Assembly (NCBI GenBank): GCA_016865865.1
Contig: VGOC01000001.1
Location: 64,513-103,514, forward strand
Length of the DNA stretch: 39,002 nucleotides
From: Chloroflexota bacterium
GTDB lineage: Bacteria; Chloroflexota; Anaerolineae; Anaerolineales; UBA11858
Direction: 5' to 3'
The translations under genes and the position numbers were made by a program. How positions within the stretch are numbered: position 1 is the first letter of the stretch; each line of letters opens with the position of its first letter. Below the pieces are notes generated by a model. The model saw only the letters and a program-made list of their open reading frames with translations. It ran no database searches and was not told the DNA's origin. Shown here one piece after another: positions 1 through 39,002 of this stretch.

Positions 1-81
1 CGATCTGACGACCGAATTCTGGAGATGTCTATCCCCTGGGATGTGCCCAGACCAGCGAAGAAATCGAAATAGCTTTTATTG

Positions 82-173
82 GTATCTTCTCAATAACTTG
101 GGGGAAGATGGGGGGTGTGCGGGCGGCGAAGCCGCCCGCACACCCCCCGCCCCCCTTATTATTGAGATGATAC
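82..173 (+). mobile_element. Family A palindromic MITE-like element, copy A1
   Basis: A 92-bp near-palindrome begins GTATCTTCTCAATAA and ends with the inverse of GTATCATCTCAATAA. The centre is a strong GC hairpin (GGGTGTGCGGGCGGC with its inverse, loop GAA). It is flanked by perfect direct repeats TTTTATTG at 74-81 and 174-181, read as an 8-bp target duplication. Other copies are at 8611 and 27803. It has no coding capacity of its own, so it would need a transposase supplied in trans. It ends 11 bases past the stop of the minus-strand gene at 185 and could fold in that gene's 3' transcript. Confidence 0.85.
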
Positions 174-184
174 TTTTATTGGAA

Positions 185-1288
185 TTACGAGATCGTGTAG
201 TGCAGGTAATGATAGGTGATCTTGTCGTCTATCAAACCAAGGGTATCGTTGCCGTCATTGACATTGCCCACACTCGAACGAGCCGTCCAGGAGAGATGGC
301 GGGAGTTCCCTGTGCCGGAAAAGCCAGTCAGGGTAAAAATGCCGTTGGGCAGAACATTGGCGAAGAACGTCTGATACCAGGCGCGGATTTTATCTTTGCC
401 GACGATCGTGCTTGCTGAGGTGACATGTACAGCCCGGTCGTTGTATAGCTCGGCGACCTGGTTGTGATCGTGCTTGTTGAGGGCGTTGATATACCTGGCG
501 GTGATATCCGGCGCCCCGCCGCCGCCCCAATCGAATTGGGCGATGACGTTCCAGATCTGGTGTTTAGGCGTGAGCACCTGGCGGGCGTTCCACCATTCCC
601 AGAAATTGGCCGCGCTGAGGTTGAACGACCGGGCTGTGACCAGAAACTCCTGCACTTCTTGCGTCGTTGGGGCCCAGCCATGTTCGGTGAAAGCGGCCCC
701 GGTGGGGATGATGGGGGGCTTGTATTTCAGGCTTGCGAATTCATTCAACGTCCTGGCTAATTGTGATCCGGGGTTGTGCGCGCTCACCCAATAAACCTGC
801 GGCATGTTGTAGTTGCACTTCTCGAGGAATTCGTTCCATGGGATGGGGTGGAGGGAGGGAAAGCGATAAGAAGACAAAGCCACAGGGATAGTATTGCCGA
901 TGCCATTGCGGAGTTCTCGCATGAAGGTTTTGGCTGCCGTGGCTTTTCCCGGTTCCTTGTAATGAGATTCTGCGTCGAGGACGTAGCCATCCAGGTTGAG
1001 GCCTTTGACGCGTTGAATGGCGATGCTGGCCTCTTTACCTGGCTCGTCTCCATAAACAAAGTGCCAGCCCCAGACTTGAATGCCCTGGGCGCGCAAGGCT
1101 TTGGCGACGGGCGGCACCAGGTCAATCCGCCTGTTCCAATCATAGTTGAACGTGTAGATGCCGTCAGCAATCTTGATAAGCACGTGGCTCAGCCCGGCTT
1201 GTTTGGCTACGCTGGCGATTTTGCCGGCGTCTCCACCTTCGCAATCTTTGATCTTCCAGATATAGAAACCTTTGCCTTGCAGGGTCAT
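185..1288 (-). CDS. TIM-barrel glycosidase-like protein with C-terminal SnoaL/NTF2-like domain
   Basis: This 367-residue protein has two parts. Residues about 1-245 resemble a (beta/alpha)8 glycosidase-like fold: the start GKGFYIWKIKDCEGG, a central GYVLDAES segment with adjacent acidic residues, and a Trp-rich end (FWEWWNAR). Residues about 255-367 look like a SnoaL/NTF2-like domain (ITARYINALNKHD, then VGKDKIRAWYQTFF). The ATG at 1288 was chosen because a GGAG ribosome site lies 7 bases upstream; an open frame runs 23 codons further but has no such site. There is no signal peptide from this start, so a cytoplasmic or non-classically released protein is implied. A TATAAT sequence lies about 105 bases upstream (1394-1399, minus). 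The substrate is unknown, and an enzymatic role is inferred from the fold only. Confidence 0.75.
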   Translation of the reverse strand: MTLQGKGFYIWKIKDCEGGDAGKIASVAKQAGLSHVLIKIADGIYTFNYDWNRRIDLVPPVAKALRAQGIQVWGWHFVYGDEPGKEASIAIQRVKGLNLDGYVLDAESHYKEPGKATAAKTFMRELRNGIGNTIPVALSSYRFPSLHPIPWNEFLEKCNYNMPQVYWVSAHNPGSQLARTLNEFASLKYKPPIIPTGAAFTEHGWAPTTQEVQEFLVTARSFNLSAANFWEWWNARQVLTPKHQIWNVIAQFDWGGGGAPDITARYINALNKHDHNQVAELYNDRAVHVTSASTIVGKDKIRAWYQTFFANVLPNGIFTLTGFSGTGNSRHLSWTARSSVGNVNDGNDTLGLIDDKITYHYLHYTIS

Positions 1289-1474
1289 GATTTTTCTCCG
1301 AGGGAGTAAATTCTTTACAAACAGAGCAAGATTCTTTACACGGATCAACATGGGCATAACCCGCTCGCCGACTTTGCATTACTCGACTATTTCATTATAG
1401 CCAAACTTTGCATTTTTCGCGCCGCGTACCAGAGCCGGAGGCGAGTCGGGGTTGATGCGGGGTTATGCGGCTCT

Positions 1475-1795
1475 TTATTTTGATAAATCATTGTGTGCTA
1501 AACGATATTCGTAAGTCTGTTCTTTAGTACACCTATTGACAATTGTTGTTTCCTCAATAGGTGCTCCCATCGTCCAATACACTTTGTCTCGGTCTTCAAA
1601 ATAGGTAATATCTCTCCTGTAAAACTTCCCGATATACCCATACACTCTGATATGCCTGACTAACTCCACAAATAATTCTTCATCTACTCTGTCTTTAACA
1701 ATGTATTCATGGGGCCACGTTTTCGGATAAGTTTTCGCAAATGTCCAGACCGATTCATCAGTAAATTTTCTCAAATTATCTGGTAATTTGCCCAT
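1475..1795 (-). CDS. Small conserved-looking hypothetical protein, partner of the upstream nuclease-like gene
   Basis: A 106-residue soluble protein rich in aromatic and charged residues (FAKTYPKTWPHEYIV, then YWTMGAPIEETTIVNR). I recognise this pattern from uncharacterised bacterial proteins but know no function for it. Its start lies inside the last 20 bases of the nuclease-like gene upstream, so the two are probably translationally coupled and work together. No membrane segment or signal peptide is visible. The pairing with a PD-(D/E)XK-type protein makes a restriction or phage-defence role possible, but that is inference. Confidence 0.7.
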   Translation of the reverse strand: MGKLPDNLRKFTDESVWTFAKTYPKTWPHEYIVKDRVDEELFVELVRHIRVYGYIGKFYRRDITYFEDRDKVYWTMGAPIEETTIVNRCTKEQTYEYRLAHNDLSK

Positions 1796-2756
1796 TTACA
1801 AACCTGCCATTTAGGTACTCCAGTACTTCTGTTACTTTATCTATAATGTGATTCACTACCTGACTTTTATCCATTCCCGGCTGAAGCTCAATGCCATAAT
1901 CGCTATCATAGGCATTGCGTGCATCAAAATAGCGTAAGGCATGCACAATTTGCTCCGATTCGGACCACTGCGAGCCATTATCTTTTCTGATATTCAACCA
2001 AATAGGTGCATGATTCCCCCTCACAAACCACTTATGGCTGTCAAAGGCCAAATAACATCCAAAGCTAAAAATGCGAAAGTAAAACCCGTTTCCATATTTT
2101 GTCGGAGTAGTTTTTAAACCCTTGAAATTAAATTTTTCCCGCTTTCGTAAAAGCAAATTGCACTCGTCTATCACATCTGCAAATTGCGATACTCTCCTGC
2201 CGTTCATCGGGTCAAGATCAGATGCGCTTAATGGTGGCATTCCTTCAGCATCCATCTTTTGGCATAATTCTCTGATTTGGAGCAAATCAGCATCCAACCG
2301 ATGACTATATTGTTCGCTATTTTCTCTCTCAATTAATGCCAAGAAATTATCCCAAGAACTGATAATTACCTTCTCATTTTCTCCGTTCAGCCTTTTTTCA
2401 ATTTCCGTTTTTAGAGAAGCACATCTCGTTCCTGGTGCAAGGAACAAAATCTTTCCGCTCCCCGATAGCTCTTTCAAGTAATTCTTGGGCTGATTCGGTG
2501 TCAAATTCGCCCAAAACTTTCCTTCGATAATCACCGTTTTGTTGCCATTTATATCGATCCCGGTTACGTCCGGTCTCCCATTAGATGTTGTAGATAATTC
2601 GGTTTTGTAATATGTCGGCACGTTATCACTAGCAAGAAGGCTTTTGAGTGCCGCACGCGCCGCAGGATATTCATTCAACAGATAGGCAATACTACTGTTA
2701 GCTACATTTTCATACTCTGAAATAAAGTTGCTCGCTATATATGCCAAGATTTGCAT
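1776..2756 (-). CDS. PD-(D/E)XK nuclease-family-like protein
   Basis: A 326-residue protein. Residues about 52-75 carry the signature GRPDVTGID followed by VIIEGKFWANLT, which matches the PD-(D/E)XK core (Asp, then Glu-x-Lys). A hydrophobic strand KILFLAPG follows. The C-terminal half (KFNFKGLKTTPTKYGNGFYFR and YLAFDSHKWFVRGNHAPIWL) looks like a mixed alpha/beta domain I cannot name. The ATG at 2756 has AGGAG about 7 bases upstream. The downstream small gene overlaps it by 20 bases. Related proteins act as DNA nucleases in restriction or defence; whether this one cleaves DNA is inferred from the motif. The AT-rich composition differs from the GC-rich envelope genes next door, which fits acquisition by transfer. 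Confidence 0.75.
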   Translation of the reverse strand: MQILAYIASNFISEYENVANSSIAYLLNEYPAARAALKSLLASDNVPTYYKTELSTTSNGRPDVTGIDINGNKTVIIEGKFWANLTPNQPKNYLKELSGSGKILFLAPGTRCASLKTEIEKRLNGENEKVIISSWDNFLALIERENSEQYSHRLDADLLQIRELCQKMDAEGMPPLSASDLDPMNGRRVSQFADVIDECNLLLRKREKFNFKGLKTTPTKYGNGFYFRIFSFGCYLAFDSHKWFVRGNHAPIWLNIRKDNGSQWSESEQIVHALRYFDARNAYDSDYGIELQPGMDKSQVVNHIIDKVTEVLEYLNGRFVNGQITR

Positions 2757-3004
2757 GATATTCTCCTAGTAATGCCTGCCTATTTATTGCCGCATAACAC
2801 GGATTGCACGGATGTTCATGTTTTTCATCCGTGTTTGTCTATGACACTTGTACTGAGCGAAGTCGAAGTATCCGTGACCAAGAAATCAGTGTCTCGTTGG
2901 TTTCGCCGCAGGCGTGCAGAGCAAGGCGAAGCTATGTCAGGCAGTTGCCTACATTTTACTACGTTTCCTGAGAAGACATTTGCACCTACGGGAACACGGC
3001 TTTT
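2757..3004. other. Gene-free stretch with short repeat remnants
   Basis: No convincing gene is seen in these 248 bases. The stretch holds an inverted ACACGGAT / ATCCGTGT pair around 2789-2827. It also holds a short ACTGAGCGAAGTCGAAG sequence near 2850, related to the ACTGAGCCTATCGAAG sequence at 28277. These look like dispersed intergenic repeats. Confidence 0.5.
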
Positions 3005-4069
3005 TTAAGGCGATCCAACAGCCTGCTGCAACAAGGCGCGGATGGCACCCTCCTGGGGCAGCAGCACCTGCGCGCCGCCGGGAGTCGTCCACGGGATCAC
3101 ATGGCCGCGGCCAATCGCATAGCGTTGAATATCATCCGGATCGCCAATTTGCGCCGCTAATGGCACCATTGGCGCGATATCAACCCACTTCATGTCGGTA
3201 GTAACGTTTCTATAATAGATATCGTAAAGCTCATCGGCGCTCTCCAGGGCGTTCATGCTCAACAGGCGGTCTCCAATCGCCTGGATCACTTCTTGCTGGC
3301 GGCGGGTGCGGTCGAAGTCGCTGGTGGTATATCTGGAACGCACGTACCAGAGAGCATCCGCGCCGCTCATCATCACCTCTCCGGCTTTGACTGTGTAATA
3401 TCCGTAGCCGGTGCGTTGATCTCTCAGGGTTTCGCCCACATGCACGTTGATGCCCCCCAGGCTATCAATGGTTTCGATGAACGCATCCAATCCAACCAGA
3501 AGATAATGATCTACCCGGACGCCAAATTGATTCTGAAGCGTTTGAGCCATGAGTGGAAAACCGCCATAGTACATGACGGTATTGATGCGGTTGTAGGTAT
3601 AGCCGGGGATATACACATACAGGTCGCGCGGGAAGGAAACCATACTGGCAGTTTGATTGCGCGTATTGATGCTGAGTAAGACGATCGTGTCGGTGCGGAA
3701 GCCGATTTCACCCACACGTTGATCTGACCCTAATAAGAGGATATTGATCTGATCCTGGGGATAGTTGATCGGTTGGGCGGGGGATGTGTCCCCGCTGCTC
3801 ACGGGTTGGGATTCGACCTCGGGCTGGGGGGTGGCAGTTGGCGCGGGGGTGGGAAATTCTGTGGGGATATAAGTCGGCGTTGGAGGAAGGGGTAGAAAGG
3901 GGGTCGGGGTGGGCGTGGCATCCGCGGGGATCGTCGCCAGCGCAACGGTCGCCTGTGCTTCGGCCCGTTCGATATTGGCTGGAATAGCGCCGACCAGACT
4001 TGATTGAACACAGCCTAGGATGAACGATGGGACGAGGAGTATCCAGAGCAAACGTTTTGGCGAAGTCAT
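3005..4069 (-). CDS. LytR-CpsA-Psr (LCP) family lipoprotein
   Basis: LCP enzymes transfer undecaprenyl-linked polymers to the cell wall or a surface glycan. This 354-residue protein starts with MTSPKRLL and a hydrophobic segment ending in the lipobox ILGC, so it should be lipid-anchored outside the membrane. A Thr-Pro linker of about 70 residues follows, then the LCP domain: NILLLGSDQR, DTIVLLSIN, SFPRDLYVYIPG, RINTVMYYGG, and YVRSRYTTSDFDRTRRQQE with the conserved Arg-rich helix. The ATG at 4069 was chosen because the signal peptide follows directly; the much longer open frame upstream runs through the neighbouring gene's low-complexity DNA. It lies 38 bases after the LysM gene, probably in one operon with it and the histidine kinase. 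Confidence 0.9.
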   Translation of the reverse strand: MTSPKRLLWILLVPSFILGCVQSSLVGAIPANIERAEAQATVALATIPADATPTPTPFLPLPPTPTYIPTEFPTPAPTATPQPEVESQPVSSGDTSPAQPINYPQDQINILLLGSDQRVGEIGFRTDTIVLLSINTRNQTASMVSFPRDLYVYIPGYTYNRINTVMYYGGFPLMAQTLQNQFGVRVDHYLLVGLDAFIETIDSLGGINVHVGETLRDQRTGYGYYTVKAGEVMMSGADALWYVRSRYTTSDFDRTRRQQEVIQAIGDRLLSMNALESADELYDIYYRNVTTDMKWVDIAPMVPLAAQIGDPDDIQRYAIGRGHVIPWTTPGGAQVLLPQEGAIRALLQQAVGSP

Positions 4070-4107
4070 AGTCGTGATGAGCTGGTGGGCGCGGTCGCGA
4101 GACTCCC

Positions 4108-4971
4108 CTAGGGTTGTGGACTGGTAGGCGATGGTGTGGGTATGACTGTATCCGTCGGAACCGATGTGCTGGTAGCTGTGGGCGCTGTTGTCGCTGTGGC
4201 GGTCGAAGTAGGCATGGTTGTCGCTGTCGCGGTTGGGGCGGTTGTGTTCGTAGGGCTGGCGGTGGGCGTGCTGGTTGGCGTTGCCCCGCTGGTCGCTGTC
4301 GAAGTTGCAGAGACCGTTGATGTAGCGCTGGCTACTCGCGTGGGAACGAAGGGAACGAAAAGCTGTTGGCCGGCTCGGATATACGAGGATGAGCCGAGAC
4401 AGTTCGCCTGCTGCAATCGAGAAACGCTGACCCCATGCGCCAGGCCGATCTGATAGAGAGTATCCCCTGATTTGACGGTGTAATATACCCACCCCGGCGG
4501 CGGGCCGCACGGGATGTAGGTTGGGGTGGGAGGCAGTTTCGGGGCGTAGATCTTGCTCCCGGGGGGCAGATTGCTGACGAGCAGGCAATTCGCCTCTGCC
4601 AGCTCATCAGCCGAGGTATCGTGTCTGGCTGCCAGGCTTTTCAACGTGTCTCCCTGGTTGACGGTGATCTGCTCCCAGCCAGGAGGATGCGGGCAGGTTG
4701 TTGGGGGCGGTGTCTCTGGCGTTTGGGTTGGGGGTTCTGTCGGCGAGGGGATCGGAGAAGCTGTATAGGTAGGCTCCCCAGGTTTTTGGGTTGGTAGAGG
4801 GGTAGGGGAGAGCGTCGGTGATGGCGTGATCGAGGCTGTGTTCGTTGACGATGGAACCAGCGCAAGCGATGGCTGATCTTCAGCTATGGCCAGGATGAGA
4901 CTGCCTGCGAGGATCACGGTGGAAGTCAAGGCAGTGACCAGCGCCAGGATATGTTCACGGCGCAGGATCAT
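4108..4971 (-). CDS. Membrane-anchored protein with two LysM domains and Thr-Pro-rich linkers
   Basis: LysM domains bind N-acetylglucosamine-containing polymers such as peptidoglycan. This 287-residue protein has an N-terminal membrane segment (residues about 9-29), a Pro/Thr linker, and two LysM modules: ITVNQGDTLKSLAARHDTS at about 103-140 and YTVKSGDTLYQIGLAHGVS at about 165-205. A tail of about 75 residues follows, almost only Thr, Ala, Ser and Pro. Its ATG overlaps the stop of the histidine kinase by one base (TGATG), so the two are translationally coupled. The LCP gene follows 38 bases on. The group points to envelope sensing or remodelling. Confidence 0.88.
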   Translation of the reverse strand: MILRREHILALVTALTSTVILAGSLILAIAEDQPSLALVPSSTNTASITPSPTLSPTPLPTQKPGEPTYTASPIPSPTEPPTQTPETPPPTTCPHPPGWEQITVNQGDTLKSLAARHDTSADELAEANCLLVSNLPPGSKIYAPKLPPTPTYIPCGPPPGWVYYTVKSGDTLYQIGLAHGVSVSRLQQANCLGSSSYIRAGQQLFVPFVPTRVASATSTVSATSTATSGATPTSTPTASPTNTTAPTATATTMPTSTATATTAPTATSTSVPTDTVIPTPSPTSPQP

Positions 4972-7367
4972 CAGGAATGTCCTTCCTTACCTTGAGAGGT
5001 AGTATCCCCCTGATAGAGTGGGAGGAGTATGTTGAAGGCGGAGCCTTTGCCCATTTCGGTATCTACCCAGATTCGCCCCTCATGGGATTCCACCAGGGTC
5101 TTGGCAATCGAGAGCCCTACGCCGGTGTCGCCTACGCCCTCGATGAGGGGATTATCCGCGCGGTAGAGGCGGGAGAAGACGCGCGGTAGATCCTCTTTCG
5201 GTATTCCCCCACCCTGGTCAGCGATCTGGATCAGCACATAATCGCGCTCGTTCTCGGCATCCTGGATGTCAGCTCGCAGGTAGATTTCTCCTTCTATGGG
5301 AGAGACCGCTCCCGCGTTCTTCAACAGGTGGATCAGGATCTGTTGCAAGGCGTCACGATCGGCATGGATGAAGGGCATTTTCTCGGGAAGGTCGACGCGC
5401 AGGACGATATTTTTATCTCGCATTTGGGCGCTGGTGTCGGCGATGGCCTTATCAATGGCGCTTCCGAGATCCACTGCTTCTGGATTGAGCTTGAGCTGTT
5501 CTCCATCCAACACGGTGATGCGCAGAAGATCATCCAGCAGCATCTCCAGGCGTTCGGTGGATGCCCGGATTCGCTCCAGGAATTTTCGTTGCAGCGCGCC
5601 GAGGATGCCTACCGACTCGCCAAGCAGCAGATCGGTGTAGCCTACGATAGAGGACATGGGCTGCCGTAGATCTTGCGCAATAGACGCCAATACTTCGATC
5701 TGTTCATCGGATATTGCGCTGGTTGTTTCAGACGCCCCAACGCTTTCTTGGGCATGTCCTTCGACTTTGACCAGTTGCTTCTCGAGTTGAGCTATTTCCT
5801 CGAGAGCCTTTTGCAGCTCTTTCCTAAGCTGGCCTGAGGTGGTCAGTTCGTGGGTATCGGCTTCGGCGATCAGGCTCTCGACCATCTCGCCCAAACGCCG
5901 GTTTTCGACTTGCAAGCGAGAGATGGTGTCTTGGGTTTTCTTTTGTTCGTCTTTCAGGGTATCTAACTCTTCCGCTCTCTTTTCACCGAGAACTTCCCTG
6001 CTGAGGGTATCTTTTTCTGATTTCAGGGCCTGGTTTTCGATCTGGGTTTCTTCCAACATCGCCTGGAAAGATTGCAGGTCATTTTTCGTTTTCTCTAACT
6101 CTGCTCGAGTTGCTGCCCATTGCTGAGAACGATGCAAGATCGGGGCCAACCCTTTGCTGATCTCTTCGAGGTATTTTTGATCTTCGCGACTCCAGCGGCG
6201 TTCTGAGTGTGGAGAGAGCAGTAAGATGCCCAGGGATGGTTCGCCCTCAGGGCTTTGCACGAATCCTGCCAGAAGGTGTCCAGTGCTCCCCAGGTGTAGG
6301 ATATTCCCCAGGCTGGTCATATCTTGCGAAGTGCTGCTGGCTGGCAGGCGTAACGGACGGCATTTTTTCATCGCCGAACTCAATAGGGGGATTCGTTCCT
6401 GGTCGAGCGTCATTCTCCCAAGGGTTTCTTCACGGATGAGATCATATCCGCATTGGAAGCAGAGCTGTCCGCTTTTGCCTGGGGGCAGGAGCACCAGGCA
6501 GATATCCGACAGCATGGTTTCGGCGACAACCCGAGAGATCGCTTTACACAGTTCGAGGCCTGAGGATTCTCCCAGCATAGATAGCATAGCTTTGAAATGT
6601 TCGAGTGGGATGCCGTACTGAGGCCGTTCCTGGATAATAGACTGTTGGACAGTTGCTGGGGCGGCCTCGCTAACAGGGATTTCTTTCTGTGGGGGATTGA
6701 ACCTTCTCGGTAAAGAGAACAGGATTGGGTAGGCGGCCATTTCGGCCAGGCGCACAAAACCGGGAAAGTCGCTGTCGGTTTGTGGGATGATCAGGTGCAA
6801 GATATGCCCAAAACTGGCGATGACCATCATGCCCAGGCCATATTCCCAGCCATTGGGGCGGCGGATGATGAGCAGGGCTATGCCTGAGATGAGTAAGGCG
6901 ATGGCGAAGAATTCCCAACCAAAATCCAACCAGGACGCGTTGAAAGCCGATTCGGTGAAGTGACCAAACCACCAGGCCCAACTGAGCGCCGCGGCTGCGG
7001 CTGTAAGCATTCCCAACAAGCCGCTGGCAGCATCGGCCAGGCGCGCGGGTTCAGGGAAGATCCATAGCCAGAGGATGATGATCAGACTGAGGACGGAGGC
7101 CGTGCGATCTAAGATGGGGAGTAGGATATGGGGGTTCGAGAGACCCTGTTGAGCAAGCCCCGCGCTGAGGAAGAGGACGAACCTTAACCCCAGCATCAAC
7201 CCCAGGCCGAGCACCATACGCTGCCCCTGGGGGAATTCGCTATCGCGCCAGAGGTTCAGGGCAGCTTGCAAAGCGCCAGCAATCGAAAAGGCCAGGGCGA
7301 TGTGGTAGATCAGGTTGCCCGGAAAAGTGGTTAACGCCGTCAGAACTTGCTGAATTGTATTGTCCAT
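4971..7367 (-). CDS. Membrane histidine-kinase-like protein lacking the phospho-accepting histidine
   Basis: A 798-residue protein. About 230 N-terminal residues form some seven hydrophobic segments. A GAF-like region follows (about 255-415), then a long Glu/Lys-rich coiled coil (about 420-545), a HisKA-like dimerisation region and a HATPase domain with N box (HLLKNAGAV), G1 box (ADQGGGIP) and G2 region (GDTGVGLSIAK). At the H box, where the family has S-H-E-L-R-T-P, this protein reads AQDLRQP: Gln565 stands in the place of the histidine (codon CAA at 5673-5675). The ATP site appears intact. It may therefore be an allosteric or scaffold protein rather than a phosphodonor. It is the first gene of a probable operon with the LysM and LCP genes. 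No response regulator is adjacent. Confidence 0.9.
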   Translation of the reverse strand: MDNTIQQVLTALTTFPGNLIYHIALAFSIAGALQAALNLWRDSEFPQGQRMVLGLGLMLGLRFVLFLSAGLAQQGLSNPHILLPILDRTASVLSLIIILWLWIFPEPARLADAASGLLGMLTAAAAALSWAWWFGHFTESAFNASWLDFGWEFFAIALLISGIALLIIRRPNGWEYGLGMMVIASFGHILHLIIPQTDSDFPGFVRLAEMAAYPILFSLPRRFNPPQKEIPVSEAAPATVQQSIIQERPQYGIPLEHFKAMLSMLGESSGLELCKAISRVVAETMLSDICLVLLPPGKSGQLCFQCGYDLIREETLGRMTLDQERIPLLSSAMKKCRPLRLPASSTSQDMTSLGNILHLGSTGHLLAGFVQSPEGEPSLGILLLSPHSERRWSREDQKYLEEISKGLAPILHRSQQWAATRAELEKTKNDLQSFQAMLEETQIENQALKSEKDTLSREVLGEKRAEELDTLKDEQKKTQDTISRLQVENRRLGEMVESLIAEADTHELTTSGQLRKELQKALEEIAQLEKQLVKVEGHAQESVGASETTSAISDEQIEVLASIAQDLRQPMSSIVGYTDLLLGESVGILGALQRKFLERIRASTERLEMLLDDLLRITVLDGEQLKLNPEAVDLGSAIDKAIADTSAQMRDKNIVLRVDLPEKMPFIHADRDALQQILIHLLKNAGAVSPIEGEIYLRADIQDAENERDYVLIQIADQGGGIPKEDLPRVFSRLYRADNPLIEGVGDTGVGLSIAKTLVESHEGRIWVDTEMGKGSAFNILLPLYQGDTTSQGKEGHS

Positions 7368-7387
7368 GTGATCATACCCTCGCTGAA

Positions 7388-7415
7388 ATTATAGCATGGG
7401 GATGGAATGTAGCAA
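7388..7415 (-). promoter_or_regulatory. Candidate sigma-70-type promoter for the histidine-kinase/LysM/LCP operon
   Basis: On the minus strand a TATAAT (7393-7388) lies 16 bases after TTGCTA (7415-7410) and about 20 bases upstream of the kinase start codon. The -10 box is perfect and the -35 box is weak. Confidence 0.5.
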
Positions 7416-7428
7416 ACTTCAATTCTCG

Positions 7429-7456
7429 TTGACAAACCCATGAATCCGAGTAAAAT
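7429..7456 (+). promoter_or_regulatory. Promoter of tRNA-Leu
   Basis: TTGACA at 7429-7434 and TAAAAT at 7451-7456 are separated by 16 bases. The tRNA begins 10 bases after the -10 box, which fits a start just before the tRNA. Confidence 0.75.
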
Positions 7457-7466
7457 ATCGTCTGTG

Positions 7467-7552
<86 letters not shown>

Positions 7553-7556
7553 CAAA

Positions 7557-7585
7557 ACTCCTGACTGAAAAGTCGGGAGTTTTTT
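7557..7585 (+). terminator. Intrinsic terminator of tRNA-Leu
   Basis: The stem ACTCCTGACT / AGTCGGGAGT with loop GAAA is followed by a run of six T. It starts 5 bases after the tRNA. Confidence 0.85.
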
Positions 7586-7635
7586 GTGCAAGATTCGTAC
7601 TTGTGGCGGCAATCGAGTCGCGATAAGATGAGGTC

Positions 7636-8028
7636 ATGCTCTCTTTCCTTCGCAGTGGACGTTTCTTGATCCTTCTGGTGGTGATCGTGGTCCTGGTGCT
7701 GCTGGTACTGGGCTTCAACAACCGCCTCGCAGAGATGCGTACGCTTTCCGAGGAGGCCATGCGCGTCGAAGAGCGGCTGTTGGGCTTACGGCAAACCAAG
7801 CTCTATCTGGAAACCCAGATGGCATATGCTACTTCGGAAGCGCCGGTCGAGCAATTTGCTTTCGAAGATATGCGTATGGCGCCAGAAGGGGTTCATCTGA
7901 TCGTTCCACTGGTTGATCCCGATGCAACCCCCTCTCCACCGACCACGACTCCCCTGGCGTCGCCGGAGTCGATCGAGAATTGGCAGGTTTGGGCGGCGTT
8001 ATTCTTCGACGATCAAGATTTGCCTTGA
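7636..8028 (+). CDS. FtsB/DivIC-like septum protein (small bitopic coiled-coil protein)
   Basis: A 130-residue protein with one N-terminal membrane helix (about residues 9-27, mostly Leu/Val). A coiled coil of about 40 residues follows (EMRTLSEEAMRVEERLLG), then a short extracytoplasmic tail with a Pro/Thr stretch. This order matches the FtsB/DivIC division proteins, which bridge FtsL and FtsQ at the septum. Sequence identity within this family is low, so the call rests on architecture. It lies between two tRNA genes. The promoter of the following initiator tRNA overlaps its stop codon. Confidence 0.7.
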   Translation: MLSFLRSGRFLILLVVIVVLVLLVLGFNNRLAEMRTLSEEAMRVEERLLGLRQTKLYLETQMAYATSEAPVEQFAFEDMRMAPEGVHLIVPLVDPDATPSPPTTTPLASPESIENWQVWAALFFDDQDLP

Positions 8029-8053
8029 CGCTGTCGAGTCGGCGTGCTATAAT
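8025..8053 (+). promoter_or_regulatory. Promoter of initiator tRNA-Met
   Basis: TTGACG (8025-8030), a 17-base spacer and a perfect TATAAT (8048-8053). The -35 box overlaps the stop codon of the preceding FtsB/DivIC-like gene. Confidence 0.8.
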
Positions 8054-8090
8054 GCCGTCCGCTCGCGCCAAGGCGAGCAAAACGAAACGA

Positions 8091-8162
8091 CGCGGGGTGG
8101 AGCAGTGGCAGCTCGTCGGGCTCATAACCCGAAGGCCCCAGGTTCGAGTCCTGGCCCCGCTA
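8091..8162 (+). tRNA. Initiator tRNA-fMet (anticodon CAT)
   Basis: The anticodon stem carries three G-C pairs next to the loop (CGGG-CTCATAA-CCCG), a hallmark of initiator tRNA. The first base of the acceptor stem, C, is unpaired with T at position 72, the second hallmark. The T arm CCAGG-TTCGAGT-CCTGG is intact. The D loop is slightly short. No CCA is encoded. Confidence 0.95.
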
Positions 8163-8167
8163 CTGAG

Positions 8168-8194
8168 AAGACGTCCATTTTGGGCGTCTTTTTT
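8168..8194 (+). terminator. Intrinsic terminator of tRNA-fMet
   Basis: The stem AAGACGTCC / GGGCGTCTT with one G-T pair and a short T-rich loop is followed by a run of T, starting 6 bases after the tRNA. Confidence 0.8.
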
Positions 8195-8223
8195 GTTTGG
8201 AAGATGCCCCTGATATTTTTAAC

Positions 8224-8337
8224 GTAACTGCTCAGTCATCGAACGGATTAGCCCGAAAAAAGGGTGTGCGTGGGGGGGCGCAGCCCCCCCACGCACACCC
8301 TTTTTTCGGGAATTTCTCCGTTTGGCTGAGTAGTTAC
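8224..8337 (+). mobile_element. Family B palindromic MITE-like element, copy B1
   Basis: A 114-bp element with inverted termini GTAACTGCTCAG and GTAACTACTCAG, inner arms CCCGAAAAAAGGGTGTGCG and a G/C-run loop. Perfect 8-bp direct repeats TTTTTAAC flank it (8216-8223 and 8338-8345). Copies B2 and B3 are at 23703 and 24545. The hairpin has A6 on one side and T6 on the other, so it could stop transcription in both directions. It lies between the tRNA-fMet terminator and the promoter of the antitoxin gene. It contains no gene. Confidence 0.9.
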
Positions 8338-8355
8338 TTTTTAACTGCATTTGCC

Positions 8356-8383
8356 TTGACAATATGTACAATATGAATATATT
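8356..8383 (+). promoter_or_regulatory. Promoter and possible operator of the Phd-type antitoxin gene
   Basis: A perfect TTGACA (8356-8361) is followed after 16 bases by TATATT (8378-8383). A direct repeat CAATATG (8360-8366 and 8369-8375) overlaps the spacer and could be the binding site of the antitoxin, since Phd-family proteins repress their own promoter. The operator role is inferred. Confidence 0.6.
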
Positions 8384-8416
8384 ATGAATTCGTATCGAGA
8401 GAGGCCGAGCTAGCGA

Positions 8417-8782
8417 ATGGAAAGAGAACTTGGTGTGACCGAAGCCAGAAAAGAGTTTAGTGATCTGGTCGAGAAAGTCCAATACTGGGATGATGCATAT
8501 ATGATCAGTCGTCATGGGAAACCTGCTGCAGCCGTTGTGCCAGTTCAGGTCTACGATCACTGGAGGCAGAAACGAGAGGAATTATTTCACCTGATCCGGG
8601 AGATGCAAGCTAACTTGGGGGAAGATGGGGGGTGTGCGGGCGGCTTCGCCGCCCGCACACCCCCCTCCCCCCTTATTATTGAGATGATACACCATTTGCT
8701 TGATCTTCAAGAATTTCAGGGGATTGTGATATTGACCCCTGTTGGATTGTTGACCATATTGGGAGTTGAAGCGAAGAGATAG
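8417..8782 (+). CDS. Phd/YefM-type antitoxin with C-terminus replaced by a palindromic element
   Basis: Residues 1-65 are a typical prevent-host-death antitoxin N-terminus: TEARKEFSDLVEKVQ, then ISRHGKPAAAVVPVQVYD, then the helix ELFHLIREMQ. This part dimerises and binds the operator. From residue about 66 the frame runs into the family A element at 8611-8690 and then through 30 residues of unrelated DNA. The normal toxin-binding tail and the toxin gene are absent; an aldehyde dehydrogenase follows directly. The whole open frame has 121 codons. Operator binding may be retained, while neutralisation of a toxin is unlikely. It is probably a remnant after a deletion next to the element. Confidence 0.75.
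   Translation: MERELGVTEARKEFSDLVEKVQYWDDAYMISRHGKPAAAVVPVQVYDHWRQKREELFHLIREMQANLGEDGGCAGGFAARTPPSPLIIEMIHHLLDLQEFQGIVILTPVGLLTILGVEAKR
8611..8690 (+). mobile_element. Family A palindromic element, copy A2, left end missing
   Basis: 80 bp match copies A1 and A3 from TAACTTGGGGG to the right end GAGATGATAC. The left terminal 12 bases are missing, and no direct repeat of the right flank (ACCATTTG) is found on the left. The loss of one end next to the truncated antitoxin suggests a deletion that started inside the element. Confidence 0.8.
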
Positions 8783-8791
8783 GGATAGCAT

Positions 8792-10240
8792 ATGTATATC
8801 AACGGCCAATTCACTTCTGGTAATGCGTCCGAGGAAATTTCTATCGTTGATCCTGCCACGGAGGAGATTTTAGATGCTGCGCCGCGCGGCGCGGCGAAAG
8901 ATGTTTCGGCTGCGGTGGATGCGGCGAGAGCGGCTTTCGTGGATTGGAAGAGGGTTCCTGCCAACGAGCGGGCTGCTGCTCTTCATGAGGCGGCTGCCAA
9001 AATCCGCGCTCATCATGAGGAATTGGCGCGCTTGTTGACTCGGGAGGAGGGCAAACCCCTCCCTGAGAACGATGAGGAGATGCGCTGGGTCGAAGACACC
9101 TTCGACTATTACGCCGAATTAGCTCGTCACGAGCGCGGGCGGGTGATCCCTCCCGGAGAGCCGGGGCAGTTCAACTTCGTGCTCAAAGAGCCGTATGGGG
9201 TGGTGGGCTGCATCGTGCCGTGGAACTATCCGCTCTTGCTCCTGGCCTGGAAGATGGCCCCTGCGCTGGCGGCGGGCAACACTGTGGTGATCAAGCCCTC
9301 GGAGTTGACGCCCTTGTCGGCGCTGAGGCTGGTCGAGGCGGCATGTGATCACCTGCCTCCGGGCGTGGTCAACGTGGTCACCGGCTATGGCCCCGAGGTG
9401 GGCGAGCCGCTGGTCACGCACCCCCATGTGCCGGTGATCGCCTTTACCGGATCGCTCGCGGTCGGGAAGCATATCGCCAGACTGGCCGCGCCGATGATGA
9501 AGAGGCTGCACCTGGAGTTGGGCGGCAAGGACGCCATGGTCATCGCCCCGGATGCTGAGTTGGATATGGCTGTATCCGGGTTGGCGTATGCGGCGTTGAT
9601 CAACACCGGGCAGGTCTGCACCAGCACCGAGCGGGTCTACGTTCACGAGAGCATCTTCCCTCGCCTGAGCGAGGAACTGGCTGATTTCGTGGGCAAATTG
9701 CGCCTGGGCAACGGCCTGGATGAAGGCGTTGATATCGGCCCGATGATCCGCGATGAGTTCCGCATCAAGGTCGAGGAGCAGCTCGCGGAGGCGGTCTCCC
9801 AGGGGGCAGAGATACTCGTCGGGGGACAGCGACCAGCCCAAATTCCACGCGGGTTTTTCCTGACTCCTGCGGTCGTCACCGGCGTGGATCACAGGATGCG
9901 CCTGATGCGTGAGGAGACCTTCGGGCCAGTCATCCCCCTCATGCCCTACAAAGATTTCGACGAGGCTATCGCGCTGGCCAATGATTGCCAGTATGGCCTG
10001 GGCGCGACGCTGATGAGCCGCGATGCCAGGCTGGTCAAACGCTTCTTCGAGGAAGTCAAAGCTGGCACGATCTGGATCAACGACCCGCTGACGGATAATT
10101 TCGCCGGGCCTTTCGGCGGCATGAAGATGAGCGGCCTGGGGCGCGAGCTGGGTCAGGAGGGTCTCGATGAATATTACGAGGTCAAGCACGTGCACTGGGA
10201 TATCGAAGGCGGCGTGAAGGAGTATTGGTATCCGTATTAA
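8792..10240 (+). CDS. NAD(P)-dependent aldehyde dehydrogenase
   Basis: A 482-residue soluble enzyme of the aldehyde dehydrogenase superfamily that oxidises an aldehyde to the acid with NAD(P)+. The cofactor-site motifs PWNYPLLLLAWKMAPALAAG and VIKPSELTP, and FTGSLAVGK are present. The general base Glu242 (LELGGKD) and the catalytic Cys276 (TGQVCTST) are both in place, and the C-terminal PFGGMKMSGLGRELG motif closes the fold. The length is normal for the family. The overall pattern resembles betaine-aldehyde or general medium-chain aldehyde dehydrogenases, but the substrate cannot be read from the sequence. It is followed after 174 bases by a second, CoA-acylating type dehydrogenase. Confidence 0.93.
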   Translation: MYINGQFTSGNASEEISIVDPATEEILDAAPRGAAKDVSAAVDAARAAFVDWKRVPANERAAALHEAAAKIRAHHEELARLLTREEGKPLPENDEEMRWVEDTFDYYAELARHERGRVIPPGEPGQFNFVLKEPYGVVGCIVPWNYPLLLLAWKMAPALAAGNTVVIKPSELTPLSALRLVEAACDHLPPGVVNVVTGYGPEVGEPLVTHPHVPVIAFTGSLAVGKHIARLAAPMMKRLHLELGGKDAMVIAPDAELDMAVSGLAYAALINTGQVCTSTERVYVHESIFPRLSEELADFVGKLRLGNGLDEGVDIGPMIRDEFRIKVEEQLAEAVSQGAEILVGGQRPAQIPRGFFLTPAVVTGVDHRMRLMREETFGPVIPLMPYKDFDEAIALANDCQYGLGATLMSRDARLVKRFFEEVKAGTIWINDPLTDNFAGPFGGMKMSGLGRELGQEGLDEYYEVKHVHWDIEGGVKEYWYPY

Positions 10241-10305
10241 TTGTTAGTCTCCTTCCAGAACAGGAGATTTATAGTATTACTGCTCAACATTTACATCATT
10301 CGCAC

Positions 10306-10393
10306 AAATGTTTAACCGCAGAGCACGCAGAGAGCGCGGAGCTGATATTTGTTTTTCTCTGCGATCTCAGCGCTCTCCGCGGTTGAATGTTTG
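10306..10393. repeat. Family D palindromic intergenic repeat, copy D1
   Basis: An imperfect inverted repeat: AACCGCAGAGCACGCAGAGA on the left and the inverse of AACCGCGGAGAGCGCTGAGA on the right, about 35 bases per arm. Related copies lie at 30848 and 36267. It fills most of the gap between the two aldehyde dehydrogenase genes and may fold in their transcript. Confidence 0.7.
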
Positions 10394-10414
10394 GTTGCGC
10401 CTGGAGGCCGCGCT

Positions 10415-11890
10415 ATGACTATAGAAGTATTGAAAAACCATATCGGTGGGCAGTGGGTTGATGTCGGTTCCGGGGACTTTCTCGATATTCACAATCCTGC
10501 CACGGCTGAAGTATTGGCCCGGGCGCCTTTGTCTACCACTGTTGATGTAAGCAAAGCTGTGGAAGCCGCATCGTCGGCTTTTGGGGAATGGCGATATACA
10601 CCGGCTGTCAGCCGCATCCAGTATATGTTTAAGCTGAAGAATTTGCTCGAAGAACACTTCGAGGAGCTTGCTCGCACGATCACTATGGAGAACGGCAAGA
10701 CGTTGGGAGAATCCCGCGGGGAAATGCGGCGGGCCATCGAGAATGTCGAAGTGGCTTGCGGTATCCCTGCACTGATGCAGAGCGAATTCTCGGAGGACAT
10801 TGCCCCGGGCATTGATGAATATATGATCCGCCAGCCGCTGGGGGTCGTGGCGATTGTCGCTCCTTTCAACTTTCCAGGGATGATCCCCTTCTGGTTTTTG
10901 CCGTATGCGGTTGCCTGTGGCAACGCGGTGTTGGTGAAGCCTTCCGAGCGCTGCCCCATCACCATGCAGAAAGTGTTTCGCCTCTTCGAGGAAATTGGCT
11001 TTCCGCCCGGGGTTGTGAATCTGGTCAATGGCGGCGCGCAGGCTGTCAATGCCCTCCTGGATCACCCTGATGTGAAGGGTGTCAGTTTCGTGGGATCGAC
11101 CCCAGTAGCCAGGCATATCTATCGCCGCGGCGCGGCCAATGGCAAGCGCGTACAGGCCCAGGGTGGGGCCAAGAACCCCCTGGTGGTCATGCCCGATGCG
11201 AATATGGAGATGACCACCCGCATTGTCGCCGATAGCGCGTTCGGCAACGCCGGTCAGCGCTGCCTGGCGGCCTCGACCGTCATCACCGTGGGAGATGCCA
11301 GGGAGGTTTTCGCGCAGGCGATTGCCAAAGCCGCGGATGAACGCGTGGTCGGTTATGGCTTAGAAGACAGTGTCACCATGGGGCCGGTGATCAGCCCAGA
11401 AAGCAGGGAACGCATCCGGGGTTTGATCCAGCAGGGTGTTGATGATGGCGCCGATCTGCTTGTTGATGGCCGTGAAGCCCAGGTTGCTGGTTATCCTGAT
11501 GGCTATTTCTTGAGGCCTACCATCTTGAAAGATCTTCCCCTGGCAAGTGAAGTAGCCCGAACAGAGATCTTTGGGCCTGTACTCACCTTGATCCATGCGG
11601 ATACTTTAGGTCAGGCTATCGAGATCATCAACCGGGGGCGATTCGGCAATATGGCCTGTTTGTTTACCAGCAATGGCGGGGCTGCTAGGCAGTTCCGTTA
11701 TGAAGTCCAGGCGGGGAATGTGGGCATCAATATCGGAGTTGCCGCGCCGATGGCTTTCTTCCCCTTCAGCGGCTGGAAAGACAGCTTCTTCGGCACATTG
11801 CATGGCCAGGCACGCCATGCCGTCGAGTTCTACACTCAGACGAAGGTGGTGGTCGAACGCTGGGACGAGAAGTGGTCGCGGCAGTTCTGA
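10415..11890 (+). CDS. mmsA: Methylmalonate-semialdehyde dehydrogenase (CoA-acylating) type enzyme
   Basis: A 491-residue protein of the family that converts methylmalonate semialdehyde or malonate semialdehyde to propionyl- or acetyl-CoA with NAD+ (valine and pyrimidine breakdown, inositol catabolism). Diagnostic features are [20 protein letters not shown], the motif AQGGAKN in which the usual general-base Glu is absent as expected for CoA-dependent members, and GNAGQRCLA with catalytic Cys283. The C-terminus ([12 protein letters not shown]) also fits. The ATG at 10415 was chosen because GGAGG lies 7 bases upstream; the open frame extends 22 codons further into the family D repeat. The gene ends 5 bases from the converging lamin-tail gene. 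Confidence 0.9.
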
Positions 11891-11895
11891 GCAGA

Positions 11896-14727
11896 TCACT
11901 GGACCCCGCAAACTCTATTTCCTTTTGGGATCAACCAGCCAGGCGGGATTTCGATGGCTGGTTGAATTTCTTCTGAGATGTTTTCTTCGTCTTCTTGAAT
12001 TTCCTGGTTGTTGACGCTCAGCGGATACCCCGCGTTCATGCCGCCTGGCGTTGGCCAACATGGATAGGCGAGTTCGGCGCTGCCATCGGGAAGACGGCAC
12101 CAGGAGAGGTTGACGTCGGTGGCGAAAACGTAGGCGCGTTCGTCTACGATGACGCCATCGGGCAGCAGTAATCGCACGCTATCCTCGCTGTCCGAGAGAG
12201 AGATGCTCGTTTTGGAGCGAAAAAAGCTGATGGTTTCTCCGGGGGCTAGTTTGATTTTGGGGAGCTCGTAGGGGGTAGAACCCTCCTCGATGTCATCCAG
12301 CAACCAGCCCTCGAGGTTGATTGTGGTCGTCCCCGCGTTGATCAATTCGATGAACTCATCGCTGGATGTGAACTTCCCGTCCCCATTCCAATCATATTTG
12401 GGATGGGGCAGGAATTCGTTGATCAGGATTGCCATACCCTCGGGCAGGGGCGTTGGCGTTGGACTGGGGAACCAATTCGAATTGGCTTGCCTGGGTGTTC
12501 CCCGGATGCGATAGCCGTCTACGTCAATCCCGTTCGTGACATAGCCGTTATTGGTGTTCCAAAGAGCGCGCCCGTCGGCTGTTGTGCTGCGCCGTTCCAT
12601 CGTGGCGCGGGTATCCGCGTCTCCTTTCGGCCATCCGCCATCGGATTGGCCGCCGGAGTCGACCAATTCGCCATGGGGGCCGTATAGGTAGAGGAACTCC
12701 CCGCTATTGCTGAGTGAGCCGGTGTAGATCTGGTCGGCGGGGATATCTGCGACTGTGGTATCGTCGGTTCGTTCCAGGAGGAAAAATCCCCAAGGCGTGA
12801 TCTCACCTTCCAGCTCGATATTCGGGCTGCCATCCGCGGCGACAAGCACCCAGCCTGTAAGATCGAGCGGCTCGAATCCTGCGTAGAAGAGTTCGATCCA
12901 CTCGTCGTTCGAGTTGCCGATCGTGCCCGCCCAGGCGATTTCGTTGATCCAGACGGTTTCGGGCGGGACCAGGCTGATCGTGGGCGAGGGTGATGGCGTC
13001 GAGGATGGGGTGGGCGTTTGGGTAGGAGTCGGTGTGGGAGTAGCGAACCAGACCGAGTTGGGCTGACCAGGCGTGCCCCGGATGGGATTTCCATTGGCGT
13101 CGAGGCCGTTGGCGACGTAGCCGGTGTTGATGTCCCAGGCGGAGGGGCTATCAGAGGTGTTGGCGCGGCGCTCCATGGAAGCGCGCAGGTCGGCGTCTCC
13201 AGCAGGCCAGTCCCCGCCGTCGCCGTTGGCGGTGTCTATCACTTCGCCGGAGGGGCCGTACAGCCGCAGCGTTTCTCCCGTGTTGCTCAATGTGCCTGTG
13301 TAGATCTGGTCGGCTGAGATGTCGCTGATCGTATTATCATCGCTGCGCTCCAGCACGAAGTAGCCGCCGCCGGGAATAGTTCCAGCCAATGCGATGTTCG
13401 GGGAGCCATCGTCGGAGATCAGCATGCAGCCCGTCAGGTCGAAGGATTGGGACGAGGGGTTGTGGAGTTCGATCCATTCGTCATAGGAACTGGCCTCTGT
13501 GCCTGCCCAGGCGATTTCGTTGATCAGGATCGTTCCCGATGTTACCTGGGTCGGCGTGCTTGTTGGAGAGGGCGTGCCCGATTGTGTCGGGGTTGGTGTG
13601 GTTGTGCTTATGAGGGTTGCGGTTCCCGAAGGGGTAACGGTCGGGGACGGGGTTGGCGTCGAGGTCGAAGTGTCCGTGGGAGAGGGTGTTGGTGTAGGTG
13701 TGGTGATGTCCGTATTCGTTGGTGAAGCCGTATCGGTGGGTGTGGGGCTGGCTGCCTGCGATATCGAGTTTGCTGACTTGGGCGTGCCATTGATAGGATT
13801 GCCTTTGGCGTCCTCCCCATAACGGATGACTCCATTGTTGGTCCCCCAATTCGATGGAGAATCTGCGCTGTTCGGGTCTATGCGTTCCATCGAGGCGTAG
13901 GGCGGGGTTCCGCTGCCATCTCTGCCGCCAGGCCAGTATCCAACGCCGATATTGGCAGTGTCAACCACAAATCCGCTGTTGTCTTTGAGCGTGATACTCT
14001 CGCCGCTGTTACTCATTGCGCCAGTGTAAATCTGGTCGGCGGGGATGTCGCTTACTGTGTCATCCTCCGTGCGTTCGAGCAGGAAGTAACCATGAGCGGA
14101 GATTGTACCGTTGAGTGTGATGTTGGGTGCGCCATCCGCGGCTTTGAGAGTCCATTGGGTGAGATCAATCGGTTGATCCCCATGATTGTAAAGCTCGATC
14201 CATTCGTCTGCAGAGTTAGCAGCAGTTCCCGCCCAGGCGATTTCGTTGATTACGATGCTCATCTCCTCGGCGCTTTGCGAATTGAGCGAGAAGATTTGTG
14301 GCTGGTCTACTGGCAGTGGGGGCGGCGTGCTGGTTGGAGATGGCGTTCCTGTGGCTGTTGGGGATGCAGTGGGCGTATCGGTAGGAGATGGGAATGGCGA
14401 TGGCGACGGCGTGTCGGATGGAGGAGGGGTGACCGAGCTCGTTGGAGTCGGCGTCTCTGTGGAGGTTGGCGGAGACGTTGACGTGTTGGTGGTTGTAGGG
14501 GTTGACGGGAGCGTTTCTGTGTTTGTCGGTAGGGGAGTGAGCGACGGCGTTGCTGAGGGAATGGGGTCCTCTTGGGATAGAGTGGGTGTTGGATTTTCCT
14601 CTTGTTCGCCAGGCGCTGCGCGTAAAGAATCGGCGCCGCTCATCATGGTCAGGCAGATGGCAAGAGTCGCCCCCGCAAAGAGCAGGCTTCCCGCGGGGAA
14701 TTTCGGATGATGGCGTGATCCACTCAT
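11896..14727 (-). CDS. Secreted protein with four lamin-tail (LTD) domains joined by Thr-Pro linkers
   Basis: A 943-residue exported protein. An N-terminal hydrophobic segment (residues about 15-32) acts as signal peptide or anchor. A Ser/Thr/Pro-rich region of about 100 residues follows, then three closely similar modules of about 155 residues, each starting INEIAWAGT and containing DEWIELYN or similar, a FLLERTEDDT-like strand, IPADQIYTG and a closing NGTPKSANS-like segment. A fourth, divergent LTD module (INEFLPHPKYDWNGDGKF, DEFIELINAG) forms the C-terminus. TPTPTPSP linkers separate the modules. LTD domains occur on bacterial surface proteins and nucleases; no catalytic domain is seen here, so an adhesive or structural surface role is inferred. 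GGGGAG lies 4 bases before the chosen ATG; a TTG 12 bases upstream is less likely. Confidence 0.88.
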   Translation of the reverse strand: MSGSRHHPKFPAGSLLFAGATLAICLTMMSGADSLRAAPGEQEENPTPTLSQEDPIPSATPSLTPLPTNTETLPSTPTTTNTSTSPPTSTETPTPTSSVTPPPSDTPSPSPFPSPTDTPTASPTATGTPSPTSTPPPLPVDQPQIFSLNSQSAEEMSIVINEIAWAGTAANSADEWIELYNHGDQPIDLTQWTLKAADGAPNITLNGTISAHGYFLLERTEDDTVSDIPADQIYTGAMSNSGESITLKDNSGFVVDTANIGVGYWPGGRDGSGTPPYASMERIDPNSADSPSNWGTNNGVIRYGEDAKGNPINGTPKSANSISQAASPTPTDTASPTNTDITTPTPTPSPTDTSTSTPTPSPTVTPSGTATLISTTTPTPTQSGTPSPTSTPTQVTSGTILINEIAWAGTEASSYDEWIELHNPSSQSFDLTGCMLISDDGSPNIALAGTIPGGGYFVLERSDDNTISDISADQIYTGTLSNTGETLRLYGPSGEVIDTANGDGGDWPAGDADLRASMERRANTSDSPSAWDINTGYVANGLDANGNPIRGTPGQPNSVWFATPTPTPTQTPTPSSTPSPSPTISLVPPETVWINEIAWAGTIGNSNDEWIELFYAGFEPLDLTGWVLVAADGSPNIELEGEITPWGFFLLERTDDTTVADIPADQIYTGSLSNSGEFLYLYGPHGELVDSGGQSDGGWPKGDADTRATMERRSTTADGRALWNTNNGYVTNGIDVDGYRIRGTPRQANSNWFPSPTPTPLPEGMAILINEFLPHPKYDWNGDGKFTSSDEFIELINAGTTTINLEGWLLDDIEEGSTPYELPKIKLAPGETISFFRSKTSISLSDSEDSVRLLLPDGVIVDERAYVFATDVNLSWCRLPDGSAELAYPCWPTPGGMNAGYPLSVNNQEIQEDEENISEEIQPAIEIPPGWLIPKGNRVCGVQ

Positions 14728-14773
14728 GATACTCCCCAAAAATTGCGAATAAGTTACCTGTTAGTTCAAATAA

Positions 14774-14801
14774 ATTATACATGAATATGGGATTGTATCA
14801 A
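14774..14801 (-). promoter_or_regulatory. Promoter of the lamin-tail gene
   Basis: On the minus strand TTGATA (14801-14796), a 16-base spacer and a perfect TATAAT (14779-14774) lie about 47 bases before the start codon. Confidence 0.7.
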
Positions 14802-14831
14802 GGTTGAGTTCACTGAAAAAATTCATATATG

Positions 14832-14946
14832 TGTTCACTGAAAAAACTCATGAACGAGGGGGCGGGGCGGCATATATGGGGGTGCGTGCTGCGCACGCAC
14901 CCCCATATATGCCGCCCGGAGCCTCTACTCGCAGTTTTTGCAGTGG
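14832..14946. mobile_element. Family C hairpin element (single copy)
   Basis: A 115-bp palindrome whose core arm GGCATATATGGGGGTGCG is followed by a short loop and its perfect inverse. Outer arms TTCACTGAAAAAACTC and the inverse of TCCACTGCAAAAACTG match imperfectly. An 11-bp direct repeat ATTCATATATG flanks it (14821-14831 and 14947-14957). A second partial end (TTCACTGAAAAAATTC) lies just upstream. The core resembles the G-run/TGCG stems of families A and B. It fills the 326-base gap between the divergent lamin-tail and lipoprotein genes. Exact ends and the duplication length are uncertain. Confidence 0.6.
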
Positions 14947-15053
14947 ATTCATATATGAATTGTCAAGTTTGGCTGTTGTTGTCGTGAGAGTATAGTAAAA
15001 TGGTAGGCGGTTGTTCCAAATAATGGAGATTAGAGTCACGAAGAGAGTCATCT

Positions 15054-16208
15054 ATGAAACCAAAATTCGTTTTCGTTAGCGTATTTCTGCTGTTAGCATT
15101 CTTGGGGACAGCCTGCAAGGCGGAAACAGTTGAGCCAACCCCCAACATTGCCGGAACGGCTGCTGCAATGGCTGAAACCATCGTTGCTGTGCAGCTTACG
15201 AAGATTGCACAGTCGGCAACCGCGACGCCGACCCCCACCCCCGAGCTAACACGAACGCCAACGCCTACCTTGACCTTTGCTTTGCCGACGCTGTATCCGA
15301 CACAGAAGGTTGGCGCCAGCACCTGTCTTTTGGCCCACATGGTCAGTGAAACGATCCCTGATAATACAGAGATGGGGCAGGGGGAGTTTTTCGAGAAGAC
15401 TTGGGATCTTCAGAACGTTGGCACCTGTACCTGGACCAATCAATTTAGCGTCGTCTTTCATCATGGCGATCAATTGGGCGCTCCAGGGCGAATTTATTTC
15501 CCAGGGACTGTAAAACCTGGAGAATCGTTCACGTTGAGGATTCCTATGATCGTACCCGCGATCGCTGGCGACAAGCTGGGTTTTTGGAACCTCGAAAGCG
15601 CAACTGGACAGGCATTTGGCACTACCACCAGTGGTTTGTTTTGGGTGAAGATCGTTGTCGAAGAACTTGGAATTGCTGCTGATGATGACACCACAGGCCT
15701 GACCGATTCAGGTTATCTATATGATCTATGGACGCCTATTTCCGCGGGTTCCGTAGTCACCACTGGTGAACAAAGCAGCAATATTTCTGTTGGAGATACG
15801 AAACATGATTACTCCAGGCAAGGATTTGTCACATTCGATCTGATAAGTATTCCTCTGGACGCAACTGTTCAAGCAGTGTCTTTGGTTTTCGAAGGACGTG
15901 ACCTTCATGGTACTCCCTTCGAAGATTTAGGTTGTATGGGCGTTTACCGTTATAACTACGGAAATCTCGATCCAAATGATTTCTACACAGGCACTCCCGG
16001 CGGCGCTTTGTGGAGTTTCTGTAGCGCTAACGAAGTCTTCGTGGGAATCGCTCGGATGGGAGGGCCTGATGCTACAGTCAATGTCCAAAATTCGTTGGGA
16101 GGGAAGATCCAATTCCGCTTCCAATTCAACACGGATACCGACAAGGATGGGGTGGATGACTATATTAACCTCGTCCCCAATTTGAAGATCGAATATACCG
16201 TTCCGTGA
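15054..16208 (+). CDS. Lipoprotein with NBR1-Ig-like domain
   Basis: A 384-residue lipoprotein: signal peptide with lipobox LGTAC (Cys at about residue 21), then a linker with TATPTPTPELTRTPTPT. An NBR1-type Ig-like domain follows at about 85-202: ETIPDNTEMGQGEFFEKTW, NVGTCTWTNQFSVVF, GTVKPGESFTLRIPM, SGLFWVKIVV. The C-terminal 180 residues (DDTTGLTDSGYLYD, then beta strands such as ATVQAVSLVFEG) look like a further beta-sandwich domain I cannot name. This arrangement is frequent in Chloroflexota surface proteins. A ligand is not known. It is transcribed away from the lamin-tail gene and ends in an intrinsic terminator. Confidence 0.85.
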   Translation: MKPKFVFVSVFLLLAFLGTACKAETVEPTPNIAGTAAAMAETIVAVQLTKIAQSATATPTPTPELTRTPTPTLTFALPTLYPTQKVGASTCLLAHMVSETIPDNTEMGQGEFFEKTWDLQNVGTCTWTNQFSVVFHHGDQLGAPGRIYFPGTVKPGESFTLRIPMIVPAIAGDKLGFWNLESATGQAFGTTTSGLFWVKIVVEELGIAADDDTTGLTDSGYLYDLWTPISAGSVVTTGEQSSNISVGDTKHDYSRQGFVTFDLISIPLDATVQAVSLVFEGRDLHGTPFEDLGCMGVYRYNYGNLDPNDFYTGTPGGALWSFCSANEVFVGIARMGGPDATVNVQNSLGGKIQFRFQFNTDTDKDGVDDYINLVPNLKIEYTVP

Positions 16209-16232
16209 TCGGATGCTCTATCCAATGAAGCG

Positions 16233-16265
16233 AAAATCCGCTCGCCCCTGGCAGCGGGTTTTTTC
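16233..16265 (+). terminator. Intrinsic terminator of the NBR1-Ig-like lipoprotein gene
   Basis: The stem AAATCCGCT / AGCGGGTTT with a 10-base loop runs into a T6 tract, 25 bases after the stop codon. Confidence 0.75.
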
Positions 16266-16340
16266 TTTCGCGCGTCTATTCTGCTATTGGGGTGTTTTCA
16301 TAATGAAAGAAGTCGAAAAGTCTGTCCGAAGGAGTGTTCG

Positions 16341-17591
16341 ATGCGCAAACGAGTTGTGATCACGGGATTAGGCTGTATCTGCCCCCTTGGAAATGACGTT
16401 CATTCGACCTGGAACAACCTGGTCGCCGGGAAGTCAGGCGTCGGGTTGATAACCAGGTTCGACGCCACGGAGTATAAAACCACATTCGCAGCGGAGGTCA
16501 AGGGCTTCGATGGCGAGGCCTTGTTCGGACGTCGCGAGGCGCGGCGCATGGATCTGGTCTCACAGTATGCTCTGGCAGCAGCTCAACAGGCTGTGGAAGA
16601 TGCTGGACTAGAGATCAACGACGAGAATCGTGACCGCATCGGGGCGGTGATCGGCACGGGGGTTGGGGGGATCGGCACCATCTTCGAGAATATCAAAACC
16701 TTGCTAGAACAAGGCCCCGCCCGGGTGAGTCCGTTTCTCGTCCCGCGCATGTTGCCGGATACCCCAGGGGCGATGATCGCCATCCATTTTGGGGTGCGCG
16801 CCACCAATTACGCTGTCGTCACTGCCTGCGCTACGGGAGCCAATTCCTTGGGCGAAGCAGCCGAGGCGATTCGCCGCGGTCAGGCGGATGTGATCCTGGC
16901 GGGCGGCGCAGAAGCTACGATTGTGCCCATTGCCCTGGCTGGCATGATCGTAATGGGCGCCTTGTCGGCCCGCAACGATGAGCCGGAGAGAGCCTCACGT
17001 CCCTTCGATGCCGATCGGGATGGCTTCGTGATGGGCGAAGGAGCGGCGGTCTTGATCTTGGAATCCCTCGATCATGCTCAAGCTCGCGGGGCGCGCATTC
17101 TGGCCGAAGTCAGCGGCTATGGCTCGACGAATGACGCCTACCATATCTCGGCGCCAGCAGAAAACGGCGCGGGGGCGGCTTTGTGTATGCAGGCCGCCCT
17201 GGAAAGCGCAGGACTGCATGGGGATGAAATTGCCTACATCAATGCTCACGGAACCAGCACCCCTCTCAATGATAGGAGTGAAACTGCGGCCGTCAAGGCG
17301 GTTTTTGGGGAACACGCTTATCGGTTGGCGATCTCCTCGACGAAGTCAATGACCGGTCATTTGTTGGGCGCGGCAGGGGCTTTGGAAGCGCTTTTCTGTG
17401 TGAAAGCCATCTGTGAAGGGCAACTCCCCCCCACGATCAACTACGAGAAGCCCGATCCCGAATGCGATTTGGATTATATTCCTAACCAGGCGCGCCCGGC
17501 GCATGTGGATCATGTGATGTCGAACTCGTTTGGATTTGGCGGTCATAACGCCACGATCATCCTGAGCCGATTCGATGGGGAAAGGGCATGA
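16341..17591 (+). CDS. fabF: Beta-ketoacyl-ACP synthase II
   Basis: This enzyme elongates acyl-ACP with malonyl-ACP in fatty acid synthesis. The 416-residue protein has the full catalytic triad Cys163 (VTACATGAN), His303 (NAHGTSTP) and His340 (SMTGHLLGAAG), at the same residue numbers as in E. coli FabF. The N-terminus RVVITGLGCICPLGNDV and the C-terminal NSFGFGGHN loop are typical. The ATG at 16341 has AAGGAG 6 bases upstream. It overlaps fabH by four bases (ATGA), so the two are coupled. Confidence 0.97.
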   Translation: MRKRVVITGLGCICPLGNDVHSTWNNLVAGKSGVGLITRFDATEYKTTFAAEVKGFDGEALFGRREARRMDLVSQYALAAAQQAVEDAGLEINDENRDRIGAVIGTGVGGIGTIFENIKTLLEQGPARVSPFLVPRMLPDTPGAMIAIHFGVRATNYAVVTACATGANSLGEAAEAIRRGQADVILAGGAEATIVPIALAGMIVMGALSARNDEPERASRPFDADRDGFVMGEGAAVLILESLDHAQARGARILAEVSGYGSTNDAYHISAPAENGAGAALCMQAALESAGLHGDEIAYINAHGTSTPLNDRSETAAVKAVFGEHAYRLAISSTKSMTGHLLGAAGALEALFCVKAICEGQLPPTINYEKPDPECDLDYIPNQARPAHVDHVMSNSFGFGGHNATIILSRFDGERA

Positions 17592-18709
17592 AACGCTATG
17601 CCCACATTACCGGATGGGGGATAAGCGTCCCTGAGCGGGTGTTGACCAATGATGATCTTGCTCGTATGGTTGATACCACGGATGAGTGGATCATCTCTCG
17701 AACAGGCATTCGTCAGCGCCATATTGCTGGAGACGGTCAAAGCACTGCCAGTCTGGGAGCGGAAGCTGCACTCAGGGCTTTGGAGGTGGCTAAAATCAGT
17801 CCCGGCGATGTAGATTTGATTATCGTATCCACTTCGTCGCCGGAGCACCTATTTCCCTCTACCGCTTCCCTGGTGCAAGATCGTATTGGCGCTGGAAAAG
17901 CGGGCGCGTTCGATCTCTCGGCGGCTTGTACAGGTTTTATTATTGCCTTGAGCATGGCTGCTCAGGCGATACAGACAGGTTCGATCAATACCGCGCTCGT
18001 ACTTGGCGCAGAGACCCTATCCCGGTTAGTGAATTGGGAAGATCGCACAACTTGTATCTTATTCGGCGATGGGGCAGGCGCCTTCGTCCTCCAAGGCAGC
18101 GAGCAGCCAGGCGGCATCTTGTCTTCTGTGATGCGCTCGGATGGTTCGGGCGCCGATTTGCTGATCGTGCCTGCCGGAGGCAGCAAGTTACCAACCACCC
18201 CACAAACCGTCCAGGATGGATTACATTACATCCACATGAACGGCCAGGAAGTTTTTCGGTTTGCTACTCGCGTAATGAAACAGGCGACAGAAGAGGCTAT
18301 CGAGCTGGCCGGGATGACGTTAGATGAGGTGGATTGGGTTATCCCTCATCAGGCCAACCAACGCATCATCGAAACCGCGGCAAAGCGGTTGAAAGTCCCC
18401 ATGGAGCGTGTCGTCGTCAATCTGGATCGCTATGGGAATACCTCCACTGCCTCGATTCCTCTGGCGACCGTAGAAGCTATACGAGATGGACGTGTGCAGT
18501 CCGGAGATCGAATTGTCTTCGTTGGATTCGGAGCGGGTCTAACCTGGGGGGCTGCGGCAGTCTTATGGACGGGGCTGTTGGCAGAAGAAAAACGGTTGAT
18601 TTGGCCCTATCGTTTTTACAATCTTTACCAGGTATATGCACGAGTACGATCGTGGGTGTTGCGCTTTGTGCGTTTTATCGAAGGGGTGATCTGGGGAAAG
18701 CGTGTGTAG
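17588..18709 (+). CDS. fabH: Beta-ketoacyl-ACP synthase III with C-terminal extension
   Basis: FabH starts fatty acid synthesis by condensing acyl-CoA with malonyl-ACP. The triad is complete: Cys114 (SAACTGF), His254 (PHQANQR) and Asn284 (GNTSTAS). The core ends as usual at FGAGLTWGAAAVLWTG. An unusual tail of about 45 residues follows, basic and aromatic (LIWPYRFYNLYQVYARVR and then WVLRFVRFIEGVIWGKRV), which could form an amphipathic membrane-binding helix. The family is normally about 320-335 residues; this one is 373. It overlaps fabF by four bases. A strong terminator follows 22 bases after the stop. Confidence 0.95.
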   Translation: MKRYAHITGWGISVPERVLTNDDLARMVDTTDEWIISRTGIRQRHIAGDGQSTASLGAEAALRALEVAKISPGDVDLIIVSTSSPEHLFPSTASLVQDRIGAGKAGAFDLSAACTGFIIALSMAAQAIQTGSINTALVLGAETLSRLVNWEDRTTCILFGDGAGAFVLQGSEQPGGILSSVMRSDGSGADLLIVPAGGSKLPTTPQTVQDGLHYIHMNGQEVFRFATRVMKQATEEAIELAGMTLDEVDWVIPHQANQRIIETAAKRLKVPMERVVVNLDRYGNTSTASIPLATVEAIRDGRVQSGDRIVFVGFGAGLTWGAAAVLWTGLLAEEKRLIWPYRFYNLYQVYARVRSWVLRFVRFIEGVIWGKRV

Positions 18710-18731
18710 TGCGAAATAATTCCGAGAGACG

Positions 18732-18766
18732 AAAATCGGGGCGCAATCTTGCGCCCCGATTTTTTT
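18732..18766. terminator. Two-way intrinsic terminator between fabH and the converging membrane-protein gene
   Basis: A perfect stem AAAATCGGGGCGCAA / TTGCGCCCCGATTTT with a 2-base spacer between the arms, preceded by A4 and followed by T7. The T tract overlaps the stop codon of the minus-strand gene ending at 18765, so the element can serve both genes. Confidence 0.85.
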
Positions 18767-20153
18767 ACCCTACGATCTCCTCTGCAGGCGGCAGGGGAGG
18801 CGTTTGCGGAACTGTCTCTGGTAGCTTCTCAACTTTCTTCTCTGCTTTTTTCGCTTCCTTTTCTTCGCCCTTGCTTCCGCTCCCCACATCCAGCACTTTG
18901 AGCATGCGTTTGATCAAAGCAGTGAAGACATTGTGCTGGTAACCGGCCAGCCCGGCCAGGATGTAGATGATCACAGGGGAGTTGATTTCCCCGTTAGCGA
19001 GGGAGATCAGCCCGGCTTGCATGAACAGGTGGATGATGGCGCCCATGATGACCCCGGTGGGAGGACTGGTCAAGTACCACACGGTGTGCTGTGATGAAAA
19101 ATCCTGATCGGTAGAGTAATGCTGAATGAGCGGCAGCAAAGCGCCGATGATGCCGCCTATGCCTCCCCAAATCATGCTCCCGCCCATGTAGGTCAGGGTT
19201 GGTTGGCCGGCGATGAAGAGTTTTTCGCCTATTACGAAGATCACGGCAATCAGTCCTAGGAACCAGGCTGCCAGATACATGAAGATCAGGGGGATCAGCC
19301 TCCTCGACCAATTTTTGAGTTTGATGCTCAACTCTACGCGAAGTTCGACTTCGTTGATATGGCGCTCAGCTTCTTCGAAGTTCTCTTTTCCGGCCATGAG
19401 TAGTTTTCGCGCGGCCTGAACGCGGTCTAGCATCGGCTGGGCGATATATAGAGTCGTGATGTTCGCTCTGATCGCATCTGGAGCTTTGTTGGCTCGATCC
19501 CATAAATTGTCAATGGCTGCTTGAGTGACTAAATTATCCGTCAAGGGAGGAGAGGAGGTATCTACTGTATCGGCGATGGGGGGGATGATTCCTGCCGAGA
19601 GGTCTGGCCCGGGCGCCCGAAAAACTTCCTCGGAGAAGAGCGCCTCGATTTTTTTCGGTTCGTCTTCAATATGGGTGCTCATGCCTGCATCGGCGAAATC
19701 GGCGGGAGGCCGGGCGAACTCCTCCAGGCGTAGGGCCTCGTCAGGGTGTCTGGGCAGCCCCTGGTCTTCAAAAAACGCCTCGCCGAAAGCCTCGGTTGGA
19801 GGAAAAGCCTCACCGACGTCGCCGATCAGAGTTTCAGCTTCTTCTCTAGAGAAACTCCAGGGAGCAGCTTCTGCGCCAAAGGCTTTTCCGACGTCGCCAA
19901 TCAGCGCCTCAGTTTCTTTGTCGGAGAGTTCGAAAGCAGACGTTTCTTTCGATTCGATAGTTTCTTCTGTCCTCATGAGAGGGGGTTGTTCATCGTCGAA
20001 GGTTATTTCCTCTTCTTCCAGGTTTGGAATACGCTCTTCGGGAGGGATATCTTCGAGGGGTGTATCGTCTATATCGTCGAAGGGTAATCCCTTATCGGGG
20101 ATCATTTCTTCCCCTTTTCCTTCCAGAGGATCTTGAGTTAAGTCAGTTGGCAT
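18765..20153 (-). CDS. Acidic-domain polytopic membrane protein of unknown function
   Basis: A 462-residue protein I do not recognise. Residues 1-230 are highly acidic and contain a duplicated unit (ETEALIGDVGKAFG and AETLIGDVGEAF) plus several related EAF segments. A helical region follows (LYIAQPMLDRVQAARKLL), then about four membrane helices (LIPLIFMYLAAWFLG, SMIWGGIGGIIGALLPLI, a Gly-Val-Ile-Met helix and VIIYILAGLAGY). The C-terminal tail is Lys/Glu-rich and ends in prolines. A perfect AAGGAGGTG lies 5 bases before the ATG, inside the end of parA, so expression is coupled to parA. A role as membrane partner of the ParA ATPase is inferred from this overlap. Confidence 0.8.
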   Translation of the reverse strand: MPTDLTQDPLEGKGEEMIPDKGLPFDDIDDTPLEDIPPEERIPNLEEEEITFDDEQPPLMRTEETIESKETSAFELSDKETEALIGDVGKAFGAEAAPWSFSREEAETLIGDVGEAFPPTEAFGEAFFEDQGLPRHPDEALRLEEFARPPADFADAGMSTHIEDEPKKIEALFSEEVFRAPGPDLSAGIIPPIADTVDTSSPPLTDNLVTQAAIDNLWDRANKAPDAIRANITTLYIAQPMLDRVQAARKLLMAGKENFEEAERHINEVELRVELSIKLKNWSRRLIPLIFMYLAAWFLGLIAVIFVIGEKLFIAGQPTLTYMGGSMIWGGIGGIIGALLPLIQHYSTDQDFSSQHTVWYLTSPPTGVIMGAIIHLFMQAGLISLANGEINSPVIIYILAGLAGYQHNVFTALIKRMLKVLDVGSGSKGEEKEAKKAEKKVEKLPETVPQTPPLPPAEEIVG

Positions 20154-20904
20154 TACTCACCTCCTTAGCGAGATGGAGATAGGCTGTAGCAACGGCGCTG
20201 CTGGGCGCGTATTCGAGGGTGGTCTGGCGCAAGGCAGGGGCTGTTGCGGCAGCATGATCGTATGGGATGATCGAGTGAAACACTTTCTGTTTGAAGACGG
20301 TTTGCATCTCGTAAATAGCCGATTTTGCGTGGGGCGCTTTGGGTTGTACCATGGTCGGCAGCACTCCCAGGAGCTTTAGTCGAGGATTGAGACGTTCGCG
20401 AATCAACCAGACAGAATCCAGAAGCGAACGCACGCCGCGCATGGATAGATAGTTCGCCGCCACGGGGATCAACAATTCGCCCGCCGCAACCAGCCCATTC
20501 ACAGTAATCAGGCCCAGGTTGGGGGGCGTGTCAATCAAGATGAAATCGAACGGCTGACGGGGGTGCTGCAGGGCTTCGATCAGGCGAGAGGTGCGGTCTG
20601 CTTCGTTGTATAGCTTATAATCGGCAGCGATAAGCTCGGCATTGGCCGGCGCGATGTGGATGCGCTGGCGCGCCTCTCGCAGCACCTCGCTGAATGTCGA
20701 ACCCTGGTCGAGCAGGATGTTGTACGTGGAGGGACGGACAGTGTAGGGATCGAAGCCCAGGCTGATGGTGAGGGCTCCCTGAGAGTCGAGGTCTATGACG
20801 GCTACTCGATGCCCCAGGCGCGCCAACCCTGCGGCCAGATTGACGACGGTGGTGGTTTTTCCAACCCCGCCTTTTTGGTTGGCTACGGTGATGATGCGCT
20901 CCAT
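20143..20904 (-). CDS. ParA/Soj-family ATPase
   Basis: A 253-residue ATPase with the deviant Walker A motif KGGVGKTT (about residues 11-18), the switch I region AVIDLDSQG and Walker B FILIDTPPNLG. ParA proteins form ATP-dependent gradients on DNA or membranes to position chromosomes, plasmids or large protein complexes. No parB or parS-like site is nearby. Instead an acidic membrane protein gene overlaps its end by 11 bases and a P-type ATPase gene lies 12 bases upstream. An orphan ParA/MinD-like positioning role is therefore more likely than chromosome segregation. Confidence 0.9.
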   Translation of the reverse strand: MERIITVANQKGGVGKTTTVVNLAAGLARLGHRVAVIDLDSQGALTISLGFDPYTVRPSTYNILLDQGSTFSEVLREARQRIHIAPANAELIAADYKLYNEADRTSRLIEALQHPRQPFDFILIDTPPNLGLITVNGLVAAGELLIPVAANYLSMRGVRSLLDSVWLIRERLNPRLKLLGVLPTMVQPKAPHAKSAIYEMQTVFKQKVFHSIIPYDHAAATAPALRQTTLEYAPSSAVATAYLHLAKEVSNAN

Positions 20905-20916
20905 GAATTCAGTATA

Positions 20917-23685
20917 TCACATTTTATGACCCTGCCTCGAAAACCGCTTCTCGATTTCTACGGCGATGAAGATCAATGTGCTCGCGCCCAGGGCGATGCC
21001 GAATTCCAGCAGCGTGAGCGGATGAGTATCGAAGAGAGTTTGCAGAGGCTTCCAGTAAGTGACTGCGATTTGCAAGATGAAGGTCAGAAGCACAGCGCCC
21101 AACATGGGTTTATTCGAAAACAGGCCGATCTTGAATAACGAGTCGCGGTTCGAACGGATCGCCAGAGCATGCCCCATCTGAGAGAGGGTCAAGGCTGTGA
21201 ATAAGATCGTCTGCCAGGAGGGTAGAGAGATGTCCCACGCCCAATAACCCATCCCTAAAGGGATCAGGCCCATCAAAAGGCCTACCCAGGCGATGTGTCT
21301 TCCCATCCCCCGGGAGAACACGCTTTCATTGGGAGCGTAGGGCGGCCGCCGCATGGTATCACGCTCGGCTGGTTCTACCCCCAGGGCCAGACCGGGCAGG
21401 CCATCCGTCACCAGGTTGATCCACAGAATTTGCAGGGCGGTCAGCGGCAAGGGCATGCCAAAGAAGGGCGCCAGCAGCATTACCCAGATTTCGCCAGCGT
21501 TGCTGGTCATGGTGTACTTGATGAATTTGCGCACGTTGTCATAGATCGTGCGCCCCTCTTCGACCGCGCTGACGATAGCGGCGAAATTGTCGTCGGTGAT
21601 GACCATGTCGGCGGCCTCTTTGGAGACATCCGTGCCGGTAATGCCCATGGCCACGCCGATATCGCTCTTGCGCAGCGCGGGGGCGTCGTTGACGCCATCG
21701 CCGGTCATAGCCACGATGTGGCCGCGCTTTCGTAGTGCATCCACGATATTGAGCTTGTGTTCCGGGGAAACGCGCGCATACACCGAGACATCTTCGACGA
21801 GGGTTTCTAACTCCATTGGAGAAATGCCGGCCATCTCCTGCCCGGTCAGCACCTTGCTATCTTCGACGGCGATGCCCAAATCCTGGGCGATGGTGAGCGC
21901 GGTGAGTGGGTGGTCGCCTGTGATCATCACCGGGCGGATGCCAGCAGTCTTGCAGGTCAGTACCGCTTCTTTGACTTCGGGCCGGGGTGGATCAATCATG
22001 CCGACCATGCCGATGAAGATCAAATCATCTTCCAGCGTGCTGTGCAGTTCATCGTTCTCCGCAAGTCCTGTGGTGTTTTCATCCAGCGCACCGAGAAAGC
22101 GAAATGCAATCCCCAGCACTCGTAAACCCTCCTCCGAGAGCTGGTTGCTGGCATGTTCGATGCGCGCTCGCCATTCTGGGGTCAGCGGCTCGCTCTTTCC
22201 ACTTGTCCACACCCGGCTGCTGATCTCCAACAACCCATCCACAGAACCTTTGGTGAAGAGCACATATTCTGCGCCATAGGCCGAGAATACCTGTTCCAGT
22301 AAAGCCTCCCCCGGTCCAAAATCCACCGCGCTCTCCCGACGATGAACGGTCGTCATCCGCTTGCGTTCCGATGAAAAAGGCGCTTCCGCCACCCTGGGCA
22401 GTAAATTCTCCAGACGATGTTTCCATAGCCCAAAGCGAGCCGCGGCAATCAGCAAAGCCCCTTCGGTGGGGTCGCCAATGGCATGATAGCGATCGGGGTT
22501 AGCGTCTTCGCATTTCAAAACCGCATCATTGCACAGCGAGCCGCCGGCCAGCATCAGGGCCTGACTGCGCCACTCAGGCGTCAAGAGTTCATCGGTTGGG
22601 CGTACGACCGGCTGGCCATTCACCAACATTTCGGTGATGTCGGTTGTGTGACCGGCCACATCCAGGATTTTTACCGTCATGCGGTTTTCGGTCAGCGTGC
22701 CGGTCTTATCCGAGCAGATCACAGTCACCGAGCCAAGAGCCTCCACAGCGGGCAGCTTGCGGATCAGGGCGCGGCGCTTCAACATGCGCTGCGCGCCCAG
22801 GGCGAGCGAGATAGTCACTACCGCAGCCAGGCCTTCAGGCACCGCGGCCACCGCCATGGCTACTGAAGTCAAGAAGAGTTCTTTGATCTCCTCGCCCCGA
22901 AAGATTCCCATGACGAAAACCACCGCCACGATCGCCAGCGCGATCAACGCCAGGGTTTTTCCCAACTGTTCCATGCGCCGCTGCAAGGGCGTCTGTTCGG
23001 ATGTGACTGTCTGGATCAGATCGGCGATGCGGCCCAACTCGGTGCGCATGCCTGTTTCGGTGACGACAGCCAGGCCGCGCCCGTAGGTGATGCTGGTTCC
23101 CATGAAGACTAGATTGCGCTTATCCCCAAGAGGGATGTTCTCGCCCTGAATTTCGAGAGGGGATTTGTCCACCGGGAGGGATTCGCCCGTCAGGGAGGCC
23201 TCCTGTACTCGCAGATTGGCGCACTCGATCAAACGGCCATCAGCAGGGACAACATCGCCCGCTTCCAGGACGATCATATCGCCGGGAACGAGTTCGCGGG
23301 CTTCGACTCGCTGTATCTCTCCCCCCCGTCGCACTTTGACCATTGGGGCTGCCATCCTCTTCAAGGCCGCCATGGCTTTTTCGGCCCGGTACTCCTGGAT
23401 AAAACCCAAAATTGCATTGATCACCACAATGGCCAGGATCACCCAGGCATCCAGCCAGTCGCCCAGCAGCGCCGAGATCGCCGCGGCGATGATCAGCACC
23501 ACCACCATCAACGCGCTGAGTTGTTCCCACAAAATCACCCAGGGACTTTTTATCCCCCGCTCGGTCAGCTCATTGGCGCCGTATAAACGCATGCGTGTTG
23601 TTACTTCGGCGTTGGGCAGACCTGAAGTTGGCGTGACGCCTAATTTCTCCAATACTTCCTGCGCCGGAATCTCGTGCCAGTGCAT
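20917..23685 (-). CDS. P2-type cation-transporting ATPase (Ca2+-ATPase-like)
   Basis: A 922-residue membrane pump. In order: an N-terminal cation-ATPase domain, helices M1-M2, an actuator domain with TGES ([12 protein letters not shown]), M4 with PEGLAAVV, and the phosphorylation motif DKTGTLT at Asp326. The nucleotide-binding domain ([14 protein letters not shown]), the hinge [11 protein letters not shown], and M5-M10 with [13 protein letters not shown] follow. These fit SERCA/PMR1-like P2A pumps that export Ca2+ or Mn2+; ion choice is inferred. The start has GAGGAAAG upstream. Element B2 is inserted 17 bases upstream, and its target duplication covers part of this ribosome site, which stays intact. 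ParA follows 12 bases downstream. Confidence 0.95.
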
Positions 23686-23702
23686 AGAATTCTTTCCTCG
23701 TT

Positions 23703-23814
23703 GTTACTGCTCAGCCATCGAATGGATTTACCCGAAAAAAGGGTGTGCGCAGGGGGCAACGCCCCCTTCGCACACCCTTTTTTCGGAAATTTCTCTGTTT
23801 GGCTGAGTAGTTAC
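23703..23814 (+). mobile_element. Family B palindromic MITE-like element, copy B2
   Basis: 112 bp, same orientation as B1, termini GTTACTGCTCAG and GTAACTACTCAG. Perfect 8-bp direct repeats TCCTCGTT lie at 23695-23702 and 23815-23822. It sits between the Flp pilin gene and the cation ATPase gene, both on the minus strand, in the ATPase leader. Its hairpin plus T tract could insulate the ATPase from pilin transcription. Confidence 0.9.
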
Positions 23815-23871
23815 TCCTCGTTATTGTTTTTGAATGGATGTTGTGTTTATTCAGTCTCGCGGGGGCGATGT

Positions 23872-24021
23872 TCAGAGGTTAGCGATGATATTGCTGAATA
23901 CATTGCCGATGGCGCTGCCGAGAACGCTGAGGATGGAAATAGCCAGGATCGAGACGAGAACGATGATGAGCGCGTATTCGATAAGCCCTTGACCATGCTC
24001 GATTGGATAACTCACTTTCAT
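23872..24021 (-). CDS. Flp/Fap-type pilin subunit precursor
   Basis: A 49-residue protein in a short frame. It has the type IVb pilin signature: a short leader ending EHG, then QGLIEYALIIVLVSILAI. Prepilin peptidase would cut after Gly10, which leaves Glu at +5 and Tyr at +6 as in Flp pilins, followed by a hydrophobic helix. AAGGTG lies 4 bases before the ATG, and a TATAAT lies about 105 bases upstream (24126-24131, minus). No tad/cpa assembly gene is in the window, so this is an isolated pilin gene. Flp pili serve adhesion and aggregation. Confidence 0.85.
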   Translation of the reverse strand: MKVSYPIEHGQGLIEYALIIVLVSILAISILSVLGSAIGNVFSNIIANL

Positions 24022-24544
24022 ATTGCACCTTGCTTCTGAAGCGGGTATCTACTGGTATACCGTTCGACGTACTCACGAAATGGCCTTACCCAGCGTGAGT
24101 GGGCGTTTTGGGCGGATCCGCTTTCATTATAGCAGATATTCATCCCAGGGGAGCGCGAGCCTCCCGAGGGTTTGCTTGAACGTTATCTGGCTTTTCCAGG
24201 GAGGTCGAGGGGTTTTGGGTAGTATAATCATATCGTGCTTACGCCTCTTCTGGCGACCAGGCTAGAATCCTCACTTCGGCGCGCAAAATTGGTGACGTGC
24301 CGACGGCTGATGGATAGGCTGAATGCAAGCGGTAACGGCACATACTCATCCGAAGGAGTTTGGAACTGCTGCCCAGGCGCGGGGTATGGCCTGTCAAGCG
24401 CAGGTTGCACTTGCGGAAAGTTGGGTATCCGCAACCACATGAGGCGGCGATGCAGGCGAGGGAGTTGGGGTTGGTGTAAAGGAACCATACTGCGCGTAAG
24501 TCGGTGCTATTATATTTCTATGGCGGCGATAAAAAACACTGTCC
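24022..24544. other. Gene-poor stretch upstream of the Flp pilin gene, possible eroded reading frame
   Basis: I see no intact gene here. Two TATAAT sequences occur: one on the minus strand at 24126-24131, suited to the pilin gene, and one on the plus strand at 24223-24228 without a good -35 box. On the minus strand, around 24400-24500, a frame reads FTPTPTPSPASPP before a stop, which looks like the Thr-Pro linker seen in other proteins of this window and may be the remnant of such a gene. A structured RNA is possible, but I recognise none. Confidence 0.35.
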
Positions 24545-24656
24545 GTAACTACTCAGCCAAACGGGGAAGTTCCCGAAAAAAGGGTGTGCGAAGGGGGCGC
24601 AGCCCCCTTCGCACACCCTTTTTTCGGGCTAATCCGTTCGATGGCTGAGCAGTTAC
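24545..24656 (-). mobile_element. Family B palindromic MITE-like element, copy B3
   Basis: 112 bp in the opposite orientation to B1 and B2, starting GTAACTACTCAG. Perfect 8-bp direct repeats CACTGTCC lie at 24537-24544 and 24657-24664. It ends 40 bases before the HTH gene at 24697, so it lies in that gene's promoter region. Confidence 0.9.
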
Positions 24657-24696
24657 CACTGTCCAATATTATCGGCAGTGCAAGGAGGCAGACGCG

Positions 24697-24996
24697 ATGG
24701 ATACGATCACCCTTGAAATTCCCGAAACTCAATTGGTGGAATGGCTGCGTAGGTTGACGCCGTCTGCCGTCCGCGCCGCAGCCGGTCCCGATTCCGGCCT
24801 GACCGGCCGCGAGCAGGAGGTGCTGCGCCTGATCGCCGAGGGTCTCTCCAACCGTCAGATCGCCGAAAAACTGGTGCTGAGTGAGAAGACGGTCAAGACG
24901 CACGTCAGCAATATTCTCAGTAAACTCAATTTGGCCGACCGCACGCAGGCCGCCATCTACGCCTTGCGCAACGGCAAGGCCGCGGAAAGGGGATAA
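24697..24996 (+). CDS. LuxR/NarL-type HTH-only transcription regulator
   Basis: A 99-residue protein. Residues about 34-95 are a complete GerE/LuxR-type helix-turn-helix ([20 protein letters not shown], then [16 protein letters not shown]). The first 33 residues ([16 protein letters not shown]) replace the receiver domain expected in NarL-family regulators. It has AAGGAGG 8 bases upstream and overlaps the kinase gene by one base (TAATG), so they are coupled. With no phospho-acceptor it cannot be controlled in the usual way; it may act constitutively or through a partner such as the receiver-only protein at 30461. Element B3 lies directly upstream. Confidence 0.88.
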
Positions 24997-26165
24997 TGCG
25001 CGCTGCGGGCGTGTTCCTGATCTTCGGCGCGGTCGTCATGCGCGGGGCGGTCATCCTGGCCGGCGACGCCCGCCTCGGCGCGGCGCTGGGCCTGCTCGCC
25101 GCCTACGGCCTGCTCCTGCTGGTGGAAATGAAGAATCCGCGTTCATCCGCGTTGATCCGCGTCCCATTTGCGCGCCTGGCCTACATCCTCCTCCAATCCG
25201 CCCTCGCCATCGTCCTGCTGATCCTGACGAGTTACGAGGATTTCTTCGCCATGCTCTTCATCCCGCTCAACCTGTCAGCGGTGACGTTCTTCGGCCGGCG
25301 CTGGGGACTGGCGGGCATCGCCCTCCTCTCGCTCGCCCTGAACGCCACGCTGCTCTTCTCGGACGTGGGGCCGCTCTTCGGGCTGGTGATGGGAGTGCTC
25401 TACAGCGGCATTTGCTTCCTCTTCGGCGGGTACGCCCTGCAGGTGCTGAAAGCGGAGGCGGCGCACGAGCAGAACCGGCACACCTTCGACGTGTTGCAGG
25501 CCGCCCACCGTCAACTGCAAGGCTACGCCGACCAGATGTCCAGCCTGGCGGTCGAGCAGGAACGCAATCGCCTGGCGCGCGACCTGCACGATTCGGTCAC
25601 GCAGACAGTCTTCAGCATGAACCTGGCCGCGCAGTCTGCTCGTTTGTTGGTGGATAAAGACCCCCATCGCGCGCGGGGACAGTTGATCCGCCTCGAGGAA
25701 CTGGCCGCGCATGCCCAGGGCGAGATCCAATCCCTCGTCTCGCAGTTGAAGCCGCCCTCGCTGGCCGAGGAGGGATTGCCCGCTGCCCTGCGCCGCCTGG
25801 CCGACGAGCGCCAAGCACGCGATGGCCTGCAGGTCGCGCTGGAGGTGGCGGGCGAGGGGACGCTCACCGAGGCGGCCGCGGCAGGCCTGTACGCCATCGC
25901 CTGCGAGGCGCTGACCAACGTCGCCAAACACAGCCGGGGGCGGGAGGCCGCCATCCGCCTGAACCTGGAGGCTGGCCGCGCCTGCCTGGAGATCGAGGAT
26001 CGCGGCGCTGGCTTCGATCCGGGGGCAAACTCGCAGCAGCGCGGCCACCTCGGGCTGGCGGGCATGGCCGAGCGGGCCGGCGAGATCGGCTGGCGGTTCA
26101 CGGTCGAGTCGCGGCCCGGCGCGGGGACGCGCGTCCGCGTGACGGAGAATCGGGAGGAAGGCTGA
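24996..26165 (+). CDS. NarL-family membrane sensor histidine kinase
   Basis: A 389-residue kinase with about five membrane helices (residues 1-150), a short coiled coil, a HisKA_3 domain with phospho-acceptor His198 (LARDLHDSVTQ), and a HATPase domain with N box CEALTNVAKHS, G1 EDRGAGFDP and G2 GLAGMAERAG. All kinase motifs are intact. The sensor part has no recognised domain, so the signal is unknown and probably sensed in the membrane. It starts one base inside the HTH gene and is followed after one base by a second, truncated kinase. A 10-bp triple repeat at 25135-25164 lies within the coding sequence between two membrane helices. Confidence 0.93.
   Translation: MRAAGVFLIFGAVVMRGAVILAGDARLGAALGLLAAYGLLLLVEMKNPRSSALIRVPFARLAYILLQSALAIVLLILTSYEDFFAMLFIPLNLSAVTFFGRRWGLAGIALLSLALNATLLFSDVGPLFGLVMGVLYSGICFLFGGYALQVLKAEAAHEQNRHTFDVLQAAHRQLQGYADQMSSLAVEQERNRLARDLHDSVTQTVFSMNLAAQSARLLVDKDPHRARGQLIRLEELAAHAQGEIQSLVSQLKPPSLAEEGLPAALRRLADERQARDGLQVALEVAGEGTLTEAAAAGLYAIACEALTNVAKHSRGREAAIRLNLEAGRACLEIEDRGAGFDPGANSQQRGHLGLAGMAERAGEIGWRFTVESRPGAGTRVRVTENREEG
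25135..25164. repeat. Three tandem 10-bp units inside the kinase gene
   Basis: Units ATCCGCGTTC, ATCCGCGTTG and ATCCGCGTCC stand head to tail. They encode PRSSALIRV in frame, each unit read in a different frame. The motif resembles ATCCGYG-type dispersed repeats, also glimpsed near 2790-2827 and 35109. It looks like an intergenic-type repeat caught in a coding region. Confidence 0.6.
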
Positions 26166-26166
26166 A

Positions 26167-26943
26167 ATGAGCCAGGCGCGCGCTTACCGGGGCGGCTACC
26201 TGATCGGCTTCATCGTTATCGGCGTGGTCGCGCTGCGGGCGGTCCTCGAACAGCAAATCCAGTCCGTCCTGCTCATCGGCCTCTACGGGCTGCTCTACAG
26301 CACGGAACCGTGGCTGGCGGGCCGCCGGCGCGGATACCGGCCGGTTTACTTTCCCATGCAGATCGCGCTGATCGTCGCCCTCTCCGCCCTGCCCCCCTTC
26401 TCGGACATCAACGCCCTGCTCTACGTCCCGCTCTGCATCCAGGCGCTGCACGCCTTCGAGCGCGGCGCGGCGCGAGCCTGGATCGCTGCCCTCGTCCTCC
26501 TGCTCGGCGCGACCCTGCTGCTCGGCATGGGCTGGTGGGAGGGGCTGGCGCTGATCTTCTCCTACCTGGCGGTCGGCGCGTTCCTGATCTCGTATGATTC
26601 CCTTTACTCGCGGACGCAGGCCGACCAGGCCGAAAGCCAGCGCCTGCTGGCGGACCTGCAATCTGCTCACGCAAAGTTGCAGGACTACGCCGCCCGGGCC
26701 GAGGAACTGGCCGCGGCGCGTGAACGCAACCGGCTGGCGCGTGAACTGCACGACTCGGTCAGCCAGGCGGTTTTCTCCATCACGCTTACATCGCAATCCG
26801 CCCGCCTACTCCTCGAGCGCGACCCGTCCCGCGTCCCCGAGCAGGTAGAACGCATGCAGGCCATGACCGGGGAGGCGCTGGCGCGGCTGCGGTCGTTGAT
26901 CGCGAGGTTGAGGCCTGACAGCTTTCCACGGAATCCCGATTGA
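26167..26943 (+). CDS. Truncated NarL-family sensor kinase without ATPase domain
   Basis: A 258-residue protein with membrane helices in residues 1-150, a coiled coil, and a HisKA_3 dimerisation domain with His195 (LARELHDSVSQAVFS). It ends at LRSLIARLRPDSFPRNPD, just where the HATPase domain should begin; about 130 residues are missing. It is paralogous to the preceding kinase over the coiled coil and H box. It could be phosphorylated by, or form heterodimers with, the complete kinase, or it may simply be a decaying gene. It starts one base after that kinase's stop codon, so co-expression is certain if transcribed. Confidence 0.85.
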   Translation: MSQARAYRGGYLIGFIVIGVVALRAVLEQQIQSVLLIGLYGLLYSTEPWLAGRRRGYRPVYFPMQIALIVALSALPPFSDINALLYVPLCIQALHAFERGAARAWIAALVLLLGATLLLGMGWWEGLALIFSYLAVGAFLISYDSLYSRTQADQAESQRLLADLQSAHAKLQDYAARAEELAAARERNRLARELHDSVSQAVFSITLTSQSARLLLERDPSRVPEQVERMQAMTGEALARLRSLIARLRPDSFPRNPD

Positions 26944-27048
26944 GCAGGCACTTTACATCTTGATGAAACCTGTCAGGTCTGCGAGGTGGTGACAGGTGAA
27001 TCAAGGGTGGAAATGGGGAATATTTATGTTTTGTAAGATATTACTGGA

Positions 27049-27077
27049 TTGACTTACTTTATAATCTTCGGTATACT
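27049..27077 (+). promoter_or_regulatory. Promoter of the AbrB/VapC-like toxin-antitoxin operon
   Basis: TTGACT (27049-27054), a 17-base spacer and TATACT (27072-27077). It lies just before the chosen antitoxin start and rules out a start at the ATG near 27049. Confidence 0.75.
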
Positions 27078-27105
27078 CCTGGCAAGATTTCGAAAGGAGC
27101 ATCCA

Positions 27106-27336
27106 ATGGAAACCGTTGCCACATCGAAAGGACAGGTGGTCATCCCTTCCAAGATTCGGCGCAAATTGGGAATCAAGGAAGGCACTTATATTCAGATTGA
27201 CGTAGACGAACTAAACAAGAGAATCATTCTCACCCCTGTTACGCGAGAGTATGTTCACAGCTTGCGCGGAAAATACAAAGGCAAAGGCTTGATGAAGGCG
27301 TTGATGGCAGAAAAGAAGCGCGAACAGGAGTACTAA
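27106..27336 (+). CDS. AbrB/MazE/VapB-type antitoxin
   Basis: A 76-residue DNA-binding antitoxin with the swapped-hairpin AbrB motif at residues 1-46: TSKGQVVIPSKIRRKLGIKE, then GTYIQIDVDELNKRIILTP. The C-terminal tail (RGKYKGKGLMKALMAEKK) should bind and block the PIN toxin encoded next. AAAGGAG lies 6 bases upstream of the ATG. The gene abuts the toxin gene with no gap. It is probably autoregulated through its AbrB domain, as in related modules. Confidence 0.9.
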   Translation: METVATSKGQVVIPSKIRRKLGIKEGTYIQIDVDELNKRIILTPVTREYVHSLRGKYKGKGLMKALMAEKKREQEY

Positions 27337-27747
27337 ATGACGTACAAAGCCAAAGCCCTTGTACTCGACACATGGGCGGTGATTGCCTATCTCGAGGATG
27401 AACCATCAGCTCAAAAGATTGCCGATCTGATTGCCAGCGCCAACGAGGAGGGAGTTCCCGTTTCCATGACAGTCGTGAACGTTGGCGAAGTTTGGTATAT
27501 CATTGCACGCGAAGTCTCCGAAGATGATGCGAATGACAGCGTCAAAGAACTTCGAGATTTGCGAATTCGATTCGAAAACGCGGATTGGGAGCTTACCCAA
27601 GAAGCGGCGCGGTTCAAATCACAAAATAATATGTCCTACGCCGATTGCTACGCGGCGGCGCTCGCCAGGGTCAAGGGGGCGGATTTGGTAACGGGGGACC
27701 AGGAATTCAAGCCGCTGGAGGGGCAAATTCTTATTCGATGGGTATAA
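27337..27747 (+). CDS. PIN-domain toxin (VapC-like ribonuclease)
   Basis: A 136-residue PIN protein with acidic metal-binding residues at the expected places: LDTWAVIAYLEDE (Asp11), NVGEVWY, SYADCYAAALA and LVTGDQEFK. PIN toxins cut tRNA or rRNA when released from the antitoxin. The gene begins directly after the antitoxin stop codon. The next gene, a res-like pseudogene, starts directly after its own stop (TAAATG). The pair looks intact. Confidence 0.92.
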   Translation: MTYKAKALVLDTWAVIAYLEDEPSAQKIADLIASANEEGVPVSMTVVNVGEVWYIIAREVSEDDANDSVKELRDLRIRFENADWELTQEAARFKSQNNMSYADCYAAALARVKGADLVTGDQEFKPLEGQILIRWV

Positions 27748-28258
27748 ATGAAAAATCCAATCATCAATTCCCCGTATTTTGAACCCACTTGTCACTTCGA
27801 AGGTATCTTCTCAATAACTTGGGGGAAGATGGGGGGTGTGCGGGCGGCTTCGCCGCCCGCACACCCCCCGCCCCCCTTATTATTGAGATGATACCTTCGA
27901 AGCAGATGAGCGAGGAATTTCGGATGAAATTATGGACTTTGTGGAGGGCGCATATGGAAGTGAACTCCAGCGACAGAATGAGCTCATCAACAAAATTCGG
28001 GTGAAGGTAAGAGAGTGGCGGGAGGGCAGCTATTCAGGAATTACCAGAACATCGCGCGATCTGCTATATTACTGGCGTGACGAAAACCACGAGAACAACC
28101 TATTCTTCTGCCAGATCGAAGCGTTGGAAACGTTGATTTTCATCACCGAAGTGGCGGAAAAAGCAGGCGAAATGTGGCTTCCGAATGAACTGCGAAAAGC
28201 CAACAACGAGGCCACCCCCGGGCTGTTCCGCCGCCTTTTTCATCACCATTCTGGCTAA
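27748..28258 (+). pseudogene. N-terminal fragment of a type III restriction/DEAD-helicase-like protein, interrupted by element A3
   Basis: The first 18 codons read MKNPIINSPYFEPTCHFE, then the frame is broken by the 92-bp element A3 at 27803-27894. When A3 and one copy of CTTCGAAG are left out, the frame continues without a break as ADERGISDEIMDFVEGAYG, on to KVREWREGSYSGITRTSRDL, LFFCQIEALETLIFITEVAE and NNEATPGLFR. This matches the start of Res-like helicase-nucleases (BPTD_3080 type) as I know them. The Walker A region that should follow PGLFR is gone; the frame ends in HHHSG, and repeat-like DNA follows. The gene therefore suffered an insertion and a 3' deletion. Confidence 0.85.
27803..27894 (+). 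mobile_element. Family A palindromic MITE-like element, copy A3
   Basis: 92 bp, nearly identical to A1, with loop TTC instead of GAA. Perfect 8-bp direct repeats CTTCGAAG lie at 27795-27802 and 27895-27902. It splits the res-like gene after codon 18. Confidence 0.92.
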
Positions 28259-28492
28259 GACCTGCCGAAGGCGGCGCACTGAGCCTATCGAAGGTGTCTC
28301 ATCCGCGCCGTGGTTGACCAGGGTCATCGCGTGGAGGTGGGTCACGATTGCCCTCACCCCCGTCCCCTTCACGCAACAGCCCTGCGGGACTTCCCAACGA
28401 ACGGGAGAGGGGAGTCCGTTGCGGGAGGAGGGTTGTTTTACCCCGTTTCGCAGGGTTCATTCGGCTATAATATCGCTATAGGAGTGTCCCTT
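28259..28492. other. Gene-free stretch before the methyltransferase
   Basis: These 234 bases replace the lost part of the res-like gene. They contain the dispersed short repeat ACTGAGCCTATCGAAG (from 28277, related to 2850) and a TATAAT at 28466-28471 that could be the -10 box of the methyltransferase, with no good -35 box. Confidence 0.45.
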
Positions 28493-29602
28493 ATGAACCT
28501 GCCCAATAATCAAATTCTCAAAGGCGATTGCGTCGAAACCCTGAATTCCCTGTCTGAGAAGTCCATTGACCTGATCTTTGCCGACCCGCCTTATAACCTG
28601 CAACTGCAAAACGAACTTCATCGTCCCAACATGACGAAAGTGGACGCGGTGGATGATCAATGGGATCAATTCGATTCGTTCGCCGCCTACGATGAGTTTA
28701 CCCGCCAGTGGTTGACCGCCTGCAAGCGCGTGTTGAAGTCCACTGGCTCGATTTGGGTGATCGGCTCGTATCACAACATCTTTCGCGTTGGAACAATTAT
28801 GCAGGATTTGGGCTTTTGGATGTTGAACGACGTAATTTGGGTCAAGACCAATCCCATGCCGAATTTTCGCGGTGTGCGATTTACCAATGCCCACGAAACT
28901 TTGATTTGGGCAAGTTCGGGAAAGGGTGCAAAATATACGTTCAACCATCAAGCCATGAAGGGTTTGAACGAGGAAAAACAAATGCGCTCCGATTGGTGGT
29001 TGTTGTCATTGGCGACGGGGTCAGAGCGTGTCAAGGGTGAAAATGGCGATAAGGCTCACTCCACGCAAAAGCCTGAGGCATTGCTGTATCGCGTGATCCT
29101 TGCTTCCAGCAACGCGGGCGATGTGGTACTTGATCCATTCTTTGGAAGCGGCACAACGGGCGTAGTTGCCAAAAGACTCCATCGAAATTGGATAGGGATT
29201 GAGCGCGAAGAAAAATACATTAGAGTTGCGCAGAAACGAATTGACGCCGTTCAGCCAGAGATGTTCGACCCGCAAACATTTGACGTGAAAAGCAAAAGCA
29301 AGTCCGCCCCCAAAGTGGAATTTTCCGCGCTGGTTGAAAACGGCTTTCTGCAAGCGGGTCAGAAGTTGTTTTTCTCGAAGGACAAAACGCGCTTTGCAAC
29401 CATCAAGCCCGATGCGCGGCTTCGCACTGCGGATGGATTCGAGGGAAGCATTCACAAGGCGGGCAGTCATTACATGAACGGTGCGCCCTGTAACGGTTGG
29501 GAACATTGGTACTTGCAAGAGAATAGTCATTTGGTTGTGTTGGATGAGATCCGTCAACGATACCGAATAGAAACGGGGCCTTTCGATGAGCAATCAGGTT
29601 AA
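28493..29602 (+). CDS. Adenine-N6 DNA methyltransferase, CcrM/M.HinfI type (probable GANTC specificity)
   Basis: A 369-residue beta-class methyltransferase: DPPY motif first (Asp31, FADPPYNLQ), then the target-recognition region, then the AdoMet-binding DPFFGSGTTGVVAK motif (from Asp214). Segments ILKGDCVETLNSL, LKSTGSIWVIGSYHNIFRVG and NAHETLIWASSGKG match the GANTC group (M.HinfI, CcrM) from memory. The C-terminal 90 residues (NGFLQAGQKLFF, NGWEHWYL) fit the RAMA-type domain of that group. GGAG lies 8 bases before the ATG at 28493. A short overlapping frame downstream may be the stump of the cognate nuclease. The gene appears intact and would act as an orphan. Confidence 0.93.
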   Translation: MNLPNNQILKGDCVETLNSLSEKSIDLIFADPPYNLQLQNELHRPNMTKVDAVDDQWDQFDSFAAYDEFTRQWLTACKRVLKSTGSIWVIGSYHNIFRVGTIMQDLGFWMLNDVIWVKTNPMPNFRGVRFTNAHETLIWASSGKGAKYTFNHQAMKGLNEEKQMRSDWWLLSLATGSERVKGENGDKAHSTQKPEALLYRVILASSNAGDVVLDPFFGSGTTGVVAKRLHRNWIGIEREEKYIRVAQKRIDAVQPEMFDPQTFDVKSKSKSAPKVEFSALVENGFLQAGQKLFFSKDKTRFATIKPDARLRTADGFEGSIHKAGSHYMNGAPCNGWEHWYLQENSHLVVLDEIRQRYRIETGPFDEQSG

Positions 29603-29771
29603 ACATATCATCCGCAAAACCGTCTTGCAAATAGACAGTACATCGCCTGAAAACATTCGCAGGATGATCGAGAAACACGAAGAGAAAGTCCATTTCGTGC
29701 CAATTCGGTATCGGATCATCGGCGGGATTCTGCAAGGACTCGACATCAAGTTCGGCAATTTCATCGAGTAA
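29586..29771 (+). pseudogene. Possible N-terminal stump of the cognate restriction enzyme
   Basis: A 61-residue frame that overlaps the methyltransferase end by 17 bases (SNQVKHIIRKTVLQIDSTSP, then YRIIGGILQGLDIKFGNFIE and stop). The sequence looks like a genuine protein start, and the position is where a type II nuclease gene would lie. I cannot assign it to a nuclease family with certainty. It is far too short for a complete enzyme, so it is probably a truncated gene. Confidence 0.5.
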
Positions 29772-29852
29772 TTGCTTCGGAACATTTCGTCAGTCTCAAC
29801 TTTCGCTTGCCTGAACTTGTGAAATTCCGCAGCAACGGTGTAGAATATTGAC

Positions 29853-29963
29853 ATGGACAGGAAAGTTCCGGCGCACATCCGCAGGTTGATGAAAGAGTTG
29901 AAGGAGGGGCTTGTCTGCATTTACGGGGACAGGCTGAAAGGCGTGTACCTGTATGGTTCCTAG
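29853..29963 (+). pseudogene. N-terminal fragment of an MNT-type nucleotidyltransferase antitoxin
   Basis: A 36-codon frame reads MDRKVPAHIRRLMKELKEGL, then GDRLKGVYLYGS and a stop. This is the usual start of minimal nucleotidyltransferases up to the catalytic GS motif, after which YARGEA-like residues should follow. Everything past GS is deleted. The HEPN fragment begins 13 bases later, as expected for an MNT/HEPN pair with an internal deletion. Confidence 0.7.
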
Positions 29964-29976
29964 ATGGTGTGCCAGC

Positions 29977-30165
29977 ATGAACGATTACACGCGCCGACTT
30001 CTCGCTAAAGCGATTGACGCGATCGAAAGCGCTGAGATCCTGCTCGACCATGGAAAAACCGATATGGCGGCGGGGCGCGCGTACTATGCTCTGTTTTATG
30101 TCGCCGAAGCCTTGTTGTATGAAAAGGGACTCCAATTCAGCAAGCACACGGGGGTGATGAGATAA
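29977..30165 (+). pseudogene. Truncated HEPN-domain toxin gene
   Basis: A 62-residue frame (MNDYTRRLLAKAIDAIESAE, then AAGRAYYALFYVAEALLYEK) matches the first half of UPF0332-type HEPN proteins, which are RNases or the toxin part of MNT/HEPN modules. It stops after FSKHTGVMR, before the second half of the helix bundle. Together with the MNT fragment it marks a dead toxin-antitoxin module. Confidence 0.75.
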
Positions 30166-30175
30166 GGTCAGTTAG

Positions 30176-30209
30176 AAACCCCGAAGTCGCGAGGCTTCGG
30201 GGTTTTTAT
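30176..30209 (+). terminator. Intrinsic terminator after the HEPN remnant
   Basis: The stem AAACCCCGAAG / CTTCGGGGTTT with an 8-base loop is followed by T-rich sequence. The 250 bases that follow, up to 30460, hold no gene; a TATAGT at 30423 may serve the receiver gene. Confidence 0.75.
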
Positions 30210-30460
30210 TTGGGAGATCGTTTCGCATCTTGGGGAAGGCTGACCTTTTGGTGGATGCAGGATGGAAATGGACAACGCACTTTGAGCATATACGCTTTTC
30301 GATCCCCTCAGGTACTACGACTTGCGACGTATCCCTACACCTCCGGTCGTAGTTCATAAATCCGTCTCTCGGCGCAGGGGGGATTCCGCCTCGCGGCAGA
30401 TGCGCTTTTCCTCGTCTGAGCGTATAGTGGGGATGTACATTTCGACCGAAGGAACTGCTC

Positions 30461-30853
30461 ATGAATACAACAGATGAAAGAAAGACTACCAGAGTATTGA
30501 TCGTGGACGATGTGGCCGAGGTGCGCCGCGACCTGCGCACCCTCCTGTCCCTCTCTGGGGACCTGGAGATCATCGGCGAGGCCGCGGACGGGCGGGAAGC
30601 CGTGCGCCTGGCCGCATCCATCCAGCCGGACGTGATCCTGATGGACCTGGAAATGCCCGTCCTGGACGGGAATGAGGCGACGCGGCAGGTCAAGGCCCTC
30701 GTCCCCGCCTGCCGGGTGGTCATGCTGACGGTCCACGATTACCCGGAGGCGCGCGCCGCCGCCCGGGAGTCCAGCGCGGACGCCTTCCTCGTCAAGGGCG
30801 CATCCGTGGAAGAGATCATTCGATCTCTGGTTTCACCCGGAAAGGGTGTTTAA
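30461..30853 (+). CDS. Receiver-only response regulator
   Basis: A 130-residue CheY-like receiver: acidic pair in VLIVDDVAEVRRD, phospho-acceptor Asp62 (VILMDLEMP), switch Thr in VVMLTVHD and Lys in FLVKGAS. It ends right after the domain. Such NarL-type receivers are normally fused to a LuxR HTH; here the HTH is missing, while an HTH-only protein lies at 24697. AAGGA lies 8 bases before the ATG. Its stop codon lies in the first bases of repeat D2, so the HTH part may have been cut off there. Confidence 0.9.
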   Translation: MNTTDERKTTRVLIVDDVAEVRRDLRTLLSLSGDLEIIGEAADGREAVRLAASIQPDVILMDLEMPVLDGNEATRQVKALVPACRVVMLTVHDYPEARAAARESSADAFLVKGASVEEIIRSLVSPGKGV

Positions 30854-30927
30854 CCGCAGAGATCGTGGAGAACGCGGAGATAACAAAGAGAAAACTCTGC
30901 GCTCTCCGCGTGCTCAGCGGTTGGTTT
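30848..30927. repeat. Family D palindromic intergenic repeat, copy D2
   Basis: AACCGCAGAGATCGTGGAGA on the left pairs imperfectly with the right arm CTCTCCGCGTGCTCAGCGGTT. It provides the stop codon of the receiver gene (TAA in GTTTAACCGC). Related to D1 and D3. Confidence 0.7.
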
Positions 30928-30957
30928 TTCAACGAACTCAAAACGAAAGGAGCAAGC

Positions 30958-32161
30958 ATGGAAACCACAACCAATCAACGAAGGTTCGACCTCGACTGGC
31001 TGCGCGTGCTGGCTATCCTGGGGATCTTTGGCCTGCATCATTGCACGCGCTTCTTCGATACCGATGGCTGGTTCATCAAAAACGCCACCACCTATCTGTC
31101 CGTGCAGGTCTGGCTGGAGTTCTGCACCAGTTGGGGCATGCCGCTGATTCTGATCATCTCAGGCGCCAGCGCTTTCATGGCGCTGGACAAGGCACCGCCC
31201 AGGCAAATATCTCGGCGGACTGGTGCTGCGCCTGTTCATCCCGCTGATCGTCGGCATGTTCACCCACGTTGCCCTGCATGTCTATCTGGAAAACCTGCAT
31301 ACAGGGAGATTCAGCGGCTCATTCTTTGCTTTCTACCCGCACTACTTCGAGGGCATGTACGGCTTCGGCGGTAACTTTGCCTGGATGGGATCACATCTGT
31401 GGTACCTGGAGCTGCTTTTCATCCTGTCCCTGCTCTGCCTGCCGTTCTTTCTCTGGTTCAAGAGAACCTCTTCCGGGGGGCGTGTTTTGCAGGCCATGGG
31501 CGATCTGCTGGCGAATCCCGCCGCGGTCCTTCTGCTTGCTCTGCCGGCTATCCTGCTCATCCTGAACCTGGATGAGGCCGGCGCAGGCAACACTTCCCTC
31601 GGCGGCTGGAGCGTGGTCATCTACCCGCTTTTCTACATCGCCGGATTCGTGATCATTTCCAACGAACGCCTGCAGAGCCATATCGTCCGAATGCGTTGGA
31701 TGCATCTGATAGTGGGTTTGGTCTTTACCGGCGCCTATCTGTTCGTCGAATTCCAGACCATCCTGCCTGTCCTATACCCGGTGGCAGATCCGCTGGGGAA
31801 GGTGCTGGACTGTTTCGTGGTGTGGGCATGGTTGCTGACGGTTCTCGGCTTCGGCATGAAGCACCTCGACTTCACCAACCCGTTCCTAAAATACGCCAAC
31901 GAAGCCGCGCTGCCTTTCTACATTCTGCACCAGACGGTGGTTATCATCCTGGGCTTTTTCGTGGTGCAGTGGGACATCCCCGACCTGCTGAAGTACGCCG
32001 TCATCCTGACCGGTTCTTTCTTCGTGATCATGGGCATTTACGAGTTCGGAGTACGGCGCTTCAACCCGATGCGCTTCCTGTTCGGGATGAAGTTGCTATC
32101 CCGGCGCGTTGACTCCAAAGTAAAGGAAACGCAGCTCGAAGAGGCTGCTCGAACAACATAA
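30958..32161 (+). pseudogene. Acyltransferase 3 family membrane protein, frameshifted
   Basis: The first frame (ATG 30958, AAAGGAG upstream) gives RRFDLDWLRVLAILGIFGLH, the typical start of acyltransferase 3 proteins, which O-acylate sugars or glucans from the membrane. After LDKAPP (about 31200) the frame is lost. The protein continues in the next frame as PGKYLGGLVLRLFIPLIVG through about nine membrane helices to 32161. One extra C in the CCC at 31198-31200 explains the break; without it the protein reads DKAPPGKYLGG and has about 400 residues. Both halves are otherwise well preserved, so the shift is recent or a sequencing error. The C-terminal half (LPFYILHQTVVIILGFFVVQ) is typical of the family. 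Confidence 0.88.
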
Positions 32162-32171
32162 ATTCACATCC

Positions 32172-32311
32172 GTGTCATTGCGAGGGCCAGCGGTCGAGTA
32201 GCGCTCTTTGCGTATCGAGACCCCGCCCGAAGCAATCTCCGGACTTGTTGAGCGCTGCTCGAAAACAGGAGATTGCTTCGCTCGCTGGGAAACGCTCGCT
32301 CGCAATGACAC
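32172..32311. repeat. Family E palindromic intergenic repeat, copy E1
   Basis: Outer arms GTGTCATTGCGAG and CTCGCAATGACAC, inner arms GAAGCAATCTCC and GGAGATTGCTTC. Copies E2 and E3 lie at 32973 and 33937, all within 1.9 kb. The 317-base gap before the next gene holds this repeat and no gene that I can support. Confidence 0.8.
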
Positions 32312-32478
32312 CCAACAAACAAGCTTACTATCATGAAGTCAAGTCCTTTACCAAAAAACAGTCGAAGATACCTCGCATGAAAAATGGAGTCGCAGAATAA
32401 GCTATGAACTGCAAAGTCTGGCGCTGGCCGAGAGCAAGATAACCGAAGAGGGCAGGCGTCATCTGAAAGGAGAATCAC

Positions 32479-32964
32479 ATGAAAAGCACCGCACTTTCCC
32501 AGGGGGCCGTCCTGGCAAAAGGGACGGAGTATCGCCGGCAGTTCCTGGCGCAGTTCAGCGACTATCTCGCGACGCAGCATCCCATCGTGCGCGGCCTGCA
32601 CCTGGTCCTGAAGGGAGTGGCCTTGATCTGCCTGGCCTTCCCCTTTGTCTTCGTCGCCGTCGCCTTGTACCAGACCTACATCTGGGCAACGGCGGGCAGC
32701 GCGGCCTCCCTCGGCCTGGCCTGGGCGAACTTCGGCTTCAGTTGTTCGTTCCTGGTCTTCTTCTGGGGCCTGGACGCGATGCTGCTGCGCGCCTTCCCCA
32801 CCGACGCGTTCCTGGTCTATGCCTACGGCAAGGTCGCCAAGCCGGTGCGCTTCATGACCGGGCTGGGCGCCTTCTTCGCCGGCTTCGGCATCCTGTGCGC
32901 CGGCGCGCCGGGCGCGGCCACCATCCCCGCCGCCATCTGGCAGTTCATCCTGGGTTTGCTCTAG
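32479..32964 (+). CDS. Small membrane protein of unknown function (first of two paralogs)
   Basis: A 161-residue protein with a cytoplasmic N-terminus (about 45 residues) and about four membrane helices (LKGVALICLAFPFVFVAVAL, FGFSCSFLVFFWGLDAM, GLGAFFAGFGILCAG and a last short one). The segment WGLDAMLLRAFP resembles NGLHAILIHAYP in the protein at 33144, so the two are probably paralogs. AAAGGAG lies 8 bases before the ATG. I know no function for it. Confidence 0.75.
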   Translation: MKSTALSQGAVLAKGTEYRRQFLAQFSDYLATQHPIVRGLHLVLKGVALICLAFPFVFVAVALYQTYIWATAGSAASLGLAWANFGFSCSFLVFFWGLDAMLLRAFPTDAFLVYAYGKVAKPVRFMTGLGAFFAGFGILCAGAPGAATIPAAIWQFILGLL

Positions 32965-32972
32965 CCTGTTCT

Positions 32973-33124
32973 GTGTCATTGTGAGCACGTTCCCCTTCAC
33001 TACGTTCAGGGTCAGTGTAAACTCCGCGAAGCAATCACCACGCACGAGGAGATTGCTTCGCTCGATGGTCTCGATACGCTCGCAAGGGACACTCGCTACT
33101 CGGCCACCTTCGCTCGCAATGACA
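32973..33124. repeat. Family E palindromic intergenic repeat, copy E2
   Basis: Arms GTGTCATTGTGAG and CTCGCAATGAC with an inner GAGATTGCTTCG arm. The left half contains a foreign segment (CACTACGTTCAGGGTCAGTG) that looks like another short repeat. It fills the gap between the two paralogous membrane-protein genes. Confidence 0.75.
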
Positions 33125-33143
33125 AACAAGAGGAGAATTTACT

Positions 33144-33692
33144 ATGACCACCACAGTTCAAAAATCCGTAACTGATAAGGAAGCCCGCGCTCTCCTTAAA
33201 GCGCAACTCGCTGAGCACCTTGCGGGACATCCCGAAACCCATTCCGCACACAAGTGGATGAAACGCGCGGAGGCCGCGTGGCTGGGAATCGTCATCGCTG
33301 TGTTTGCCTTCGCTCTGTACGGTTCCTTTGCCTGGGCAAAAACCAACCCGTCCATGATCTCCGTTGCCTGGTTTGCCTTCGCAACCTGTCTCAGCCTTCT
33401 GGCGATGCTGAACGGTCTGCACGCCATCCTCATTCACGCCTATCCACCCGTCGTCATGCCCGGCAAACCGCAAAAGTTCGTGAGCGGCTCGACCGCGGTA
33501 TGGATCGGGGCCGCCTCCATCGTCGGCGGTTTGATCATGGCTGGCTTTTGGGTCGCGTTTGCCTGCTACACCGCGACCTCCAACATGGCAATGCTCATCC
33601 AGCTCATCAACGCGCTGGGTATCGTTGTAAGCATTGGGATTCTTGTTGCCATCGTCTATGCCATCTATCAGAAAGTCATCCAATCCCGATAA
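33144..33692 (+). CDS. Small membrane protein of unknown function (second of two paralogs)
   Basis: A 182-residue protein with a charged N-terminal part of about 45 residues (LLKAQLAEHLAGHPETHSAH) and four membrane helices (WLGIVIAVFAFALYGSFA, a Ser-Val-Ala helix to LNGLHAIL, WIGAASIVGGLIMAGFWVA, LGIVVSIGILVAIVYAIY). It resembles the protein at 32479 in helix order and around LHAILIHAYP. GAGGAG lies 10 bases before the ATG. The next gene begins 20 bases downstream, so the two are likely co-transcribed. No function is known to me. Confidence 0.75.
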   Translation: MTTTVQKSVTDKEARALLKAQLAEHLAGHPETHSAHKWMKRAEAAWLGIVIAVFAFALYGSFAWAKTNPSMISVAWFAFATCLSLLAMLNGLHAILIHAYPPVVMPGKPQKFVSGSTAVWIGAASIVGGLIMAGFWVAFACYTATSNMAMLIQLINALGIVVSIGILVAIVYAIYQKVIQSR

Positions 33693-33712
33693 CCAAACGA
33701 CAGAGGCGTGCC

Positions 33713-33961
33713 ATGCTCCGCATCGAAATCCATATCAAAGGACAGATCAATGAAAAATGGTCGGGGTGGTTCGACGGCCTGACCGTCAGCCATCCCGACT
33801 CCGACCGCGAGGCGACGCTTCTTTCTGGACTTGTGGCTGATCAGGCCGCCCTATACGGGATCATCTCCCGCCTGCGCGACCTCGGCCTCCAACTCACTTC
33901 GGTGAGCAGTGAAGAGATGGAGGAATTTTCAAGCCCGTCATTGCGAGCCGCGGAGCAGTGA
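33713..33961 (+). CDS. Small conserved-looking protein whose C-terminus is supplied by a repeat
   Basis: An 82-residue soluble protein (LRIEIHIKGQINEKWSGWFD, then LLSGLVADQAALYGIISRLR, LGLQLTSV). The pattern of a short beta strand pair, WFDGL, then a DQAALYG helix is familiar from small Chloroflexota proteins found next to membrane genes; no function is known to me. The last seven residues (SLRAAEQ) and the stop codon lie in family E repeat E3, so the original C-terminus was replaced or extended. Confidence 0.75.
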   Translation: MLRIEIHIKGQINEKWSGWFDGLTVSHPDSDREATLLSGLVADQAALYGIISRLRDLGLQLTSVSSEEMEEFSSPSLRAAEQ

Positions 33962-34026
33962 AGCAATCCCCGACTTGACGGGGAGATTGCTTCATCGGGA
34001 AATGCGCCCTCCCTCCTCGCAATGAC
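33937..34026. repeat. Family E palindromic intergenic repeat, copy E3
   Basis: Arms GTCATTGCGAG and CTCGCAATGAC, inner GAAGCAATCCCC and GGGGAGATTGCTTC. The left arm encodes the end of the 82-residue protein. The right arm holds the only ATG near the start of the CPBP gene. Confidence 0.8.
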
Positions 34027-34888
34027 GACAGAAAAGGAGTTCACAATTAACAACAAAACGAAAGGCATCCTTTGGTATCTGGTGATCGCGTTCGCGATCA
34101 CATGGAGCAGTGTTCTCGGCATCTATCTGTTGGGAGGAGTTTCATCCTCTGCCTTGGACGTTACGTCCGCTAGTCCCCTCGTTGGGCTTCTGGGCATGCT
34201 GGGGACGTTCGGACCCGCCATCGCCGCCTTTGTAGTGCGTAAATGGATCACCCGCGAAGGATTCAAGGACGCAGGTCTGCGTTTACACTTCCGGGCGGGA
34301 TGGACGATCTATCTATGGGCAGTTATCGCTCCCCTGGCGGGAGGTATCTTGACCGTGGTGGCAGCTTGGGCGACAGGCGCGGAAGTTTCTGGCCTGAGCG
34401 CCATATCCGCGACCGACATCGTTCCGTGGATTATAGGCGCTCTCATTTGGACGCCCATCCTCTTTGGGGAGGAATTCGGCTGGAGAGGTTATCTGCAACC
34501 GAGACTTGCGCCAGGCCGGCCGTTGCAGGCTGCCCTCCGGATGGGTCTGATCTGGGGAATCTGGCACTACGCCCAGGTACTGGCGGGGATTGTCATGTCG
34601 GCAAATCCGCTGGCGTTGCTGATCTATCCATTTTCTTGTATCACAGGTTCGATCCTGCTTGGCTGGTTGCGGACAAAGAGCCAGAGCGTGTGGCCTGCCT
34701 GCCTGGCTCATGCCGTTGGGAATGTCATCGTGACTGGCGCGATTGGCGGCCTCCTGCCGCAAGTCCCTGATATCTCAACCTTTGCATACAGAGTTATTGG
34801 CTATGCTTTGGTGGCGCTGGCCTTGTTCCTGAGTCATCGCGTCCCGTGGCGCGAAGCGGAGGCTACGCAAGTCGCGGCGCACGCATAA
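34022..34888 (+). CDS. CPBP-family intramembrane metalloprotease
   Basis: A 288-residue membrane protein with about eight hydrophobic helices. The CPBP motifs are present: EE-x-x-x-R in GEEFGWRGY, a second motif with His in WGIWHYAQV, and LAHAVGN. These form the metal site of CAAX/Abi-type proteases, which cut membrane substrates or mature peptides. The ATG at 34022 lies inside repeat E3 and has no ribosome site. By contrast AAAAGGAG (34032-34039) is followed after 6 bases by an in-frame ATT at 34046 (residue 9), which may be the true, non-standard start. Substrate unknown. Confidence 0.9.
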   Translation: MTTEKEFTINNKTKGILWYLVIAFAITWSSVLGIYLLGGVSSSALDVTSASPLVGLLGMLGTFGPAIAAFVVRKWITREGFKDAGLRLHFRAGWTIYLWAVIAPLAGGILTVVAAWATGAEVSGLSAISATDIVPWIIGALIWTPILFGEEFGWRGYLQPRLAPGRPLQAALRMGLIWGIWHYAQVLAGIVMSANPLALLIYPFSCITGSILLGWLRTKSQSVWPACLAHAVGNVIVTGAIGGLLPQVPDISTFAYRVIGYALVALALFLSHRVPWREAEATQVAAHA

Positions 34889-34996
34889 ACTCACTCAAAC
34901 TCGCAGACACGGAGTTGACCGTCGCTCTCGAAGCGGCGGTCAACTTTACCGCAATCGCCAGACCTCACCAAACTTCCGAAGTCTCCAAGACTTCGA

Positions 34997-35080
34997 TTGT
35001 ACGATGTGGGGGAGTATCGCCTGCATTTATACTGTATCGGCGAGGGAAGTCCTACCGTGATTCTCGAGGCGGGCGCGGGC
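34997..35080 (+). pseudogene. Remnant of an alpha/beta-hydrolase gene
   Basis: 28 codons read LYDVGEYRLHLYCIGEGSPT and then VILEAGAG, the usual start of alpha/beta hydrolases up to the first strand. Nothing hydrolase-like follows, and no start codon precedes. The rest of the 309-base gap (34889-35197) holds only a small palindrome (CGAAGTCT, 3 bases, AGACTTCG) and no gene. Confidence 0.6.
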
Positions 35081-35197
35081 AAGTGCGGCACTTCTCTGAA
35101 AATTTCGAACCGTGAGCCCGTGAAATCCGTGTCCGACTAATCAGCGTCTCGTCTGTTTGAAGCGAAACTTCGTAGGGTATTTGCACGATAGCCGTGT

Positions 35198-36262
35198 TCA
35201 TCCGTTTGTTCCGTGACGAATATTCGCTGACAAACTGTTGCGCGCTTTGACGATCTCGGCCATCACGGAGAGGGCGACCTCTTCTGGCGTATTTCCCCCT
35301 AGATCCAATCCGATGGGCGCGTGGAGGCGATTCAGTTGGGCTTCGCTGATCCCCCCTTCGAGCAGGCGTTGACATCGCGCGGCATGGGTCTTCCGGCTGC
35401 CCAATGCGCCGATGTAGAAGGCCGGGCTGTTCAGGGCGATGATGAGCGCAGGATCGTCTATCTTGGGGTCGTGGGTGAGCATGGCGATGGCGGTCGAGGC
35501 GTTGATCTCGATCTCGGAAAAGGCTTTATCCGGCCAGGCCTGGATGAGCTGGTCAACATCGGGGAAGCGGGCCTGGCTGCCGAACATCCGGCGGGGGTCC
35601 ACGATCACGGCGCGATAGCCTATTGTTTTAGCGAGCGCTGTCAGGGGGATGGCGATATGCACCCCACCGACGACGATCAATGTTGGAGATGGCGTTACTA
35701 CATTAATGAACATGTCTACCGGCTCGGGGAGTTCCACCAATTCGACCCGCCGAGGTTTCCTGTCGGAGAGAGCGCTTCGGGCGCAGGAGAAGGCAAGAGG
35801 ATCGAGATCACGCCCAAATGTCCCAACCGCATCTCCATGCTCGAGGATGAGCATCTCCTGACCCAGCAGCGACTCTGGGCCTCGGACGATCACAACCGAG
35901 GTGATCGTTCTTTCCCCTCTGATTTCTTTTTCAAGGATGTCGAATTTATCCAAATCGAGGGGGTGTAAAAAGACCTCGATGGCTCCCCCGCAAGCCAGTC
36001 CCACAGTCCAGGCAGTTTCATCGGCGACGCCGAAATGCATAAGCTGCGGCCGGCCGCTTTTCAGCACTTCCGCTCCAACCTCGATCACCGCGCCCTCGAC
36101 GCAGCCGCCGCTGACCGAGCCAGCCATTCGCCCGTCGGCGGTGATGGCCATGTTCGCCCCGACTGGCCGCGGCGCAGACCCCCAGGTTTGGATCACCGTA
36201 GCCAGGGCAATGGATTTGCCTTGAACAGACCAACCGGCGATTTCATCTAGTATGTCACGCAT
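35198..36262 (-). CDS. XdhC/CoxI-family molybdenum-cofactor chaperone
   Basis: XdhC proteins bind, protect and help sulfurate the molybdenum cofactor before insertion into xanthine-dehydrogenase-type enzymes. The 354-residue protein has the N-terminal XdhC/CoxI domain (ALATVIQTWGSAPRPVGANM, GSVSGGCVEG, and a later LACGG) and a C-terminal Rossmann-type domain (LIVVGGVHIAIPL, VIVDPRRMFG, YIGALGSRKTHAARC, HAPIGLDLGGNTPEEVALS). Both domains look complete. It lies 9 bases after the oxidoreductase gene on the same strand, its probable client. Confidence 0.93.
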   Translation of the reverse strand: MRDILDEIAGWSVQGKSIALATVIQTWGSAPRPVGANMAITADGRMAGSVSGGCVEGAVIEVGAEVLKSGRPQLMHFGVADETAWTVGLACGGAIEVFLHPLDLDKFDILEKEIRGERTITSVVIVRGPESLLGQEMLILEHGDAVGTFGRDLDPLAFSCARSALSDRKPRRVELVELPEPVDMFINVVTPSPTLIVVGGVHIAIPLTALAKTIGYRAVIVDPRRMFGSQARFPDVDQLIQAWPDKAFSEIEINASTAIAMLTHDPKIDDPALIIALNSPAFYIGALGSRKTHAARCQRLLEGGISEAQLNRLHAPIGLDLGGNTPEEVALSVMAEIVKARNSLSANIRHGTNG

Positions 36263-36266
36263 AGAT

Positions 36267-36303
36267 ATGGTTTACCGCAGAGTTCGCGGAGAACGCTGAG
36301 AAA
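36267..36303. repeat. Family D repeat, copy D3 (single arm)
   Basis: TTTACCGCAGAGTTCGCGGA and the following bases match one arm of D1 and D2. On the minus strand it encodes the last residues (QRSPRTLR) and the stop codon of the oxidoreductase. Confidence 0.6.
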
Positions 36304-39002
36304 AAGTCGGTTTCAAAGATTTCTTTCCCATCCTATCTGGGATGACGCCCAAGACGCGCTTCTTATTTGCGGGAATATCATAGATGCGCACACCCGTGGC
36401 ATCGTAGATGGCGTTGAGGATGGCCGGGGCGGTTGCCAGGGAGGGCGCTTCGGCGAAGCCCTTGGCGCCCAGGGGCCCATCGGGGTGCGGGATTTCCACC
36501 AGCACAGGGATGATCTCCGGGGCAGCGTCTGCGCCGGGGAGGCCGCATTTTCGCAGGGTGTCGGTCAGGTTGAACCCTTCTTCGACGATATATTCCTCCG
36601 AAAGCGCGTATCCCAGCCCCATCATCACCCCACCGTGAATCTGCCCTTCAACGGCGGTCTTGTTGAGCACTTTGCCCAGGTCGTTGGCTGAAATGATTTT
36701 CAGCACTTCGACCGCGCCGCTCTTCGTATCCACTTCGACGATAGCTGCCTGGGTGCTGTAGGCGTAGCACCAGTGCGTCGGACGGGATTCGAAGTCGGGC
36801 TGACCGTAATGGCTTGCGCCTTCCAGCAGGGCGGCGGTTGCGCTGGGCTGGTAGACTTTCTCGACGACGAATTTCTCACCCAGTTTGGCCAGTTCGACAG
36901 ATCTGCCGCTTTCGGGATCAAGCACCTTGCTGCCCTGCAAAATTAACTTGCCTGGCGATTGTTCGACGATTTCCGCCGCCCGGCTGAGGACTTCTTCTTT
37001 GAGAGCGCGGCAGGCCATCACGGTGGCGTTGCCGGTCATGAAGGTCTGGCGGGAGGCTGTGGTTGGGCCGGTGGGAGGTGTTTGGGATGTATCTGGTCCG
37101 ATGATCGTCATCTCGGTGATCGGAGTCCCAAGCTCGGTGGTCACGATCTGGGCAATTCCAGTCCTTGCGCCCTGGCCATATTCATGCTGGCTGTGGCGCA
37201 CCGTCACCTTGCCATTGGAGGCCAGTTCGATAATCGCTCCTGCGCGTTCCGTCACGGCATGTCCATAGCCGATATTCTTCACGCCGCAAGCCACGCCGTA
37301 GCCGATCTTCTTATGGCCGTCGGATTTGGGCAATTTCATGGCGGCAAATGTATCGCGCGCCGCCGCGATGGTCTCTTTGATCGAGACGACCCCCTCGGTC
37401 ATGAGATGGTCGGCGGCGGTGGGCAACCCAACATCCAGGCCATTGATCAGACGAATCTCGAAGGGGTCAATGCCCAACTTGCGAGAAATCTCATCCAGTT
37501 GCTGCTCCAGGGCTACAGCCACCTGGTTTGCGCCGAAGCCGCGCATCGCGCCGCAAGGCACATTGTTGGTATGCCAGGCCCAACCCTCCAGATGCAGATT
37601 TGGAACGAAATAGGGGCCGGCTGCAAAGACGAGCATGTTCTCCAGGACATCGAAGGACAGGGACATATACGCCCCGGCATCGGCGACGATCTGAGCAGCC
37701 AGGGCCAGGATGCGGCCGTCCTTGTCCGCGCCGGTCTTGTAGTGCATCCAGGTGGGGTGGCGTTTCGAGTGGACGCGCAGTGACTCGGCGCGTGCCAGGA
37801 CGATCTTAACCGGCTTACCGGTCAGTATTGCGCCCAGGGCCAGGTGCTGTTCGATGATGGGGTCTTCTTTGCCTCCAAAGGCGCCACCCATGGGCAACTG
37901 CACAACGCGGATTTTTTCTTCCGGCATGTTCAAAATCTCAGAAAGCTGCGTGCGTATATCGAAGACGCTTTGCGTGCCCATCTTAAGCACTACGCCGCCA
38001 TCAGGGGTGGGATAGGCGATCCCGGATTCAGGCTCCAGGAAGCCGTGTTCGATGAACGGTGTGGTGAAGTCGCCTTCAACGACCACAGCGCATTTCTCGA
38101 AGGCGGCCTCGACATCGCCGCGTATGATCGTGGCATGATGAGCCTGATTTCCTTTTGCGTGGATCTTCGGCGCGCCAGGTCTGGCGGCGTCTTGCGGGGT
38201 GAAGACGCCCGGCAGCGCGTTGTATTCGACCTTGATTTTACTCAAGGCCTTTGCGGCGATCTCAGCAGTTTCGGCAAAGACCGTGGCTACGGGGTCGCCA
38301 ATATAACGGGTTTTATCCGCCGCCCAGGCAGGCTGATCGCGTTCGAGGATGCCGCATTGATTCTTCCCGGGGACATCCTTCGCGGTGATGACCAATTCGA
38401 CGCCGGGCATCGCCTCGGCTCCAGATGTGTTGATATTCAAGATTTCCGCGTGGGGGTACTGAGCCCAGAGAATCTTGCCGTACAACATCCTCTCCATGCG
38501 AATATCATCCCCGAACAAAGTCCGTCCGGTGACCAGGTTGATCGCATCCTGGGTGAGCAACGTGGTGCGGACTCGATGCTCCTCGGGGGCGATCGGCGGT
38601 GGAAATTCCCCTGCGCGAATCATCTCGCCAGCGGCCTGGACTGCATCGAAGATCTTGATATATCCGGTGCAACGGCACAGGTTGTTGTTCTTGCTGAACG
38701 CGGTCTTGATCTCTTCGACAGTAGGGGAAGGATTAACATCCAATAGAGCCTTGGAGGTCATAATCATGCCGGGGGTGCAGTATCCGCACTGAACCGCCCC
38801 CTGCTCGACGAAGGTGTACTGCAGGGGATGCAATCGTCCATCCTGAGCCAGATTTTCGATAGTCTCGACCTGCGCGCCGTCCGCCTTCGACATTTTCACC
38901 AGGCAGGCGCGGCGCACTCTGCCATCCATGATAACCGAGCACGCGCCGCAATGACCGCTGTCGCAGCCGTTCTTCGTGCCGGTCAGGCCCAGATAATCGC
39001 GC
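36272..39002 (-). CDS. Molybdopterin-dependent oxidoreductase with fused 2Fe-2S domain (5' end outside window)
   Basis: A xanthine-oxidase-family hydroxylase in one chain, cut off by the window edge; at least 909 residues are seen. The N-terminal part has a plant-type 2Fe-2S cluster (CDSGHCGAC) and the second helical cluster domain (QCGYCTPGM and LCRCTGY). The aldehyde-oxidase/xanthine-dehydrogenase a/b-hammerhead follows (TGRTLFGDD), then the molybdopterin domain: GGAFGGKEDP, GAMRGFGANQ, and the catalytic-Glu loop GAKGFAEAPS. No FAD domain is seen, as in Mop-type aldehyde oxidoreductases; the substrate (aldehyde or N-heterocycle) is unknown. XdhC follows 9 bases on. The C-terminus runs into repeat D3. 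Confidence 0.93.
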   Translation of the reverse strand, partial: RDYLGLTGTKNGCDSGHCGACSVIMDGRVRRACLVKMSKADGAQVETIENLAQDGRLHPLQYTFVEQGAVQCGYCTPGMIMTSKALLDVNPSPTVEEIKTAFSKNNNLCRCTGYIKIFDAVQAAGEMIRAGEFPPPIAPEEHRVRTTLLTQDAINLVTGRTLFGDDIRMERMLYGKILWAQYPHAEILNINTSGAEAMPGVELVITAKDVPGKNQCGILERDQPAWAADKTRYIGDPVATVFAETAEIAAKALSKIKVEYNALPGVFTPQDAARPGAPKIHAKGNQAHHATIIRGDVEAAFEKCAVVVEGDFTTPFIEHGFLEPESGIAYPTPDGGVVLKMGTQSVFDIRTQLSEILNMPEEKIRVVQLPMGGAFGGKEDPIIEQHLALGAILTGKPVKIVLARAESLRVHSKRHPTWMHYKTGADKDGRILALAAQIVADAGAYMSLSFDVLENMLVFAAGPYFVPNLHLEGWAWHTNNVPCGAMRGFGANQVAVALEQQLDEISRKLGIDPFEIRLINGLDVGLPTAADHLMTEGVVSIKETIAAARDTFAAMKLPKSDGHKKIGYGVACGVKNIGYGHAVTERAGAIIELASNGKVTVRHSQHEYGQGARTGIAQIVTTELGTPITEMTIIGPDTSQTPPTGPTTASRQTFMTGNATVMACRALKEEVLSRAAEIVEQSPGKLILQGSKVLDPESGRSVELAKLGEKFVVEKVYQPSATAALLEGASHYGQPDFESRPTHWCYAYSTQAAIVEVDTKSGAVEVLKIISANDLGKVLNKTAVEGQIHGGVMMGLGYALSEEYIVEEGFNLTDTLRKCGLPGADAAPEIIPVLVEIPHPDGPLGAKGFAEAPSLATAPAILNAIYDATGVRIYDIPANKKRVLGVIPDRMGKKSLKPTFSQRSPRTLR

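What the first reader, a model, noticed from the sequence alone, without database searches (positions are those of the whole stretch)
27748..28258. Element A3 split a restriction-type gene; virtual excision restores the frame
Removing A3 and one CTTCGAAG joins MKNPIINSPYFEPTCHFE directly to ADERGISDEIMDFVEGAYG with no frame change, giving the known start of Res-like helicase-nucleases. This is direct evidence that the palindrome is an insertion with exact ends and an 8-bp duplication, and that it inactivated a defence gene placed directly behind a toxin-antitoxin pair.
Basis: partly seen in the sequence, partly recalled or inferred. Interest (0 to 1): 0.7.

Follow-up and report, generated by a model that had tools for sequence, protein, structure and literature searches.

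The report
Mini-transposon inside a dead restriction gene
A 92-base mobile DNA element that carries no gene of its own landed cleanly inside the start of a restriction-enzyme gene, but only about an eighth of that gene is left, so the element sits in a relic and cannot be shown to have killed it.

Summary
Window 27803-27894 is a 92-bp palindromic element flanked by an exact 8-bp duplication (CTTCGAAG). Removing 100 bp restores one open frame, and the joined protein runs without a gap across the junction against intact BPTD_3080-type restriction proteins (72% identical over residues 1-32 in relative G085). The genome holds 22 full-length copies; 18 have their own, different 8-bp (once 13-bp) flanking repeats with at most one mismatch, so the duplication is real and not part of the inverted repeat. 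The ends (GTATC[A/T]TCTCAATA) also bound complete 1.73-1.80 kb insertion sequences with a single-ORF IS66-type transposase in related genomes, two with perfect 8-bp duplications. The element is a MITE of the IS66/ISBst12 kind. The causal claim is not shown: the host gene is a remnant of about 136 of 1037 codons, with an in-frame 75-nt deletion and truncation at Walker A; the rest of the gene and its partner methylase are absent from the 94%-complete genome. The downstream methylase is a genus-wide CcrM-like enzyme. A well-resolved but ordinary insertion; the side result, one set of ends enclosing about 34 unrelated hairpin cores across Chloroflexota, is more interesting.

The parts
27803..27894 (.). 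92-bp MITE core (element A3), near-palindromic hairpin
   Evidence: 100% identical to three other copies in the genome, 22 full-length copies in all; folds as one hairpin, z about -15
27803..27816 (+). Left terminal inverted repeat GTATCTTCTCAATA
   Evidence: 63 hits genome-wide versus 0 for the reversed control pattern; same ends on complete IS66-type insertion sequences
27881..27894 (-). Right terminal inverted repeat GTATCATCTCAATA
27831..27869 (.). Perfect 18-bp inverted repeat with 3-nt loop: the GC-rich core hairpin
   Evidence: (I3)
27795..27802 (+). Target-site duplication, left copy CTTCGAAG
   Evidence: other copies have different 8-bp flanks
27895..27902 (+). Target-site duplication, right copy CTTCGAAG
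27748..27802 (+). 5' piece of the BPTD_3080-type restriction gene remnant (codons 1-18 and the first base of codon 19)
   Evidence: (G000 and G085 matches)
27903..28258 (+). 3' piece of the remnant, open to TAA at 28256-28258; lacks a 75-nt stretch near 27932-27940 and loses frame at Walker A near 28240
   Evidence: NF046055 E=4.3e-30 on the joined protein; DNA alignment with G085
27106..27336 (+). Antitoxin of the AbrB/MazE type (VapB-like)
   Evidence: PF04014 E=5.7e-12
27337..27747 (+). PIN-domain toxin (VapC-like); its stop codon abuts the res start codon
   Evidence: PF01850 E=1e-16
28493..29602 (+). CcrM-like adenine methyltransferase with RAMA domain; a genus-wide gene, not the partner of the remnant
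   Evidence: NF050803 E=3.4e-164 but below its cut-off; orthologs 66-75% identical in other genus members in other surroundings
82..173 (.). Another full copy of the same MITE, duplication TTTTATTG on both sides
8611..8690 (.). Left-truncated copy of the same MITE, without duplication

Best explanation
Element A3 is a 92-bp non-autonomous MITE with ends of the IS66/ISBst12 kind. An IS66-type DDE transposase acting in trans recognised its 14-bp ends and inserted it at an 8-bp site, CTTCGAAG, which was duplicated when the staggered cut was filled in. The site lay at codon 18 of a gene for a BPTD_3080-type (type III-like, helicase-nuclease) restriction protein. That gene survives only as an N-terminal remnant that also suffered an in-frame 75-nt deletion and loss of everything from Walker A onward, together with its partner methylase. 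Shown: the ends, the duplication, the multicopy family, the junction homology, the further lesions, and the same ends on complete insertion sequences in other genomes. Inferred: the trans-acting transposase and the staggered-cut mechanism. Not determinable: whether the MITE or the deletions came first.
For: Twenty-two full-length copies in the genome; 13 have perfect and site-specific 8-bp flanking repeats, 1 a 13-bp repeat and 4 more differ by one base; chance for one perfect 8-mer is 1.5e-5. Excision of exactly 100 bp restores the frame. The joined protein is colinear across the junction with intact 1006-1037 aa proteins in G085, G019, G094 and G005. The same ends bound insertion sequences of 1730, 1753 and 1801 bp with an IS66-type transposase (PF03050 E=6.6e-14, above the gathering score), two of them with perfect 8-bp duplications. 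Remnant state: a search with the full G085 protein hits only this locus, residues 53-161; the partner methylase gives only generic motif hits; alignments.
Against: No transposase of this kind is found in the window's own assembly, so the driver is lost, unassembled, or too diverged for that search. The congener's complete insertion sequence (G003) has no matching duplication. The NCBIfam IS66 model scores 108 bits, below its cut-off of 180. No empty-site strain of this species was available.
Confidence: 0.92

Rival explanations
1. The MITE insertion itself killed an intact restriction gene, and the deletions followed as the dead gene decayed.
For: The insertion alone would stop translation after 47 codons. 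The remnant keeps an open frame and a strong coding signature against G085 (codon-position identity 0.75, 0.84, 0.48), so the gene died recently relative to its divergence.
Against: The MITE copy is identical to three others, so it looks recent, whereas about 87% of the gene and the partner methylase are already gone. Nothing orders the events.
Confidence: 0.3
2. CTTCGAAG is an outer part of the palindrome (108-bp element), or the whole is a REP-like or terminator hairpin and not a transposed element.
For: CTTCGAAG is its own reverse complement and extends the inverted repeat in this copy.
Against: Other copies end exactly at GTATC...GATAC and have other, mostly non-palindromic 8-bp direct repeats there; removing 108 bp breaks the frame; complete insertion sequences share the ends.
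Confidence: 0.02
3. The 3' truncation of the res remnant is an assembly chimera, and a full-length gene interrupted by the MITE exists in the cell.
For: The genome is a fragmented assembly of 168 contigs, and the region after 28259 contains repeat-like sequence (a 64-bp stretch recurs at 77% on contig C137).
Against: The missing roughly 875 residues and the partner methylase are found nowhere in the 94%-complete assembly, and the in-frame 75-nt deletion lies away from the break.
Confidence: 0.06
4. The hairpin has been kept because it acts as a transcription terminator or RNA stabiliser for the vapBC pair just upstream.
For: Very stable hairpin beginning within 60 bp of the vapC stop; most copies lie near gene ends or between genes.
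Against: No run of T follows the stem; location near gene ends is also what selection against gene disruption would leave; no expression data.
Confidence: 0.1

Closest known systems
IS66 family, ISBst12 group (ISDge4 of Deinococcus geothermalis, PMC12898284)
   Same: Single-ORF transposase of the IS66 kind; ends starting GTA or GTG with a CTxCTCA block (ISDge4: GTGACTACTCAGCA / GTAACTGCTCAGCA); 8-bp direct repeat on insertion.
   Different: The ends here read GTATCWTCTCAATA; the transposase is about 550 aa versus 449 aa and scores below the NCBIfam IS66 cut-off. A3 itself has no gene.
Bacterial MITEs (e.g. MITECca01 of Cardinium, PMC9769881)
   Same: Short, geneless, multicopy, with ends taken from an insertion sequence.
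   Different: Here one set of ends encloses many unrelated hairpin cores rather than a shortened parent insertion sequence.
BPTD_3080 family restriction endonuclease (NCBIfam NF046055)
   Same: The joined remnant matches positions 64-154 of 970, E=4.3e-30, and has the family's N-terminus.
   Different: 104 bits against a cut-off of 800: helicase and nuclease parts are missing.
Genus-wide orphan CcrM-like methyltransferase
   Same: 28493-29602 is 66-75% identical to copies in other genus members.
   Different: It is not the roughly 820-aa methylase found near the intact res gene in G085.

Membership tests
MITE (non-autonomous, IS-derived) | Short, no coding capacity, multicopy | tested here: met
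   92 bp; 22 full-length copies in the genome
MITE (non-autonomous, IS-derived) | Terminal inverted repeats and a target duplication of constant length | tested here: met
   14-bp ends; 8-bp duplication with at most 1 mismatch in 17 of 22 copies, 13-bp in one more
MITE (non-autonomous, IS-derived) | Ends shared with an autonomous element | tested here: met
   Complete insertion sequences in L283 (G003), L286 (G342), L287 (G292)
IS66 family / ISBst12 group | Transposase of the IS66 DDE family | tested here: met
   PF03050 above gathering score; NCBIfam NF033517 hit below its cut-off
IS66 family / ISBst12 group | 8-bp target duplication | tested here: met
   L286 gtttattc, L287 caattcat, both perfect
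IS66 family / ISBst12 group | Single large ORF (ISBst12 group) | tested here: met
   L283 carries one 569-codon open frame within 1801 bp
IS66 family / ISBst12 group | Transposase actually mobilises these ends | not testable with these tools
   needs a mobility assay
BPTD_3080 restriction endonuclease (functional) | Family N-terminus | tested here: met
BPTD_3080 restriction endonuclease (functional) | Walker A and helicase/nuclease domains present | tested here: not met
   Frame lost at Walker A; remainder absent from the genome
BPTD_3080 restriction endonuclease (functional) | Cognate methylase nearby | tested here: not met
   the neighbour is CcrM-like
VapBC toxin-antitoxin pair | AbrB/MazE-type antitoxin followed by PIN toxin | tested here: met

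The most novel reading that the evidence does not exclude
IS66/ISBst12-type ends of Chloroflexota act as interchangeable shells: the same roughly 22-base end module (GTATCWTCTCAATA-N4-GGGG) repeatedly captures resident palindromic repeats, giving a large superfamily of hairpin MITEs with unrelated cores but common ends and 8-bp duplications, all movable by one transposase type.
Probability: 0.35. Interest if true: 0.5.

Novelty: new member of a known kind. Interest (0 to 1): 0.33.

Why it matters
The interrupted gene provides a protein-level empty site that fixes the ends and the duplication of this MITE to the base. With the ends fixed, the parent type could be identified as IS66/ISBst12-like, a poorly characterised group, and the same ends could be followed across Chloroflexota. 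It also corrects the stronger reading: the genome did not demonstrably lose a defence system through this insertion.

Tried and rejected
A scan of GTDB contigs with the joined protein found no relative, probably because the sampled peptides are too particular. Rfam gave nothing in 26900-30500. DNA of the locus in other genus members matched the methylase, hairpin fragments and, in one (G005, 53 bp), a divergent full-length res gene; none has this res remnant or an empty site. Long insertion sequences with these ends were not found in the own genome nor as intact TSD-flanked pairs in the GTDB-scan loci; the latter often end inside them at contig edges. They were then found through the congener G003 and the order-wide transposase search. 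The idea that CTTCGAAG belongs to the inverted repeat was rejected. Literature searches for MITEs in Anaerolineae and for BPTD_3080 found nothing.

Full report
Observation. The finding's coordinates hold. The vapC stop (27745-27747) abuts an ATG at 27748; CTTCGAAG stands at 27795-27802 and 27895-27902 around a 92-bp near-palindrome. CTTCGAAG occurs four times in the window against 0.8 expected. With the element in place the frame stops after 47 codons; after removal of exactly 100 bp it runs 136 codons, and removal of 92 or 108 bp breaks it.

Is the duplication real? CTTCGAAG is its own reverse complement and could have been part of the inverted repeat. The own genome (3.25 Mb, 168 contigs, 94% complete) decides this. 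It holds 22 full-length and 2 truncated copies of the core, three of them identical to A3. All full-length copies end at GTATC...GATAC or a one-base variant. Thirteen are flanked by perfect 8-bp direct repeats that differ from site to site (AAAATAAC, GCAAAAAC, ATATTCAG, GTTATCAA and so on), one by a 13-bp repeat and four by repeats with one mismatch. Chance for one perfect 8-mer is 1.5e-5.

What is interrupted? The joined protein matches NCBIfam NF046055 (BPTD_3080 restriction endonuclease) at 4.3e-30. In relatives of the same order there are intact proteins of 1006-1037 aa. G085 aligns without a gap over residues 1-32 (72% identical, E = 2.2e-9), spanning the junction at residue 18/19, and again over 28-132 (64%). 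An alignment with G085, G019, G094 and G005 is colinear at the junction. This is an empty site at the protein level; no genome of the same species with an empty site was available.

Was a defence gene inactivated by it? This cannot be shown. Against G085 the remnant lacks 75 nt in frame (the conserved RRxSxYFxPIPxPKK stretch) and loses the frame at Walker A; everything after that is missing. The full G085 protein finds nothing else in the genome, and the methylase found near it finds only generic motif matches. The methylase downstream in the window is CcrM-like and occurs throughout the genus in other surroundings. Codon-position identities of 0.75, 0.84 and 0.48 against G085 suggest that the gene was long under selection and died recently; they do not order MITE and deletions.

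What moves the element? Its ends, GTATCWTCTCAATA, occur 63 times in the genome (up to one mismatch) against 0 for the reversed control pattern, and also bound cores of other lengths (80, 88, 94, 113 bp). In the congener G003 the ends lie 1801 bp apart around a 569-codon transposase frame that matches DDE_Tnp_IS66 (PF03050, 6.6e-14, above the gathering score) and NCBIfam IS66 at 6.7e-31 but below its cut-off. An order-wide search found further ones: L286 (1730 bp, duplication gtttattc) and L287 (1753 bp, duplication caattcat), both perfect. A published ISBst12-group element, ISDge4, has ends GTGACTACTCAGCA / GTAACTGCTCAGCA, a single ORF and an 8-bp repeat (PMC12898284). The MITE is thus of the IS66/ISBst12 kind by ends, duplication length and partner. 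No such transposase is found in the own assembly.

How unusual is A3 within its family? Most copies lie between genes or at gene ends; one other copy (L007) also splits a gene, probably a PIN-domain gene (E = 0.0015, below the gathering score). A3 is therefore a rare but not unique within-gene insertion.

A wider pattern. Among fetched loci, 100 distinct sites carry short elements with these ends and an 8-bp duplication (at most one mismatch). They comprise 94 different sequences in about 34 core families; 76% have inner parts that fold better than shuffles by more than 3 standard deviations (single-base shuffles, so the figure is approximate). One set of ends with many unrelated hairpin cores suggests exchange or capture of cores. 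This is inference.

Noticed in passing
window 8224-8337, 23703-23814, 24545-24656: A second hairpin MITE family (112-114 bp) with ends GTAACTRCTCAGCC and perfect 8-bp duplications TTTTTAAC, TCCTCGTT, CACTGTCC. The ends closely match those reported for ISDge4 (IS66/ISBst12).
   Followed up: partly
L102 (around 3060, minus strand) and L106 (around 2929): Copies of the second family sit inside elements with the first family's ends (nested insertions); in L102 an 8-bp duplication AATTTCTT is visible.
   Followed up: no
window 8417-8782: A Phd/RelB-like antitoxin reading frame runs into a truncated copy of the MITE (8611-8690), so the element supplies the frame's end.
   Followed up: no
L007 around 1501-1592: Another copy of the MITE splits what looks like a PIN-domain gene; joining the flanks restores a frame.
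   Followed up: partly
genomes G063 and G011: About 100 and 110 hits to the MITE end pattern in small genomes (1.8 and 2.7 Mb), with many G063 contigs ending inside such elements.
   Followed up: partly
window 28259-28480: Repeat-like sequence at the point where the res remnant breaks off; 28351-28414 recurs at 77% on contig C137.
   Followed up: no
L230, L240, L243: The Chloroflexota end pattern also appears in Desulfobacterota assemblies; these may be horizontal transfer, binning error or chance.
   Followed up: no
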